From Bacteroidales bacterium (GTDB lineage: Bacteria > Bacteroidota > Bacteroidia > Bacteroidales > UBA932): DNA of 60,796 nt. The position numbers and the translations under genes were made by a program. Below are positions 1-60,796 of the stretch, in pieces (the stretch's first letter is position 1; each line of letters starts with the position of its first letter). The notes beneath the pieces were generated by a model. That model was not told the origin of the DNA, searched no databases, and worked only from the letters and a program-made list of their open reading frames with translations. The DNA lies in NCBI GenBank assembly GCA_017471045.1, contig JAFUWZ010000006.1:1-60796 (forward strand). The letters are read 5' to 3'.

Positions 1-1
1 A

Positions 2-562
2 GCCCTGGGCGCAGAATTCTTCGACTTCTACACGGAACTCAAGAATGCAAAGGACATTGTCTTCACCTTTACCGAGGAGCAGCAGGACAAGTTCAACGCC
101 GTCTTCGAGGAGCTCCAATATGAAACGGTTCTCCGCTGCAACGTCGACATCGTCTCCTCCGTCCGCCGCCTGGGCCTTGTCACCTTCCGCATCGCCATGA
201 TCTTCTCTGCCCTCCGCATCATGGAAGACGGTGTATTTGAACAGGCCCTCACCTGCCGGGAAGACGATTACGAAAACGCCCTCCACGTCGCCCGCACCCT
301 CCTGGAACATATCATCGGCGTGTACAACACCCTTCCCCACATCTCTACCCCCATCAAGGCCCCTGCCGATGCCCGCACCTTCAGCAAGCAGAAGTTCTGG
401 TCCGACCTCCCGCCCCAGTTCGACACCCAAACCTTCCTTCAGACCGCCTCCGCCCTTGCCATTGCCCCCAAAACCGCCGAGAAATACATCACCGCCTGGT
501 GCAAGAGTGGGCAACTGGTGAGAGTGGCGCAAGGGAAATATAGTAAGTCAATAACACTGTAG
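2..562 (+). CDS. DUF3987-type mobile-element protein, C-terminal part
   Basis: The reading frame is open from base 2, so the N-terminus lies outside the window; about 186 residues remain. The stretch RRLGLVTFRIAMIFSALRIM followed by a helical region and a C-terminal winged-helix-like end (TAEKYITAWCKSGQLVRV) resembles the C-terminus of DUF3987 primase/helicase-like proteins carried by Bacteroidales integrative elements. Their exact role is not established; they usually sit beside VirE-like or primase genes in mobile regions. The composition is lower in GC than the core genes to the right, supporting an accessory origin. The family call is from motif memory. Confidence 0.6.
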   Translation, partial: ALGAEFFDFYTELKNAKDIVFTFTEEQQDKFNAVFEELQYETVLRCNVDIVSSVRRLGLVTFRIAMIFSALRIMEDGVFEQALTCREDDYENALHVARTLLEHIIGVYNTLPHISTPIKAPADARTFSKQKFWSDLPPQFDTQTFLQTASALAIAPKTAEKYITAWCKSGQLVRVAQGKYSKSITL

Positions 563-608
563 ATGCATTAGTAACTATGTGCCGTATTACTTCTTAACAA
601 AAAAGCAT

Positions 609-616
609 TATCTTTG
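609..616 (+). promoter_or_regulatory. Bacteroidota -7 box upstream of structured leader
   Basis: TATCTTTG matches the TAnnTTTG -7 consensus. No clear TTTG is seen 19-21 bp upstream, so this is a partial match. Transcription would start near 623 and run through the structured stretch that ends before the gene at 903. Confidence 0.5.
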
Positions 617-880
617 TAGAACCTTCCTTCGGGAAGATGACATATCTGCGAAAGTGTTTTTCGTCAGCCTCTAAAGAAAATGTGGCAGTTTTCAAATCGA
701 AGAGGGCTCCGTATGACACTCCGCTCGTCATTGATTATGCAGGCTGACCCTAATAGATCGGCACTTCATATCGGACGAGTGTGGAGTAACCGGTCTGCCT
801 ATTCTTCGGGGTTTGCCACAACCTTCTTTGGTAGGATTTGATACGAACTCCACACTTTTGTTAAGATTTGTAAGGTTTGC
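617..880 (+). ncRNA. Putative structured leader or small RNA with alternative pairings
   Basis: This non-coding stretch of about 265 nt follows a -7 box and precedes the small exported protein at 903. Visible pairings are GTCAGCCT (663-670) with AGGCTGAC (741-748), and GTGTGGAGT (779-787) with ACTCCACAC (847-855) followed by a short T-rich stretch. A competing pairing is also possible: ACTCC and CTCGTC (718-729) with GACGAG and GGAGT (774-787). Mutually exclusive helices suit an attenuator, a cis-regulatory leader or a stand-alone RNA. No tmRNA, RNase P, SRP or 6S signature was recognised. Confidence 0.35.
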
Positions 881-902
881 ATAACAATAGATTTAATAGC
901 GT

Positions 903-1442
903 ATGAATATGAAAAGAATTCTTTTAACTGTCATTTTCGTGATGTCTGCCTTATTACTCAAGGCACAAACAATTGATGGAATCATACCGTTAACACTCTC
1001 TGATGGCGGAGTGGTTTCCGGCCCCATTTCATATAAGGATGGAAAACTCTTTAATTCACTGGGAAATGCTATCACGAAAGATCAAGGTACGAGCTACTTC
1101 CAAGGAGCGCAGTACGAAGGCTTTATCAAAGCCACTCGAAAGACAAAGACCGCCAATATTCTCAACAATATTGGCGCCTATTGCATAGGATTTGCCATCG
1201 GTTATCCTATTGGATCGATGATTGCTGGCGGAGATGTGAAAGAAGCCCTGAAGGTTTCAGCTATTGGAGTTGGTTGCAGTGTCCCGTTCCTGTCTGTTGG
1301 CATCCCCCTATGGGTCTCCGGTAAAAAAACGCTTAAAGGGATAGCGGAAGAATACAATGCTTCACTTCAAAACCAATCCTATAATCCAACCTTCAATGTC
1401 GGCAGTACTTCCAATGGCCTGGGCATAACCTATAACTTCTAA
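903..1442 (+). CDS. Small exported protein with hydrophobic glycine-rich segment
   Basis: The 179-residue protein starts with a signal peptide (MNMKRILLTVIFVMSALLLKA, cleavage probably after KAQ). The mature part begins with a beta-rich stretch (residues 25-65). A glycine-rich hydrophobic region follows (about 95-145, containing IGFAIGYPIGSMIAGG), which could be one or two membrane segments. The C-terminus ends GLGITYNF, the aromatic final residue being common in outer-membrane proteins. The function is not recognised. It lies 11 bp before the DUF4419 gene in the same direction, so the two may be co-transcribed from the leader at 609-880. Confidence 0.6.
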   Translation: MNMKRILLTVIFVMSALLLKAQTIDGIIPLTLSDGGVVSGPISYKDGKLFNSLGNAITKDQGTSYFQGAQYEGFIKATRKTKTANILNNIGAYCIGFAIGYPIGSMIAGGDVKEALKVSAIGVGCSVPFLSVGIPLWVSGKKTLKGIAEEYNASLQNQSYNPTFNVGSTSNGLGITYNF

Positions 1443-1453
1443 ACCGGTTCGTC

Positions 1454-3731
1454 ATGAAGCGCATCTTTTTGCTGTATATAGGTCTTATGATGGTTGTGTT
1501 CTCCAACGCGCAACCTTCCCGTTTAATACTTGACAAGAGGGGTGGAAGCATAACTTTCGCAGTTGACGAAGTGGAACATCCCACGAGTCATTGTGGCTGG
1601 CGCACGAGCGGAGCTGAATTGGCCAAAGGGCTTAATCAGAATATAGAAGGCAATCTGTTCTCTGACTGGAAACCGGAACTGCTGGCCAATAGCTTTTCCG
1701 ATGAAAAAGACCTGTACGATATCGGCGAGGATGTCCTGTTCTCGATGCTGTTGAAGGCATGGTGCCAGCATCGGCCCATTACTCTTAGTCCGGATGCTAT
1801 CTGGCTGGTCATCTGCCAGCAGGTAAGCTATTGCATCAATGAGAATCCGGAGCAGTACCGGACGCACCTGGTGAACCATGAGGGGAAAAAGGAACTGAAA
1901 GTGGAAACCCGCGACGACCTTTTCTCCAACCAGGCCGACTGGGCCGGGCTCATTGCCGGGTTTTACGGCCGGAATCGGCAAATACACGAACAACGATATT
2001 GCGGCGTCGCTTGTAGCCGATTTTTCCACTACCGGGCCGGATGAACTCATTGCATCTGAAGTGACGCTGATGGATGTTGTCAAGCCGTACTTTGAATATA
2101 CTGCCGTCTATGCAGTTTGCGGTATTCCGTCTATCACCCTTACCGGAACGCCGGAGGATTGGCAGAAAGTTTTGGAAAAGACCCGTTCCCTAACTGCGCT
2201 TGGTTTTGGCTGGTGGACATCGGATCTGGAGCCCATTCTGGAAGAGTTCGTCAATGCATCGGAGGGACATCCGGATTATTGGTTCTGGAAAGATATCGTA
2301 AAGAAAACCCGTCCCCAGACCATACAGGGGCCAAATTGTTTAAAACGCCGAGAGAAACAGACAAAGTTCGACGGCAGGTTCCTGAAATTCTTCCCATATG
2401 ACAATAAAGGCCGCACTCCTGATGAAGTGACCCTTACGCAGACTATGCTGCCGGAAACTGTAGTTGTGCCGTTCAAATACCAGGTGGTCTCGCCGGTTGG
2501 CGTAGTTTTGAGCGAGACACCGCTGGAACTGGTTGCGGGGATTGTGGGCGTTACGGAAGATGCCATCGACTTACGGATGACCCCCAAGATAGGATGGTTC
2601 GTCCGCACCGTGAAAAGCGGTGATTCAGTGGCGCAGAATCCGGATTCAGTCGTTGCAACTTCGGGTCCTGAATTGACGATGGAGTCTTCCATACGGTATT
2701 GGGACAACGGCCCCCTGTCATGGGCAGACCTTTCGACAAGGGAAAACGAACTTCCCCAGATAACGGGGTTCGAATATGGCATCTCCTGGGACACGGGCCG
2801 CCGAAAAATAGGGAATACCCTTATCCGCATCCCGGAGTCCCGCAGTTATATGAATCCCTTTTCCTCTTGGGTCCATCCGGATTTCCGGACTCCGGAGATG
2901 CTTCGGTATATCCAGACAGGATTTAACTATGTAGAAATCTGCCGTCGGAGTGCGCAGAATGATTATTTGACGGGCTCCAATTTCAGTTATCCAAATGTGA
3001 TGCATTTCCATTTGGATGTAGCTGAGAGTTTTCTTGCCAAGATGAAAGACGAAACGCGGCAGGGCCTGGATACCGCTGTCGTGAATTACTATTCACGCCG
3101 CGTCCAGAACGAACTTGCCCAGATTGGGAATGCGGAGTTCTCAGATCTGAGAATCTATCCCCGGGGATTTGGTATCGGCGCTCATTTGGGCGTGGGAAGT
3201 GAATTCTATACCGGGCCGATGGCAGCATACGTAACCCCCATTGCTGGTTTGGACTTCGGTTTTGATTTTACGTTCAGCCGCTTTAACCTCTATCTGAGCG
3301 GCCTGTTGGGACAGGGTGGAACCTATAAGAAGGATATCCAGCGGGATGGGTATCAGTGGAATGCGGGAGAGAAGATGAAAGGCGGTAATATGGAGGCATC
3401 ATTGGGATATACAGTGTATGATTCGCAGTGGTGGAGGCTCGTCCCCTTTGCCGGAATCGGCGTAGGCTTTATTGACTACCCATACCACCCCGTGAACCCG
3501 GATAAGAAAACCGATGAGATATCCGGCTTCCGCTTTCAGGCCGGTCTTTCTACAGATTTCAAATTCTATAGGGTCGTTGAGTATCTTCCCATGGCTGGCG
3601 GTTTAACCGAGTTTACGGTTCGCGCCAGACTCTACGCTGCTCATACAGCATTTCCGGCACCAGCACCCGCATGGACAATCAATTTTGGCCTGAGTGCCAA
3701 CATGTTGGCGTGGATTCTTAAGAAGAAATAG
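1454..3731 (+). pseudogene. DUF4419 protein with C-terminal barrel-like domain, frameshifted
   Basis: The gene opens with a signal peptide (MKRIFLLYIGLMMVVFSNAQ) and continues through the first part of a DUF4419 domain (PITLSPDAIWLVICQQVS) until the frame goes wrong near 1961-1964. The next frame carries on directly (GKYTNNDIAASLVADFSTT) and is open to 3731. Removing one T from the TTTT run at 1961-1964 restores GFTAGIGKYTNN and a single protein of about 760 residues. After the DUF4419 part (to about 3120) comes a region rich in alternating aromatic and glycine residues (3180-3731) that looks like a small outer-membrane beta-barrel. DUF4419 has no firmly known function. The lesion may be real or a homopolymer error. 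Confidence 0.65.
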
Positions 3732-3765
3732 GCCTTCCGAATATAGGGGAAGGCCTATTAATAAT
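3729..3765 (+). terminator. Rho-independent terminator after DUF4419 gene
   Basis: A 10-bp perfect stem, TAGGCCTTCC (3729-3738) with GGAAGGCCTA (3748-3757), has a 9-nt loop and is followed by TTAATAATT. The stem begins at the stop codon of the DUF4419 frame. Being symmetric, it could also help end the convergent RloB transcript. Confidence 0.75.
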
Positions 3766-3806
3766 TAATCACTATTGTCTTATCGAAGAAAGAAGCCTTT
3801 GTTGAC

Positions 3807-4403
3807 TTACTTGTTTGGAGTTGCCGTCTCAGAAAAGAGGTTAATGGCTCGATATATCTCTGAATATGATTCGTCACCCGGCCCCAAAAGAGCGGCACGT
3901 TCACATGCTTCTTTTAAATGGTTGTCAGCACAAAGGTCTGCAACCCAGGACAACTTCTCCAAGAATGAGCCGGTCTTTTCATATCCCGGAATGAATCTTT
4001 TTAGAACACGGATGACAGAACCCGAATCATTGAAGTACTTATTGGTATTCACATAATGGATTAGGAACCAGAATTCAATGGAGGGCATACTGTCGCAGAT
4101 AAGCACGCGGTCATTTTGGTCGTAATGAGCCTTCATATCCAGAAGCTTCTTGCGCCGTTCCTCGCTCGTCCGAGTAATGTCCGCATCACAGACGCATACA
4201 GCTATACCTCCATTTTGAAGCACCCACTCAATCAGTTTCTGCATTTCCTCGTATGACTGGTGGGAGAAAAACCGGGGCTTACAATCATATCGGAATCCTT
4301 TGAGTGCCCGAAGGTGTTCAAAGTACCATCGCTCGGTCAGTCCCTCTCCTATCACGGTAATCCGTGAGCGTTTTATCTCACGCTCTTTCCTTGCTCTTGC
4401 CAT
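3807..4403 (-). CDS. RloB-like protein (AbiLii-type, Toprim-like nuclease candidate)
   Basis: The 198-residue protein has RloB features. Near the N-terminus is VIGEGLTERWYFEHLR, whose acidic residue sits where Toprim-like folds carry their catalytic glutamate. CDADITRTSEERR follows as a DxD-like acidic motif, then SMPSIEFWFLIHY, the family's usual NP-x-E-x-W-like segment. RloB proteins are encoded with AAA ATPases (RloA) in restriction-linked islands, and the pair matches lactococcal AbiLi/AbiLii. The likely role is the toxic effector, possibly acting on RNA or DNA, held in check or triggered by the ATPase. It starts 5 nt after the ATPase stop, so the genes form one operon. The target is unknown. 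Confidence 0.7.
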   Translation of the reverse strand: MARARKEREIKRSRITVIGEGLTERWYFEHLRALKGFRYDCKPRFFSHQSYEEMQKLIEWVLQNGGIAVCVCDADITRTSEERRKKLLDMKAHYDQNDRVLICDSMPSIEFWFLIHYVNTNKYFNDSGSVIRVLKRFIPGYEKTGSFLEKLSWVADLCADNHLKEACERAALLGPGDESYSEIYRAINLFSETATPNK

Positions 4404-4408
4404 AACGC

Positions 4409-5704
4409 TTAAATGTAGATTTCAGGAACGGCACCAAACTGGCCGTTCTTGTATGATTTACGGATGGAGGATAGTTTGCTGAGTCCTTTGAAATCTGTCA
4501 AAGGATACAGTTCTGTATTACCATCCTCTTTTTTCTCTGTGAACCAAACGGAATCTTTCCCAAAAAGATCGTTCACATCCAGACTATCTAAGAGAGGGTC
4601 GTAGTGGGTGGTAACAAGTAGTTGAGATTTATTATCTGCCACCTTCAGGAACTCATTTAAAACGAAGTCCAGAAGGGAAGGATGCAGAGATGCCTCTACT
4701 TCGTCCACGTGTAAGAAAGCCTGCTCTTTAATAGTAGTGTAAATGGCGGATTCAATCTGAATAACACGGGTAGTTCCATCGGATTGTCTGCTCTCGGGAA
4801 GAATATACTCTTCTTCTCCACGGACGTTCTTGACTCGCACCTTGAAGCCGGTATCAATGTCTTTAATAGAGCCGCTGGACAGGATTTCTGCTTTCAACTC
4901 TTCATCTATGGTGGATTCGGAGACCATCTTGAGTTGCTGCTCGTTTAAAGCATGAGATGTCTCTTTTACGCTGACCTCAGCGATTCTTAAGTCGGCCGTT
5001 TTGATGAATGATGTCAAGTAATTGCGGAAGCCCTCATCTTTTAGCATCTTCTCCTTTGCATAGCCGGAAAGTTCGGTGCTACGATTAATTCCTGGCATGA
5101 ACTTATCATTAATCCATCGTATGACATCGCTGATTCGATCAATGCTTATGTTCACTTTTGTCATTGATGCAAAGAAGGACATATTTTTCCAGCAATTGAG
5201 ATTAATTGCCTCGACCTCGGCTGCTTTAAGTTTTACCGCTGCGGGATTGAATTTTACCACGGACTGCCCATCGGCGTACTCGCGCCAGAAGATGCGGGTA
5301 GGCTGAGGGGAAGGATAATCGTAAAAGTATAGCGACTCGCTAGAGACCCTTTCCTTGTTGAGGGTAAGCTTATACCAGTAGCGGACATCTTTTACGTAGA
5401 ATTTTACCTCGAAAGCAGTGTCCTCTGAAGGAGTGTCCTTATCCAATAAGAAGGGAACTACGCGGGTGGATAAGTCGTTCCTTCTGGGGACCTGAGTCCA
5501 AAACCTACGTAGAAAATCTAATGCCTCTAAAAAGTTTGACTTGCCAGAGGCATTCGCTCCAAATACAACAGCAAACCGGAGAAGTTTAGTGCCATCGGTC
5601 ATGGTGGCAATGCGGTTAATCGGTTCATCCTTTGTGGGCTCAAAGCTAAAGACCGCTTCGTCTCGGAATGACAAAAAGTTCTTGAATCTTATTTCCTGTA
5701 TCAT
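4409..5704 (-). CDS. AAA family ATPase, RloA/AbiLi-like
   Basis: An ABC/SMC-type AAA ATPase of 431 residues. It shows a typical start (MIQEIRFKNFLSFRDEAVFSF), Walker A GANASGKSNFLEAL, a C-terminal signature region (RQSDGTTRVIQIESA), Walker B with catalytic acid (AFLHVDEVEASLHPSLL) and an H-loop (LLVTTHYDPLLD). The start at 5704 fits the family better than an in-frame ATG 27 nt upstream, which adds an unrelated MCKPDNRHA. Such ATPases partner RloB-like effectors in anti-phage systems (AbiL-like; OLD and PARIS ATPases are relatives). Expression is probably governed by the promoter at 5733-5740 and the palindrome at 5753-5800. Confidence 0.75.
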   Translation of the reverse strand: MIQEIRFKNFLSFRDEAVFSFEPTKDEPINRIATMTDGTKLLRFAVVFGANASGKSNFLEALDFLRRFWTQVPRRNDLSTRVVPFLLDKDTPSEDTAFEVKFYVKDVRYWYKLTLNKERVSSESLYFYDYPSPQPTRIFWREYADGQSVVKFNPAAVKLKAAEVEAINLNCWKNMSFFASMTKVNISIDRISDVIRWINDKFMPGINRSTELSGYAKEKMLKDEGFRNYLTSFIKTADLRIAEVSVKETSHALNEQQLKMVSESTIDEELKAEILSSGSIKDIDTGFKVRVKNVRGEEEYILPESRQSDGTTRVIQIESAIYTTIKEQAFLHVDEVEASLHPSLLDFVLNEFLKVADNKSQLLVTTHYDPLLDSLDVNDLFGKDSVWFTEKKEDGNTELYPLTDFKGLSKLSSIRKSYKNGQFGAVPEIYI

Positions 5705-5732
5705 GGCGTGTCGGTTGTCTGGTTTGCACATA

Positions 5733-5740
5733 CAAAGGTA
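5733..5740 (-). promoter_or_regulatory. -7 box of the AbiL-like operon
   Basis: On the minus strand this reads TACCTTTG, a TAnnTTTG match, placing the transcript start near 5726 and leaving a 5' leader of about 22 nt. The -33 region would fall around 5760-5763, inside the 48-bp palindrome. Confidence 0.6.
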
Positions 5741-5752
5741 ATGGTTTTTGGG

Positions 5753-5800
5753 ATTTTCCTAATTAAAATAGCAAATATTTGCTATTTTAATTAGGAAAAT
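5753..5800. repeat. Perfect 48-bp AT-rich palindrome at the AbiL-like promoter
   Basis: Two 24-nt arms (5753-5776 and 5777-5800) are exact reverse complements with no loop, centred on AAATATTT. It covers the expected -33 region of the minus-strand promoter. It could be an operator for a dimeric repressor, a cruciform, or a bidirectional terminator, since the flanks are T-rich and A-rich. A long loop-less palindrome this perfect is unlikely by chance. Confidence 0.85.
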
Positions 5801-5963
5801 TGGCGTTTTTACTCCTGTTTGGCAAATAAACTGACATTTTGGAATATATTTTATTTGGTACAGTACTTGACTATCGGGTTGATAAAGAGGCGTCCATTGC
5901 TGCCAAATGATACCGGGTGATGGCTGAACTATCAGAGAATAGGTGTTTGACATTTTGACGTTT

Positions 5964-6251
5964 ATGACTATGTCTTGGACAAGAGTAAAAAATGTTAATG
6001 GATCTGGGCGATTCTTTCCTCCCTCTGGCTACTCTTCATGGCTTGATTACTGGGAGAAGCAAACGGGGAAGAAAGTAAACGTATGTGGAGCATCAGGATG
6101 CAACGGTTCAGATCTCGTTGGTGCTCACGTTCAGAAAGCGGGGAGCTATGACAATCGTTGGTATGTTACTCCGCTTTGCCGAGCATGCAACAGTAGGACC
6201 GACGAATTCGATGTTTATTTCGATCTCGTTCCAGTTCCTAGCAACCTCTAA
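5964..6251 (+). CDS. Small zinc-finger / HNH-like protein
   Basis: A protein of about 95 residues starts at MTMSWTRVKN (an upstream GTG would add seven residues with no family look). It contains NVCGASGCNG, then LVGAHVQKAG, then WYVTPLCRACNSR: a C-x4-C...H...C-x2-CN layout like the treble-clef zinc site of HNH nucleases. The histidine in GAHV and the following CRACN are where HNH proteins carry catalytic and zinc residues, but a full active site cannot be confirmed. It lies divergently from the AbiL-like operon, with the palindrome between them. It could be a small nuclease or a DNA-binding accessory protein. Confidence 0.55.
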   Translation: MTMSWTRVKNVNGSGRFFPPSGYSSWLDYWEKQTGKKVNVCGASGCNGSDLVGAHVQKAGSYDNRWYVTPLCRACNSRTDEFDVYFDLVPVPSNL

Positions 6252-6668
6252 GTGTGTGGTTGCTTGTCGTGCTGCCATGTGGATGTGAATCCAGTAGGCG
6301 TGGTTAGTAGCGGTGTGTTCCCGAGGAGTTGGCTCGGATGTAGATGCATGATAGCGGCGTATGTACGGGAGTATATAAGCCGCTATTTCTTCTTTGCCAT
6401 TGATAGTGCGGAGGATGTTAAGCATCAAACAAACTTCCCCTCCCACACAAAAAAGAGACTTAGCACATCCCGTTCATTTGTCTTCATTATTCCCACAGCT
6501 TCAAATGAAATGCGGTCACGGTCAGCAGTCAGTTGTTCCGCGCGTTGCACTTGCTTTACAACTGCCTGCTCACCGTGTGTGTTTATCCCCACCCAACCTC
6601 CCCAGGGAGGAGAATAATCGCCCGGGCCTCCCTCCGAATTATCGTAAGTGCCTGAAAATCCGCATAAT

Positions 6669-6767
6669 AACATAATTAAAATTGTATAAGCAAGCCGGAG
6701 CACCGTCAGTACCTGCGAATCAACGTTCCCGCCCGGCTCGTTATACAATTTGGCCTTTAATTATGTT
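6669..6767. repeat. Long interrupted inverted repeat
   Basis: AACATAATTAAA (6669-6680) pairs with TTTAATTATGTT (6756-6767). Inside it AATTGTATAA (6680-6689) pairs with TTATACAATT (6741-6750), and GCCGG (6694-6698) pairs with CCGGC (6733-6737). The result is a roughly 100-nt folded structure with small asymmetric bulges, the style of folded single-strand sites such as oriT or attC-like recombination sites. No relaxase or integron integrase is visible in the window. Confidence 0.6.
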
Positions 6768-6831
6768 AATATGCTCCGTCCGTCCTTCGAATCACCGTCA
6801 TCCCGTGCCCGTGCGAGGCGGTGTCAGGAAA

Positions 6832-6910
6832 GGAGTTTTGTTCCAGGGCCATCCCCGGCCCTGGCCCGTCACAAAACTCCGCACTTTCGGGGCCCCCGCC
6901 CCCAAAGTGC
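6832..6910. repeat. Two adjacent strong GC hairpins
   Basis: The first hairpin pairs GGAGTTTTGT (6832-6841) with ACAAAACTCC (6871-6880) and, inside it, CCAGGGCC (6843-6850) with GGCCCTGG (6857-6864). The second starts at the next base: GCACTTT and GGGG (6881-6892) with CCCC and AAAGTGC (6899-6910). CGGTGT just upstream can pair with ACACCG just downstream, closing both into a three-way junction. Confidence 0.65.
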
Positions 6911-7224
6911 CGCCACGAACACCGTCAGGGGATAAGAGGGACCGGCATCCCTCGCATTCAGGGTAGCTTCCTGCCGCCTTATGCAGCACAGCTGCGGGTC
7001 GGCCCAGTCCCAAACACCTCCTGTGCAGACAAGCTGCCCAGGAAGTGTTCGTGCCTGTTCCTCCAAGGTACGGCGGAGCCGTGGTTTAACCTGGCTGCTA
7101 TTCCTCCAGGCACTGTGTCATTTTTGCTCTGTGCGCGGTCCTCGCGGCAGTCGGCCATGGCCGCCTGCGACGCTGCGGCCCGTGCTCGGCAAAAACACCA
7201 CAGAGCCTTCCGGGCATCCAGGAA

Positions 7225-7241
7225 GCAGCCGTTCCGGCTGC
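7225..7241. repeat. Hairpin with GTTCC loop
   Basis: GCAGCC (7225-7230) and GGCTGC (7236-7241) flank the loop GTTCC. The same loop closes the larger hairpin at 7431-7455. Confidence 0.5.
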
Positions 7242-7430
7242 TGGCGCAGCGTATGTCTGGCATCCCACCGTTAGGCTCAGATCGTTGTCCTGTTCCTACC
7301 GGCGTGCTGCCAGCCACACCCTGCGCCGGTACGCCCGCTTCAGCGGCGTTGGCATTGTGCTTTTATTCGTGGGTCACTGCCAGTGAGCTAGGAACCGGGT
7401 ACCCCGCTCGAACCTTCGACCGCGCTCACT

Positions 7431-7455
7431 CCCTTGGGCTGTTCCAGCCCAAGGG
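7431..7455. repeat. 10-bp hairpin with GTTCC loop
   Basis: CCCTTGGGCT (7431-7440) and AGCCCAAGGG (7446-7455) form a perfect 10-bp stem around GTTCC. No T-run follows, so it does not look like a simple terminator. Confidence 0.65.
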
Positions 7456-7805
7456 CCGGGAGGCCGTCTGCCCACCGCACAGGTCACTGTCTTTGTCGGC
7501 GGCCGGGAGCCTCAGGTCTCCCGTCCGTTGTCCCGCCAAAGCCAGCGCTCACCCCACGCTTCCAGACCGCCTCTCGGCCCAAACCTCCGCTACGCTTCGG
7601 GGCCTTGGTCATTGTCAGACTTGCAAGCAGCGCCTGCATCCAGGACATCAAAGAAGCCGACGACATCTCCCGCGCCATCGTGCTTGCCTGCAAGACTGCC
7701 AACAATCAAGGTTGACTGGGAAACCTACGCTCCCAGGACAGTGCGTATTTGAGCGCCCTACCACGCCGAAGGACGGAGCAAGGGTTTATATATATACAAC
7801 ATGAA

Positions 7806-7825
7806 GCAGCGGCTGACGCCGCTGC
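7806..7825. repeat. 8-bp GC hairpin near the end of the hairpin-rich region
   Basis: GCAGCGGC (7806-7813) and GCCGCTGC (7818-7825) enclose TGAC. It sits about 40 bp upstream of the promoter for the gene at 7929 and could terminate incoming transcription, though no clear T-tract follows. Confidence 0.5.
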
Positions 7826-7862
7826 GGGTCTAGCGAAGCTTGTTTAAGTCGCTGATTTTAAT

Positions 7863-7870
7863 TATCTTTG
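7863..7870 (+). promoter_or_regulatory. -7 box for the hypothetical gene at 7929
   Basis: TATCTTTG is an exact TAnnTTTG match, with a TTG-containing stretch about 20 bp upstream. The transcript would begin near 7877 with a leader of about 50 nt. Confidence 0.55.
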
Positions 7871-7928
7871 TTATACCCGAGAAGGTAATTATGTGCTATT
7901 GCTTTGCCCAAAAGTACAAACTTGAAGT

Positions 7929-8639
7929 ATGCCCCTGTTTAGACCTTCCATACTCTTTTCTGACGCCTACGGTTCCGCTGGCAGTCTAACTTTTTACCAT
8001 CGGAATGGAAAGTGTTATACCAGAAAGAGAGTAAAACCCTCCTATCCAGGCACTCCGGCCCAACTTGAACATTTAGCTGTACACAGGAGAGCATTGAAAG
8101 CATGGGCTGGTCTTGACGCTGAGATACAGAAGGAGTGGATTTCCTACGAAAAGACAGCAGAGCCGCATCGGCCACCGTTTGATCATAAGGCGCATATCTC
8201 CGGGAACAACTTGTTCGTATCGGCATACCACGGCTTTGCGCTGATGGGGGATGAGCATACGCCGGAGCCCCAACCATTCAGGATGCCACCACCGTTCCAT
8301 GTGTCGTTTGAAAGGGTCGCCGTTGAGGATGGCGTCCTGATAATAAACGTAGATGCCCATGTGCCTCCGGATGCTCATCCGGAACGCTACCGCATGTATT
8401 CCCGGCTCCGGCTCACGACTCCAGGCAGAGATTTTGGCGTCAAGGGAATGAAGGGGTTCCTGGCAGAAGGGAATTGCTCCGGGCATATGACCATCCGCAT
8501 TCCTTCGTATACAGAAATCTGGAGCCTCACCGAAGAGAGATTCCAGATTCAGGCGCTGAGTATTCTGTTGGATTCCGAGACCGGCTTCCGGAGTCAGAAT
8601 CAGAGGACAACGGCGATTATTGAACCCAATTGTCAATAG
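7929..8639 (+). CDS. Hypothetical protein, possibly related to DUF6266-like proteins
   Basis: A 236-residue protein without signal peptide or membrane segments. The N-terminus (SDAYGSAGSLTFYHRNGKCYTRKRVKPSYPGTP has this pattern in part) resembles Bacteroidota proteins that begin with a 'G-x2-G-x2-F-x3-G-K-x-x-x-R' motif, such as DUF6266. The rest (FHVSFERVAVEDGVLIINVD) looks like beta-sandwich strands. The resemblance is from memory and weak. Its 3' end overlaps the convergent helix-turn-helix gene by 23 bp. Function unknown; the setting is an accessory island. Confidence 0.5.
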   Translation: MPLFRPSILFSDAYGSAGSLTFYHRNGKCYTRKRVKPSYPGTPAQLEHLAVHRRALKAWAGLDAEIQKEWISYEKTAEPHRPPFDHKAHISGNNLFVSAYHGFALMGDEHTPEPQPFRMPPPFHVSFERVAVEDGVLIINVDAHVPPDAHPERYRMYSRLRLTTPGRDFGVKGMKGFLAEGNCSGHMTIRIPSYTEIWSLTEERFQIQALSILLDSETGFRSQNQRTTAIIEPNCQ

Positions 8640-8976
8640 CTTCCCAGAAAGAAACAGTCTCTTCAAGATCAATCTTTCCTTGTTCCGTGCGGAAGATGTA
8701 TCCGGTGTCACGCCAATTATAGACTGTTTGACGGCTGACACCGAGATATTGAGCAAGGGTGGAGACACTGACGATGCTCTTATTGGCTTTCAGCACTTTC
8801 ATCTTCTCAAGCTTCTCGCGCCGGTGTTCTATTTTTGACAGGGCGAAGGAGAGCATAAGCCGCACACTTACCCTATCGTTTCCCAAGTCTCGAAGTGCGG
8901 TGAGGACATTGATGCCCGTCTGGGTATCAAAAGTGAATCCCAGGTACCGGTTGTCAGTATGCTTGTCGTACTTCAT
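8617..8976 (-). CDS. Helix-turn-helix DNA-binding protein
   Basis: A 119-residue protein with a C-terminal helix-turn-helix: VSVSTLAQYLGVSRQTVYNWR followed by a wing-like DTGYIFRTEQGKIDL, like excisionase/MerR-type 'helix_turn_helix_17' domains common on Bacteroidales mobile elements. The N-terminal half is charged and helical (FALSKIEHRREKLEKMKVLKANK) and may dimerise. It is the last gene of the island before the tRNA pair, where excisionase-like or regulatory genes often sit. The sequence does not tell a regulator from an excisionase. Confidence 0.6.
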   Translation of the reverse strand: MKYDKHTDNRYLGFTFDTQTGINVLTALRDLGNDRVSVRLMLSFALSKIEHRREKLEKMKVLKANKSIVSVSTLAQYLGVSRQTVYNWRDTGYIFRTEQGKIDLEETVSFWEAIDNWVQ

Positions 8977-9091
8977 CTGTCTCCCTTTATAAAAGAAAAC
9001 CGCCGCTGTGCAAAGCGCCGGACGATATATAGAGTGTTTCTTTGGGCGTAAGCAGCTTCGTACTTGCCGGCTTACTTATTATGTCTTGGAG

Positions 9092-9165
9092 TAGCGGGAG
9101 TGGGTCACGATCCCACGACCTCCGGATTATGAATCCGACGCTCTAACCAGCTGAGCTACCCCGCC
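9092..9165 (-). tRNA. tRNA-Met (CAT)
   Basis: A cloverleaf reads on the minus strand with acceptor GGCGGGG/TCCCGCT, D-arm, anticodon loop TTCATAA (anticodon at 9129-9131), T-stem GTGGG/CCCAC and discriminator A. CCA is not encoded. The T-loop reads ATCGTGA, with A where T54 is usual. Shape and anticodon stem fit elongator Met; a CAU-Ile tRNA modified by TilS is the alternative. Confidence 0.9.
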
Positions 9166-9167
9166 AT

Positions 9168-9187
9168 CATAACCCCGCGGGGTTATG
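9168..9187. repeat. 20-bp perfect palindrome in the tRNA-Gln/tRNA-Met spacer
   Basis: CATAACCCCG (9168-9177) and CGGGGTTATG (9178-9187) are exact reverse complements. It lies 2 nt upstream of the 5' end of tRNA-Met within the inferred tRNA transcript, so it may act in tRNA processing or partial termination. Confidence 0.65.
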
Positions 9188-9260
9188 AGTCTGATAATCC
9201 GGGAAGTGTGCGTAAATACTGTGCGTAATTTCGTAACCCCTTGATTACCAATGTAAATTG

Positions 9261-9331
9261 TTGAGATAGAAGGATTCGAACCCTCACTGACAGAGCCAGA
9301 ATCTGTAGTGCTACCATTACACCATATCTCA
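9261..9331 (-). tRNA. tRNA-Gln (CTG)
   Basis: A minus-strand cloverleaf has acceptor TGAGATA/TATCTCA, D-arm GTGTAATGGTAGCAC, anticodon stem ACAGA/TCTGT with loop TTCTGGC (anticodon CTG), T-loop TTCGAAT and discriminator A. It is 71 nt long and lies 95 nt upstream of tRNA-Met on the same strand. Confidence 0.9.
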
Positions 9332-9364
9332 ATGGAAAACTGTCAACCCGCCGAAACGGGACAG

Positions 9365-9395
9365 CAAATGTACAACACTTTCGTTTATTTGCAAA
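9365..9395 (-). promoter_or_regulatory. Promoter of the tRNA-Gln/tRNA-Met operon
   Basis: On the minus strand TTTG (9392-9395), a 19-bp spacer and TACATTTG (9365-9372) match the Bacteroidota promoter consensus fully. The start site would fall near 9358, about 27 nt before tRNA-Gln. Confidence 0.8.
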
Positions 9396-9438
9396 ATTTT
9401 TCTTGCGAAATAGACTCATTTTCGATATTATTGTCTTC

Positions 9439-10890
9439 ATGTTGACTATCCATGCACGAAGAATACCGGCGTCTCCCCTGCGGTCGCCGGTCACCCTGCT
9501 CCTCATCGGCTGGCTTACGGTTTTTGCGGCCGCCTGCGGCGGGAATGCCCCAGCAGGACCCGAGATCCCGGATGAGCCGGAGCTTCCGCAAACCCCGGAA
9601 ACACCTGAAGTTCCGGAAGAACCGCTGACCAAGGAAACGACGCCCAACCCGCCCGTGGACCCGAACCCCCTCGTCGATTGGAGCGCCTGGTCCATCCATG
9701 ACGGGAAGTTCTGGCTGGACGGGGAATGGACCTTCCTCAAGACGGCGAAGCCCCTCACAAGTTTCGCTTCCGAAGACGGGTGCCGCAAGGTCGCCGCGCT
9801 GCTGGACAGCCTGCAGGCCAAGCACTACAACGCCGTTTCCCTCAACTGCTACTGGAACCACTTCGACCTGGACGGAGACGGCTCCATCGATGTCCCGCTG
9901 GAGCCGCTGCGCAATCTCATCGAGGAGATTTATGCCCGGGGCATGTACCCCTGCCTGTCCGTGGAGACCTATTCGGTCGGCGGCGGACGCATCCCTGACG
10001 GGTTCTGGGAGAAATGGCCGGACGCCTATGCCATCAACGACAAGGGCCAGGCGATCACGGACACGCAGTACGGATTCGGCACCAAGGTCGTCTCCATCTT
10101 CCACCAGGGATACCGCGACGCCGTCCACCGCTACATCCGCGAACTGGCGAATGCGGTCGATACGCGCAAGATCCTCTATTTCGAAACGACCGTCGAGCCG
10201 CAGTACGCCGGCGACCAATATCTCTGTTACAGCGAGAGCGCCCGCCGGGAATACGCGCTGTGGCTCAAGGAGAAAGGCATCACCAACCCCGACGCGGCCA
10301 TGCCGCAGGGCTTCCCCATCCCGCAGGAATTCATCCAATACAAGACCTGGAACAAGTTCCGCGCCCAGTTCCTGGCGCGCTGGGTCAACGAGGATGCGGC
10401 GGCCTGGCGCTCCGTCGCCGGGGAGCACGCCTACGTGGCCGTCGATTACCTGGACGGGGCGGAGAGTTCCATGATGGCCCGGGACGGCAATCCGGAAGAG
10501 TTCCTGCGCGCGCTGACCTGCGCCAATATCGTCCAGGTCAACTGGCATTGGGACGGCGGCACCCGCAAGCCCAACCAGAAGGCTTACGACCGGGTCTGGA
10601 AGATCCGGCGCGAGACAGGCCGGGACTGGGCGGTCTCGGAGCACATGACAATGGGGGGGAGTGCCGGTGCGCTGGTTTATACGGAGGACGAACTGGATCA
10701 GATCCTGGAGAACACCCTGCACCAGGGGACGCGCTTCGGATGGGATTTCACCAATTCATTCAACCGCAGCGCGGATGCGTTCAGCCAGTACAACGACGAC
10801 TGGTCGCCGAAGTGGGGGATCCACAACGTGGACGGGCATTGGGGCTGGTGGATGTTGCGCGCCCGGCAGATCGAGGAGGAGCAGCGCTGA
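9439..10890 (+). CDS. Lipoprotein glycoside hydrolase-like TIM-barrel protein
   Basis: The start at 9439 gives a lipoprotein signal (hydrophobic VTLLLIGWLTVF, lipobox AAAC with Cys 33). A Pro/Glu-rich linker follows (about 40-75), as in surface-exposed lipoproteins. The catalytic part (about 85-480) reads like a clan-A glycosidase barrel: HYNAVSLNCYWNHFD, YARGMYPCLSVETYSVGGG, ILYFETTVEPQY, YVAVDYLDG, ANIVQVNWHWDGG, DWAVSEHMTMGG and GTRFGWDFTNSF. Glutamates in FETTVEP and VSEHM are candidate acid/base and nucleophile. The GH family is not recognised with certainty (GH42-like is possible). It stands alone, convergent with ispF; it may support the locus at 12.6-32.6 kb. Confidence 0.6.
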   Translation: MLTIHARRIPASPLRSPVTLLLIGWLTVFAAACGGNAPAGPEIPDEPELPQTPETPEVPEEPLTKETTPNPPVDPNPLVDWSAWSIHDGKFWLDGEWTFLKTAKPLTSFASEDGCRKVAALLDSLQAKHYNAVSLNCYWNHFDLDGDGSIDVPLEPLRNLIEEIYARGMYPCLSVETYSVGGGRIPDGFWEKWPDAYAINDKGQAITDTQYGFGTKVVSIFHQGYRDAVHRYIRELANAVDTRKILYFETTVEPQYAGDQYLCYSESARREYALWLKEKGITNPDAAMPQGFPIPQEFIQYKTWNKFRAQFLARWVNEDAAAWRSVAGEHAYVAVDYLDGAESSMMARDGNPEEFLRALTCANIVQVNWHWDGGTRKPNQKAYDRVWKIRRETGRDWAVSEHMTMGGSAGALVYTEDELDQILENTLHQGTRFGWDFTNSFNRSADAFSQYNDDWSPKWGIHNVDGHWGWWMLRARQIEEEQR

Positions 10891-10930
10891 GCCTGGAGCG
10901 TCCCGGAACTGCGAACGTCCTGCACCCGAG

Positions 10931-11416
10931 TCAGGCAGCGACGAGCAGCGCCACGGCCCAGACCTCGCAGCCTTCGCCGCGACCGACAAAGCCCAGGCGC
11001 TCGGTCGTCGTCGCCTTGACTGACACCCGGTCCGGCAAGAGGCCCATCACGCCGGCGAGACATTCCCGCATCTGCGGGACGAAACGCCCGATCTTGGGGG
11101 CCTGGAGCGCGATGGTGATGTCCACATTCGAGACACTGTAGCCCCGCTCCGACACCAGATCACACACTTTCCGCAGCAGCAGCTTGCTGTCCACGCCCCT
11201 CCACTCATCGGACGTGTCCGGGAAATGATGGCCGATGTCGCCCAGCGCCAAGGCACCCAGCAGCGCATCGCACAACGCATGGATCGCCACGTCCCCGTCG
11301 CTGTGCGCGACGAATCCCGTTTCCGAGGGGACCTGCACGCCTCCGAGCCACATCGGCAGCCCCGCCTGCAGGGCATGCACGTCGTATCCTTGCCCGATCC
11401 TGCAATCCATACGCAT
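10931..11416 (-). CDS. ispF: 2-C-methyl-D-erythritol 2,4-cyclodiphosphate synthase
   Basis: A 161-residue enzyme of the cytosolic non-mevalonate isoprenoid pathway that cyclises CDP-methylerythritol 2-phosphate with loss of CMP. Metal-binding motifs are clear: GYDVHAL, HSDGDVAIHALCDALLGA and DIGHHFPDT. KATTTERLGFVGRGEG follows near the C-terminus. The length is typical. The ATG at 11416 overlaps the stop of pncB by one base (TGATG), so translation is coupled; a second ATG at 11410 is also possible. Pairing with pncB is genomic convenience rather than pathway logic. ispE lies separately at 34.8 kb. Confidence 0.95.
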   Translation of the reverse strand: MRMDCRIGQGYDVHALQAGLPMWLGGVQVPSETGFVAHSDGDVAIHALCDALLGALALGDIGHHFPDTSDEWRGVDSKLLLRKVCDLVSERGYSVSNVDITIALQAPKIGRFVPQMRECLAGVMGLLPDRVSVKATTTERLGFVGRGEGCEVWAVALLVAA

Positions 11417-12612
11417 CAATCTCCCACGACGGACAGGATGTATTTGCACTTCTCCGGATTGCCCAGGGTCTTGCCCTTGTCGCAGGAGAGCTTGATGCAG
11501 TCGTGCCATTCGCGCAGCTCCGTGATACGCCCGCGTGTCAGTTTGACGACGATGTTCATCGGCTCCACGCCGATCACGTCGCAGGTGATGTGCGTCCCGA
11601 CGCCGTACGAGTCCTGCACCCGGCCCGCGCACATCTTGTGGATCTCGATCGCCCGGTCGACATCCAGCCCGTTGGAATAAACCACCTGCTTGGTCGCCGG
11701 GTCTATGCCCAGGGACTTGTATTTGGCGATGATCTTCTCCGTCTGCTCGGTCTCGTCGCCGCTGTCCACGCGAAGGCCTTTGTACATCATGGCCATGCGC
11801 TTAGACAGGTTGCTGAAGAAGACCTTGTCTCCGAAACAGTCGTAGAGGTAGATGCCGTTGTCGCCGTCATAGACGTCGCTGAACTTGCGCATCACGTTGA
11901 AGTTGCACTCAAACACGCCGCTGACGATCTCCTCGAAGGAGATCAGCTGATGGGACATCGTGCCCAGGCACTTGGTGCCGTGCTTCATCGCCAGATAGAC
12001 ATTGCTCGTGCCGGTGAAGGTGCCCGGCCACTGCCGGGAATCATAGACTTCCTTCATCGCGCCGATCACCCTGTCCTGGTGCTCGAAACTGAAACGGCGG
12101 CGCGTCCCCATGTCGCCGAAGACCAGGCCGGCGCCGAAGATCCGCTCGGACTTCTCGACGGCACGCTTCCGCTCCAGGACGGGATCGTACTTCCCGAAGT
12201 CGCCCCGCAGCTCGTGCATCAGCTCCGAAATCGTCGAGAGGATCGGCATCTCCCACATGATCGTGGAGAACCATTTGCCCCGGACCGTGATCTCCAGATG
12301 CCCTTCCTCATCCTGCGCAACCGAGACCTCCTTGGGATTGAAACGGTAACCCCTCAGGAAAGTGAAGTACCACAGCGGCAGGAAATAGCACGCGTCGCGC
12401 ATGTAATCGGCCTCCTCCTGGGTGAAGACCACATCGGCCATGTGGTCGAGCTGCTCCCGGAGCAGCTTGTCAAAGCCCTTGGGATAGCGGGTGCCGTTCC
12501 GGTCAAAGAAGGTGTACTCCACCTCCGCGCGCGGGTATTTCTCCAGAATATAGTACTGACAGGTAAAAGTATACAGGTCGTTGTCCGTAAAATGGGTGAC
12601 GATGGGTCTCAT
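11416..12612 (-). CDS. pncB: Nicotinate phosphoribosyltransferase
   Basis: A 398-residue enzyme that joins nicotinate and PRPP, with ATP, to form nicotinate mononucleotide in NAD salvage. The start MRPIVTHFTDNDLYTFTCQY is the family's N-terminus; an upstream ATG would add 12 non-homologous residues. HGTKCLGTMSHQLISFEEI contains the region of the activating histidine, and RVDSGDETEQTEKI with YSNGLDVDRAIEI is the phosphoribosyl-binding part. The C-terminus has a Cys/Lys-rich KLSCDKGKTLGNPEKCKY. It is coupled to ispF downstream. A PnuC-type transporter at 37 kb is another NAD-precursor gene. Confidence 0.92.
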   Translation of the reverse strand: MRPIVTHFTDNDLYTFTCQYYILEKYPRAEVEYTFFDRNGTRYPKGFDKLLREQLDHMADVVFTQEEADYMRDACYFLPLWYFTFLRGYRFNPKEVSVAQDEEGHLEITVRGKWFSTIMWEMPILSTISELMHELRGDFGKYDPVLERKRAVEKSERIFGAGLVFGDMGTRRRFSFEHQDRVIGAMKEVYDSRQWPGTFTGTSNVYLAMKHGTKCLGTMSHQLISFEEIVSGVFECNFNVMRKFSDVYDGDNGIYLYDCFGDKVFFSNLSKRMAMMYKGLRVDSGDETEQTEKIIAKYKSLGIDPATKQVVYSNGLDVDRAIEIHKMCAGRVQDSYGVGTHITCDVIGVEPMNIVVKLTRGRITELREWHDCIKLSCDKGKTLGNPEKCKYILSVVGD

Positions 12613-12664
12613 GGTGCAGTTTTTGGATAGCACCGCTAAGATAAGCAATCTTTGCGGAAATCCG

Positions 12665-14812
12665 TCAACGCCCGGCCGGAAGGAACTGGAAAAGCAGGGC
12701 GTACCGGCGTTCGTTGACGGCTTTCATGCTTTCGACCAGATCCGGATAGACCTCGTAGGCATTGTCCACCATCCCTTTGTTGGAGTCCCGGTTGGAAGGA
12801 TCGGTCGTCCGGTCCGTGGGATCGTTGTCCTGGTATTTGAACCAGTTCCAGCCGACGCAGGAATCGGACATCAGGAGTTTCAGGACGAAATTCTGGTAAT
12901 GGACCGCCCGGTCTTTCTGTGTGGGGACCCGCCATCCGGCACCCCGGGTATTGGGCAGGCCGGCGTCTTCGCCTTTCGTGTAAAACTCCGTGATCATGAA
13001 GGGTTTGCCGGACCACTCGTTCCACCGGCTGATCTCCTCGGGGCGGACCTCCCAGTCGCTGTAATAGTTATAGCTCACCACGTCGCAGTACTTCCCCGCC
13101 GCCTCAACCACTTCCGGCAGGAACTTGGCATCCCCGTGCAGGCGGCTGCCCAGATACAGGTGGGAAGGATCGTATCGGCGCAGCAGACGCGACACGGTCT
13201 CATAATACCGCCCGGCGACCCAGCCGGCGAATTCATGCCGCACCGCATCCGTCACCTGCGTCGAGTCGATCCCCTTCTCTGCCAGCCAGCGCTCCGCAGC
13301 CTGGTGACCGGGATCGCTCTCCGGCAGGCTCAGGTATCCCGAGAGGTTCTCCAAGCCGAATGGCAGCTCATTGTCCGAGAAATAACCGACCAAGTGCGGG
13401 TCTGCGGCATATTTCGGGCACCGGGCAGCCAGGACGCTGTCGCAATACGCCTCGAATCCCGGATCAAACACCAGGATGCAGCCGCCGGGGTAGCCGGTAT
13501 GGCCCGGCAACTGGTAAGCCACCTTCTTGGCGTGGGCATAGCCGGACATCAGGTTGAGGATGACCTGATAGGTAAACTTCTTCTTCCGATGGGTCCGGTT
13601 GAAAGAGGCGTTGGATTCGTGGTCCGAAAAAGCCGCCGAGCCGTTGAATCCGCAGGACAGCACCATCCCGGCCTGGGACTCGTACCACTCCGCCGGGGAA
13701 GCGAAGCGCCCGGCAAAGGAGGCCTTCTGCGCCTCGCCGCGACCGGGCCGGAAAGCAGCCACGGAGGCGTCGATGTGCATCCGGCCGTCCGGGTCCACCA
13801 GGATCCAGCGCCCCTTGTAACGCTCCGTCCGGAAAAAGCCGGTCTTCTTGAAACGCGGTCCACCTTTCAGCCCGCCCCACCTGTCGGTCCGGTCGGCGAC
13901 CGGAACCAAAGGCAGATCGTCGAGGGTCGTGCTGGGATACATAATCCACTGATGCAGGAAAGGATTGCGAGCCTTGACATAGCGGACCGGCGGCTGCTCC
14001 CCCAGCATGGCTTCCGCGTAGCGCTCGCCGAGCCGGGTCAGTCCCTCGTGGCTGAAGTGCAGATTGTCCCTGTTCGCCGGGCATCCGTCCGCCGACGCGC
14101 AATACGCGTTCGGGATAAAGTATCCGACCTGCGCAAGCGTCGGATTGACCGGAGCGCCGACGCCCCCGTGATAGGTCTCACCGAGCACGAAAGGCACTTC
14201 CTCCCCGACCCCGAGATCGGCCCGCAGATCGGAAACCATCTTCCCCAGCCGCTCCATATAGGTCTCGCGCAGCGCCTGGGACCGGTCTCCCTCACCCTGG
14301 TGCCAGAGAATGCCCTTCAAGGGCCCGTACCGCATCGCGGCCTTTCCCCGCCGGACGGCTTCGGCATAGAACTGGGGGATCGGATGGCCAATCTTTTCCG
14401 GATCATCCCCCTCCCGTTTGTTGAATACATGGCAGGGGGCATCCTTGACCCACTGGTCGAGCATCGTGCCGCCCCGGGCGTTGACCACCAGCAGCACCGG
14501 CCGGCCGGTCCGGGCATACATCTTCCGGGCAAAGGGGATACACAGGTTGTACCCCTGCATGGAAGCCTTTTTCCGGATGGTTGACCAGATGTTGGCATCC
14601 CCCGTCGCCGGGACCGGCGTATCTTCGGGTCCCAGGAGGAAAACCCCTTCGACCGGCTCACGGTCCTGCGGCTCCAGGATGCCGCGTCCGGCCATGTTGG
14701 ACTGTCCAATACAGAGATAGACGTCGTAGTCCTGCGCCGCGGCACCGATGCAAAGCAACAAAGCCGTCAGGCAGGCTGATAGAGAATACAGGCTGAAAAG
14801 CGTCTTTTTCAT
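12665..14812 (-). CDS. SASA-type esterase fused to GH50-like glycosidase
   Basis: A two-enzyme secreted protein of 715 residues with an N-terminal signal peptide. Residues about 27-280 are an SGNH/SASA carbohydrate-esterase domain: VYLCIGQSNMAGRG carries the nucleophilic Ser block, ILWHQGEGD the third block and DNLHFSHEG the Asp/His block. Residues about 310-715 resemble the two following genes: YFSDNELPFG (candidate acid/base Glu), YLGSRLHGDAKF, CDVVSYNYYSDW, KPFMITEFYTKG (candidate nucleophile) and GWNWFKYQDND. The DNEL and EF motifs recall GH50 beta-agarases, but the family is not certain. It probably removes acyl groups and then cleaves the same glycan. It is the last gene of the SusCD operon. 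Confidence 0.7.
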   Translation of the reverse strand: MKKTLFSLYSLSACLTALLLCIGAAAQDYDVYLCIGQSNMAGRGILEPQDREPVEGVFLLGPEDTPVPATGDANIWSTIRKKASMQGYNLCIPFARKMYARTGRPVLLVVNARGGTMLDQWVKDAPCHVFNKREGDDPEKIGHPIPQFYAEAVRRGKAAMRYGPLKGILWHQGEGDRSQALRETYMERLGKMVSDLRADLGVGEEVPFVLGETYHGGVGAPVNPTLAQVGYFIPNAYCASADGCPANRDNLHFSHEGLTRLGERYAEAMLGEQPPVRYVKARNPFLHQWIMYPSTTLDDLPLVPVADRTDRWGGLKGGPRFKKTGFFRTERYKGRWILVDPDGRMHIDASVAAFRPGRGEAQKASFAGRFASPAEWYESQAGMVLSCGFNGSAAFSDHESNASFNRTHRKKKFTYQVILNLMSGYAHAKKVAYQLPGHTGYPGGCILVFDPGFEAYCDSVLAARCPKYAADPHLVGYFSDNELPFGLENLSGYLSLPESDPGHQAAERWLAEKGIDSTQVTDAVRHEFAGWVAGRYYETVSRLLRRYDPSHLYLGSRLHGDAKFLPEVVEAAGKYCDVVSYNYYSDWEVRPEEISRWNEWSGKPFMITEFYTKGEDAGLPNTRGAGWRVPTQKDRAVHYQNFVLKLLMSDSCVGWNWFKYQDNDPTDRTTDPSNRDSNKGMVDNAYEVYPDLVESMKAVNERRYALLFQFLPAGR

Positions 14813-14836
14813 AAGAATGGGAACCGGACCTCCGGA

Positions 14837-17146
14837 TCAGTTATGGTAATACTTAAGGAGTTGATACTGATTGATATTTGCCTCTTTCATCAACTTGGCG
14901 CAGGCCTCATGCACGCCGGAATAGTCCGGGATGACGACGCCTTTGTTGACCCAGCCGGAGCTGGAACTGTCGTAATCGTCCGTCCACTTGAACCAGTGCC
15001 AGCCGGCGATCTGGTCGTCCTCGATGAAACGGATGATGTTGTTCTGATAGAAGATACCACGGTCCGACTGGCTGTCCACGATCCAGCCTGCACCCTCTCC
15101 ATTCTTGTAGAGCGTGCCGTCCGGCGCCTTGAGGGTGCTGTCCTTGGTGTAGAATTCGCTGACCAGGCAGGGCTTGTCACCCAGCCAGGCCGGATAGGAC
15201 TGGAAAGCGGGGAAATGGTTGATGTCCCAGTAAGCATAGAAGTTGAAGGACACCGCATCGCAGTACCGGGCACACGCCTCCATCACTTCCCGGGTCTCCT
15301 TGGCATCGGCATGGATCCGGCAGCCGAGGACCAGATGGTTGGGATCGGCGGCCCGGATGGCCTCCGAGGCCGTCTTGAAATAATAGTCCGCCACGGCTGC
15401 AAGGAAGGGTTTCTCCATCGAAGAGGAATAGGTCTGGGTGCCGTACTGTGCCTGCATCCAATCCTGCGCCCATTGCCTGGCCGGGACGTTGCAGCGGAAA
15501 TAATCCGCATCGGCCGGGTCAGTAGCGAGATCCAGGAATCCCTTCAGCGTGATCGGGATCGGGTAGGAGGTGGTCACGTCCACGAAAGGAAGTTCATTGT
15601 CGAAATACCAGCCGATGAACGCCGGGTCATCCCGGAACAAGCCGGCGCCGTATCCGGCGGTCTCCCGGATGGAAGCCAGATAGTCCGGGTCGAACATCAA
15701 GGTAAACTCGGACTGGACCTTAGGGTCGAAAGACTTGCCGGAAACGGACCGGTAGTCCCAGTAGAAGGTGCGGAGCAGGAAGAGGTTTTCACACTGGCTG
15801 AGCCGGTGAGTGCCGTTCCCCTGGCGCAGGATTTCCCGTACGGACGGGGTGATGCTGATCCCGGGCGCAGGCATGTTGTCGTAATACTTGATCCGGCGGG
15901 GCGAATGGCAATAGAAATTGAACGCCATGTCGGCGATCCTGGGCGCGCACCACCGGGCCCATTCGTCCAGGCTGGCGAATTTGGCGTTATAATAGTTGGC
16001 GACCGGAGCTCCATAGTTATCGATATTCATGTCCGGGCATACGAAATTGAACCCGGAAAGGAAAGCGACGTTGCCGTCCGGATCGACAAAAACCTTTTTG
16101 CCGCCATAATAGCCGGTCCGCCAGAAACCGGCCGGATTGGAACTGGTCACCCGGGTAGGCGGGACGCCGTTGAAACCGCCCCAGGCATCGCGGGCCGAGT
16201 CCTCACTGAGTTTCTCCAGACCGTTCATCCCGGAGATGGTCCGGGAAGGAGCCGAGACATATTTGCCGTTGCGCCACCAGTAGTAGGACACATCCGTCAG
16301 GACGTATTCGTCTGAAGTCAGGGCTGAGACCCTGACTTCCTTGACCTTTCCGGCCGCCAGAGAGCCCAGGTCGACCTGATAGGATTTTACGTTCTGAAGG
16401 CCTTGAGGAGACGTCAGGGCCAGCTCCATCGTCGCATTCAGACCTGTGAAATCGGACGGAAATACCAAGAGGGTGACATAGGACCCGCTCCCGCTGACGG
16501 CCGGATTGCCGGAAAGCGAGACCGACACACTGTGCTGGGCCTCGACGGCCTTGAAGGCCAAGGATTGCTTTTCGATGGTATAAGTCCCGCTCAGCGCTGC
16601 ATCGGCGCAACGAAGCGTCACGGAAGACAATCGATAGCCCTGATACGCTTCTGCATCCAGGATGACGCGGACCGCCGCGAGCGGATTCGTGAGGGTGACC
16701 GTGTTCTGCTCCGCAGGGACGAAGGACGGACTGACCGCGAACAGATCGGAGCCGGACGAAGGGTCGCCGAAACCGGGGAGTACCTGCTGCCGGTATAGCG
16801 AGGTATTGGAACCGAGGGTCTTTGAGGCGGGATACACCAGACAGAGAGAAGTCCCCGCCGGAAGCGTTTTGCTCCATTTGAAACGGCCCGTAGCGGTACC
16901 CGCTCCGGAAGACAAGGACACCGTCCCGTAACTGGCGCCGGTCTTGGGGTCACAGACCTTGATCTGGTCCGAAGCGGACCACAGATGGGGCAGGTCCCCG
17001 GCCAGCTGGACGGCAAATTCGTAGGAAGAGACCGTCTCGTCCGGCCGGCCCGTTCCGCCGCCCGACGGGGTTGCCGGCTCTTTCCCGCCACAAGCGCAAA
17101 CAAGCAGCACGGCTGCCGCAGCCACCCACTTCGTGAAGGTTTTCAT
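14837..17146 (-). CDS. Fimbrillin-like domain fused to GH50-like glycosidase, lipoprotein
   Basis: A 769-residue lipoprotein with signal KWVAAAAVLLVCAC. Residues about 40-265 look like a fimbrillin/Mfa-type domain: WSASDQIKVCDP, FKWSKTLPAGTSLCLVYPAS, PLAAVRVILDAEAYQGYRLSSV and YVTLLVFPSDFTG. Residues about 290-769 are the glycosidase shared with both neighbours: GWYFDNELPFVD, VLGCRIHADAKE, YCDAVSFNFYAYWD, CLVSEFYTKDS and GWHWFKWTDDYD, with catalytic glutamates likely in DNEL and SEF. The fusion suggests the fimbrillin-like module serves as a stalk or glycan-contact domain on the cell surface. The gene start overlaps the stop of the upstream paralogue by 4 bp (ATGA). Confidence 0.7.
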   Translation of the reverse strand: MKTFTKWVAAAAVLLVCACGGKEPATPSGGGTGRPDETVSSYEFAVQLAGDLPHLWSASDQIKVCDPKTGASYGTVSLSSGAGTATGRFKWSKTLPAGTSLCLVYPASKTLGSNTSLYRQQVLPGFGDPSSGSDLFAVSPSFVPAEQNTVTLTNPLAAVRVILDAEAYQGYRLSSVTLRCADAALSGTYTIEKQSLAFKAVEAQHSVSVSLSGNPAVSGSGSYVTLLVFPSDFTGLNATMELALTSPQGLQNVKSYQVDLGSLAAGKVKEVRVSALTSDEYVLTDVSYYWWRNGKYVSAPSRTISGMNGLEKLSEDSARDAWGGFNGVPPTRVTSSNPAGFWRTGYYGGKKVFVDPDGNVAFLSGFNFVCPDMNIDNYGAPVANYYNAKFASLDEWARWCAPRIADMAFNFYCHSPRRIKYYDNMPAPGISITPSVREILRQGNGTHRLSQCENLFLLRTFYWDYRSVSGKSFDPKVQSEFTLMFDPDYLASIRETAGYGAGLFRDDPAFIGWYFDNELPFVDVTTSYPIPITLKGFLDLATDPADADYFRCNVPARQWAQDWMQAQYGTQTYSSSMEKPFLAAVADYYFKTASEAIRAADPNHLVLGCRIHADAKETREVMEACARYCDAVSFNFYAYWDINHFPAFQSYPAWLGDKPCLVSEFYTKDSTLKAPDGTLYKNGEGAGWIVDSQSDRGIFYQNNIIRFIEDDQIAGWHWFKWTDDYDSSSSGWVNKGVVIPDYSGVHEACAKLMKEANINQYQLLKYYHN

Positions 17147-18594
17147 GGATAGTAATAGTCTAAAATACTATAAATATTACGATGCAACCGGGCCATCTGT
17201 TTCAGGCAGCCCCCGTAGGGAGTGTAATCCGGTGCGATCACACCTTTGTTGTTCCAGCCATAACCCTTATAATCGTCATCCGTCAACTGGAACCACTGCC
17301 ACCCGACGCAATCATCATAGCTGATCAGCTTGCGCGTAAAGTTCTGGTAATAGGCACCGCGGGCTTTCTGGCCCTTCACGATCCAGCCTCCGCCTTCTCC
17401 GGCGTTGGCATACGGCTCTCCCGCAAACGAGCGCGTGCCGTCACGGGTATAGAACTCCGAAATCAGGAAAGGTTTGCTGCAGGTGGCCGTCCAAGGCTTG
17501 AACTTGTCGATGAAATAGTCATCGTTCGGCTCCCATACATGGTAGAGATTGATCGAGACCACGTCACAATACTTCGCGCAGGCACCGACAACCTGGGGAA
17601 GCTGTTGCGGCCGGCCATGGATGCGGCTGCCGAGGACCAGATGGTTCGGGTCATGCTTCCGCAAGGCTTCGGAAGCCGTCTTGTAATAGTAGTCGCACAC
17701 ATCCTGCAGGAAGGCGTCTTCCATGGCTGGCGTAATGTTCTCCGGCAAGGGTTCGACACCATATTTCCCGCGCAGGAACTGCTGGGCGTACGCCTTCGCA
17801 TACGCCAGGGCCCGAGGCTGGTCCGGCCTGCATTCGAAAGACAGCCAATCCTTGAGATATACGCCGGGATGGTTGTCTTTCACCCATCGGAACTGGATCT
17901 CATTGTCCGTATAATACCCGATGAAATGAGGCCGGTTCACATAAGGGCGCGTCAGCCTTTCTGCCTTTTCGTCCAGATAGTCCAGATAATCCGGGTCGAA
18001 AAGGTTGACACACACATTGGCCTGCGCCCGGTCAAAATGCCGGTCGAAGCCGTGCAGGAAGGACACGAAGATCACTTCGCTCAGGACCGGATCCGAGCCC
18101 AGGTGATAGATCTCTTCCGTATTGTCGTAGTCCTTGTTGCCGTTGAACGAAAAGAAATTGAACCCATACCGGGCAAGCAGGTCCCCGGCGTATTGCGACC
18201 AGGCGGAAACATCCTTGAAAGTACGGTCGAACAAGGCGTTCGTCCGGGGCGTATTCTGGACTTTCCCGCGGTCCTGAATGACGCCGTTGATCCCGTGCAG
18301 GAGGGCGATGTGCCCGTCCGGATCGACCATCACCCACCTTCCCTTGTACCTGCCCGTCCGCCAGAATCCGGCCGGATTGGTGCTGACGATCGCGTCGGGT
18401 TCGACGTGATCATAGCCGCCCCAACGGTCCAAGGTGCCGGCCGTCTTCCTGTCAAGTCCCCGCAAGGCATCCACAGTGATCACTTCCGCCTTGCTGAAGG
18501 CGGGATCAGCCATGGTCTTCTTGTATTCCACCTCGCGGGGTCCCTGACAAGAAAAACAGATGCCGGCGATGACGAGCCAATGCAAAGGTTTCAT
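17143..18594 (-). CDS. GH50-like glycosidase lipoprotein (single domain)
   Basis: The shortest of three tandem paralogues, 483 residues, a lipoprotein by its N-terminus (WLVIAGICFSC, Cys 16). The catalytic barrel shows FWRTGRYKGRWVMVDPDGH, GYYTDNEIQFR, VLGSRIHGRPQQ, YCDVVSINLYHVW, PFLISEFYTRDG, GGGWIVKGQKARG and GWQWFQLTDDDYKG. DNE and SEF supply the expected acid/base and nucleophile glutamates. GH50 and other clan-A families share this arrangement. Because it lacks the extra N-terminal module of the others it may be the ancestral form. It lies 11 bp after the surface glycan-binding protein gene in the PUL operon. Confidence 0.7.
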   Translation of the reverse strand: MKPLHWLVIAGICFSCQGPREVEYKKTMADPAFSKAEVITVDALRGLDRKTAGTLDRWGGYDHVEPDAIVSTNPAGFWRTGRYKGRWVMVDPDGHIALLHGINGVIQDRGKVQNTPRTNALFDRTFKDVSAWSQYAGDLLARYGFNFFSFNGNKDYDNTEEIYHLGSDPVLSEVIFVSFLHGFDRHFDRAQANVCVNLFDPDYLDYLDEKAERLTRPYVNRPHFIGYYTDNEIQFRWVKDNHPGVYLKDWLSFECRPDQPRALAYAKAYAQQFLRGKYGVEPLPENITPAMEDAFLQDVCDYYYKTASEALRKHDPNHLVLGSRIHGRPQQLPQVVGACAKYCDVVSINLYHVWEPNDDYFIDKFKPWTATCSKPFLISEFYTRDGTRSFAGEPYANAGEGGGWIVKGQKARGAYYQNFTRKLISYDDCVGWQWFQLTDDDYKGYGWNNKGVIAPDYTPYGGCLKQMARLHRNIYSILDYYYP

Positions 18595-18605
18595 CCTGGG
18601 AAAAC

Positions 18606-20813
18606 CTATCTGTTATCGGTATCCCGCTGGCAGCGGATCGGCGTAGCCGTCGCCTTCTGGTGCGAAGCCGTATAGGCGGCCGGCGTCTTGTTGGCACTGG
18701 AAGCCCAATAAGCAAAGGCGGTGGCATTGCTCGAAGAGGCCGATGCCACATAGTTGGTCCAGTAGTACTGCGGCCAGCTTGCGGACCAGGTTCCTCCGGT
18801 TCCGTAGCCTGTCAGGCGTCCGTTGGTCGCGATTTTGCGGCCGTCCCACTCACCTGCGAAGATGAAGTTGTAGTCCTCCGACTCCATCGATCCGCTGTAC
18901 AAGCCGCGGAAACCGGCCGTGTTGTTGTACCCCTGATAGGCTGCGGACAGGATATCGGACGTAGCGGCATCCGGAACCCTCCAGCCCTTCGGGCAAGGAT
19001 CGTACTGGGTCTTGGTACCCGCCACGTCCGGCGAACCCACTTCGCAACCCCAGATGTCGGACTGGGATTCGAGGACCCAGGCCAGGGCATTGTCGGTGCC
19101 GTTGTGGCAGACCAGGCCGGCGGGGTACTCCAACGACTCGGCCAGGGTCATGAAGGGCCCGTTGACGGCGTACATGTTGCCGGTGCCGCTGACCGGGGTC
19201 TGTCCTGCCGCGTTGTACGCCCAATACACCGAGGTGTAGCTGTCCCAGTAGAAGGGCAGGTAACGGCCGAACTGGTAATAATAGAAGGTCCGGACGAAAT
19301 GGCCGGCGCCGTTGGCGCTGATCCACTCGGCCTTGTTGGTCGGCTGTCCGATCGCCAGGTTGGCCAGCTGGACGCCGCCGATGTTGACCGGTTCGACGGC
19401 AGTTCCATCCGCAGCGATGTTCCAGAAAGCCCAGCCCCACAGGATCTTTCCATCCTTCTTCATGACCAGGATCGGGGCCCCCGCGGTGGAGCCTTCATTC
19501 TTGACTGTCACGGTGTAATTCTCCTCATCGACCGTGAAGGAGAATTTGTCCGCTACGAACTTGCCGTCAGAACGCGGGATATAGATGGCGGAGCCGTTCT
19601 TGGTCAGCCACTCGAAGGTCACCCCGTCCGGCCTCTCGGCCTTGGTGTAGTCGCCACGGAGCCGGTAGTCGATCTCGACTTCTTCCGGAATGTCCGGATT
19701 GGCGGAGAGCGATGCGCCGGCATAGACGGCGGACTTGCTCTGGATCAGGAAGGTGTTGGCCTGTCCGTAGGCATAGCCCAGGCCGACCAGTTTGCGACTC
19801 TCCAGCGGGCAGAACCACTTGCCGATGTTGTTGTCGGAAGACTTCAGGTCAGCAAAGTTGACCTCGACGGTCTGTCCGCCCACGAAATCGGTCGCCGCCA
19901 GCGCAACAGGCAGGGAAACCGTCATGGAAGGAGTCTCCAGCGTAAAGGTCAGGGTCAGGTCATTGGTATGCGCACCCGGAAGCGCCGTGATATAGAATGC
20001 CTGGGGCTCATCCGCCCGGAGGGGACTCGCGTTGTGGATGGCGAGGTTGATGTACTGGTAGGAGCTGTTGACCGTCGTCTCCTTCGTATCGATGGCGTAG
20101 TCCATGTTACCGGAGACCGGATTGTCGGCACTGACCAGGCCGATCTTGTTGAGATAGTATCCTTCGAATTCCTTGGAAGCGATGGAGATCTTGACCGTCG
20201 TGGCGACCGGAGTCAGGGAGAACTGGAAGTGCCGGTCCGCCGCATCACCGGAGGCCAGCCCGATGGAGAGGGGCGTGGATTTCGCACCGGCCTTGCTCTG
20301 GGTCTGGTCGTGCGGGACGCTCAGGTCATAAATCATGCGCTCGCCCGGCACATAGATCAGGCTGGGCGTATAAGGCGCGCACACCAGGAATTCGTTGTTG
20401 CCCCCAGGGATATTGAGCCCCTCGGCATGGAACACGGCCGTGGGCTGGCCGTCGTATTTCGAAGGCTGATAAACTTCTTCCTCCTGCACGATTTCCTCTC
20501 CGCCGCCCGCCGTACCGGACGCGGAATAACCCTTGGGAGGCTCATACCCCCATCCGTCGATCTTGCAGCGCTGATTCTTGACGAGTGCGCCGCCGGATAA
20601 GCCATAAATGCCGATATCGGACGTGGAGGTCCAGGCGAACCCGTCCATCGCGATTGTCCCTTCGAAGTCATACACCGGGCCGCCGGCAGGCTTCACATAG
20701 ACGTCGGGGACCGTCTCCTGACCGTCAGTCGGGAGGATGTCGCAGGCGGCAAGCATCCAGGATGCCGCAGCCAGCAGGGTCATTAATCTATATATCTGTT
20801 TCATGGATTTCAC
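18606..20813 (-). CDS. Surface glycan-binding lipoprotein with fimbrillin-like and FISUMP-like parts
   Basis: A 735-residue lipoprotein (signal TLLAAASWMLAAC). It occupies the place after susD where surface glycan-binding proteins (SusE/F, SGBP-B) are found. Residues about 40-330 follow the fimbrillin pattern (FAWTSTSDIGIYGLSGG, NEFLVCAPYTPSLIYVPG, FQFSLTPVATTVKISI, PQAFYITALPG). The C-terminal third contains YDPCPKGWRVPDAATSDI and YYWTNYVASASSSNATAF, the signature of the 'Fibrobacter succinogenes major paralogous' (FISUMP-like) domain. The likely job is holding the target glycan at the cell surface for SusCD. An alternative start three codons downstream (MKQIYRLM) is possible. Confidence 0.7.
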   Translation of the reverse strand: MKSMKQIYRLMTLLAAASWMLAACDILPTDGQETVPDVYVKPAGGPVYDFEGTIAMDGFAWTSTSDIGIYGLSGGALVKNQRCKIDGWGYEPPKGYSASGTAGGGEEIVQEEEVYQPSKYDGQPTAVFHAEGLNIPGGNNEFLVCAPYTPSLIYVPGERMIYDLSVPHDQTQSKAGAKSTPLSIGLASGDAADRHFQFSLTPVATTVKISIASKEFEGYYLNKIGLVSADNPVSGNMDYAIDTKETTVNSSYQYINLAIHNASPLRADEPQAFYITALPGAHTNDLTLTFTLETPSMTVSLPVALAATDFVGGQTVEVNFADLKSSDNNIGKWFCPLESRKLVGLGYAYGQANTFLIQSKSAVYAGASLSANPDIPEEVEIDYRLRGDYTKAERPDGVTFEWLTKNGSAIYIPRSDGKFVADKFSFTVDEENYTVTVKNEGSTAGAPILVMKKDGKILWGWAFWNIAADGTAVEPVNIGGVQLANLAIGQPTNKAEWISANGAGHFVRTFYYYQFGRYLPFYWDSYTSVYWAYNAAGQTPVSGTGNMYAVNGPFMTLAESLEYPAGLVCHNGTDNALAWVLESQSDIWGCEVGSPDVAGTKTQYDPCPKGWRVPDAATSDILSAAYQGYNNTAGFRGLYSGSMESEDYNFIFAGEWDGRKIATNGRLTGYGTGGTWSASWPQYYWTNYVASASSSNATAFAYWASSANKTPAAYTASHQKATATPIRCQRDTDNR

Positions 20814-20823
20814 TGTTAAAAGG

Positions 20824-22629
20824 TTACTCGCCTACCGGGCCGCTTCCGCCCCAGCCGGCATTCTGCTTCAAATTGGGATTGACTCCGATCTGCTCGTCGG
20901 AAATCGGAAGCCAGATCTTGTAGGGTTGCCAGTAATCCTTGAGCGTCTGGTACAGGACAGCTTGGGTCGAAGTACTCAGTTTGTACTGTCTGGCCAGGAC
21001 GGTGGGGTCGATATACTCGCCCGTGACATAGGTGGTTTCGATAGCCGCGATCGCCGCATCGATCCGGTTGAAACGGATGAGGTCGAACTTGTGCGAGCAC
21101 TCCATGAAGAGTTCCCGCTCGCGGCTCGCGATCAGTTCGTCGATGAAATCATCCTTGTGGTAGGTCTCGACCAGGAAATTGTAGTTGTCTTCGTCGGTGG
21201 CGATCCGCTCCACGACCTTGTTCATCCAGACCCGGGCCTCATACTCGTTGCCGGAGAAATAGAGGGCCTCGGCGTACATCAGGTAAACGTCCGAGAGGCG
21301 CATCAACGGGTACGAGAGGGAGGTCCGCATGATCGGATGCTGGATCAGTTCGTCCGTGAGCAAGGCGTTGCGGAACTTACCGGTGCACTGCTTGTAGCTG
21401 GATGTCGGATTCCAGGTCTGGCTCGGGCTGTCATAGTACGGATACGGACTCTTGACCCCGTTGATGGTAGTGGAGTCCTGGATACAAGGGCTGGCGTAGT
21501 TGTGCTTGTCGATCTTCAGGGTCTGCCATCCTTCGTTGTAACGTCCGGTGCAGGTCCAGTCGCGCCGCGCATCCTGCTTGACATAGGAATAGAACGCCGT
21601 CGGCGAAGGCATGTGGCGGTTGGATCCGCCGTTGGCATCGCCCGAAGAGTAGCTGGCCGGTGTCGGCCAGGAAGTGCAGGAGAAGTAGCCGGAAGCCCCT
21701 ACGACATAGTTTTCGGAGAGGAACAGGCATTCGTTGTACTGCATGTCCTTGCTCAATTCGAGGAAATTGACCCGGAAGTCTTCGTTGAGGAAATACGGGG
21801 AATTGAGACAGACGTCCTCCAGCGCAGCCTTGGCCTTGGCCGTCATGGCCTCCTCGTCCACAAAGGAGAAATCGTTCAGCGGCTGCTTGTCGACGAAAGA
21901 CGATCCCGTACCATAGCGCTTGCAGGCGGCGAGGTAGTTGCAGATACGGCCGATGTAGGCTGCAGCCGTCCATTTGTTGGCGGATCCGGCCCCCATGATA
22001 CCGTATTTGGTATCCTGCAAATGCTCATAGGCATAAGTCAGATCGCCGAGGATCAGCTCATATACATCTTTCAAGGGCGCCCGGGGCTCCTGTCCGTCCG
22101 AGATGTCGGATGTGACCAGGGGAACGCCGCCGAATCCCCACGCCAGATGGTAATAGAAGAATGCACGGAGGAAACGGGCCTCGGCCTTGTACTGGATGGC
22201 CGACTCTTCCGAGAGACCTTCCACACCATCCACATACCGCAGCACGACGTTGCAGCGGTTGATGCCGGCGTAAAAAGCCTTCCAGAAATTCCGGACGGTC
22301 TGGGAAGACTGGTCGAAAATGCCCGTCTCCATCTCAAGACCTTCCGTCGTCGTCGTGCCGTTGCTGATCACATCGTCGGCGGGCCCGTTCATCAGGAAGA
22401 AAAGTCCCGAAGCATAGGTCCCGTTGGCGACGGATACACCCGGGACGCTGGAAGTGTTGATCGTCTCGTAACAGCTGATCAGCGAGAGCCTCAACTGGGT
22501 CGGAGTCTGGAAGAAATTCTCCGGAGACGTTGAAGAATAAGGAGCCCTGTCGAGGAAGACGGCATTTTCGCAGGAAAGAGCCAGGATGGAAACGGCCGCG
22601 AGGGCCAGGATCATTTTAATCTGTTTCAT
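20824..22629 (-). CDS. SusD/RagB family nutrient-binding outer-membrane lipoprotein
   Basis: A 601-residue lipoprotein (signal ILALAAVSILALSC) of the SusD family, the lid protein on a SusC transporter that binds oligosaccharide. Family marks include DRAPYSSTSPENFFQTPTQL near the start, NFWKAFYAGINRCNVVLRYV, the TPR-like YKAEARFLRAFFYYHLAWGFGGVPLV, and the C-terminal LMRLSDVYLMYAEALYFSG with ERELFMECSHKFDLIRF. It is 18 bp after the susC stop and 10 bp before the glycan-binding protein gene, all in one operon. Confidence 0.95.
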   Translation of the reverse strand: MKQIKMILALAAVSILALSCENAVFLDRAPYSSTSPENFFQTPTQLRLSLISCYETINTSSVPGVSVANGTYASGLFFLMNGPADDVISNGTTTTEGLEMETGIFDQSSQTVRNFWKAFYAGINRCNVVLRYVDGVEGLSEESAIQYKAEARFLRAFFYYHLAWGFGGVPLVTSDISDGQEPRAPLKDVYELILGDLTYAYEHLQDTKYGIMGAGSANKWTAAAYIGRICNYLAACKRYGTGSSFVDKQPLNDFSFVDEEAMTAKAKAALEDVCLNSPYFLNEDFRVNFLELSKDMQYNECLFLSENYVVGASGYFSCTSWPTPASYSSGDANGGSNRHMPSPTAFYSYVKQDARRDWTCTGRYNEGWQTLKIDKHNYASPCIQDSTTINGVKSPYPYYDSPSQTWNPTSSYKQCTGKFRNALLTDELIQHPIMRTSLSYPLMRLSDVYLMYAEALYFSGNEYEARVWMNKVVERIATDEDNYNFLVETYHKDDFIDELIASRERELFMECSHKFDLIRFNRIDAAIAAIETTYVTGEYIDPTVLARQYKLSTSTQAVLYQTLKDYWQPYKIWLPISDEQIGVNPNLKQNAGWGGSGPVGE

Positions 22630-22647
22630 ATATACGGTCCTCCATCA

Positions 22648-25600
22648 TTAAAATCCAATGTTAAGCGCGAAACTGTACGTCCTGGGCTTGGGATAGGACA
22701 TACGGTCGAAGCCGGTAAACAAAGCGTTGGCGGAGCTGACATCCGGGTCGTTGCCGCTATACCGGGTGAACACATAGGCGTTGTCCACGTTCAGGGAGAG
22801 CCGAAGGGAGCTGATCCGAACCTTCGAAAGGACCCGCGCAGGAAGGCTGTAGCCCAGCGCGAGGGTCTTGATCCGCAGGTAAGAACCATCTTCGACATAA
22901 TAGTCCGAGCACCAGGTATTGGTGTTGTTGGAGAGCTGCGAGTAGGTATTGGAAGCGTTTTCCGGTGTCCAATGACCGTACCAGGCGTCCCGGCGGAGGT
23001 TGTAGGAACTGTTGCCGCCGGAGATGCCGGACTCGCTCCATACGTTGTACTCGTTGAGGATCGTCCGGCCGTAGAGGCCTTCGAGGAAGATGTTGAGATC
23101 CCAGTTTTTCCAGGTGAAGGTATTGCCCAGACTGGCCGTAAAGAGCGGATTGGAATTGCTGATCATCTCCCGGTCACTGGTCGTGATCTCATTGTCATTT
23201 CCGCTGATATCCTTGTATTTCCGGTCGCCGGGGACAATCGTCTTGCCGGCGATGGTGGTCTGGCCTTCCTTCAGGGTGTACACAAACTGATTGTAGTTGG
23301 CCGACGTAACCGCCTCGGAAGGATAGATCCGACCGGTGGCGTCGCCCTTGCGGGTGATGATGAAGTCATCCAGCTGATAGTTGCCGATACAGCGGTAACC
23401 CCAGCCGATCCCGATCGGGAGGCCGGGAACGATACGGGACACCTCCGTCAGGGTCCCCCCGCCGATGTTGACGAGGACGTACTCGTTGTCTCCGATATCC
23501 ACCACCTTGTTGCGGCTCAGGTCAAAGGAAAAGTTGGTTGTCCAGGAGAAATCCTTGGTGGAGATGTTGTGCGAAGTGAGGGCGATCTCAATGCCCTTGT
23601 TCGTCACCTTACCCAGGTTCTTCCACTGGGTGTTGAAACCGGTCTGGGCCGAAACGATGGCATTGTAGAGCATGTCCCGCGTGTCCTTGTAATACACGTC
23701 CACGACGAGTCCGAAGCGGTCGTCCAAGATGGAGAAATCCAGGCCCGCGTCATACTGGTAGGTCGTCTCCCACTTGAGCTTGGGATTGGACGAACTGCTC
23801 AGCGCCATACCCATGATCTCGGAGCCTGCCGTGCCGTAATAATTGGTGCCCATCGTGGCGAGCGCCTGATAGTTGCCGATCCGGTCGTTGCCGGATGCGC
23901 CGGCGCTGGCCCTGATCTTGAACTCGCTGATCCAGGGAGCGGAGGCTTTGATCCAGGGCTCCTCGATGACGCGCCAGGCCGCAGAAACGGACGGGAAATA
24001 GCCCACCCGGTTGCCGGCGTAGAACTTGGAAGACCCGTCCGCACGGAAGGTGGCCGTCAGGTAGTACTTCTGCTTGTAATTGTAGTTGGCGCGGGAGATG
24101 AACGACAGTTTGGAGTTGTCACCGACCGACTGGGAAGGATTGTCGAGGTTATTGGCCTTGGAGATGTTGTAGGCTCCCGTGGATTCATCCTCGAAGTTAT
24201 ACCCGCTGATGCCCATCGCCATCGATTTGTAGTAGGTGATCTCGCCGCCCGCCATGGCATCGAAATGGTGCGTCTTGTTCCAGGTCTTGCTGTATTGCAG
24301 GATGGAGGAGGCATTGTAGTTGTGCGTACTCACCCGTTTCTCGCCGCCTTTTCCGGAGACGCTGTAGCCCCAGCGGCTCTTGGAGGAATAGAACTCCAGC
24401 ATATCCGAGTCGGAGATGCCGCCGGAAGCGTTGAGCCGCAGCTGCCAGTTCGTAGCGAAGTTGTAATTGACATACGCATTGGCGGTGACACGGTTGTAAG
24501 AGGTCTGCTTGAACGTCTCGTCCGTAATCAGGGAAGTCAGGCCGAAAACGGTCGTGCGGTACTGGTCTTCCTCGGAAGGCGTCCATCTCTGGAGCGGCCT
24601 CTCGCGGTAGATCATCTGGATGATACCGTTGTAACCCGAGTTGACGGCACCCGTGCTGAGGGTACGGCCGAAATTGACCGTAAATCCCGTCTTCCATTTC
24701 TGGTTGATCTGGTGGTCCAGCTTGACGCGGGCCGTGTAGCGCTGCTGGTCATTGCCCCGCACCAGGCCTTCCTGGTTCAGGTAACCCAGACTCGCCGCGA
24801 TCTGCGTCTTTCCGCCGACCCGCGAGCTCAGCGAAACATTATAGTTGTGGCTGAGCGCATTGCGGTAAACGAGCTTCTGCCAGTCATAATAGGTATAGCC
24901 GGAAGCGTCGATGGGTTCGTCGTTTTCTCCGTCATAGTCCGTATCGACGCCGAAGGCGATCTTTCCGCCATAGTCCCCCTTGATGAAGCGGTAGTCTGCA
25001 TACTCCTGCGGATTGAGGAGTTGGATATGGCGCGGATTCTGGGACAGGCTGATCGTCGAATCAAAATGGACCGTCGTCTTGTCGATGCCCTTGATACCGC
25101 TCTTGGTGGTAATGATGATGACGCCGTTCGCGCCGTTCGCGCCATAAATGGACGTTGCGGAGGCATCCTTAAGCACTTCGATGGACTCGATGTCATTGGG
25201 ATTGAGGAAAGACAGCGGATCGAAGGTACCGTAGCCCGTCTCCGTGGACGTGGCGATTTCTCCGCTGCTCAGGTTCATCTGCATCCCGTCGATGACGAAG
25301 AGCGGAGAAGTGCCTGCATTGATGGAGTTGTTGCCGCGGATCTTGATGTTGAACCCGGCGCCCGGCTCACCCGACTGGCTGGTAATGGAAAGACCTGCGA
25401 CCCGGCCCTGCAAGGCTCCGATTGCATTGTTCGATCCGGTTGCGGTGATTTCTTCCGCCCGGATCGAGGCCACGGAGCCGGTGAGGTCCCGCCTCGAAGT
25501 CGTGCCATAGCCGATGACAACGGCATCGTCCAGCGTCATATTGTCCGGGGACATCACCACACTCAAATACTGGTTGTCCAACAAACGGACAGACTCCTGT

Positions 25601-25839
25601 TTCATGCCGAACATACTGAAGATCAGGCTCTTCCCCTTCAGGAAAGGCAAGGAGAACTCACCGTTCCCGTCCGTCATCGCCGACGAGGACGTACCCTCAT
25701 AGTAAATGGCTGCTCCGACAACAGGTTCGCCATTTTCCTCCGTCACGCGTCCTCTCAATGCCGTTCCCTGGGTCTGTGCCGATCCGGCCATACAAACCGA
25801 GAGAAACAGTGCAAGGACGCAAACAGTTTTTTTAATCAT
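22648..25839 (-). CDS. SusC/RagA family TonB-linked outer-membrane transporter
   Basis: About 1063 residues, the TonB-dependent outer-membrane channel that takes up the glycan fragments bound by SusD. After a signal peptide comes a carboxypeptidase-D-like regulatory domain (GRVTEENGEPVVGAAIYYEG), then the plug (DDAVVIGYGTTSRRDLTGSV and SIEVLKDASATSIYGANGAN) and a 22-strand barrel ending KPRTYSFALNIGF with terminal Phe. The start at 25839 (MIKKTVC) gives a cleaner signal; an ATG at 25848 is in frame. No STN domain is present, so it is not a FecA-like anti-sigma signaller. It is the second gene of the operon. Confidence 0.96.
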   Translation of the reverse strand: MIKKTVCVLALFLSVCMAGSAQTQGTALRGRVTEENGEPVVGAAIYYEGTSSSAMTDGNGEFSLPFLKGKSLIFSMFGMKQESVRLLDNQYLSVVMSPDNMTLDDAVVIGYGTTSRRDLTGSVASIRAEEITATGSNNAIGALQGRVAGLSITSQSGEPGAGFNIKIRGNNSINAGTSPLFVIDGMQMNLSSGEIATSTETGYGTFDPLSFLNPNDIESIEVLKDASATSIYGANGANGVIIITTKSGIKGIDKTTVHFDSTISLSQNPRHIQLLNPQEYADYRFIKGDYGGKIAFGVDTDYDGENDEPIDASGYTYYDWQKLVYRNALSHNYNVSLSSRVGGKTQIAASLGYLNQEGLVRGNDQQRYTARVKLDHQINQKWKTGFTVNFGRTLSTGAVNSGYNGIIQMIYRERPLQRWTPSEEDQYRTTVFGLTSLITDETFKQTSYNRVTANAYVNYNFATNWQLRLNASGGISDSDMLEFYSSKSRWGYSVSGKGGEKRVSTHNYNASSILQYSKTWNKTHHFDAMAGGEITYYKSMAMGISGYNFEDESTGAYNISKANNLDNPSQSVGDNSKLSFISRANYNYKQKYYLTATFRADGSSKFYAGNRVGYFPSVSAAWRVIEEPWIKASAPWISEFKIRASAGASGNDRIGNYQALATMGTNYYGTAGSEIMGMALSSSSNPKLKWETTYQYDAGLDFSILDDRFGLVVDVYYKDTRDMLYNAIVSAQTGFNTQWKNLGKVTNKGIEIALTSHNISTKDFSWTTNFSFDLSRNKVVDIGDNEYVLVNIGGGTLTEVSRIVPGLPIGIGWGYRCIGNYQLDDFIITRKGDATGRIYPSEAVTSANYNQFVYTLKEGQTTIAGKTIVPGDRKYKDISGNDNEITTSDREMISNSNPLFTASLGNTFTWKNWDLNIFLEGLYGRTILNEYNVWSESGISGGNSSYNLRRDAWYGHWTPENASNTYSQLSNNTNTWCSDYYVEDGSYLRIKTLALGYSLPARVLSKVRISSLRLSLNVDNAYVFTRYSGNDPDVSSANALFTGFDRMSYPKPRTYSFALNIGF

Positions 25840-25866
25840 AGCGTTCATGCCGATGGTTTTAATAGG

Positions 25867-27261
25867 TTAATAATGCTTCGTGTCAGGTAATATCGTAATA
25901 TCTGAATGGACATACCGGCCAAACGTGCGGCCCGGGTCGGGTCCCGCCTCCCGGCCGTTCAGGTAGAGTCCCTCGAAACGGACGCCCTTGACGGCGTGTT
26001 CCGAGGCATCATACCCCTCGGAAGCCGATCCGTAAGGCATCGGGCCGTCTATGTGGACATTTCGGAAGAGAAATCCGTCCATGGTACCCGGCTTCCAGGC
26101 CACATTGTTGCCGATCTGGGCCACGGACTCGTAGATCCCGAAATAGATCCCGTACTCGAGCGCATCCTCCACATAGATGTTTTCAAACGTGAAATCGCTC
26201 AGGTGGCCGCCCGCACAATGCTTGACGGAGATGCCGGCCCGGTTCATCGCCGGGTTCATGTCTCCTCCGGAACGGATACACCAGATGTTCTTGAAATGGA
26301 CGTCGGAACAGTCCTGGTTGGTCTCCCAGCCGATCTCGATGCCCGAACCGCAATGGTAGTTCCAGATGACGCAGTCTTCGCACCTAACGTTCCGGACCGG
26401 TCCGGCATAAGCCCACTTCTGGCTCTTGATGCAGAGCGCATCATCATGACAGTAAGTAAAACACTTGCTGATACTTACATCCTGGCATCCCAGGATGTCC
26501 AGCGCATCGTTTTCGTGGCCGTGGGCGTTGCAGCTGGCCGGCGCGACCACCTTGTAATTGGAGAAACTGACGTCCCGGCACTCGGTTGCAAGCGTGGACC
26601 ATTTGTCATGATTGATCAGCGTCAGCCCGTCCACGCGGACCCCGGAACTGTTCTTGATAAACATCGGTCTTTCCTTGCCATTGCCGTTCAAAATGCCATA
26701 GCCGCCGATCCGGACATCCTGCGCACCGAAAACATGCAGAAGCCCGTTGACCCATGCGCCGCCTTCGACATAAACCCGGCCGGAGCCTACCTGGATGAGC
26801 GTATCCGTGACCGTGCCCGCTTCGAAATAAAACGCACATTGACTGCGGTCGGGTTTCTGCTCGGGAGGATTGGCAAAAAGGAACAGGGGATGCTCTTCCC
26901 GGCCATTCAGTTCGACGGATATCTGATCATAGGGTGCCATCCGGATCCGGAGTTTTCCCCGCCGGACCCGGAAGGGGATCTGCCGGTAAACCGGACGGAC
27001 CACGGCACTGCGGATCCGCTCCCCCTTCAGGGACACCACGACCTCAACGGCATCGGAACATCCGAAGGGGCAGAGGTGCGGCTCCTCGGTAGGGATGACT
27101 TGCTGGCTCCGCCCGCGGACGAAGACACTATATTTTTCAGAAGAAGGGATGGAGGGGGCCCAGCGGTACGTTTCGACAGAGACATGTCCCCGTGCAACAG
27201 CTACAGGCAGGGGCAGCCACAGGAGCTGGGATACCATCAGTATTTTCAGCAGGCGTTTCAT
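25867..27261 (-). CDS. Secreted beta-helix glycoside hydrolase (GH49/GH28-like)
   Basis: A protein of about 464 residues starting MKRLLKILMVSQLLWLP (an upstream ATG adds 38 unlikely residues). Residues 30-165 form an N-terminal beta-sandwich with RMAPYDQISVELNGREEHPLFLF, as in GH49 dextranase/isopullulanase-type enzymes. From about 165 a right-handed parallel beta-helix follows. Acidic residues at NDALDILGC and YCHDDALCIKS and the SGIEIGWETNQ segment are placed like GH28/GH49 active sites. Which family, and whether the bond cut is glucosidic or galacturonic, is not settled by motifs. It is first in the leftward operon, 28 bp before susC. Confidence 0.7.
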   Translation of the reverse strand: MKRLLKILMVSQLLWLPLPVAVARGHVSVETYRWAPSIPSSEKYSVFVRGRSQQVIPTEEPHLCPFGCSDAVEVVVSLKGERIRSAVVRPVYRQIPFRVRRGKLRIRMAPYDQISVELNGREEHPLFLFANPPEQKPDRSQCAFYFEAGTVTDTLIQVGSGRVYVEGGAWVNGLLHVFGAQDVRIGGYGILNGNGKERPMFIKNSSGVRVDGLTLINHDKWSTLATECRDVSFSNYKVVAPASCNAHGHENDALDILGCQDVSISKCFTYCHDDALCIKSQKWAYAGPVRNVRCEDCVIWNYHCGSGIEIGWETNQDCSDVHFKNIWCIRSGGDMNPAMNRAGISVKHCAGGHLSDFTFENIYVEDALEYGIYFGIYESVAQIGNNVAWKPGTMDGFLFRNVHIDGPMPYGSASEGYDASEHAVKGVRFEGLYLNGREAGPDPGRTFGRYVHSDITILPDTKHY

Positions 27262-27308
27262 CGGTCGTAGTAGTGTATTTGTGTGGTCGGAGCACGGGAC
27301 TCCATGCA

Positions 27309-27316
27309 CAAAGATA
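27309..27316 (-). promoter_or_regulatory. -7 box of the leftward SusCD operon
   Basis: The minus strand reads TATCTTTG, an exact -7 match, giving a start near 27302 and a leader of about 40 nt to the beta-helix hydrolase gene. The -33 region is a poor match, which fits dependence on an activator; the sensor-AraC protein encoded next door is the obvious candidate. Confidence 0.6.
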
Positions 27317-27358
27317 GTCTGTCGGGCGGGGAAAACGGGGTAAAATCGTTCGCATTTC

Positions 27359-27389
27359 TTTGCATTTTTGTTCATAATCGATACATTTG
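27359..27389 (+). promoter_or_regulatory. Promoter of the sensor-AraC regulator gene
   Basis: TTTG (27359-27362), 19 bp and TACATTTG (27382-27389) match the consensus. The ATG at 27393 lies only 3 nt after the -7 box, so the mRNA would be leaderless or nearly so, or translation starts further in. Confidence 0.7.
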
Positions 27390-27392
27390 TAT

Positions 27393-30179
27393 ATGATTGT
27401 AAAAAGGGGACTCACTTTGGCAGGCTTGGCACTGTTCAGTGTCAAGCTGCTAGCCATCAACACTTTGGTGCCGAGGAACCTGGAGTCTCTTTCCTCCGCC
27501 AATGTTTCCTGCAGCATACAGGACGACAAAGGTGCCATCTGGCTCAACTCGAACCGGGGCGTGTTCCGCTACAACGGACAATCGGCCGAATACATGAGCC
27601 ACCAGCTGGGACAGACCGTCCTGATCCCGGACGCGGCCGGCCATCTGTACGGACTCGATTCGGATTGCCTGGTGCGATTCGACATCCATACTTTGGAGCG
27701 GACCCGGCTCCCGGTCGGAGACGAGCCCTCCTTGGAAGACGCGGCGATGGCCGCACAGGACGCTACCCTGCTGGTCGGCATCGGGAACCGGCTCTACCGG
27801 ACGGGAGGGTCCGACATCAGCCTGTTGCGGGAACTGGACCCGGACTGCCGCATCAGTGCATTGGCCTTCGACCGGGATAGAAGACTTCTGATCGGGACGG
27901 CCCGAAACGGCCTTCTCCAGGAGGACGGGTCGGCCGTACTCGTGGAGGCAGAGAACATCACCACCCTGTATACCGAAGATCCGCTGTTTCTGTGGGTAGG
28001 GACCCAGGGCCGGGGATTGTTCCGCTACGACCGCCGTTCCGGCCATACCGTCTGCTTCGGTCTCAACACCCTCTATGACATCCGGACGATCACGCAATAC
28101 GACGGGGAATACTTGCTGGTCGGCACATCGGACGGCTTGTACAGGTGTTCATCCGACGGGGCCCTCTCCAGGGAGACGCTCAACGGCGTATCCAGCTGTC
28201 CGATCCGCAACCTGTCCCAGGACCGGGACAACAACCTGTGGATCGCCACTTTCTACAACGGCCTGGTCCTGTCCGAGCACAATTCAGCCAGCTACGTCAA
28301 GCTCGACGCCGACAAAGAAATCCAAAACGTGAAAGGGCTGGTACGGGATGAGTCCGGACACGTCTTCCTGGCTACGGACGGGAACGGGATCTGGGTCTCG
28401 GATGCAACGACCCGCTCCTTCCATGAGCTCAAGGGTACCCAGGGAGTCAAATTCCAATGTGTCTATTTCGACCGCGCCAGCGGCTGCCTGTGGGCCTCGG
28501 ATTTCCGCGGACAAGTCATCTCCATCCTCCCGGAGGACGGACGCACCCGCCTGTTTCCGGTGAGGATGAAGACAAAAGGAAAGCCCGAAAACATCACCGC
28601 CATCCGGCGGCTGGGAGACCAGCTGTATCTGGCCGGCATCGGAGGGGTCTATCTGTTCGACCCGGCCAAAGAGAAAGAAGTCGTCCGGCGGGTCGAAGGG
28701 ATGGACCGGAGGGCATTCGATCTGGAGATCGGCCGCGACGGGGCGGTCTGGGTGGCCAGCTACGGCCTGTACCGGATCCAGGACGGTCAGGCGGTCAAGA
28801 TTCCGGTCGGAGGTCCCCGGTGGACGGACGTCTCCACGATCTCAGACATTGAGCTGGACAGCGAAGGAAGGATGTGGATCGCCTATTTCCGCAGAGGTGC
28901 GGCCTGCAAGGACGGGGACCGGACCGAACTCTTCAACAGTCAGTCCTGCGGTTTGCTGGATGAGTTCTGCCAGAGCATCGTCCCGCTCGGCTCAGGGCAC
29001 GCGCTGGTCTCGACGGGACGGGAAATCAGCCTGCTATCCCCAGGCGGCAGGACCCTGCGCTTCCCGACCGGCCGGAGCCACTATCTGCTCCGTCTGGACG
29101 ACGGAAAGGTCCTGGCCGCCGGAAACGAAGGGATCCGGATCATCGACCCGGCCCGTATCGAAGAAGGACGCAGCCACGGCCTGTATATCGACAGATTCTC
29201 CGCCAACGGGAGAAGGGTCAAAGGCTCCGTCCTCCCGCCGGAAGATACCGGATTCGCCTTCGAGATCACATCTTTCGATTATTCCGAGACGGCGGCCCTC
29301 TCTTATTTCTACCGGCTCCGGAACTTCGACGAGGACTGGAAGCCCTTCGACCTCAAGCAGAACGTGACCTTCACCAACATGAAACCAGGGAGATATATCC
29401 TGGAAGTCGAAGCGCGCACCTATGCTTCCGAAGTCATCGCTTCGGACAGTTTCTCATTCCGGCTGAAACCCCACTGGTGGGCGACAAAACTGGCCCTGGC
29501 CCTGTTTTCACTGCTGGCCCTGACCCTCGCGGCCGTCATCATCAACTCCATCCGCATCCGGAAGAAGCTGACCCGGGAAATCGTCCAGAAGGAAAAGGAA
29601 AACAAGGAAAAGACCCTCTTTTTCATCGACCTTTCCCGCCAGTTGCGTACCCCGCTCAACCTTGCCATCGGCAATCTCGAACGGTTCTTCTACCAATACG
29701 GAGCACGGACCCCCGGGATAGAAAACATCGAGAACGTGTACAAAACCAGCAAGGAGATGAGGCAGCTGATCTCCGGCTATGTGGATACCCGGCTCAACGA
29801 GATCGAAGATGAAAACGATGCGGCCCGCTATGTCGTCAAAGGCGCCAAGATCCTGAATGCGGCCACGGGCATAGTGGAACGGAATTTGTTCTCCCCCGAC
29901 CTCGGAGTCGGACTGCTCTGCAAGGAGTTGAACATGGGCAAGACCAACCTGACCAAACGGCTCAAGGATGCCAGCGGGATGACGCCCCGGACCTTTATAG
30001 AAGATATCAAGCTCAAGCATGCCGCCCGGATGCTGGACGACGGCGTGTACCGCATCTCCGAGATCGCGGAGCTTCTCAATTTCAGCAGTCCCAAGTACTT
30101 TACGCAACGTTTTTTCCTGAAATTCGGCGTATCCCCGCGAGACTACAAAAGAAAAAACGTATCTTCACAACCAGAATAA
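27393..30179 (+). CDS. Sensor-AraC regulator of HTCS type lacking kinase and receiver domains
   Basis: A 928-residue membrane regulator. A signal peptide leads into two seven-bladed Reg_prop propellers in the periplasm (to about residue 590; repeated blades such as GAIWLNSNRGVFRYNG, LWVGTQGRGLFRYD and LWIATFYNGLV). A Y_Y_Y domain follows (about 595-690, SYFYRLRNFDEDWKPF), then one membrane segment (about 693-715). The cytoplasmic part has a short coiled HisKA-like helix pair where the phosphoacceptor His is replaced (DLSRQLRTPLN). No HATPase or receiver domain is present before the AraC helix-turn-helix (about 835-925, YRISEIAELLNFSSPKYFTQRF). Signal transfer must be conformational rather than by phosphate. 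It is divergent from the SusCD operon and 13 bp before the rhamnosidase gene. Confidence 0.85.
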   Translation: MIVKRGLTLAGLALFSVKLLAINTLVPRNLESLSSANVSCSIQDDKGAIWLNSNRGVFRYNGQSAEYMSHQLGQTVLIPDAAGHLYGLDSDCLVRFDIHTLERTRLPVGDEPSLEDAAMAAQDATLLVGIGNRLYRTGGSDISLLRELDPDCRISALAFDRDRRLLIGTARNGLLQEDGSAVLVEAENITTLYTEDPLFLWVGTQGRGLFRYDRRSGHTVCFGLNTLYDIRTITQYDGEYLLVGTSDGLYRCSSDGALSRETLNGVSSCPIRNLSQDRDNNLWIATFYNGLVLSEHNSASYVKLDADKEIQNVKGLVRDESGHVFLATDGNGIWVSDATTRSFHELKGTQGVKFQCVYFDRASGCLWASDFRGQVISILPEDGRTRLFPVRMKTKGKPENITAIRRLGDQLYLAGIGGVYLFDPAKEKEVVRRVEGMDRRAFDLEIGRDGAVWVASYGLYRIQDGQAVKIPVGGPRWTDVSTISDIELDSEGRMWIAYFRRGAACKDGDRTELFNSQSCGLLDEFCQSIVPLGSGHALVSTGREISLLSPGGRTLRFPTGRSHYLLRLDDGKVLAAGNEGIRIIDPARIEEGRSHGLYIDRFSANGRRVKGSVLPPEDTGFAFEITSFDYSETAALSYFYRLRNFDEDWKPFDLKQNVTFTNMKPGRYILEVEARTYASEVIASDSFSFRLKPHWWATKLALALFSLLALTLAAVIINSIRIRKKLTREIVQKEKENKEKTLFFIDLSRQLRTPLNLAIGNLERFFYQYGARTPGIENIENVYKTSKEMRQLISGYVDTRLNEIEDENDAARYVVKGAKILNAATGIVERNLFSPDLGVGLLCKELNMGKTNLTKRLKDASGMTPRTFIEDIKLKHAARMLDDGVYRISEIAELLNFSSPKYFTQRFFLKFGVSPRDYKRKNVSSQPE

Positions 30180-30192
30180 AGAGAACGGAACC

Positions 30193-32562
30193 ATGAAAAA
30201 AACGCTCGCCTGCCTCTTGTTGTTTTCCCTTCTGAGCCTGTCCCTCGCCGAGGGTCAGATCCGCCTGCCGGCCTATGATCCGAGGACCGCGCCCGAGCTG
30301 CTGGATGCCTGGGCCGGGCATCCGGGCTACAATGACGGCCGCTGGAGTGCGTCGTGGATCACGAGTCCCGACGCAGACGAGAGCTACGGGGTCTATTTTT
30401 TCCGGAAGGTCCTGACCCTGGAAGCGCAGCCTGCCCGGTACGTCATCCACGTCTCAGCCGACAATCGCTATAAGCTCTATGTCAACGGGATACAGGTCTC
30501 GCTCGGCCCGGCCAAGGGCGACCCCCACAACTGGAGTTTCGACACCGTCGACATCGCGCCCTGGCTGCAGGCCGGGGAAAATCTCGTCGCCGCCGTCGTC
30601 TGGAACTTCTCCACCGACAGGCCCGTCGCCGTGATGAGCCGCGGCATACCCGGATGGCTCGTCCAGGGCAATTCGGCCGCCGAGCGGGCGCTGGATACCG
30701 CGGAAGGCTGGAAGGTCCTGAAGTCCGACGCCTACCGGCCCGAGCCCGTCAGGGTGCGCGGCTATTACGCGGCCGGCTGCACGGACCGTGTGGACGGGAC
30801 GAATTACCCCTGGGGCTGGGAGCAAACGGCCTACAACGACAGCAGCTGGACCGCGCCCCGCGTCTTGGGCCGTGCCGCCCTCAAGGGGGCCGGCAACTAT
30901 CACCTCTGGTACCTGGTCCCCCGGCCCATTCCGCCGATGGAGACCCGGCCCCTGGCGATGCAGCATGACTTGGACGGCCTCACCATCCCCGCGGGCCAGA
31001 CCCGCGAATTCCTCCTGGACAACCAGGAGCTGACGACCGGCTACCCCCGCCTGCAGTTCAGCGGCGGCGCCGGGACCGAGATCCGCCTGGGCTACGCCGA
31101 GGCCCTGTATGAGGCGGACAAGGGCTGGGCCAAGGGGGACCGCAGCGTCACGGCCGGCAAACAATTCGTCGGCTACGAGGATGTCATCACGGCCGACGGC
31201 GGCACTGCGCGCAGCTTCGAGCCGCTCTGGTGGCGCACCTGGCGCTTTCTGAAGCTGACGGTCACGACCGCGGAAGAGCCCCTGACGATCGACGCCCTGA
31301 CCGCCGTCTCGTCGATGTATCCGTTCACGCGGGAGAGCCGTTTTGAGGCGCCGGAGGACCCCTCGCTGCAGCAGATGCTCGACATCGGCTGGCGCACCGC
31401 CCGCCTCTGCGCGCACGAGACCTATATGGACTGTCCCTACTACGAGCAGCTGCAGTATTTCGGCGACGCCCGCATCCAGGCGCTCGTGACGATGTACAAC
31501 ACCCGCGACACCTGCCTGGTGCGCAACCTCCTGGAGCAGGGGCGGCAGTCGCTGGACGCGGACGGCCTGATGATGAGCCGCTATCCTTCGCACATCCTCC
31601 AGTATATCGCGCCCTACGCGCTGTTCTGGCTGGGTTCCTGCCACGACTGGTGGATGTACCGGGGAGATGAGGCCTACCTCAAGACCCTCCTGCCGGCGAT
31701 GCGCAGCACCTTGCGCTGGTTCAGCGAATACCTGGGCGCCGACGGGCTGCTGCACCGGGTCCCCTCGTGGATTTTCGCCGACTGGGCCTCGCTCGACAAC
31801 GGCACCTTCCCCTCCGACGCCGAAGGGCGGAGCGCCTACCTGGACCTCATCCACATCCTGGCCTTGCGCGACGCGGCCGAGATGGAGGATGCGTTCGGAG
31901 ATCCCTGGTACGCCGCCGGCTACCGGCGGACCGTGGAAAAGGCGGTCGCCTCCGCGCGGACGGCCTACTGGTCCGCCGAGCGGACATTCTTCGCCGACGA
32001 CGGTGCCCGCCAGTCCTTCTCGCAGCACGTCAACGCCCTTGCGATCCTCGCCGGCCTGGTCACCGGCCCCGAAGCGACAGACCTGCTCCAGCGCACGCTT
32101 TCGGACCGTTCGGTACGCCCTTGCACGCTCTACTTCCGCTACTACCTGCAGCGGGCGATGGCCCGTTGCGGCCAGGGCGACCTCCTGCTGTCGAACCTCG
32201 GCCACCTGCGCGACCAGATGGCGCTGGGCCTGACGACCTGGGCCGAAATGCCCGAGCCCACGCGCTCCGACTGCCACGCCTGGGGGGCCAGTCCCAACAT
32301 CGAATTCTTCCGCACCGTCCTGGGCATTGATGCGGCCTCGGCCGGCTTCCGCCGCGTCCGCGTGGCCCCGGCCCTTGGCTCCCTCAAGGAGGCCTCCGGC
32401 AGCATCCCGCACCCGCGGGGCACGGTCTCCGTCTCCTACAAGCGCTCCGCCACGGGGAAGTTGAATGCCACTGTCACCCTCCCGGAAGGCGTGGAAGGTA
32501 CCTTCGTCTGGCAAGGCCGTACCCGGCCCCTGAAATCCGGGGAGAACCGGATGTACCTTTGA
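30193..32562 (+). CDS. Alpha-L-rhamnosidase, GH78
   Basis: A 789-residue enzyme with a cleavable signal peptide; it removes terminal alpha-L-rhamnose, probably in the periplasm. N-terminal carbohydrate-binding sandwiches (RWSASWITSPDADESYGVYFF; DNRYKLYVNGIQVSLGPA) precede an (alpha/alpha)6 barrel with the GH78 hallmark DCPYYEQLQYFGDARI (candidate acidic residues), then WIFADWASLDNG and HAWGASPNIEFF. A C-terminal beta-sandwich (about 700-789, GTVSVSYKRSATGKL) ends it. Alpha-rhamnosidases act by inversion using two acidic residues. It is co-oriented with and 13 bp after the regulator gene, so it probably shares its mRNA. It indicates a rhamnose-bearing glycan as the locus substrate. Confidence 0.9.
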   Translation: MKKTLACLLLFSLLSLSLAEGQIRLPAYDPRTAPELLDAWAGHPGYNDGRWSASWITSPDADESYGVYFFRKVLTLEAQPARYVIHVSADNRYKLYVNGIQVSLGPAKGDPHNWSFDTVDIAPWLQAGENLVAAVVWNFSTDRPVAVMSRGIPGWLVQGNSAAERALDTAEGWKVLKSDAYRPEPVRVRGYYAAGCTDRVDGTNYPWGWEQTAYNDSSWTAPRVLGRAALKGAGNYHLWYLVPRPIPPMETRPLAMQHDLDGLTIPAGQTREFLLDNQELTTGYPRLQFSGGAGTEIRLGYAEALYEADKGWAKGDRSVTAGKQFVGYEDVITADGGTARSFEPLWWRTWRFLKLTVTTAEEPLTIDALTAVSSMYPFTRESRFEAPEDPSLQQMLDIGWRTARLCAHETYMDCPYYEQLQYFGDARIQALVTMYNTRDTCLVRNLLEQGRQSLDADGLMMSRYPSHILQYIAPYALFWLGSCHDWWMYRGDEAYLKTLLPAMRSTLRWFSEYLGADGLLHRVPSWIFADWASLDNGTFPSDAEGRSAYLDLIHILALRDAAEMEDAFGDPWYAAGYRRTVEKAVASARTAYWSAERTFFADDGARQSFSQHVNALAILAGLVTGPEATDLLQRTLSDRSVRPCTLYFRYYLQRAMARCGQGDLLLSNLGHLRDQMALGLTTWAEMPEPTRSDCHAWGASPNIEFFRTVLGIDAASAGFRRVRVAPALGSLKEASGSIPHPRGTVSVSYKRSATGKLNATVTLPEGVEGTFVWQGRTRPLKSGENRMYL

Positions 32563-32589
32563 GACCCTGTCAAATAAATGTGGAAAAAA

Positions 32590-32620
32590 TTTGTGGTTTT
32601 GAGATTTTGATGTATCTTTG
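32590..32620 (+). promoter_or_regulatory. Promoter of tRNA-Leu
   Basis: TTTG (32590-32593), 19 bp and TATCTTTG (32613-32620) match the Bacteroidota consensus exactly. The transcript would start about 27 nt before the tRNA. It may also feed rpsP-rimM by read-through. Confidence 0.85.
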
Positions 32621-32653
32621 TAGTCCCTTGAGCGATTGAGGGAGACATATTTT

Positions 32654-32736
32654 GCGGTAGTGGTGAAATGGTAGACACGCTACTTTGAGGGGGTAGTGGG
32701 CATTGGCCTGTGTGAGTTCGACTCTCACCTACCGCA
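32654..32736 (+). tRNA. tRNA-Leu (GAG)
   Basis: An 83-nt class II tRNA with acceptor GCGGTAG/CTACCGC, D-loop with TGG, anticodon stem CTACT/GGTAG around loop TTGAGGG (anticodon GAG), a variable arm (TGGGCATTGGCCTG region), T-loop TTCGACT and discriminator A. CCA is not encoded. Confidence 0.92.
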
Positions 32737-32739
32737 CAG

Positions 32740-32766
32740 ACTCTGGGAGAGATCTCAGAGTTTTTT
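32740..32766 (+). terminator. Terminator after tRNA-Leu
   Basis: ACTCTG (32740-32745) pairs with CAGAGT (32756-32761), with AGA/TCT able to pair inside, and six T residues follow. A short stem with a good T-tract, 4 nt after the tRNA. Confidence 0.75.
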
Positions 32767-32783
32767 GTCCCTCGGGAAGGGAC
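32767..32783 (+). promoter_or_regulatory. Small hairpin in the rpsP leader
   Basis: GTCCC (32767-32771) and GGGAC (32779-32783) flank TCGGGAA, 35 nt before the rpsP start. No consensus promoter is seen between the terminator and rpsP, so this leader is either transcribed by read-through or from a divergent promoter. Whether it regulates rpsP is unknown. Confidence 0.3.
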
Positions 32784-32818
32784 GTTAAGGTTTAACTTAT
32801 TAAAACAACAGATTCACA

Positions 32819-33361
32819 ATGGCTGTTAAGATTCGTTTACAGCGCCACGGTAAGAAGAATTTCGCATTCTTCCACATTGTTGTGGCAGACGCTCGCGCAC
32901 CTCGCGACGGTCGTTTCATCGAGCAGATCGGCTCCTACAACCCCAACACCAACCCCGCCACGATCAACCTCAAGTTTGACCGTGCCCTGGCTTGGCTCAA
33001 GGTCGGTGCGCAGCCCACGCTCACCGCTCGCCGCATCCTCTCCTATGAGGGTGTTCTCCTGAAGAACCACCTCGACGGCGGTGTCACCAAGGGTGCGCTC
33101 ACGCAGGCTGTTGCGGACCAGAAGTGGAACGACTGGAAAGCTCAGCGGGACGCCAAGATCGCCGCGAAGAAGTCCAACCTGACCTTGGCCGCCGTCGAGG
33201 CCGCCAAGGCTGCAAAGGCTGCGGAGATCAAGGTTTCTGAGCAAAGGGCCGAGGCTATCGCCAAGAAGCGCGCCGAGGCTGAGGCTGAAGCCGCCGCGAA
33301 GGCCGCCGAAGCCGCTGCCGAGACTGCGGCGGAAGAGACCGAGGCTGCTCCCGAGGCATAA
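32819..33361 (+). CDS. rpsP: 30S ribosomal protein S16
   Basis: A 180-residue small-subunit protein that helps assemble the 5' domain of 16S rRNA. The conserved N-terminal 90 residues ([40 protein letters not shown]) are standard. The C-terminal half is a long Ala/Glu/Lys-rich helical tail ([19 protein letters not shown] and onward) that is normal in Bacteroidota but absent in E. coli S16. It is followed after 4 nt by rimM, as usual. Confidence 0.97.
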
Positions 33362-33365
33362 TTGT

Positions 33366-33854
33366 ATGCCCCTGCAGCAGATAGCCAAGGTACTTAAGTC
33401 CAACGGGACCGATGGCGGAATCCTTGTAGGATTCCAGGACATCGACCCAAACGAAATTTCGCTTGAGGAACCGGTATTCATCGAGTTCGATGGACTGCCG
33501 GTTCCGTTTTTTATGCTCTCCCTTACGCCCCGGGGCGGTCGCCGCGCCATTGTCCATCTAAATGACGTCAGCTCCCTGGAGGATGCCGAAGAACTGGTCG
33601 GACAGCCTGTCTGGGCGGACTGGGAGGCAGAAGAGGGCGACGAGGAAGGCTTCGGGGACCTCGTCGGCTGGACCCTCGTCGGAGCCGGACGCATCACCGG
33701 CTTTATCGACATTCCCGCCAATCCCTGCCTGGAAGTGGAAACGAAGAACGGAACCAGCGTGCTGGTCCCGTTCCACGAAGATCTGGTCCGGTCTGCCGAC
33801 CCGGACCGCCAGGAAATCGACTTGGAGATCCCGGCCGGCCTTCTGGATCTCTAG
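33366..33854 (+). CDS. rimM: 16S rRNA processing protein RimM
   Basis: A 162-residue 30S maturation factor, slightly short for the family. The N-terminal barrel is short (QQIAKVLKSNGTDGGILVGF), followed by PVFIEFDGLPVPFF and a C-terminal PRC-like barrel with LEVETKNGTSVLVPFHEDLV and EIDLEIPAGLLDL, the family's end motif. The position directly after rpsP supports the call. Its stop TAG shares the palindromic CTAG with the stop of the convergent small gene. Confidence 0.9.
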   Translation: MPLQQIAKVLKSNGTDGGILVGFQDIDPNEISLEEPVFIEFDGLPVPFFMLSLTPRGGRRAIVHLNDVSSLEDAEELVGQPVWADWEAEEGDEEGFGDLVGWTLVGAGRITGFIDIPANPCLEVETKNGTSVLVPFHEDLVRSADPDRQEIDLEIPAGLLDL

Positions 33855-34027
33855 ATCTTGTCCTTGATCAAGAAATAATACACGATAAATCCGATCCAGC
33901 TGAACGCCAGGACGGCGATGGAGAGGAGGATCTTGCCGATCAGACCGATCTTGGTCTTCTTGAAGATGTCGAGGACGCACCAGATGGCGACGACGATACC
34001 CAGGATATAAACGATTTTTGCCAACAT
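33851..34027 (-). CDS. 58-residue membrane protein, PLDc_N-like
   Basis: A short minus-strand frame begins at the ATG at 34027 and encodes MLAKIVYILGIVVAIWCVLD followed by a basic loop (KKTKIGLIGK) and a second hydrophobic helix with GFIVYYFLIKDK. Two membrane helices with the W-x3-D-x-F and YYF patterns resemble the 'phospholipase D nuclease N-terminal' small membrane family. The function of such stand-alone proteins is unknown. The gene follows the DUF975 gene by 12 nt and may be its co-transcribed partner. Confidence 0.65.
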   Translation of the reverse strand: MLAKIVYILGIVVAIWCVLDIFKKTKIGLIGKILLSIAVLAFSWIGFIVYYFLIKDKI

Positions 34028-34039
34028 GATAGTAAGGTA

Positions 34040-34723
34040 TTAATTGTTTTGGTTATTGTATTCGAGCTGGGCCTGATACTGCTGCTTGACATCCAGATAG
34101 AAAGAGGCCGACGCCGTCTGCATGTAAGGCATCACCCACAGAAGGCCGATACCCAGGGTTAGGATGCCGAGCAGGAGCCAGCCGATGAAACTCAGATACA
34201 GGTAGAAGAGGTCGAACTTGTGTCCCTTCATCATCCGGTCGCTGAGCTTGATGCATTGCAAGGCGCTCAGGTCCGGGCAGTCCCGCAGCAGGTAAGGGGT
34301 CAGGGCATAGGAGAAAGACTTGATGATGCCGGGGATGATGAACAGGAAAGTCCAGAGCATCACCTTGATCTCCATCAGCAGGTAAGCCCAGCAATGACGG
34401 AGCCAGGGCCTCAAACCCAGGCGGAAGGAATTGCCCGTGAGCCGGTCATCTCCCGTCAGAAGCAGAGCCTTGCAAGCGTTCGGGAACCCGATATAGGCAA
34501 TCGGGACCATAAAGAGCAGCATATAGAGCAGGGAGCAGCCCATCGAGGGAAGGAACCAGCTGGGAGCCGTCGTGGCAACGTCTATCCCGGCGAGTACCGG
34601 ATACTCTGCAACAGCCAGATAAGGCATCATAATCAGAATCATCACAACGGCGGCCAGAACGGCCGGGGCCCACTTTCCTTTCAGGGCGGTCAAGGCGGCG
34701 TTCTTGTAGTCTTGGTTGGTCAT
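34040..34723 (-). CDS. DUF975 family integral membrane protein
   Basis: A 227-residue protein with about five to six membrane helices. The start MTNQDYKNAALTALKGKWAP is the typical DUF975 N-terminus (a soluble helix ending in G-x-W). FIIPGIIKSFSYALTPYLL followed by DCPDLSALQCIKLSDRMMKG is the conserved central block (Y-x-M/L-x-P-Y-L ... A-x-x-x-S-x-x-M-M-x-G). Function unknown. It lies 49 nt after ispE on the same strand. Confidence 0.85.
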   Translation of the reverse strand: MTNQDYKNAALTALKGKWAPAVLAAVVMILIMMPYLAVAEYPVLAGIDVATTAPSWFLPSMGCSLLYMLLFMVPIAYIGFPNACKALLLTGDDRLTGNSFRLGLRPWLRHCWAYLLMEIKVMLWTFLFIIPGIIKSFSYALTPYLLRDCPDLSALQCIKLSDRMMKGHKFDLFYLYLSFIGWLLLGILTLGIGLLWVMPYMQTASASFYLDVKQQYQAQLEYNNQNN

Positions 34724-34772
34724 AGCTTTGTTTTTTGTTCTACCAAGATACTATTTTTTTCTCCATTTTGTT

Positions 34773-35639
34773 CTACAGGGGCTGTTTTTTTGCGAAGAGG
34801 CCGAAGAGGACGGACCCGCTGCCGGACATGGCGGCGTAGGTGGCGCCTTGGTCGTAGAGTTGCTGCTTGAGGGCAGCGAGCTCGGGGTGGGCGGCGAAGA
34901 CGGTGGTTTCAAAGTCATTGACCAGCACGCCGCGCCACTCGTTCACCGGCCGTGCCAGCGCTTCCTGCAGGGAGCAGTCCCCCAGGCCGGGAACCCTCTC
35001 GCGAGGCACGATGCCTCGATAGGCTTCGGCGGTGCTGACGGAGATGCCCTCTGGCACGACGAGGCGGATCTCGTAGGCCGACAGGTCCAGGTCGAACGGA
35101 GTCAGGATCTCTCCCCGTCCCTTCCCCAACATCGGAGCGTCATACACGAAAAAGGCGCAGTCGCTCCCCAGCCGCGCCGCATACGCACAAAGTGCCGCGT
35201 CCGACAAGCCCAGGCCCCCCAGGTCCGAAAGCATCCGCAGTGCATACGCCGCATCCGACGATCCTCCGCCCAGGCCCGCGCCCACGGGCGCATTCTTCTC
35301 CAGATAGATTTTGACCGGCGGGAGCCGGTAATCCGCCGAGAGCAGCGCATACGCCCGGACCGTCAGGTCTTTCAGCGGATCCCAATCCACGCCGCCCCGC
35401 CGCACGATCGTCACCATCACCGCCCCGTCGGGCGTGATCGCCTGCGCCACTTCCGAAGAAGCGTACCGCACGAAAAGCGAAGCCGCAGTCTCGCTCCAGT
35501 CCTCCCCCGTCACGATCTCCAGCGTATCGCTCAGGCCATGATACGGCACGAAGAGCGTCTCCAGGTCATGGTAGCCATCCTCGCGCCGCCGGAGCACCGA
35601 CAGCCCGAAATTGAGCTTGACATGGGGGTGCGTGATCAT
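34773..35639 (-). CDS. ispE: 4-diphosphocytidyl-2-C-methyl-D-erythritol kinase
   Basis: A 288-residue GHMP kinase that phosphorylates CDP-methylerythritol in the non-mevalonate pathway. The start at 35639 gives MITHPHVKLNFGLSVLRRR, the normal N-terminus with the substrate-binding Lys/Asn. The ATP loop is PVGAGLGGGSSDAAYALRML, and MSGSGSVLFGLF is the C-terminal GHMP motif. The ATG overlaps the sufD stop by 4 bp (ATGA), so it is translationally coupled to the Suf operon. IspG and IspH downstream in this pathway are Fe-S enzymes, a plausible reason for the link. Confidence 0.93.
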   Translation of the reverse strand: MITHPHVKLNFGLSVLRRREDGYHDLETLFVPYHGLSDTLEIVTGEDWSETAASLFVRYASSEVAQAITPDGAVMVTIVRRGGVDWDPLKDLTVRAYALLSADYRLPPVKIYLEKNAPVGAGLGGGSSDAAYALRMLSDLGGLGLSDAALCAYAARLGSDCAFFVYDAPMLGKGRGEILTPFDLDLSAYEIRLVVPEGISVSTAEAYRGIVPRERVPGLGDCSLQEALARPVNEWRGVLVNDFETTVFAAHPELAALKQQLYDQGATYAAMSGSGSVLFGLFAKKQPL

Positions 35640-36250
35640 AGGCTGCGCACCGCCGCCTCCACTTCCCGCGAGAGCCGTTCCCGCTCGGCGGGGTCGGAAA
35701 CGCGGGCCAGCACCGGCGAAAGGAAAGAAATCATCTGCAGCACCCGCGCCTCCGACTCCGGAATGCCGCGCGAGCGCATGTAGAACTGCTCTTCCTGGTT
35801 GAGAAAGCCGGTCGTCGCGCCATGCGAACACTCCACGTCGTCGGCATAGATTTCCAGCTGCGGGGTCGTCTCCACCCGCGCCTCCTCGCTCAGCAGGATG
35901 TTGTGGTTCTCCTGGAACGCCCGGATCCGCTGCGCGTCGGGCCGGACCAGGATACGGCCGTGGAATGCAGCCCGGGACCGGCCGCCCGCGATACCGTTGA
36001 AAAACTGCCGGGAATGGGAGTCTCCGGCGTTGTGCCTCACAGCGACGTCAAACTGCACCCGCTCGTCACCGCCGCACAGGTACAGGCCCGCCAGGCTGAC
36101 CTCGGCGCCGGGACCGTCGATGTCGATCTCCAGCGGGATCTCCGCGCTCACGCCCGGCAGCACCACGAAGACCCAGTCGAGCACCTCGTCCCGACCGACC
36201 CGGACCTTGCCCGGCAACTCCGACTGACCTACGATGAATACCTGGCTCAT
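35636..36250 (-). CDS. sufD: Short SufD-like Fe-S assembly protein
   Basis: A 204-residue SufB/SufD-family protein, clearly shorter than the usual 380-450 residues. It keeps the beta-helix core and C-terminus: YADDVECSHGATTGFLNQEEQFYMRSRGI carries the conserved region with the S-H-G-A-T motif, and ARVLQMISFLSPV the C-terminal helix. The N-terminal helical domain is missing. SufD pairs with SufB and SufC in the SufBC2D scaffold for cluster assembly. It overlaps sufC by 4 bp and ispE by 4 bp. Confidence 0.85.
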   Translation of the reverse strand: MSQVFIVGQSELPGKVRVGRDEVLDWVFVVLPGVSAEIPLEIDIDGPGAEVSLAGLYLCGGDERVQFDVAVRHNAGDSHSRQFFNGIAGGRSRAAFHGRILVRPDAQRIRAFQENHNILLSEEARVETTPQLEIYADDVECSHGATTGFLNQEEQFYMRSRGIPESEARVLQMISFLSPVLARVSDPAERERLSREVEAAVRSL

Positions 36251-36990
36251 ACGATGCTCTCGAATCCTTCCCGCCAGATCTGCTCGGCAAGTTCCTTGCC
36301 GGCCGTCCGGACGATGCGGCCCTCCTTGAGCACATGCACCACGTCCGGGACGATGTACTCCAGCAGTTTCTGGTAATGGGTGATGATCAGCACGGACTTC
36401 TCGGGTGTGCGCAGGGCATTGACTCCGGCCGCCACGATCTTGAGCGCATCCACATCCAGCCCGCTGTCCGTCTCGTCAAGGATGGACAGGACCGGATCGA
36501 GCATCGCCATCTGGAAGATCTCATTGCGCTTTTTCTCGCCGCCGGAGAAGCCAACGTTGACTTCGCGCTTGGCAAATTCGCCTTTCATCTGTACGAAAGC
36601 CATTTTCTCCTTCATCAGCTTCAGGAACTCGCCGGCTTTCATCTCTTCGAGGCCCTGCGCTTTCCGCCGGGCATTCAAGGCGGCCTTCATGAAATTGGTG
36701 ATCGACACGCCGGGGATCTCGACCGGATACTGGAACGAAAGGAAGAGCCCGGCCCAGGAGCGTTCCTCGGGAGCCATCGCGAACAGGTCGGCTCCGTCGA
36801 ACGTGACCGTGCCCTCCGTCACTTCATAACCGGGACGGCCCGTCAGGACGGCGCCGAGCGTCGATTTTCCGGCCCCGTTGGGGCCCATGATGGCGTGTAC
36901 CTCCCCGCGGCCGACACCCAGGTCGATCCCCCGGAGGATTTCCTTGCCTTCGACAGACGCGTGCAGATTCTTGATCTCAAGCAGCTTCAT
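36247..36990 (-). CDS. sufC: Fe-S assembly ATPase SufC
   Basis: A 247-residue ABC-type ATPase that drives the SufB-SufD scaffold. Motifs: Walker A MGPNGAGKSTLGAVL, signature GFSGGEKKRNEIFQM, Walker B LSILDETDSGLDVDALKIV, H-loop IITHYQKLLEYI. It lies between pnuC and sufD, with an ATGA overlap into sufD. Confidence 0.97.
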   Translation of the reverse strand: MKLLEIKNLHASVEGKEILRGIDLGVGRGEVHAIMGPNGAGKSTLGAVLTGRPGYEVTEGTVTFDGADLFAMAPEERSWAGLFLSFQYPVEIPGVSITNFMKAALNARRKAQGLEEMKAGEFLKLMKEKMAFVQMKGEFAKREVNVGFSGGEKKRNEIFQMAMLDPVLSILDETDSGLDVDALKIVAAGVNALRTPEKSVLIITHYQKLLEYIVPDVVHVLKEGRIVRTAGKELAEQIWREGFESIV

Positions 36991-37017
36991 AGGATGCGTA
37001 AAATAACCCGTTATCTT

Positions 37018-37590
37018 TCAATTCTTCTTTTTCCACCAGGAGACCAGCGACCAGATGCCGTTGGCCAGGTAGAGGATGCTCACCACCGGCATGAACTTCA
37101 GGCCGGCGATCAGGTACAAGGCCAGGTTGCCGAGGTTGACGACGAGCCAGACCAGCCAACACTCCCATTTCTTCTGGGCGGAAAGGTACTGCGCCAGGAA
37201 GGTCAGCATCAGCAGGAAGGCGTCCAGCCACGGCGAAGGATCCGCCGTCTCCGCCCGAAGGATGAGGGACAGGACGGCTCCGCCGATAAGGACGACCGAG
37301 AGGGCCAAACCCCACTGGCTGGGCGTCATCGAGCTGACCATCAGCGACTTGCCATCCTCCGCGCTGACCTCTTCGGGACGGGGATGCGTCCAGCGCCAAT
37401 GCCCGAAGGCATTGATGGCGAAGGCCACGGGCTGCAGGAGCATCGCCGCGACCAGATGCTGCTTCCAGAACAGGAAGAACAGGAAAATGTTGTACAGGTA
37501 CCCGACCCAGAAGTTATACTTGCTCTGCCGGCCGGCCAGCACGACGCAGGTCAGTCCGAGCAGGGAAGAGATGAGATCCGTCCAATTCAT
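37018..37590 (-). CDS. pnuC: PnuC-family nicotinamide riboside transporter
   Basis: A 190-residue membrane protein with about seven helices. LTFLAQYLSAQKKWECWLVW followed by NLGNLALYLIAGL is the PnuC signature (W and N in the substrate site), and KYNFWVGYLYNIFLFFLFW lies near the N-terminus. PnuC proteins move nicotinamide riboside, or thiamine in related forms, by facilitated diffusion. It sits between sufB (3 bp) and sufC (27 bp) in the Suf operon, an unusual place. Confidence 0.8.
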   Translation of the reverse strand: MNWTDLISSLLGLTCVVLAGRQSKYNFWVGYLYNIFLFFLFWKQHLVAAMLLQPVAFAINAFGHWRWTHPRPEEVSAEDGKSLMVSSMTPSQWGLALSVVLIGGAVLSLILRAETADPSPWLDAFLLMLTFLAQYLSAQKKWECWLVWLVVNLGNLALYLIAGLKFMPVVSILYLANGIWSLVSWWKKKN

Positions 37591-37593
37591 ACC

Positions 37594-39027
37594 TTATCCG
37601 ATCGATCCTTCGAGTGAAACCTGGAGGAGCTTCTGCGCTTCGACGGCGAACTCCATCGGAAGCCGCGACAGCACCTCCCGGGCATAGCCGTTGACGATGA
37701 GCCCGACGGCCTCCTCCGGCCCCAGGCCCCGCTGGTTGCAATAAAACAACTGATCCTCGCTGATCTTGGAGGTCGTCGCCTCGTGCTCCACGACGGCCGT
37801 AGGATTGAGGCTCTTGATGACCGGGAAGGTATGCGCCCCGCAGCGGGAGCCGATCAGCAGGCTGTCGCACTGCGAATAATTCCGCGCCCCGACGGCGCCG
37901 GGGCCCATCTGCACCAGGCCGCGATAGCTGTTCTGGCTCTGCCCGGCGGAGATGCCCTTGCTGACGATGCGGCTGCGGGTGCCCCGGCCGAGGTGGATCA
38001 TCTTGGTGCCGGTGTCCGCCTGCTGGCGGTTGTTGGTCACGGCCACGGAATAGAACTCCGAGGCGCTGAAGTCGCCCTGCAGGATGGTGCTGGGATATTT
38101 CCAGGTCACGGCGGAGCCGGTCTCGACCTGGGTCCAGCTCAGGTGCGATCCCATCCCCCGGCAGAGGCCGCGTTTGGTCACGAGGTTCAGGATGCCGCCG
38201 CGCCCCTCGGCGTCGCCCGGGTACCAGTTCTGCACCGTGCTGTACTTGACGTCCGCATCTTTCTCCACGATGATCTCGACCACCGCGGCATGGAGCTGGT
38301 TCTCGTCCCGCATCGGAGCCGTACAGCCCTCCATATAGCTCAGGGTCGAGCCCTCGTCCGCGATGATGAGCGTCCGCTCGAACTGGCCCGTACCGCTCGC
38401 ATTGATGCGGAAATAGCTGCTCAGCTCCATCGGGCATTTCACGCCCTTGGGGATGTAGCAGAACGAGCCGTCGCTGAAGACGGCGCTGTTGAGCGCAGCG
38501 AAATAGTTGTCGCTCACCGGCACGACGCTCGCGAGATACCGGCGCACCAGGTCCGGATGCTCGCGCACCGCTTCGGAGAAGGAACAGAAGATGATGCCCT
38601 TTTCAGAGAGGGTCTTGCGGAAGGTCGTCGTGACGGAGACGGAGTCGAAAACAGCATCCACGGCCACCACGCCGGCCAGCGCCTCCCGCTCCCGGAGCGG
38701 AATGCCCAGTTTCTCGAAGGTCTCGGCCAGGGCCGGATCGATCTCTTTGGGGCGCTCGCTGTCCTTCTTGGGGGCGGCGTAATAGATGATATCCTGGTAG
38801 TCGATCGGCGGCAGGGTGAGGTGGCCCCAAGCGGGCTGCTTCATCTTCTGCCATTTGCGGAACGCATCCAGCCGGAAGTCCAGCAGCCACTGCGGCTCCT
38901 GCTTCTTGGCGGAGATCAGGCGGATGATCTCTTCGTTAAGGCCTTTGGGGACATACTCCTGCTCGACCTCGGTGACGAAGCCTTCCTTGTACTCCTGGCT
39001 GGTTATGTCCTTGATGATCTCGTCCAT
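37594..39027 (-). CDS. sufB: Fe-S cluster assembly scaffold SufB
   Basis: A 477-residue scaffold protein on which new Fe-S clusters form. The start at 39027 gives [20 protein letters not shown]; an ATG six codons upstream adds MYLCLS only. Conserved parts include [55 protein letters not shown] and [21 protein letters not shown]. First gene of sufB-pnuC-sufC-sufD-ispE; sufS and sufE are not in the window. Confidence 0.97.
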
Positions 39028-39034
39028 AGAAAGA

Positions 39035-39042
39035 CAAAGATA
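39035..39042 (-). promoter_or_regulatory. -7 box of the Suf operon
   Basis: The minus strand reads TATCTTTG 8 bp before the sufB ATG, with GTTG about 19 bp further upstream (39062-39065) as a weak -33. This predicts a very short leader. Confidence 0.55.
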
Positions 39043-39052
39043 CACATATTTC

Positions 39053-39351
39053 TCATGTTTTCAACACGGGCGGGACCAAGGCACGTGCCAGTTCGTTGAA
39101 AATGGTCCCCGCCAGAACGCCGTCACCATTACCTCGACGCAGAGCAATGACCCTACGAAAATCAAATGGAGTGCGCTCTTCCCTGATGATCGCCACAAGG
39201 ATGAGGTCGGCATCTTCGAAGGAGCCGGTATGAGATGCCCGGCCGGGGATGGTGAGGGTTACATCGGCTTGACGGGGAGATCCGCCTCCGGACCACGGAC
39301 ACAAGCGGCCAAGCAGACAAGGCTAAGGCCCATCGTCCATATCATTTTCAT
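39053..39351 (-). pseudogene. Small lipoprotein gene broken by one base
   Basis: From the ATG at 39351, which follows a strong AAGGAGG, comes a lipoprotein signal (MKMIWTMGLSLVCLAACVRG) that stops after 30 residues. Shifting the frame at the minus-strand CCCC run (39274-39277) continues ADVTLTIPGRASHTGSFEDA to a stop at 39053, for a protein of about 98 residues. Adding one C would restore it. Function unknown. Bases 39352-39560 upstream hold no gene; CCCTCCCGGGAGGG near 39407 is a short palindrome. The lesion may be a homopolymer sequencing error. Confidence 0.45.
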
Positions 39352-39560
39352 ATTCCGGTCCTCCTTACGTTTCATTCCAGGGTTCGAAACCAATACCCTC
39401 GTTCCCTCCCGGGAGGGGACTATCACATAAAACGTTCTCAACGTGGAACTGGATGACCGTGGACAGCGGACAAACATACGTCCTTTCACCTTCGGTATTC
39501 ATCTTCATACGGGTAAGGGTAAGTCGCAGTTATAGCATCGGATGGATATAATCCAACGAA

Positions 39561-40583
39561 TCACTGCTTTTCTGCCAGATGTTTTTCCCAGGCCCAGGCG
39601 GAGGCGAGGGTCTGCTCGACGGTGCGGGTGGCTTTCCAGCCGAGTTTTTCGTTCGCCAGGGTCGGGTCGGCCCAGATCGCGGTGACATCGCCCGGACGGC
39701 GCGGGGCGAACTTGTAGTTGAGCTTCAAGCCGTTGACCTTCTCGAAGGCCGTGACCAGTTCCAGCACGGAAACGGGACGGCCCGTACCGACATTGTAGAT
39801 CTCGTAGGCCTGCTCCATCTTGCCGTCGAGCATCCTTGCCACGGCGCAGACATGGGCCCGGGCCAGGTCCACGATGTCGATGTAGTCGCGCTGGCAGGTG
39901 CCGTCGGGCGTGGGATAATCGTTGCCGAAAATGGACAGGCACGCCCGTTTGCCGATCGCGGTCTGGGTGATGAAAGGCACCAGGTTGTTGGGCACACCGC
40001 GGGGCAGTTCGCCGATCAGGGCGGAAGGATGGGCTCCGATCGGGTTGAAATAGCGCAGGGCGATGCCCTTCAGGCCCAGATAAGCCTTCACGCTGTCGCG
40101 AAGGATGTCTTCGCAGATCTGCTTCGTATTGCCGTAGGGCGAGGTAGCACTCTGCCGGGGCGACTGCTCCGTGACCGGCAGCTGATCCGTCTCGCCATAG
40201 ACCGTCGCAGAAGAGGAGAAAAGCACGTTGCCCCCCTTCACAGATGCGACCTCCAGCAGGTTGAGGAAGCTCAGGAGGTTGTTTTTGTAGTATTTGACCG
40301 GCTCGGCGACGGACTCACCCACCGCCTTGAACGCGGCGAAATGGATCACCGCATCGATCTGATAATCAGAGAAAAGCTTCTCGACGGCCGCCTTGTCGCA
40401 GAAGTCCATCTCCACGAGGGGCGGCCGCTTCCCGAGGATCCGGCAGACGCCTTCGTAGCAAGTTTTGTCACAATTGGAGAAATTGTCGGCCACGACCACG
40501 TCGTAACCCGCCTGTGCGAGTTCGACCGTCACGTGGCTCCCGATGAATCCGGCACCGCCGGAGACCAGCACTTGTTTTGCCAT
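39561..40583 (-). CDS. galE: UDP-glucose 4-epimerase
   Basis: A 340-residue short-chain dehydrogenase-type epimerase interconverting UDP-glucose and UDP-galactose. The Rossmann loop VSGGAGFIGSHVTVEL is at the N-terminus; the catalytic Tyr/Lys pair is in SPYGNTKQICEDI with the Ser in FSSSATVYGE; NPIGAHPSALIGE and DGTCQRDYIDIVDLARAH are typical of GalE. It starts 3 bp after the radA stop, so it is second in an operon with radA. Confidence 0.95.
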   Translation of the reverse strand: MAKQVLVSGGAGFIGSHVTVELAQAGYDVVVADNFSNCDKTCYEGVCRILGKRPPLVEMDFCDKAAVEKLFSDYQIDAVIHFAAFKAVGESVAEPVKYYKNNLLSFLNLLEVASVKGGNVLFSSSATVYGETDQLPVTEQSPRQSATSPYGNTKQICEDILRDSVKAYLGLKGIALRYFNPIGAHPSALIGELPRGVPNNLVPFITQTAIGKRACLSIFGNDYPTPDGTCQRDYIDIVDLARAHVCAVARMLDGKMEQAYEIYNVGTGRPVSVLELVTAFEKVNGLKLNYKFAPRRPGDVTAIWADPTLANEKLGWKATRTVEQTLASAWAWEKHLAEKQ

Positions 40584-40586
40584 ATC

Positions 40587-41957
40587 TTATTTGAATAAAT
40601 TCTTGACCAAGGCGGGCACGTCCGCCACTTTGATAATCCGGATCCCTTCCGGGGTCTTCTGCTCCAGCGAGGAAAACGCCGAGACGAAAATGCGGCTGAA
40701 GCCCAGCCGGGCCGCCTCGTTGATGCGGCGGTCGGTCTGGCCCACCGGGCGGATCTCCCCGCTCAGGCCCACTTCGCCGGCGAAACAGACGTCGGACGGG
40801 ATGGCGAAATCGAAATTGGACGAGAGCACCGCGCAGATCACGGCCAGGTCGCAGGCCGGATCGGTGACCCGCAGGCCGCCGGCCATATTGAGGAACACGT
40901 CCTTGGCGCTCAGGTGGAAGCCGGCCCGCTTCTCCAGCACGGCGAGCAGCATGTTGAGCCGCCGCACGTCGTAGCCGGTGGCGCTGCGCTGGGCCGTCCC
41001 GTAGACAGCGCTGCTGACCAGGGCCTGCACCTCGAAGAGGAAGGAACGTGTGCCGTCGAGCATCGCGGCGATGGCCGTGCCGCTCAGGCCCTGCTCGTGC
41101 ATCGGGACCAGCAGTTCGGAGGGATTCAGCACGGCCCGCAGGCCCGCGCCCGTCATCTCGAAGACCGCCAGCTCCGCCGTGGAGCCGAAACGGTTCTTGA
41201 TGCTGCGCAGGATGCGGTAGGAACCGCGGTTCTCACCCTCGAACTGCAGCACGACGTCCACGATGTGCTCCAGGATCTTCGGGCCGGCGATGTAGCCGTC
41301 CTTGGTGATGTGGCCGATCAGGATCACGGCGACGCCGCTCTCCTTGGCAAACCGCAGGAGCGTCGCGGCCACTTCCTTGATCTGGGTGACCGAGCCGGGC
41401 GTGGAATCCACGGCGCCGATGTACATCGTCTGGACGGAGTCCACGATCATCAGCTGGGGCTGGACAGCCTCAGCCTCCTCGAGGACGTTCTCGATGCAGG
41501 TCTCACTGTAGATCAGGCACTCACTGGCGTCGCCCCCGAGGCGGTCGGCCCGCATCTTGACCTGCTTGACGCTTTCCTCGCCCGTCACATAGAGGGTCTT
41601 GAGGTCGGGGCAGCCCAGGGGGATCTGGAGCGAAAGGGTGGACTTGCCGATGCCGGGTTCGCCGCCGATCAGCACCAGCGACCCGGGCACGATGCCACCG
41701 CCCAGGATGCGGTCCACCTCGGCGTTGCCGAGAGAAACGCGAGGTTCGTCCAGGGACTGGATATCCTTGAGCCGCTGGGGTTTGCGCACCGATCCGGAGG
41801 CCGTATCCCGCGCCCGCTTCACCCCGGTATCCAGGGTCTTCTCCACCATCGTATTCCACTCCCCGCAGGCGGGGCAGCGCCCCATCCACTTGCTGCTTTC
41901 GTTGCCGCAGGAGGTGCAGTACCACACCGCCTTGGTCTTTGCTCCCATTGTCGCCAT
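40587..41957 (-). CDS. radA: DNA repair protein RadA (Sms)
   Basis: A 456-residue RecA-related protein for processing recombination intermediates. The N-terminal zinc finger WYCTSCGNESSKWMGRCPAC is followed by Walker A GGEPGIGKSTLSLQI, the RadA-specific KNRFGSTAELAVFEM, and a Lon-like C-terminal domain (FLNMAGGLRVTDPACDLAV, FAGEVGLSGEIRPV). Start is either ATG 41957 or 41948 (MGAKTK). It is followed by galE. Confidence 0.96.
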   Translation of the reverse strand: MATMGAKTKAVWYCTSCGNESSKWMGRCPACGEWNTMVEKTLDTGVKRARDTASGSVRKPQRLKDIQSLDEPRVSLGNAEVDRILGGGIVPGSLVLIGGEPGIGKSTLSLQIPLGCPDLKTLYVTGEESVKQVKMRADRLGGDASECLIYSETCIENVLEEAEAVQPQLMIVDSVQTMYIGAVDSTPGSVTQIKEVAATLLRFAKESGVAVILIGHITKDGYIAGPKILEHIVDVVLQFEGENRGSYRILRSIKNRFGSTAELAVFEMTGAGLRAVLNPSELLVPMHEQGLSGTAIAAMLDGTRSFLFEVQALVSSAVYGTAQRSATGYDVRRLNMLLAVLEKRAGFHLSAKDVFLNMAGGLRVTDPACDLAVICAVLSSNFDFAIPSDVCFAGEVGLSGEIRPVGQTDRRINEAARLGFSRIFVSAFSSLEQKTPEGIRIIKVADVPALVKNLFK

Positions 41958-41968
41958 TGTCCGTTCTG

Positions 41969-42000
41969 CCGCCCCCCTTTGGGGCGGATAGACAAATTTA
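41969..42000 (-). promoter_or_regulatory. radA -7 box and leader hairpin
   Basis: The minus strand has TAAATTTG at 42000-41993, a -7 match. The predicted leader contains a 7-bp GC hairpin, CCGCCCC (41969-41975) with GGGGCGG (41981-41987), about 12 nt before the radA start, which could hinder initiation. No convincing -33 was seen. Confidence 0.4.
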
Positions 42001-42023
42001 GCAAGATTCTAAACTATTTTCAT

Positions 42024-42031
42024 TATTTTTG
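42024..42031 (+). promoter_or_regulatory. -7 box of the mutL operon
   Basis: TATTTTTG fits TAnnTTTG and lies 26 bp before the ATG of the small membrane protein. The -33 is weak (TTTA near 41997). Confidence 0.45.
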
Positions 42032-42056
42032 TTCGATAACCGTAAGTCATCGCGAT

Positions 42057-42371
42057 ATGGGAGTTTTCAACATCTTCGGCGAGCAGGAGCACAGGGTGTT
42101 CAACTACAAGCCGATCTACTATGACAAGGAAAAGGAAGAGCGCAAGCGCATGTTCGGCGCCGTGGACGGCTCGATGGAGAAGGAGGCGGAGGATGCCAAG
42201 GAGAAAGGCACCTACGTCCCCGGCAGCTACATCAAGGAGTCGATGCGGGAAGGCAGCCGCCGCGCCCGGCGTTCCCACGCCAACAAGGCCCAGAACCTCA
42301 TCGGGCTGGTCGGCCTGCTGCTCATCGTCGTGGTGCTGTTCTATATCGCCAAATTCTATTCGATGCTGTAA
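42057..42371 (+). CDS. Small conserved membrane protein upstream of mutL
   Basis: A 104-residue protein starting MGVFNIFGEQEHRVFNYKPI. It has a charged, helical N-terminal 75 residues (YYDKEKEERKRMFG, SRRARRSHANKAQN) and one C-terminal membrane helix (LIGLVGLLLIVVVLFYIAKF). Proteins with this opening precede mutL in many Bacteroidales; their function is not known. Its stop is directly followed by the mutL ATG with no spacer, so the two are coupled. Confidence 0.75.
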   Translation: MGVFNIFGEQEHRVFNYKPIYYDKEKEERKRMFGAVDGSMEKEAEDAKEKGTYVPGSYIKESMREGSRRARRSHANKAQNLIGLVGLLLIVVVLFYIAKFYSML

Positions 42372-44231
42372 ATGCCTGCGCTGAAGATCCTTCCCGGCCA
42401 TATCGCCAACATGATCGCGGCGGGCGAGGTCGTCCAGCGGCCCGCTTCCGTCGTGAAAGAACTGATGGAGAATGCCGTCGATGCCGGCGCCACCTCCGTC
42501 ACCGTCGTCGCCACCGACGCGGGCAGGACCCTCGTCCAGGTGATCGACAACGGCTGCGGGATGTCCCCGGACGACGCCCTGCTCTGCTTCGAGCGCCACG
42601 CGACCTCCAAGATCGCCACGGCCGAGGACCTGGAGCAGATCCTGACTTTCGGGTTCCGTGGAGAGGCCCTGGCCTCGATCGCGGCCGTCGCCGAAGTCAC
42701 GCTCAAGACCCGGCGGCCCAAGGACGAAGTCGCCACCCAGGTGCGCATCACCGCCTACAACCACATCGAAACGTCGCAGACAGCCGCACCCGTCGGCTCC
42801 AGTTTCGCCGTGCGGAACCTCTTCTACAATACCCCGGCGCGGCGCAAGTTCCTCAAGTCCGACAACGTCGAGCTCAGGCACATCGTGGAGGAATTCACGC
42901 GCATCGCGCTGACCCGCCCGGACCTTTCGTTCACCCTGACGCACAACGGGCGCGACCTCTTCGTCCTGAAGCCGGCCAAGTCCCTCAAGTACCGGGCGCA
43001 AGACCTGCTGGGAGCGAATGTGGCCGGGGAACTCGTGGACATCGAGGCCCAGACCTCGCTGATCCGCATCACGGGCTTTGTCGGGCGGCCGGACACGGCC
43101 AGGAAGACGCTCGGGAACCAGTTCTTCTTCGTCAACGGGCGCTATTTCCGCAGCCCCTACCTGCACAAGGCGGTGATGAAAGCCTACGAAGGCTACATCC
43201 CGGAGGGGGTGACGCCGTCCTACTTCCTCTACCTGGACATTGACCCCCATGCCGTGGACGTCAACATCCACCCGACCAAGACGGAAATCAAGTTCGAAGA
43301 CGACTCCCTGGTCTTCCAGGTCTTGTATGCCAGCATCAAAGAGACCCTGGGCAAGAACGCTTTCGGAGCCGGTATCGATTTCGAAGCGGAAGGGGCCGTA
43401 CAGCTGCCGGTCCTCGGCAGCAACTTCGACCAGTACCGGCCGGTCACCAGCCCGGCGGTGGAGTTCGACCCGGACTACAATCCATTCGAGTCGTCAGGAC
43501 CCGCACCCGTCCTCGATTTCCCGGTGCAGGCCGGGGCGGACCGGCAGACCGGGCGCAGCGGCGCGCAGGCTTCCGGCGGTCCGTCAGCTTCCGGCGGCGC
43601 GCCGTCCGGCTACAGCCTTCCCCGGACCCAGAACTACGGCAAACTCTTCGAGGAGACGGTCCTGCCGTCGTCGCGGGTGCTGCTTCTCCAGGAGAGATAT
43701 ATCCTCACACCGGTCAAGTCCGGCGTGATGGCCATCCATCTCCGCCGGGCGCAGGAGCGCATCCTGTACGAGCGCTTCCTGCGGGCGATGACGGCCGACC
43801 GCCATGTCACCCAGACGGCCCTCTTCCCGGTCCAGGTCAACGTGGGCGTGGAAAACCGGCTGCTGTTCGACGCCCATGAGCCGCTGCTGCAGCGACTGGG
43901 CTTCGACATCACCCCCTTCGGCAGCGACACGGTCGTCGTGAACGGCGTGCCGGAGGGCTATTCCTGCGAAGCGGGCAAGATCGAGCGGATGATCTATGAC
44001 ATACTGCTGATCCTGAACGACGAGAGCAAGAACCTGAAGGAAATGATGGAAAGCGCGACGGCGCTGAAATTTGCCAAATTGGGCGCATCGACTGCCAAAA
44101 CGGTCACGAACGCCCAGGAGGCACAGTCTTTGATCGACACGCTCTTCGGTTGCGAGAATGCGGAATTCACGCCTTCCGGCCAGCGGATCATCTCGATCCT
44201 GACCCTTGATGAATTGGAAAAAAGATTTTGA
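42372..44231 (+). CDS. mutL: DNA mismatch repair protein MutL
   Basis: A 619-residue mismatch-repair ATPase linking MutS recognition to strand removal. The GHKL ATPase motifs are present: ELMENAVDAGATSV, VIDNGCGMSPDDA, HATSKIATAEDL and GFRGEALASIAAVAEV. The central linker (about 375-415) is Ser/Gly/Pro-rich. In the C-terminal domain the segment that carries DQHAAxE in endonuclease MutLs reads MAIHLRRAQERILYERF, so the nickase motif looks degenerate. It overlaps slightly with the reading frame of the rhomboid gene downstream. Confidence 0.96.
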   Translation: MPALKILPGHIANMIAAGEVVQRPASVVKELMENAVDAGATSVTVVATDAGRTLVQVIDNGCGMSPDDALLCFERHATSKIATAEDLEQILTFGFRGEALASIAAVAEVTLKTRRPKDEVATQVRITAYNHIETSQTAAPVGSSFAVRNLFYNTPARRKFLKSDNVELRHIVEEFTRIALTRPDLSFTLTHNGRDLFVLKPAKSLKYRAQDLLGANVAGELVDIEAQTSLIRITGFVGRPDTARKTLGNQFFFVNGRYFRSPYLHKAVMKAYEGYIPEGVTPSYFLYLDIDPHAVDVNIHPTKTEIKFEDDSLVFQVLYASIKETLGKNAFGAGIDFEAEGAVQLPVLGSNFDQYRPVTSPAVEFDPDYNPFESSGPAPVLDFPVQAGADRQTGRSGAQASGGPSASGGAPSGYSLPRTQNYGKLFEETVLPSSRVLLLQERYILTPVKSGVMAIHLRRAQERILYERFLRAMTADRHVTQTALFPVQVNVGVENRLLFDAHEPLLQRLGFDITPFGSDTVVVNGVPEGYSCEAGKIERMIYDILLILNDESKNLKEMMESATALKFAKLGASTAKTVTNAQEAQSLIDTLFGCENAEFTPSGQRIISILTLDELEKRF

Positions 44232-44236
44232 CCCCT

Positions 44237-44902
44237 ATGCTTGACAACGTCCCGAAAGTAACCCGGAACCTGCTCATCATCAACGTGCTGATGTTTGTCG
44301 GCTTCCTGCTCAACCAGGAAAAGATGACGACGGTGTTCGCCCTCTTCTACCCGACGTCCCCCTATTTCCACGGGTGGCAGTATATCACGCACATGTTCAT
44401 GCATGGCGGTTTCTGGCACATCTTCTTCAACATGTACACGCTCTTCATCTTCGGTTCGGTGGTGGAGCGCATCATCGGGGAGAAGAAATTCCTGATCTTC
44501 TATTTCGTCTGCGGACTGGGAGCCGCCGCCCTCCACACGGGCGTGGAATACCTCCAGGCGCAGAGTTACATGGCCCAGATCGCCCAGGGCAACACGGCGG
44601 CGATGCAGGCCTACCAGACGCTCAAGATGACCCCGACGGTCGGCGCCTCGGGTGCGATCTACGGCCTGCTGATCGGCTACGCGATGCTGTTCCCGAACGC
44701 GCAGCTGACCCTGATCTTCCCGCCGATCACGCTGAGCGCGAAATGGTGGGTGATCATCTTTGCCGCGATCGAGCTAGTGACGGGCGTGACGGGCCTCGCT
44801 TCCGGGATTGCGCATTTCGCGCACCTGGGCGGCATGTTGTTCGGCTTCCTGCTGATCCGTTACTGGCGCAAGAAGGGCACCCTGTTCCCGAATACCTATT
44901 AA
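44237..44902 (+). CDS. Rhomboid family intramembrane serine protease
   Basis: A 221-residue protein with six membrane helices that cleaves substrates inside the membrane. The catalytic serine is in PTVGASGAIYGLLIGYA (GASG) and the catalytic histidine in GIAHFAHLGGMLFGFL. HMFMHGGFWHIFFNMYTLFI is the conserved H-x-x-x-H-x-x-N block. The ATG at 44237 is 5 bp after the mutL stop; an earlier TTG that overlaps mutL is less likely. Confidence 0.93.
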   Translation: MLDNVPKVTRNLLIINVLMFVGFLLNQEKMTTVFALFYPTSPYFHGWQYITHMFMHGGFWHIFFNMYTLFIFGSVVERIIGEKKFLIFYFVCGLGAAALHTGVEYLQAQSYMAQIAQGNTAAMQAYQTLKMTPTVGASGAIYGLLIGYAMLFPNAQLTLIFPPITLSAKWWVIIFAAIELVTGVTGLASGIAHFAHLGGMLFGFLLIRYWRKKGTLFPNTY

Positions 44903-44905
44903 GCC

Positions 44906-45487
44906 ATGAATACGACCGAAGTTTTGAAAGAGGCGCTCGCAGCGCTGCGCTCCGGAGGCGTGATCCTGTACCCGACGGACACGGTCTGGGGAATCGGCTG
45001 CGATGCGACGGATCCCGAGGCGGTGGCCAGGGTGTATGAAATCAAGCGCCGGAGCGAAGCGAAATCGCTTGTCCTGCTCGCGGCCGACCTGGACATGGTG
45101 GCACGCTATGTCCGGCAGATCCCGAATATTGCGATCGACCTGGTGGAGGTGAACGACCGGCCGATGACGCTGATTTATCCCGGCGCGATCCAGGGCCCTT
45201 ACGGCCTGGCGGAAAATACAGTCGCCGAAGACGGCTCCGTCGGGATCCGGATTCCCCTGCCGGGGTTCTGGCGAGACTTGGTGGCCCGGCTGGGCCGGCC
45301 GCTGGTCTCGACCTCGGCCAATCTTTCGGGCGAGCCGACGCCCCGTCGCTTTTCGGAGATCTCGGAGGAGATCCGCTCGGCCGTAGATTATTGCGTCCCG
45401 GCGGCGCTGGAGCGGGATTCCACGGGCAGTGCCTCGCAGATCATCAAAGTCGGCCTCGGCGGCGAGGTCGAAATCATCCGGGCATAG
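44906..45487 (+). CDS. tsaC: L-threonylcarbamoyladenylate synthase (Sua5/YciO/YrdC family)
   Basis: A 193-residue enzyme that makes threonylcarbamoyl-AMP for the t6A37 modification of ANN-decoding tRNAs. Motifs: GGVILYPTDTVWGIGCDAT, YEIKRRSEAKSLVLL, RPMTLIYPGA, VGIRIPLPGFW and PLVSTSANLSGEPTP. No C-terminal Sua5 domain is present, so it is the short TsaC form; the YciO paralogue is the alternative. It starts 3 bp after the rhomboid gene. Confidence 0.9.
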   Translation: MNTTEVLKEALAALRSGGVILYPTDTVWGIGCDATDPEAVARVYEIKRRSEAKSLVLLAADLDMVARYVRQIPNIAIDLVEVNDRPMTLIYPGAIQGPYGLAENTVAEDGSVGIRIPLPGFWRDLVARLGRPLVSTSANLSGEPTPRRFSEISEEIRSAVDYCVPAALERDSTGSASQIIKVGLGGEVEIIRA

Positions 45488-45495
45488 CGCGGCTT

Positions 45496-46299
45496 ATGGA
45501 AGTTTTTTATTCACGGAGTTTCGACGGCGGCTTCTGCACGCTGGACCCGGAAGAGTCGGGACACTGCGTGCGGGTGCTGCGGCATCGCGAGGGGGATGAG
45601 ATCTCCATCATCGACGGCGAAGGCACGCTCTACACCTGCATCCTGACGGACGCCTCGCCCAAGGCGGCGGTGGCGCGGATCGTCCGGGAGGAGCCGGACT
45701 GGGGCGCCCATCCTTACCGGCTGCAGATGGCGGTGTGCCCGACCAAGAACCTGGACCGCTACGAGTGGTTCGCCGAGAAGGCGACGGAACTGGGCCTGGA
45801 TGAGATCGTGCCGGTGATCGGCGACCACTCGGAGCGCAAGGTCTTCAAGCCAGAACGGCTGCGGCGCATCCTGCTGTCGGCTTCGAAGCAGTCGCTCAAA
45901 GGGGCGGTCCCGGCGGTGGCGGAGCCGTTGTCGGTCCGTGATTTCATCGCTGCGTCGGATCCGGGCGACCTGCGGCTGATCTGCTGCTGCTTCGAGGGCG
46001 AGGTCCCGCGCCTTTCGATCAACGACGTCCTCGCCGGTGCAATGCGGTCCGGCGCGGGCATCGGGGCACCGGAACTGCCCCTTCCGGGGAATGCTTCCCG
46101 CTCCTGTCCGGCACCGCCGCCTATGCACACGCACCCGCGGATCAGCGTCCTGATCGGTCCTGAAGGTGATTTTTCGCGCGAAGAGGCGGCGCTGGCCATC
46201 CGCGCCGGCTTCATCCCCGTGCATCTGGGGCCCTCCCGGTTAAGGACCGAAACCGCCGCCCTCACCGCGGTCGAAGCCGTGTACCTGCACTTCATCTAA
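45496..46299 (+). CDS. rsmE: 16S rRNA m3U1498 methyltransferase
   Basis: A 267-residue SPOUT methyltransferase acting on U1498 of 16S rRNA. The N-terminal PUA-like part contains SGHCVRVLRHREGDEISIID, the middle has CPTKNLDRYEWFAEKATELG and KVFKPERLRRILLSASKQS, and the C-terminal knot has IGPEGDFSREEAALAI and VHLGPSRLRTETAALTAV. A Gly/Pro/Ala-rich insertion (about residues 185-213, including APPPMHTHP) precedes the knot and is unlike the standard enzyme. It begins 8 bp after tsaC. Confidence 0.93.
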   Translation: MEVFYSRSFDGGFCTLDPEESGHCVRVLRHREGDEISIIDGEGTLYTCILTDASPKAAVARIVREEPDWGAHPYRLQMAVCPTKNLDRYEWFAEKATELGLDEIVPVIGDHSERKVFKPERLRRILLSASKQSLKGAVPAVAEPLSVRDFIAASDPGDLRLICCCFEGEVPRLSINDVLAGAMRSGAGIGAPELPLPGNASRSCPAPPPMHTHPRISVLIGPEGDFSREEAALAIRAGFIPVHLGPSRLRTETAALTAVEAVYLHFI

Positions 46300-46306
46300 T
46301 GCGCCT

Positions 46307-46798
46307 ATGTACATCGGACTTCTCTCGGACACACACGGCGTCTTTGACCAGGCGTTCAAAGACTTCCTGGCCCCCTGCGACCAGCTCTGGCACGCCGGCG
46401 ATTTCGGCGGCGGGCTCGAAACCGCCCGGGAAATCGCCGCTTTCAAGCCGCTGATCGGCGTCTACGGTAATTGCGACGAACACGCCCTACATTACGATTA
46501 CCCCGGTCACCGGTTCTTCGAATGCGAAGGGATGACCATCCTCATGACCCATATCGGCGGCCACCCCGGCCACTATGACTACCGCGCCCAGGCGCTCATC
46601 GAGCGCTTCCGGCCCCAGGTCTTCGTCTGCGGCCATTCGCACATCCTGCGCGTCGAATACGACAAGCACTACGATATGATGACCCTCAACCCCGGCGCCG
46701 CCGGTATCCAGGGCTGGCACACCGTCCGCACCGCCCTCCGCTTCAAGATCGAAGCCGGCTCCCTCGAGGACATGGAAGTGCTCAACGTCCCCCGGTAG
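46307..46798 (+). CDS. YfcE/MJ0936-type metallophosphoesterase
   Basis: A 163-residue calcineurin-like phosphoesterase with the full metal set: GLLSDTHGVF, LWHAGDFGGG, GVYGNCDEH, MTHIGGHPG and VCGHSHILR. Such enzymes hydrolyse phosphodiesters in vitro; the natural substrate here is unknown. It follows rsmE by 7 bp and is the last gene of the mutL run. Confidence 0.9.
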   Translation: MYIGLLSDTHGVFDQAFKDFLAPCDQLWHAGDFGGGLETAREIAAFKPLIGVYGNCDEHALHYDYPGHRFFECEGMTILMTHIGGHPGHYDYRAQALIERFRPQVFVCGHSHILRVEYDKHYDMMTLNPGAAGIQGWHTVRTALRFKIEAGSLEDMEVLNVPR

Positions 46799-46857
46799 AA
46801 CGACTCGCCCAATCTTCAGGCATTGATTATTGGAAAGATATTGCGCCCAAATTGTAA

Positions 46858-47106
46858 AAAATCTTTTATTTCTTTGTTTGTTCAACCCTTATTGCCTCGT
46901 GTAATAGTATAAAACCAGATTATTCTGATCTTAGGTATTTACCCATTGATTCTTTAGAGATTGAAGATCCTGGTTACGACGACTCTATAATTGTGAACTC
47001 TGTGATAATAGGTGGAGCTCTTTCTAAAGGAGATGTACAAGAAAACGAGGTGGAGCTAGAGAGCAGGACGGGAGCCGGATCACACGTACACACGTGCCAT
47101 CAATAG
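46858..47106 (+). pseudogene. AT-rich lipoprotein gene remnant with destroyed start
   Basis: The open frame encodes KIFYFFVCSTLIASCNSIKP, a lipoprotein signal with lipobox IASC, then an acidic stretch (DLRYLPIDSLEIEDPGYDDS) to a stop at 47104-47106. There is no start codon: the expected ATG AAA is TTG TAA just upstream (46852-46857). Base composition is far more AT-rich than both neighbours. Probably a decayed fragment; function unknown. Confidence 0.4.
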
Positions 47107-47389
47107 TAACATCATTTTTTACGCAATCTGTACACTCGCCAACAATCCTGTCGTCGGAAAGCTGGTGAAGGACGTCTTGTCTTTCCGTACCCATGCCGGC
47201 AGCGAACACGACATCCCGGAAGATTACGAGGATTATAGCGCATTTGTGCAGATGATGAACATCCTGCGGAAAAGAAGCGTCAACATGAGGGAGTGCAACT
47301 TTGAGGCATGGCCACCAGCCAAACTTCAAAAATGCTTATCCCTGCTGCGCGCACAAACTGGAAGATACCTTCAGAAGTTGAAGGACTGA
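47057..47389 (+). pseudogene. Gene fragment of unknown origin
   Basis: An open frame without ATG (first usable start GTG at 47165) encodes NSNIIFYAICTLANNPVVGK, then SFRTHAGSEHDIPEDYEDYS and an Arg/Lys-rich end, stopping at 47389. It looks like coding sequence cut at its 5' end, perhaps the C-terminus of a mobile-element or DNA-binding protein. No family was recognised. It overlaps the end of the remnant at 46858-47106 in another frame. Confidence 0.3.
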
Positions 47390-47405
47390 CCACGGCCGGG
47401 AGACA

Positions 47406-48725
47406 TCAGAAGCTGAGAGGGAGGCCTCGGTAGAAGTCGAGGAGACGGGAGGAGTAGAGCTGCTCGTAACGGGCACGGGCTAGGTTGGATTCGGCCTCGA
47501 GGTAGCGGGCCTTGGACTCGTTGAACTCCGTGCTGTTCGCCTGGCCGAGCTCATACCTGGCCTGCATCAGGTCGAAGGCCTCGCTGGCCGAAGCGGCGGC
47601 AGACAGGCTGCTGCGGTACTTCTCTTGGGCATTGACGGCATTGTAGTACGCCTGCTGGATCTCCTTGTAGAGCGATTTCTTGACGTTTTCCAGTTGAAGT
47701 TGCTGACTCTTGTAAGAAAGCTGGGCTGCGCGCAGGTTGTTGCGGTTGGAAAAACGCGTGAAGACCGGTACGCTCAGGCTCAGGCCCAGGTATTGGCTGA
47801 AATTGTTCTTCATCTGGTCGGAAAACTTGGCCGAGCCGATCCCGGACGAAGTATAATAGTTGGAACCGATACCTCCGCTCAAAGACAGCGAGGGCAGGAA
47901 AGCACCCTTCGCCAGGTCGATGTTGGCCTGCGCGTAATCGAGGCGGATCTGCTCCGCTTCCACTATGGGCTTGATCTCCACCGCCTCGGCGTAGATCGCC
48001 TCCGGCGAAAGCAGCAGTCCCGGCTCCAGGACCTCGTCCAAGGGCACTACAACATCGAAGCCCTCCGGCGAAGGGAGTTCCAGCAGCTGCGTCAGGTCCA
48101 GCAGCGCCATAGAGAGCGTCCCTTCGGCCTGGACGGCCGTAGAACGGCTCTGGGCCAGGGTCGCCTGCTGCGCCGCGACTTCAGCGCCGGACGCCCGGCC
48201 CCGACGGGCCATCTCCTCCAACCGCACCACCTGCAGGGAATCGATCTCCACCTGGCAGCGGGCCACAGCCAACAGCTCTTTGTCGTAGAGAATCTGGACA
48301 TAGGCCTGGGCGACAGCCACGCGGATGTCGTCCCGTGCCTTTTCCAGGTCAACGGTCGCGGCCGCCAGGTTCAATTTGCTCATCGCAATACTGTTCTTAA
48401 TCTGGAAACCCTGGAACAGAGGGACATCCGAACCCAGACTGAATCCTGTACTGGTCGTATTGGTATTGGCGTATGTGTTATCCGCCGTCAAGCCGCGGCC
48501 GAAAGAGAAGTTTTGCGAAGCATTGCCGCTCAGCGAAGGCAGACGCCGGGCCTCCGCCGTGCTGAGTTCGACTTCGCGCTGGGCGGCGCTGATCTCGTTC
48601 TGCCGAACCGTCAGGTTGTGGTCCAGCGCATAGTCGATGCACTGCGACAGGCTCCAGGGGGAAGACTGCCCCCAGGCACTCCACGCGGCCAGCAGTCCGG
48701 CCGCCACCATAAACACTTTCTTCAT
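47406..48725 (-). CDS. TolC-family outer-membrane efflux protein
   Basis: A 439-residue outer-membrane channel subunit. Signal peptide MKKVFMVAAGLLAAWSAWGQ, then the first outer-membrane-factor repeat (WSLSQCIDYALDHNLTVRQN ... RLPSLSGNASQNFSFGRGL) and the second (ALDLTQLLELPS; GAFLPSLSLSGGIGSNYY). Long coiled-coil helices are rich in A/E/Q. It completes a TolC-adaptor-ABC export system and is the last gene of the operon, 6 bp after the adaptor gene. Confidence 0.92.
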   Translation of the reverse strand: MKKVFMVAAGLLAAWSAWGQSSPWSLSQCIDYALDHNLTVRQNEISAAQREVELSTAEARRLPSLSGNASQNFSFGRGLTADNTYANTNTTSTGFSLGSDVPLFQGFQIKNSIAMSKLNLAAATVDLEKARDDIRVAVAQAYVQILYDKELLAVARCQVEIDSLQVVRLEEMARRGRASGAEVAAQQATLAQSRSTAVQAEGTLSMALLDLTQLLELPSPEGFDVVVPLDEVLEPGLLLSPEAIYAEAVEIKPIVEAEQIRLDYAQANIDLAKGAFLPSLSLSGGIGSNYYTSSGIGSAKFSDQMKNNFSQYLGLSLSVPVFTRFSNRNNLRAAQLSYKSQQLQLENVKKSLYKEIQQAYYNAVNAQEKYRSSLSAAASASEAFDLMQARYELGQANSTEFNESKARYLEAESNLARARYEQLYSSRLLDFYRGLPLSF

Positions 48726-48731
48726 AGGACT

Positions 48732-49841
48732 CTAGCGTTTCTTTTCATCGAAAATCTGGTTGCCCCGCACCTTCGCTCCCAGGCTCAGGCCGTCCTTGAT
48801 TTCGATCTGGATTCCGTCGCTGATGCCGGTACGCACCGGGGTGCGGACGTAAGCGCCGTCCTCACCCAGCACGTAAACATAAGTGGAATCCCCGGCAAAC
48901 TCCAGGGCGCTTTCCGGCACGGACAGCGCCTGGGACTCTTCCTGCAGGACGATCTCGGCATTGGCGCTGTAGCCGGAACGGATGGTCTGGCCCGGAGGGA
49001 CCTGGACCGCCGCCTTGATCTCGAACTGGTTGGAACCGTTGTTCTCCACCGCTTTCGGAGCAATATACTCCAGCCTGGCGTCGAAGGTATAGTCCTGCAA
49101 AGCACCGATGGTGATGATCACGGGCATTCCTTCCGACAAGGAACCGACTTCCGTCTCATCGATGTTGCCGTCGAAGATGAGGTCGTCCATATTGGCCACC
49201 GTCGCGACGGTCGTGCCTTCGTTGAGCGTGTTGGCCTGGATGACGGAGTTGCCGACCTTGACCGGAATGTCCAGGATCAGGCCCGAAATCGTCGAACGCA
49301 CGAGGGTCGAACTTCCCGTCGCATTGGACGAGGAAACACCGTCCCGGATGACTTCCAGGGCATCCTTGGCAGCAGCCCGCTCCTCCTGGGCCTGGTTGAG
49401 GGCCTGGAGGACCTTTTCGTACTCGTCCGCACTGACGAGTTTCTGGTCGAAGAGCGCTTTTTCCCGCTCATAATTGGTCTGCGCCTGCCTGAGGTTGATC
49501 TCGGCCAGGCGCACCCGGCTCTGGGCGGAACTCAGGGAATTCATATCCGGGATGACCTTGAGTTTGGCGATCACCTCGTTGGCGGCGACTTCCTGGCCGG
49601 CCTCCTTGTAGAGCTCGGAGATGATGCCGTTGATCTGCGGCTTGATATTGACCTCGTTGCGCGGCTGGATCTTGCCGGTCACGACCGTGGTGCGGCGGAT
49701 ATCGGTCCGCACGACTTCCAGTTCCTGATACTTGACCTCTTTGGGCCGGGACTTCTTGTACAGGAAGACAAAGGTCCCGAGGAAGATCAGCGCCACGAGG
49801 GCGATCCAAAAATACCTGAAAAGTTTCTTCATATCATCCAT
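48732..49841 (-). CDS. Periplasmic adaptor protein (MacA/HlyD-like)
   Basis: A 369-residue membrane-fusion protein with an N-terminal membrane anchor (YFWIALVALIFLGTFVFLY). The lipoyl-like halves are TTVVTGKIQPRNEVNIKPQI and STISGLILDIPVKVGNSV, separated by a coiled-coil hairpin (about 95-165, NLRQAQTNYEREKALFDQ). A beta-barrel and C-terminal membrane-proximal domain (YVYVLGEDGAYVRTPVRTGI) follow. It bridges the ABC permeases and the TolC-like channel; substrate unknown. Confidence 0.9.
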   Translation of the reverse strand: MDDMKKLFRYFWIALVALIFLGTFVFLYKKSRPKEVKYQELEVVRTDIRRTTVVTGKIQPRNEVNIKPQINGIISELYKEAGQEVAANEVIAKLKVIPDMNSLSSAQSRVRLAEINLRQAQTNYEREKALFDQKLVSADEYEKVLQALNQAQEERAAAKDALEVIRDGVSSSNATGSSTLVRSTISGLILDIPVKVGNSVIQANTLNEGTTVATVANMDDLIFDGNIDETEVGSLSEGMPVIITIGALQDYTFDARLEYIAPKAVENNGSNQFEIKAAVQVPPGQTIRSGYSANAEIVLQEESQALSVPESALEFAGDSTYVYVLGEDGAYVRTPVRTGISDGIQIEIKDGLSLGAKVRGNQIFDEKKR

Positions 49842-49847
49842 TCTTTA

Positions 49848-51077
49848 TTATTCGTCTCTCATGGCATCCACCGGCTTGATGGCCATCGCCCGGGAAGCCG
49901 GAGCCAGGCCCGCCAGCACGCCCATGCCCGCCAGCAGCAGGGCGGCGCCGATCGCGGTCCAGAACCCGATCTGGAAGCCGGCATCGGGTTTGAGGGCATC
50001 TGCGCCTGCCAGCACCAGAACGGACACGACGATCCCGAACATCCCCGCCACCACGGTGAGGGTGATACTCTCCAGCATGATCTGCAACAGGATATCCCGG
50101 GGCGTGGCACCGATGGCCCGGCGGATGCCGATCTCGGTGGTACGCTCGCGCACTGTCACCATCATGATGTTGCTCACGCCGATCGCACCGGCCAGCAAGG
50201 TGCCCAGCCCGACCAGCAGGATCAGGAAATTGAGCCCGCGGAAGAGGTTGTCCACCATCGAGAAGATCTGCTCGGTATTGATCGAGAACAACGCCTGCTC
50301 GTCACCAGGATCGAAACGATGCTCCCGGGCAACGATGTTTCGGATCCGGTCATTGAGCGTCGACATCTTCACGCCTTTCTTCCCTGTCAGGCAGATCAAA
50401 TCCACATTGTTTCCCCGACGGAGAATCTTCTGGGCTACCGGAAGGGGGATGATCACCGTCTCGTCGGCGCTGCCGTTGATACTGAAATTGCCGGCATTGA
50501 AGTCTACGCCTACGATCTGGTAGTACAGCGACCCAGCCTGTATATAGGTCCCGCAGGGATCTTCTCCGGTCGGGAACAAGGCCTCATAGATGCGTTTCCC
50601 GATGACGCAGACTTTCCGTTCCTGCAAGACATCCACCTCATTGAGATAACGTCCGTAGCGGATCTTGGGTGACTCGACCTGCGCATAATCCGCCTTGACC
50701 CCCTTGAGCGTGCAGTTGGCCGTTTTGTTGTCAAAAATGGCCGTTATTCCCCAGCTGCTGACGACGGGCGTGACAACGTCCAGCTCCGGGACCATCAGAC
50801 GGAGCCGGTCCACGTCCCGGTAGGAAAGCGTCCACCAGCGGCCCTCTCTCAAGCCCTGCCAGGGCTTGGTTGTCAGCCCGCCGCGGAGAATGACCGTGTT
50901 GGTGGCGAATCCCTCGAAGTTTGCCGACAGCATAGACTTCAGGCCATGGCCGCCGCCCAGCATCACCAAGAGCATGAACAGGCCCCAGAAGATCCCGAAT
51001 CCGGTCAGCAGGGTCCGGCTCTTGCCCCGCAAGAGCGTATCCAGAATTTCCTTGAAACTGTCCCTGTCTATCCGCAT
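49848..51077 (-). CDS. MacB/FtsX-type ABC transporter permease
   Basis: A 409-residue permease: an N-terminal helix (SRTLLTGFGIFWGLFMLLVM), a large periplasmic MacB_PCD domain (about 45-270), then three C-terminal helices of the FtsX domain (GIGVSNIMMVTVRERTTEIG-like region, here GVSNIMMVTVRERTTEIGIR; GATPRDILLQIMLESITLTV). Such permeases use mechanotransmission to push substrates out of the periplasm. It is encoded 4 bp after its paralogue. Confidence 0.9.
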   Translation of the reverse strand: MRIDRDSFKEILDTLLRGKSRTLLTGFGIFWGLFMLLVMLGGGHGLKSMLSANFEGFATNTVILRGGLTTKPWQGLREGRWWTLSYRDVDRLRLMVPELDVVTPVVSSWGITAIFDNKTANCTLKGVKADYAQVESPKIRYGRYLNEVDVLQERKVCVIGKRIYEALFPTGEDPCGTYIQAGSLYYQIVGVDFNAGNFSINGSADETVIIPLPVAQKILRRGNNVDLICLTGKKGVKMSTLNDRIRNIVAREHRFDPGDEQALFSINTEQIFSMVDNLFRGLNFLILLVGLGTLLAGAIGVSNIMMVTVRERTTEIGIRRAIGATPRDILLQIMLESITLTVVAGMFGIVVSVLVLAGADALKPDAGFQIGFWTAIGAALLLAGMGVLAGLAPASRAMAIKPVDAMRDE

Positions 51078-51081
51078 GGCT

Positions 51082-52353
51082 TTATTCGGCCCGGAGGGCC
51101 TCTATGGGTCTTACTTTGGCGGCTTTGATGGCCGGGAAAAGGCCGGCGAGCGTCCCGGCGATCATCAGCAGTGCCGTCGCTTCGAGCGCAACGCTGACAT
51201 CTACAAACGGGTCCTTGAGCATCTGGACCGATTCCCCGAACAACTCTACCCGGGAAGCCCCTACCGTCGCATTCAGCACTTCACAGGCTGCCAGGCCCAG
51301 AATCATTCCGACATACCCGAACAGCGCCGTGATCGTCACGCTCTCGCCGATGATCAGCTTGTTGATCTGCCAGGGGTTGGCCCCGATCGCCTTGCGGATG
51401 CCGAACTCCCGGGTCCGCTCCTTGACGGTGATGAGCATGATGTTGCCCACGCCCACGATTCCGCTCAGCAAAGTAAACAATCCGATGATCCAGAGGGCGG
51501 TCCGGAGAATACCGGTCGCCTTCTCCATCTGAAGGTTCTGCGTGTAGCGGTTCCAGATCCAGAGGGCCGCCCGGTCTTCGGGATGCGCACGATGCCGGCT
51601 GAGGATGGCAGCCTGGTAACGCTTCTGGAACTCGTCGTTTTCCTGCTCGGACTCCAGGCCATGGAAAGTGAAGACGATATTCTCCAGCACGTCTCCTTTC
51701 CGATAAATGGTGCGCAGGGTGGTAAACGGGACATAAATCTCCTCCCACATCGAATCCTCCCGTGATTGATAGATACCGACCACCTGGTACATCAGGTTGC
51801 CGACTTGGACGTGGCGTCCCAGCATCTCTTCATAATCCTTCCTCCCGTCCAGCAGATTCTTTACGTGGCTCATCGCCAACAGGGCCACTTTCTTGCGGCC
51901 GGCGATGTCCTGCGGATTGAGGGAGCGGCCGGCGACGATCTCCACCTTGTTCATCTCCTCGTATTCGGGATAGATGCCCCGCAGGTAGCCGTCCATGATG
52001 CGCTTGCCATAGACCACTTTCATCCCATTCTGGGTCAGCGATGCCGTGACCTGGTCGATATTTTCGGAGAACAGACCGCTCTTCGTCACATCCACATCCT
52101 TCTGATCCAGCTGAATGAAGCGTCCGCTCTTGAGGCCGTCGTAGGGCATCGTGGTATACCAGCCATTGATCTGCATCGTATTGACCAGGACATCATTGCC
52201 GTTCTGCAGGAACGCGTTCATCAAACCATTCCCGGCTCCGAGCAGCACGATGATCATGAAGATGCCCCACGCCACCGAGAAGCCGGTGAGCGCAGTGCGC
52301 AGCTTGTTGCGCCGCAGGGATTCGAGGATTTCGGTCAGCAGGTCCCGCATCAC
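51082..52353 (-). CDS. MacB/FtsX-type ABC transporter permease
   Basis: A 423-residue paralogue of the next gene with the same layout: helix LRTALTGFSVAWGIFMIIVL, periplasmic domain about 45-280, and the FtsX part with GNIMLITVKERTREFGIRKA and GANPWQINKLIIGESVTITA. Two unlike permeases suggest a heterodimeric transporter using the single ATPase upstream. The start overlaps the ATPase stop by 4 bp. Confidence 0.9.
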   Translation of the reverse strand: MMRDLLTEILESLRRNKLRTALTGFSVAWGIFMIIVLLGAGNGLMNAFLQNGNDVLVNTMQINGWYTTMPYDGLKSGRFIQLDQKDVDVTKSGLFSENIDQVTASLTQNGMKVVYGKRIMDGYLRGIYPEYEEMNKVEIVAGRSLNPQDIAGRKKVALLAMSHVKNLLDGRKDYEEMLGRHVQVGNLMYQVVGIYQSREDSMWEEIYVPFTTLRTIYRKGDVLENIVFTFHGLESEQENDEFQKRYQAAILSRHRAHPEDRAALWIWNRYTQNLQMEKATGILRTALWIIGLFTLLSGIVGVGNIMLITVKERTREFGIRKAIGANPWQINKLIIGESVTITALFGYVGMILGLAACEVLNATVGASRVELFGESVQMLKDPFVDVSVALEATALLMIAGTLAGLFPAIKAAKVRPIEALRAE

Positions 52354-53072
52354 TTCATCACGGTTGTGCGGCCGAATGCCGAAGCCTCATGCCGTTGGTT
52401 TTGCTCGATCTGCCCGATGATGCCATCCTTGATGTGGATGATCTTGTCGGTACAGTTCGCTACGCCGCTCTCATGGGTCACGATGATGACCGTCATGCCT
52501 TCTTCCTTGTTGAGCCGGGTGAGAAGATCCATCACCTCGACGCTCGTCCGCGAATCCAGCGCGCCGGTCGGCTCATCGGCGAGGATGATGCGGGGCCGGG
52601 TGATCAAGGCGCGGGCGATCGCCACGCGCTGTTTCTGGCCGCCGGACATCTCGTTGGGGTAGTGCTGCGCCCAGTCTCTGAGGCCGAGCCGCTCCAGATA
52701 CGCCAGGGCCATCTCGTGCCGCTTCTTGCGGGAAACGCCCTGGTAGAAAAGCGGAAGCTCGACATTCTCGACCGCCGTCTTGAACGGGATCAGGTTGAAG
52801 GACTGGAAGATGAAACCGATCATCCGGTTGCGGTAATCGGCGGCCTGCCGCTCGCTCAGGTCCCGGATCAGGCGCCCGTCCAGCCAGTACTCGCCCGTGT
52901 CGTAGTTGTCCAGGATCCCGAGGATATTGAGCAGCGTGGACTTGCCCGATCCCGAAGCGCCCATGATGGAGACGAACTCCCCCGTATCGATGGAAAGATC
53001 GATCCCCTTCAGCACATGCAGGGGCTGCCCGTTGTCGTAGGTCTTGTTGATCCCTTTCAGTTCGATCAGCAT
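52350..53072 (-). CDS. ABC transporter ATP-binding protein (MacB/LolD type)
   Basis: A 240-residue ATPase for the two permeases. Walker A MGASGSGKSTLLNILGIL, Q-loop FIFQSFNLIPF, signature NEMSGGQKQRVAIARAL, Walker B RIILADEPTGALDSRTSV, H-loop VIIVTHESGVANC. The Y/N-rich DNYDTGEYWLDG insert is typical of MacB/LolD. First gene of the efflux operon, under the promoter at 53102-53132. Confidence 0.93.
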   Translation of the reverse strand: MLIELKGINKTYDNGQPLHVLKGIDLSIDTGEFVSIMGASGSGKSTLLNILGILDNYDTGEYWLDGRLIRDLSERQAADYRNRMIGFIFQSFNLIPFKTAVENVELPLFYQGVSRKKRHEMALAYLERLGLRDWAQHYPNEMSGGQKQRVAIARALITRPRIILADEPTGALDSRTSVEVMDLLTRLNKEEGMTVIIVTHESGVANCTDKIIHIKDGIIGQIEQNQRHEASAFGRTTVMK

Positions 53073-53101
53073 TTTTACTGTATTAGTATATTAATGCACT
53101 G

Positions 53102-53132
53102 CAAATATAGAAAGAAAAATTCATCCCGCAAG
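53102..53132 (-). promoter_or_regulatory. Promoter of the efflux operon
   Basis: On the minus strand CTTG (53129-53132), 19 bp and TATATTTG (53102-53109) form a Bacteroidota promoter. The -33 lies within the left arm of the inverted repeat at 53124-53166. Confidence 0.7.
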
Positions 53133-53166
53133 AGTTTCCACAAAAATAGTGCAGAATCTTGCGGGA
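53124..53166. repeat. Inverted repeat holding both divergent -33 elements
   Basis: TCCCGCAAGA (53124-53133) and TCTTGCGGGA (53157-53166) are exact inverted copies, 23 bp apart. Each arm supplies the CTTG -33 of the promoter facing away from it. The arrangement suggests a shared regulator site or an extended -33 motif. Confidence 0.75.
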
Positions 53167-53189
53167 AGTCAAGAAATCCCATAACTTTG
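53158..53189 (+). promoter_or_regulatory. Promoter of the hemerythrin-LuxR gene
   Basis: CTTG (53158-53161), 20 bp and TAACTTTG (53182-53189). The ATG at 53195 is 5 nt after the -7 box, so the mRNA should be leaderless or nearly so. Confidence 0.7.
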
Positions 53190-53194
53190 CCTAT

Positions 53195-54136
53195 ATGATC
53201 TCCAAGAACTCCGTTTTCGCCCCGCAGACCAAGGTGGCGGACATGCTGGACTGCAACAACTACCTCATCGACGTGCTGTCCCGCCTCGGGATCAGGCTGG
53301 GCTTCGGCGAAAGCACGATCGAGGAGGCCTCCATCCGTTCCGGCCTGGATCCCGCGACGGTCTGCCTGATCTGCAACGTCTATACTTTCGACGATTACGC
53401 GCCGGACGCGGAAACGCTCTCCAAGGGGCGCATCACCGATGTGGTCAAATACATACGCAACTCACACCGGAACTACCTGACCCGTGAACTGGCGTGGCTT
53501 CAGGATGCGCTCTGCCAGCTGATCCTGTCTTTCAGCGAGAAGCAGCAGAAGGTGATCTGGCGTTTCTTCAACGAATACAAAGCGGAGCTGGAAAAGCATT
53601 TCGCCTATGAGGAAGACAAGGTGCTGCCTTACATCCAGGACCTGCTGTTCGGACGTGACACGCACGGCTTCACCATCTCGGAGTTTGCCCAAAACCACAG
53701 CAACATCGAGGAAAAGCTCAGCGACTTGAAAAACCTGGTGATGAAGACCTTGCCAGACAGCGGCGATCCCGCCCTCCGGGAACACATCCTGCGTTTCCTC
53801 TTTTACTTGCAGAACGACCTGGCCCGGCATACCTTCGTCGAAGACCGGATCCTGACGCCGATGGCCTGGTACATCGAGCATCCCCAGGCGATTCGCTCCT
53901 CGGAAAAGAAGGAAGCGCCGGTACGGGAGGAACTCTCCGACCGCGAGAAAGAGATCCTTGTCAGCGTGGCGAAAGGAATGCTCAACAAAGAGATCGCCGA
54001 CCAATACAACATCTCGATCCATACGGTCATCTCGCACCGCAAGAACATCACCCGCAAGACCGGCATCAAGACGGTCGCCGGCCTGACGGTCTATGCCCTG
54101 CTCAACGACCTGATCGACATCAACACGGTGGAATGA
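53195..54136 (+). CDS. Hemerythrin-LuxR transcription regulator (RIC-like sensor)
   Basis: A 313-residue soluble protein built of three parts. Residues about 12-60 match the ScdA/YtfE N-terminal domain (DUF542) of iron-cluster repair proteins, LSRLGIRLGFGESTIEEASI, but without that domain's Cys pair. Residues about 88-225 are a hemerythrin-like four-helix bundle with di-iron ligand candidates NSHRNYL, EKHFAYEED, QNHSNIEEK and ARHTFVEDR. Residues about 245-305 are a LuxR-type helix-turn-helix (LSDREKEILVSVAKGMLNKE, ISIHTVISHRKNITRKTG). The likely role is sensing NO, oxygen or redox state through the iron site and controlling transcription, perhaps of the divergent efflux operon. The start at 53195 is chosen because the upstream frame would overlap the promoter. 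Confidence 0.85.
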   Translation: MISKNSVFAPQTKVADMLDCNNYLIDVLSRLGIRLGFGESTIEEASIRSGLDPATVCLICNVYTFDDYAPDAETLSKGRITDVVKYIRNSHRNYLTRELAWLQDALCQLILSFSEKQQKVIWRFFNEYKAELEKHFAYEEDKVLPYIQDLLFGRDTHGFTISEFAQNHSNIEEKLSDLKNLVMKTLPDSGDPALREHILRFLFYLQNDLARHTFVEDRILTPMAWYIEHPQAIRSSEKKEAPVREELSDREKEILVSVAKGMLNKEIADQYNISIHTVISHRKNITRKTGIKTVAGLTVYALLNDLIDINTVE

Positions 54137-54744
54137 AGACGACGGCCCAGACCTCGGAGGCGGCACGGGAGGTGCCCGGCGGCGCGCGGCGGATCCTGCT
54201 GCACGCCTGCTGCGCGCCCTGCTCGTCGGCCATCGTGGAGTACCTGATGCAGGGGGGCGTGGAGCCAGTCATCTTCTATTCCAATCCGAACATTTACCCG
54301 CGCGAAGAGTATGAGCACCGGAGGGACGAGTGCGCGCGTTATGCCCGGCACTGGGGCGTGCAGATGGTGGAGGACCGCTACGACCATGCGGCCTGGCGCC
54401 AGGTCGTGCAGGGCCTGGAAGGCGAACCGGAGCGCGGACGGCGCTGCCAGGCGTGCTTCCGTTACCGGCTCGGCCGGGCGGCGGCCTATGCGCAGGAGCA
54501 GGGCTATCCTGTCCTCACGACCACCCTGGCCTCTTCCCGCTGGAAGCGCCTGGACCAGATCGACGAGGCCGGCACCGAGGCTTGTGCGGCCGAGCCGGAC
54601 GTGTGCTGGTGGGACCGCAACTGGCGCAAAGGGGGACTCCAGGAGCGCCGCAACGAGATCATCCGGGAGCAGCAATTCTACAACCAGCGCTATTGCGGCT
54701 GCGAATTCAGCATGGGAAAGATCCAGAGCGATGAACAACATTGA
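54133..54744 (+). CDS. queH: Epoxyqueuosine reductase QueH
   Basis: A 203-residue enzyme for the last step of queuosine tRNA modification, reducing epoxyqueuosine. Cys-rich motifs bind an Fe-S cluster and metal: LLHACCAPCSSAIVEYL, RRCQACFRYRLGRA and QRYCGCEFSMG; TTTLASSRWKRLDQI is the family's central block. The N-terminal 18 residues are poorly conserved-looking. It overlaps the regulator gene by 4 bp (ATGA) and the CYTH gene by 14 bp, so it is translated from the same mRNA. Confidence 0.9.
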   Translation: MKTTAQTSEAAREVPGGARRILLHACCAPCSSAIVEYLMQGGVEPVIFYSNPNIYPREEYEHRRDECARYARHWGVQMVEDRYDHAAWRQVVQGLEGEPERGRRCQACFRYRLGRAAAYAQEQGYPVLTTTLASSRWKRLDQIDEAGTEACAAEPDVCWWDRNWRKGGLQERRNEIIREQQFYNQRYCGCEFSMGKIQSDEQH

Positions 54745-55207
54745 GATAGAACGCAAATTCCTGGTCTGCGGAGAATTCAAGGATGCCGCCGTCAGTTCGA
54801 CCCGCATCCGGCAGGCCTACATCAACCACGAAGGCGGCCGCACCGTCCGGGTACGGATCCGCGACGACAAGGCCTATCTGACGATCAAGGGTCCCAGCCG
54901 GGACGGCGGCTTGAGTCGCTTCGAATGGGAGATCGAAATCCCCGTCCCCGACGCGGAAGCCCTGATGCAGCTGCGAGTGTCTCCGGTAATCGACAAACGC
55001 CGCTTCCTGGTCCCCTGGAGCGGCCACACGTTCGAGGTGGATGAGTTTTACGGAGACAACGAAGGGCTGACGATGGCCGAAGTGGAGCTGTCCGCACCCG
55101 ACGAGGCCTTCGAGCGGCCGTCCTGGCTGGGCCGGGAAGTGACCGGCGACAGGCGATACTACAATTCGCACCTGTCGCGGCATCCTTTCAAAGAGTGGGC
55201 GGAATGA
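54731..55207 (+). CDS. CYTH domain protein (triphosphate tunnel metalloenzyme)
   Basis: A 158-residue CYTH protein starting at 54731, inside the end of queH. The hallmark ExExK is in NIEIERKFLVCG; further marks are RTVRVRIRDDKAYLTIKGPS, SRFEWEIEIPVPDAE, RFLVPWSGHTFEVDEFYGD and AEVELSAPDEAFERP. Members hydrolyse tripolyphosphate or related triphosphates; a signalling role is not shown. Its stop overlaps the symporter start. Confidence 0.88.
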   Translation: MNNIEIERKFLVCGEFKDAAVSSTRIRQAYINHEGGRTVRVRIRDDKAYLTIKGPSRDGGLSRFEWEIEIPVPDAEALMQLRVSPVIDKRRFLVPWSGHTFEVDEFYGDNEGLTMAEVELSAPDEAFERPSWLGREVTGDRRYYNSHLSRHPFKEWAE

Positions 55208-56439
55208 ACCGGTTCCTGAAAAACTACGGGGCGACCCTCGCGCTCCTCGCCGGCATCCTGCTGGGTGCCCTCTGCGGCATCCTGTGGCCGGACGCGGCGC
55301 GGGCCGTGGGACCTGTCGGCGAACTCTTCCTCAACCTGATCTTCGTAATGATCGTGCCGCTGGTGTTTTTCAGCATCGCGGGCGCGACCTGCGGGCTGCG
55401 ACGGGGCGGCATCCTCGGCAAAGTGCTGCTCAGCGTCCTGGCCGTCTTCGCCGGCATGTCGCTGGTAGCGGCCCTCACCGGATGGCTGGGAACCTGCGTG
55501 TACAGCCCCTTTGACGCGGCAGACCGACAACGCATCCTCGGCGCCATCGCGCCGGACCTGGGCAGCACAGGAGAGCGTCTTTCCCCCCTCAAAGCCCTCG
55601 TCGGAGCCTTGACGGTCAGCGACTTCGGACTTCTGCTCTCGAAGGAGCACCTGCTGGCCCTGATCGTTTTCGCCGCCCTATTTGGCTATGCCGTCTGCCT
55701 CGCCGGTCCGAAGGGCCGCCCGATGGAGACCTTCATCCAGTCCGGTTCCGAGGTGATGGTCCGCATGATGAAGATCGTGATGGTCGCCGCGCCCGTGGGT
55801 CTGGGCTGCTATTTCGCGGATACGGTCGCGCGTGTCGGCTCGCAACTGCTCGGCGGCTACCTGCGGGTCCTCGTCCTCTATCTGGCACTGACGTTGCTTT
55901 TCTTCTTCGGCATCAACAGCCTCTACGTCCTGACCGCACGCGGGAAGGAGGGACTGAAGAACTACTGGAAGCACATCTGGGACCCGGTGGCCACGGCCGT
56001 GGCGACCTCCAGCAGCGCCGCCACGATGCCCGTCGCCATCGAGGCGGCGAAACGGATGGGGGTCCGGACGCCGGTGGCGGAAGCCGTGATCCCGCTGGGG
56101 ACCCATATCCACAAAGACGGTTCCGTCATGGGAGCCGTCTTCAAGATCGTTTTCCTGATGCTGCTCACCGGCCGGCCGATGAGCGGATGGGGAGTCCTGC
56201 TCACCATCGTCGGTGTCGCCTTGATGGAAGCCGTCGTGCTGGGAGCGGTCCCGGGCGGCGGACTCGCCGGCGAAGTCTTCATCTGCTCCGTGCTAGGATT
56301 CAGCCCGGACATGGTGGGCGTGATCGTGGTGATCGGGACGATCATCGACATCCCGGCCACCCTGCTCAACGTCAACGCCAACGTCGTGGCCGCCTTGCTG
56401 GTGGACCGGATGAGCCCTCCTGCGGCAGAGGAAGCCTAG
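55204..56439 (+). CDS. Dicarboxylate/amino acid:cation symporter (DAACS)
   Basis: A 411-residue inner-membrane carrier with the glutamate-transporter fold. ATAVATSSSAATMPVAIEAA is the serine-rich HP1 hairpin, PLGTHIHKDGSVMGAVFKIV replaces the usual PLGATINMDGT motif, and GTIIDIPATLLNVNANVVAA is the C-terminal D-x3-T-x3-N block. It imports acidic amino acids or C4-dicarboxylates with Na+ or H+. The ATG overlaps the CYTH stop (ATGA). Its stop shares CTAG with the convergent lipoprotein gene. Confidence 0.93.
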   Translation: MNRFLKNYGATLALLAGILLGALCGILWPDAARAVGPVGELFLNLIFVMIVPLVFFSIAGATCGLRRGGILGKVLLSVLAVFAGMSLVAALTGWLGTCVYSPFDAADRQRILGAIAPDLGSTGERLSPLKALVGALTVSDFGLLLSKEHLLALIVFAALFGYAVCLAGPKGRPMETFIQSGSEVMVRMMKIVMVAAPVGLGCYFADTVARVGSQLLGGYLRVLVLYLALTLLFFFGINSLYVLTARGKEGLKNYWKHIWDPVATAVATSSSAATMPVAIEAAKRMGVRTPVAEAVIPLGTHIHKDGSVMGAVFKIVFLMLLTGRPMSGWGVLLTIVGVALMEAVVLGAVPGGGLAGEVFICSVLGFSPDMVGVIVVIGTIIDIPATLLNVNANVVAALLVDRMSPPAAEEA

Positions 56440-56894
56440 TGCTGCAACACGCCGCGGAAGGTGGTCGGGTAATCCCCGAATTTCAGCGAGAAAGTCATTT
56501 CGTCCCCGACAATCCTGCCGATCAGGCCGGTGACGATGTAGCGGGGATATTCGCCGCCCATGGCGAGCGGAATCACCTCCCCGCAGACGAGGTCGATCTC
56601 CTCGCTCGTCGAAGTCAGTTCCACATCCGGAATCGTCACATCGATGGTCACCGGCATGGCGGGGACGAACTTGATCCTCTTGATTTCCAAGGAAGCAGTC
56701 TTACCGTCTTCCGCGGGCTGGAAGAGGACGGTGATGCTTTCGTTGTCGAAGGATGTCCCGCTGTATTCCACGGTCACGACACCCAGGTATTCGCCCGTTT
56801 CGGGCTGGATCGGTACTTCTTCCGGTTCTGCTTCCGGATGTACACAAGCCGCCAGAAGGGCGGCGCAGGCAAGCATGCTGATGATACGTTTCAT
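56436..56894 (-). CDS. Calycin-like lipoprotein
   Basis: A 152-residue lipoprotein (signal MLACAALLAAC, then a Glu/Pro-rich linker). The rest forms a small beta-barrel pattern, GEYLGVVTVEYSGTSFDNES, LEIKRIKFVPAMPVTIDVTI and DEMTFSLKFGDYPTTFRGVL, like Bacteroidota calycin-like proteins, which often accompany TonB receptors. The bound ligand is unknown. It is 4 bp after the receptor gene. Confidence 0.75.
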   Translation of the reverse strand: MKRIISMLACAALLAACVHPEAEPEEVPIQPETGEYLGVVTVEYSGTSFDNESITVLFQPAEDGKTASLEIKRIKFVPAMPVTIDVTIPDVELTSTSEEIDLVCGEVIPLAMGGEYPRYIVTGLIGRIVGDEMTFSLKFGDYPTTFRGVLQH

Positions 56895-56898
56895 GTTT

Positions 56899-59106
56899 TT
56901 ATATTTTAAGAGTTAGTCCCCAAACCAGAGCCCGCGGCTTGGAGAGGGCAAAAAATTCATTGCCGACCGACTTGAAATAAAAGGTTCGGCTGCGGTCGTC
57001 GGTCAGATTGGAGCCGCGCAGGTACAGGTCGAAATGTTTCCATTCCAGGGTGATCCGCCCGCCCAGGCGCCAGGCGAAAGGTTCGGACAGGGTATTGGCC
57101 TCGTCCCAGCGGATGCCGCCGGTCCCGTGCAAGTCCGCCAGCAGGGACAGGCCCTGGATCCGGCCGGTGGCAAAAGGAAAGCGATACCCGGCCGCGGCAT
57201 ACAGCGTGTGCGCCGGGCTATAAGGGATGCGGTTGCCGGAATAGTCGTGGTTGCCGTCGTCGTAACGGACGAAACGGGCGTCACAGCAGCCATAGGACAA
57301 ATGAAGGGTCCACTGCCCCGGGTGCAAGTCGGCTTCGGCCTCCGCGCCAAGGCTGCGGCTCCGGCCCGCATTGGTCATCATCCGTCCCGTGGACAGTCCT
57401 GGCGGAAAGACTGTCAGCTGCTGGTTGCGTCCGTCGATATAGTACAGGCTGGCCTCCAGCCGGAACACATTCCGGTCCAGAAGACGGCCTCCGATCTCGT
57501 AATTCCACGCCGTCTCCGGCGCATAGCGGGTATTCTCGGCACCCACGGATACGGCGGGGCGGTCCAAATAGACGCCCAAGTCCTCCATCAAGCCGTTCAT
57601 CATCCGGTTCTGCAGGATGTCGGAAAAGATCTGCGTGTTGAAACCGCCGGCACGCCAGCCTTTGGAAGCCGTAGCGTACAGAAACAGGTGGCGGTCCGGC
57701 AGCGGCGAGGGGACTTCATACAAGGCCGACAGTTTCGGCAGCAGCTGCAAGGCACTGAGGTCCAGACTCCCCCGGTAATCACTACGGAAAGCCTTGTACG
57801 AGGCCATGAACGGGACGAAGCGATAGTCCAGCCGGGCGCTGCAATCGTAGCCCATCCAGCCTCCTTCGTAGTCCAGCCGGACCCCGGCCGTGAGCTGCCA
57901 GCGTCCCAGCCGGAAGACGGACTCGTGATAGAGGGCTGCGCCCCAGGACCGGATCCTGAACTCGGACAGGATGGGGATGTCCCGGTCCCGGATATCCAGA
58001 TAGCCGATGTCGGCCGGAATGTTGCCGTTGGCATTGTCCAGGATCAGGGACTGGATCCCCCCCTCCTTGAAGTGCACCGGCGCCGAGAGGTGGTTGCCCT
58101 TGAAGAAAGCGAACAGTCCCGTGGCCGGTTGCCAGCGTTCTCGCTCCCGGGTAGGCCGCAGCGTCAGGTCCAGGGTCCCGGCGCCACAATCTTGCCGCTG
58201 TTCCAGGGTGAAAATGTCCCGGGCCGTGTAGTCATTGTCCATCCGGACGTCGTCGCTCAGCCACTGGAGAGAGGCGGCCGCGTCCAACGTGAGCGATTCG
58301 AGCGTCCAGCTGGCTTTCGCCCCTTCCAGCACGGTCAGGCGGGCATAGCTCCCCTCGTCGTTGTAGCTGACGGGATGGAGCACCCCCTCCCGGTATTGAC
58401 CGTAGGCGAAAGCACCCTCCTTGACGAGGGACGCGGAAAGGCTGTTGCTCAGGCTGAGACGATCGCTCAAGCGCCGTTCCCAGCGCCAGCGCAGGGAGCC
58501 GCCGTCGTATGGATCGACCGGCGCACCGGTACAGGCGTTGTCGAACCATCCGTCGCCGTGGCGGTAGCCCAGCGACAGCGCGTGACGGTCCCCGTACCAG
58601 GACAGGGAGGTCCGCAGCTGGCCGGCCGTACCGCCCTCAATGCGGCCGAGCAGGCCGTCGTACTCGCCGGGCGCGAGGGTGCGCAGCGAGAGGACGCCGC
58701 ACATCGTGTTGCGGCCATAGCCGGTCCCTTGGGGACCGCGCAGCATCGTCGCACTCTTCAGGTCGAGGAAATCGATGTCGTAGGCATTCTTGTCCAGGAC
58801 CGGGATGTCATCCACGTAGAGGCCCATCACCGGATTTTCCATCCGCGAACCGAACCCCCGCAGGTAAATCGTCGAAGTCAGGGAGGCCCCGTAGTCCGGC
58901 ATATGCAGGCCAGGGATCAGATCCGACAGGCCTTTGGGATTTTTGATCCCCGCCGCATCGAGCGTCCGGGTCCCGAAGGCGGAAACCGGGACGGCCAGAC
59001 GCTCCGGAGCGGCGTCCTGCTTGGCCGCAATCACCGCAGATGCGGGGATCGAATCCGTGACAGGGGTCGTGAGGGCCAGCAGGAGAGTCAGTAAGTTCGT
59101 CAGCAT
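56899..59106 (-). CDS. TonB-dependent outer-membrane receptor
   Basis: A 735-residue receptor with a short signal (MLTNLLTLLLALTTPVTDS). The plug domain is LSDLIPGLHMPDYGASLTST, IYLRGFGSRMENPVMGLYVD and MLRGPQGTGYGRNTMCGVL. The barrel follows and ends LSKPRALVWGLTLKI. It lacks the carboxypeptidase-like domain of SusC, so it belongs to the siderophore/vitamin/haem type of receptor. A clear TonB box is not evident. The associated calycin-like lipoprotein could help capture the ligand. Confidence 0.9.
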   Translation of the reverse strand: MLTNLLTLLLALTTPVTDSIPASAVIAAKQDAAPERLAVPVSAFGTRTLDAAGIKNPKGLSDLIPGLHMPDYGASLTSTIYLRGFGSRMENPVMGLYVDDIPVLDKNAYDIDFLDLKSATMLRGPQGTGYGRNTMCGVLSLRTLAPGEYDGLLGRIEGGTAGQLRTSLSWYGDRHALSLGYRHGDGWFDNACTGAPVDPYDGGSLRWRWERRLSDRLSLSNSLSASLVKEGAFAYGQYREGVLHPVSYNDEGSYARLTVLEGAKASWTLESLTLDAAASLQWLSDDVRMDNDYTARDIFTLEQRQDCGAGTLDLTLRPTRERERWQPATGLFAFFKGNHLSAPVHFKEGGIQSLILDNANGNIPADIGYLDIRDRDIPILSEFRIRSWGAALYHESVFRLGRWQLTAGVRLDYEGGWMGYDCSARLDYRFVPFMASYKAFRSDYRGSLDLSALQLLPKLSALYEVPSPLPDRHLFLYATASKGWRAGGFNTQIFSDILQNRMMNGLMEDLGVYLDRPAVSVGAENTRYAPETAWNYEIGGRLLDRNVFRLEASLYYIDGRNQQLTVFPPGLSTGRMMTNAGRSRSLGAEAEADLHPGQWTLHLSYGCCDARFVRYDDGNHDYSGNRIPYSPAHTLYAAAGYRFPFATGRIQGLSLLADLHGTGGIRWDEANTLSEPFAWRLGGRITLEWKHFDLYLRGSNLTDDRSRTFYFKSVGNEFFALSKPRALVWGLTLKI

Positions 59107-59172
59107 ACACGAAGAATGCGGGACAAAGTTCCGGATTCTGCGTGGATTTTTTTAGGATTCAGGCGCGCCTAA

Positions 59173-59991
59173 TTAGGACTTTTCGTGCATCCGGGCTGAT
59201 TGCCGGCGATAGGCCGTCGGGGTCAGCCCGGTCTGCCGCTTGAAAAAGCGTGCGAAATAGGACTGGTCCTCGAGGCCGGCGGCCACGGCGATGTCGATGA
59301 TGGGGAGCTGCGTTTCGCGCAGGAGGCGCTTGGCCCGGTTGATGCGGGCGTGGTCGATCCATTCGCCGGCACTGCTGCCGGTGGAAGACTTGACCAGGCG
59401 GTTGAGGTAGTTGCGGGAAAGGCCCATCGCCGCGGCGTAGTCCGACACGGGGCCGATCGCCCGGGTGCCGTCGAAGACGAGGTCCAGGAAACGGGAGGCC
59501 GTGGCGGGCAAGGCCGGGGTAGAAAGGGCGCGGATACGGGACAGGAGCAGGTCCAGGCCCCTTTCCAGGAAAGGGCAGTCGTCCTTATCGAAGCAGATCT
59601 GGAGCATATTGAAGAGTTCACCGACAAAGGCGCCCTCATCGAACCAGAACGCCTGCTGGACCGGGGCCGTGAGGGGGGGCAGGCGTTTCCCCTCGGAGAG
59701 GAAGTCGGCAGAAAAACCTCCGCTGAAGCCGACCGCGTCCCGGTAATAGGGAATGGAAAACGGCAGGTTCTCCGGGATCAGGAGCAGATGCCCCGGACCG
59801 CAGAGATAGGACTGTCCTTCCACTTCGAGAAGGACCTCTCCATCCGTCAGGTAGAGGAATCCGACCAGCGGCAAGGCGGCCGTCGGGACCTCGGCCGCCT
59901 TGGAGAAGCCGGTCGTGTCCATCCTGCGGATGAAAAAGGAGTAGCCGGAGTAGTCCGCACCCGCCTGCCAGTAAGGAAGATGATTTTTCAT
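59173..59991 (-). CDS. AraC family transcription regulator
   Basis: A 272-residue regulator with an N-terminal cupin-like part (VGFLYLTDGEVLLEVEGQSY, LCGPGHLLLIPENLPFSI) and a C-terminal double helix-turn-helix: SRNYLNRLVKSSTGSSAGEW, RAKRLLRETQLPIIDIAVAA and SYFARFFKRQTGLTPTAYRR. It lies upstream of and in the same direction as the TonB receptor pair, which it probably controls. Ligand unknown. Confidence 0.9.
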   Translation of the reverse strand: MKNHLPYWQAGADYSGYSFFIRRMDTTGFSKAAEVPTAALPLVGFLYLTDGEVLLEVEGQSYLCGPGHLLLIPENLPFSIPYYRDAVGFSGGFSADFLSEGKRLPPLTAPVQQAFWFDEGAFVGELFNMLQICFDKDDCPFLERGLDLLLSRIRALSTPALPATASRFLDLVFDGTRAIGPVSDYAAAMGLSRNYLNRLVKSSTGSSAGEWIDHARINRAKRLLRETQLPIIDIAVAAGLEDQSYFARFFKRQTGLTPTAYRRQSARMHEKS

Positions 59992-59999
59992 TCCAACTT

Positions 60000-60007
60000 C
60001 AAAGATA
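60000..60007 (-). promoter_or_regulatory. -7 box of the AraC gene
   Basis: The minus strand reads TATCTTTG 8 bp before the AraC ATG. No good -33 is visible. It faces away from the tRNA-Ala promoter. Confidence 0.5.
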
Positions 60008-60014
60008 AGAAATG

Positions 60015-60044
60015 TTGGAAATAAAAAAATATGTTGTATATTTG
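60015..60044 (+). promoter_or_regulatory. Promoter of tRNA-Ala
   Basis: TTG (60015-60017), 19 bp and TATATTTG (60037-60044). The start would fall a few bases before the tRNA. Confidence 0.7.
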
Positions 60045-60055
60045 CAGACGCATTC

Positions 60056-60128
60056 GGGGTATTAGCTCAGTTGGTAGAGCGTTTGAATGGCATTCAAAAG
60101 GTCAGCGGTTCGATTCCGCTATGCTCCA
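60056..60128 (+). tRNA. tRNA-Ala (GGC)
   Basis: A 73-nt cloverleaf with acceptor GGGGTAT/ATGCTCC, D-arm GCTCAGTTGGTAGAGC, anticodon stem TTTGA/TCAAA with loop ATGGCAT (anticodon GGC), T-stem GCGG/CCGC around TTCGATT, discriminator A. CCA is not fully encoded (CA follows). Confidence 0.9.
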
Positions 60129-60129
60129 C

Positions 60130-60173
60130 AAATCAGGGATTTAAGGTAAAACTTAAGTCCCTGATTTTCTTTT
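60130..60173 (+). terminator. Strong terminator after tRNA-Ala
   Basis: AAATCAGGGA and TTAAG (60130-60145) pair with CTTAA and TCCCTGATTT (60152-60167), about 16 bp with one G-T, followed by TCTTTT. Confidence 0.85.
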
Positions 60174-60232
60174 ACTTAATTCTTGTAACTGTCAATCACC
60201 CAAAAGTATTACAAAGGCATTTGGCGATTTTT

Positions 60233-60340
60233 TGACTACCCTACGGGAGCATCCCGACAACACCGGAAAATAGCCAATTTGTAACCAACATGTAACCAGA
60301 GTAGTCATTTCTGTGCAGGAGGTTACAGGATTGACTACTC
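60233..60340. other. Candidate integrase-binding / attachment region
   Basis: The stretch between tRNA-Ala and the integrase remnant holds two direct GTAACCA copies 11 bp apart (60281-60287, 60292-60298) plus an inverted copy GGTTAC (60321-60326), and three TGACTAC copies (60233-60239, 60332-60338, and inverted 60301-60307). GAGTAGTCA/TGACTACTC form a hairpin. Repeats spaced at one helical turn beside an integrase start resemble arm-type sites. No copy of the tRNA 3' end was seen here. Confidence 0.4.
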
Positions 60341-60417
60341 CCGCCCAATTCTGTCTTCACGGAATATGGCCCGGCTTTCACCCAATAAGGAAATTTGCAG
60401 AACCAATTCTTTTTGAG

Positions 60418-60738
60418 ATGAAAGCAACATTCAAACTCACCTTTGTCCTTCAGAAGGGCAAGGTTAAGGCCAACGGGCAGGCCCCAATCGTAGCCCGGCT
60501 CATCGTCAACGGTTGTGGGGAGACATTGTCACCCCTACGGAGAATTTATTTGACGAGAAAGGTGAAAACCGCTAATTTTGTAGTCGATAAATCGGAATTT
60601 ATCGGTCAGAAAGATTTCTTGAAGAATGTTTGCCGAATAAAGAAATATTTGTATCTTCCTGTGTTTGACACTTTGATTTTGTCTGTCCGGGGAAGAATCA
60701 AGGCCCCAGACCGCTGTAGGGGCGATTTGTGGCCTTAG
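60418..60738 (+). pseudogene. Tyrosine integrase remnant, N-terminal arm-binding domain
   Basis: From the ATG at 60418 the frame reads MKATFKLTFVLQKGKVKANG followed by QAPIVARLIVNG, the start of the arm-type DNA-binding domain of Bacteroidales tyrosine recombinases. After about 35 residues the match fades (CGETLSPLRRIYLTRK) and the frame ends at 60738 with no core-binding or catalytic domain. The gene is truncated or rearranged. Its place 290 bp after tRNA-Ala fits a decayed integrated element. The last 58 bp of the window show nothing further. Confidence 0.6.
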
Positions 60739-60796
60739 TATTTTTTCTGAGAATGTAGCAATATCGCCACATTGCGTTTGACACTTGTCTGAGTTC

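Follow-up and report, generated by a model that had tools for sequence, protein, structure and literature searches.

A hemerythrin-LuxR fusion protein of Bacteroidales as a candidate activator of ferrous-iron uptake

We found that a gene on the forward strand of a Bacteroidales contig (53195..54136) encodes a fused hemerythrin-LuxR regulator of 313 amino acids, which is probably a one-component activator of ferrous-iron uptake controlled by its own di-iron centre. The whole stretch of DNA analysed, called here the window, is 60,796 nt long. We favour this reading, which comes from comparison with related bacteria of gut and rumen, because it fits the linkage of the regulator to feoB, a palindrome at fixed spacing from the promoter, the co-occurrence of that palindrome with the regulator and the published induction of related genes by iron starvation. 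The parts that we infer are the binding of the regulator to the palindrome, its role as an activator, and the identity of the signal as iron rather than O2 or NO.

To describe the protein, we combined profile alignments with a structural model, and these confirmed a real gene product that joins a di-iron bundle of the RIC/ScdA type to a LuxR helix-turn-helix. All of its parts lie on the forward strand. The N-terminal helical domain (residues 1–77, 53195..53425) is ScdA_N-like in the profile alignment and in the helices of the model, and aligns to ScdA (9j47) from residue 10. It is followed by a hemerythrin four-helix bundle (residues 80–228, 53432..53878), with the ScdA/YtfE fold according to the profile alignment and structural neighbours, and by a short linker (residues 229–245, 53879..53929) where the pseudo-receiver domain of the split relatives, lost here, once stood. 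The C-terminal GerE/LuxR helix-turn-helix (residues 246–301, 53930..54097) has LiaR, VraR and NarL as structural neighbours and scored 54 bits for GerE, above the Pfam cut-off of 23.5. The helix-turn-helix is shared with the NarL, VraR and LiaR response regulators, but the domain profile search gave no receiver domain match in the window's protein. The window's genome encodes one regulator of this type.

All six di-iron ligands, four His and two Glu, are present in the alignment and in the structural model. They are H91, H135, E139, H168, H212 and E216, whose codons start at 53465, 53597, 53609, 53696, 53828 and 53840 on the forward strand. Each of them is conserved in 64–66 of 66 fused and 29–30 of 30 split relatives; the exceptions among these 96 relative loci, which include some genomes represented twice, are one gapped sequence (L075), one without H168 (L074) and one without two ligands (L095). 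We take the four His and two Glu to be the RIC ligand set, carried on the same fold as in RIC, YtfE and ScdA, with the qualification that in the profile alignment the first His is shifted by one residue in ScdA, so that this ligand may not be an exact equivalent. An earlier note on this DNA had proposed one soluble protein with a hemerythrin di-iron bundle and a LuxR helix-turn-helix, and the domains, the six ligands and the model agree with it. Its suggestion of a transcription factor is supported, and the conserved di-iron site makes it plausible that the metal centre is the direct sensor. The RIC-like N-terminal domain that it described has the ScdA_N-like helices but not the Cys-Cys motif of RIC, which none of the 96 relatives has within its first 70 residues and which is also missing when the protein is aligned with ScdA. 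Differing further from RIC, the window's protein has an additional C-terminal DNA-binding domain and reached 55.2 bits with the NCBIfam RIC model, far below the cut-off of 204.7. Because the motif is absent from all 96 relatives and the cut-off is missed, we consider that this family is not RIC proper.

Just ahead of the gene lies TAACTTTG (53182..53189, forward strand), which corresponds to the Bacteroidetes -7 element TAnnTTTG, the consensus of the -7 region given in the accessible part of PMC7366714. The element stands 5 nt ahead of the ATG, which would imply a very short leader for the regulator transcript.

Similar regulators have been described in Bacteroidales, either as an operon of a hemerythrin protein and a CdhR-type regulator (BT_0519-0520; PG1236-PG1237/cdhR) or as a fused protein in Prevotella intermedia (PIN17_RS10465), in the portion of PMC10434189 available to us. 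According to the same portion, iron starvation induces the split pair 16–20-fold in B. theta and about 7-fold in P. gingivalis; feoB rose 5.9-fold in B. theta, with a P of 0.25, and feoB2 rose 2.2-fold in P. gingivalis. In the available parts of PMC4082711 and PMC10434189, the P. gingivalis CdhR is presented as repressing mfa1 and luxS and as regulating hmuYR, and its iron binding as yet to be shown. These systems resemble the window's relatives in the overlapping or fused arrangement of hemerythrin and LuxR regulator, and they differ from the window's protein in that the latter is a fusion lacking a pseudo-receiver; we base the kinship on the shared architecture and on relatives throughout the order rather than on direct alignment of the published sequences. 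The window's regulator thus appears to be a fused version of the published hemerythrin and CdhR-type pair, minus the pseudo-receiver. The architecture and the iron response are already in print; the palindrome, the feoAB link and the repeated loss of the receiver are new here. In the literature searched, from which subscription papers were mostly left out, the available parts of the papers, including PMC10434189, PMC10101095, PMC4082711, PMC6460266 and PMC13252398, do not mention the operator, the feoAB link or the repeated receiver loss.

Many relatives carry a hemerythrin protein and a separate LuxR regulator gene of 190–205 amino acids in place of the fusion. With the start codon taken nearest the end of the first gene, 45 of 50 split loci have overlapping ORFs. 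The LuxR partner aligns to VraR over nearly its full length (E 1.7e-22), its receiver half matches PF00072 (Response_reg) in just 12 of 43 members, and the phospho-acceptor position in the rows shown is D or, often, N, apart from one A and one G, a pattern that points to a degenerate pseudo-receiver. Fused and split relatives are intermixed in one tree of the hemerythrin domain, in which the label switches at least 8 times, 6 of them forced by starred branches (a quick tree of the 119 of 125 loci kept after dropping identical domains, with long branches flagged). Since a receiver, once lost, is unlikely to return, this distribution indicates repeated fusion, or transfer. A split locus (L079) and two fused loci (L064 and L067) are colinear, with 71–73% DNA identity in the hemerythrin part, 84–88% in the helix-turn-helix part, flanks common to both and about 350 bp missing between the two parts; another split and fused pair (L076 and L060) shows similar colinearity. 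These comparisons indicate that the fusion arose several times through a deletion of about 350 bp that took out the degenerate receiver domain.

The predicted operator is an 18-bp palindrome, ATMCCN8GGKAT or roughly ATMCCNAYAWATNGGKAT, which lies upstream of feoAB as well as numerous regulator genes. At least 7 of its 8 fixed bases were matched in 30 of 40 feoB upstreams (100 shuffle sets: mean 5.0, maximum 9) and all 8 in 17 of 40 (mean 0.23, maximum 2). The palindrome was trained on genus feoB sites (30 of the 60 feoB upstreams examined, which are a selection from the full-length FeoB matches and not all of them), and a leave-one-out version was also made. Upstream of the regulator gene itself, 25 of 125 loci scored above the shuffle 99% level with the matrix, with a gap in the scores between 10 and 5, and the sites include loci of families f5, f18, f21, f25, f34, f41, f79 and f101; the upstream word scan kept 105 of the 125 loci after removal of near-identical upstreams. 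In the window's genome there is one exact palindrome, at feoAB (contig C26, 1625-1642). No exact palindrome occurs within the 60,796 nt of the window, and the best matrix score in the regulator promoter was 0.1, so self-control is not predicted there. The regulator upstreams of four relatives (L060, L061, L063 and L065) show back-to-back -7 elements (TGCAAAGATA...TATCTTTGCA or near), 11–13 bp apart, which form overlapping divergent promoters.

Measured from the centre of the palindrome, the -7 element starts at exactly 31 bp in 48 of 72 sites; three others have a distance of 30 or 32 bp, and in 8 of the 72 nothing resembling a -7 element follows downstream. Across the genus, 26 of 30 exact sites with loci have a perfect (6/6) -7 element at 30–31 bp, as do, by reading of the listings, 18 of the 19 among them that are not at feoB. 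In 576 kb of DNA from relatives, the matrix with this spacing gave 24 matches and each of 10 column-permuted matrices gave 0. Assuming that the -7 element spans -11 to -4, the palindrome would be centred at about -42.5. LuxR-type activators of class II bind near -42.5, and at the feoAB of the window's genome, too, the palindrome closely precedes the -7 element with the fixed spacing; the window's regulator differs from these activators in having a di-iron input domain instead of a pheromone or receiver domain.

The presence of the palindrome follows that of the regulator. The site with its spacing is found upstream of feoB in 27 of 28 genomes with the fused regulator, 13 of 24 with the split form and 2 of 8 in which the regulator is absent or fragmentary. 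The 11 of 24 split-type feoB promoters without it count against the iron reading. Two regulator-absent genomes retain the feoB-upstream site (G031 and G094, 2 of the 7 such genomes with a feoB upstream). Genus-wide, exact palindromes number 78, against 10 for the reversed-pattern control (summed). Of the 78 genomes with the regulator 40 contain such a palindrome, against 0 of the 19 without (p 9e-6); the counts are 32 of 61 versus 0 of 13 at a completeness of at least 80% (p 2e-4) and 22 of 43 versus 0 of 4 at a completeness of at least 90% (p 0.07), all with kinship ignored. Regulator absence here refers to the 19 of 101 genomes without a match to the hemerythrin part, 9 with no match and 10 with helix-turn-helix-only matches judged non-orthologous; four genomes with regulator fragments (G059, G060, G076 and G091) were set aside.

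Other predicted targets were called by a site together with a -7 element. They comprise an outer-membrane-barrel-like protein with no Pfam match (L197 and L207; the protein scanned was its relative in L186), TonB-dependent receptor types (L190 and L194, by likeness to the L182 protein) and a Trep_Strep/ECF-type membrane protein (L209), and also non-iron genes named by eye as enolase-, DnaK- and nagB-like (L188, L193 and L204). In the window's genome, feoAB is a predicted target by its exact site; a DUF4491 gene (L186) is predicted as well, and a ZIP metal transporter (L183) is a possible further target. The DUF4491 gene has a one-mismatch palindrome and a perfect -7 element upstream (contig C73, around 1501) and diverges from an outer-membrane-barrel-like gene; in another locus (L139) a DUF4491-like ORF, by eye, adjoins feoB. 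In one genome (G064, contig C2, 23895-23912), an exact palindrome precedes a Fur-family match by about 70 bp, a possible cross-talk of the two iron regulators.

Analysis of the gene neighbourhoods also connects the regulator with feoB. Linkage was counted from the positions of the matches listed, and among these feoB and the regulator are at most 6 kb apart in 35 of 75 genus genomes with both; within 4 kb, and again among the matches listed, feoB is found in 16 of the 40 genomes with FeoB and a fused regulator and in 19 of the 35 with FeoB and a split one. Linked feoB genes have several orientations, and their FeoB proteins are 56% and 39% identical to the query. At the level of the order, feoB is within 4 kb of the regulator in 8 of 89 genomes with both, in six families, the window's own included (among the matches listed and without a random-pair control). 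Regulator and feoB recur together in 13 of 39 named loci, six of the 13 being close Paludibacteraceae. In the window, as the earlier note had described, the regulator is followed by queH (epoxyqueuosine reductase; 54133..54744, forward strand), which overlaps its stop codon. The same neighbour recurs within 6 kb in 41 of 74 genus genomes with both genes, and queH and feoB are found together in 30 of 87, in each case among the matches listed. Iron uptake and queuosine genes thus keep company in the genus. The feoAB genes of the window's genome are on a different contig (C26), where a queuosine-precursor transporter, QueF-II and feoAB are consecutive (470-4052).

On the other side of the regulator, and divergent from it across a 122-bp intergenic region, is a MacB-type exporter operon (47406..53072, reverse strand) for an ATPase, two permeases, a membrane fusion protein and a TolC-type protein, with its own -7 element TATATTTG (53102..53109, reverse strand). 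The earlier note had linked the regulator to this operon. The exporter is not a chance neighbour, since its permease lies within 6 kb of the regulator, on either side, in 6 of 54 genus genomes with both genes; for the permease and queH, at the same distance limit, the count is 21 of 57, both among the matches listed. Two further genomes (G065 and G080) are possibly cases of linkage across contig ends, with queH pieces on both contigs, and are uncounted for the regulator. The exporter thus recurs chiefly beside queH, and an association of the two is possible. As a target of the regulator it is not supported: no family palindrome with a matrix score of at least 12 was found in the 260 bp upstream of the exporter ATPase in 20 genus genomes or in the window, that is, in 0 of 21 promoters.

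The intergenic region also contains an inverted repeat (53124..53166) with 18-nt arms, 83% complementary and 7 nt apart, through which the regulator might govern the exporter. The divergent arrangement with so strong a repeat, together with the recurrence of the exporter near the regulator and queH, favours this explanation; we judge it very unlikely, as the family palindrome is missing from the exporter promoters and the genome has no second copy of the exact arm pattern. Moreover, exporter and regulator are separated by a gene in the two closest relatives (L058 and L070), and both carry a similar inverted repeat on the exporter's side. The separating gene encodes a GDSL hydrolase (L058 6559-7227; L070 7274-7942) and is missing at that place in the window. 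On the exporter's side in the two relatives the arms read CCTGCA/TGCAGG, and in the window CCCGCA/TGCGGG, with the symmetry preserved. The repeat is not the operator predicted for the regulator, and it may serve the exporter as an operator or RNA element.

It is unlikely that the palindrome belongs to another iron regulator, of the Fur or DtxR type, and that the hemerythrin-LuxR gene is merely its target beside feoB. Such an arrangement would agree with the exact site next to a Fur-family match in G064 and with the iron-regulated, Fur-dependent FeoAB of B. fragilis reported in the accessible part of PMC6460266. Against it, 17 of the 19 genomes without the hemerythrin-LuxR regulator have a Fur-family match and an exact site is absent from all 19; the fixed 31-bp spacing fits an activator better than a repressor, and regulator and feoB recur together in the named loci. 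A switch responding to O2, NO or redox state, in which the di-iron centre binds or is oxidised by these gases and the protein governs a stress response extending to iron and Fe-S genes, seems to us fairly unlikely. In favour of such a switch, the di-iron centre is of the RIC type, QueH is an Fe-S enzyme, and the hemerythrin-like centres of plant BRUTUS proteins are redox-active as well as iron-labile (PMC12022348, accessible part). Opposed to these points are the missing Cys-Cys motif, the predicted target, which is a ferrous-iron importer, and the published induction, which is by iron starvation (PMC10434189, accessible part). The loss of the motif and the ferrous-iron target also speak against the NO specificity that the earlier note had considered.

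For the activator of ferrous-iron uptake, we propose that the RIC-type di-iron bundle would report iron status to the fused LuxR helix-turn-helix, the reported state being most likely the occupancy or the redox state of the di-iron centre. Under iron shortage the regulator would bind as a dimer to the 18-bp palindrome ATMCCNNNNNNNNGGKAT, centred near -42.5, and would recruit RNA polymerase to feoAB; in many relatives the regulator gene itself and genes for outer-membrane and transport proteins would be served in the same way. Weighing against this proposal, besides the split-type feoB promoters without the site, are the missing site at the window's own regulator promoter, the training of the matrix on half of the feoB upstreams, the Fur dependence described for FeoAB in B. 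fragilis, the P of 0.25 for feoB in B. theta, the repressor role of CdhR in P. gingivalis, the co-occurrence test that ignores kinship, the two regulator-absent genomes that retain a site and the predicted targets other than iron genes. The split relatives may act alike with two proteins, the hemerythrin protein and the pseudo-receiver-LuxR protein. Sensing by iron occupancy is modelled, by analogy, on FBXL5 and BRUTUS. FBXL5 is an animal protein with a hemerythrin-like domain that governs iron uptake. In plants, the hemerythrin-like domain of BRUTUS governs iron uptake as well, as stated in the available part of PMC12022348. The hemerythrin-like iron domain is alike in these proteins and in the window's regulator; both FBXL5 and BRUTUS are ubiquitin ligases, not transcription factors, and the likeness is one of analogy only.

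Iron sensing in Bacteroidales is poorly understood, and the concrete operator, the fixed promoter geometry, the feoAB target and the compact fused protein make the question experimentally tractable. That the pseudo-receiver was lost repeatedly suggests that the hemerythrin module is sufficient as an input. We tentatively raise the possibility, to which we give somewhat less than an even chance, that this family is a bacterial counterpart of FBXL5 and BRUTUS, that is, a di-iron iron sensor fused to a DNA-binding domain which would act across Bacteroidales as a positive, non-Fur regulator of feoAB through an 18-bp operator, with hemerythrin having replaced a degenerate receiver several times. 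If this is true, hemerythrin-based iron sensing, as in animals and plants, would extend to bacterial transcription.
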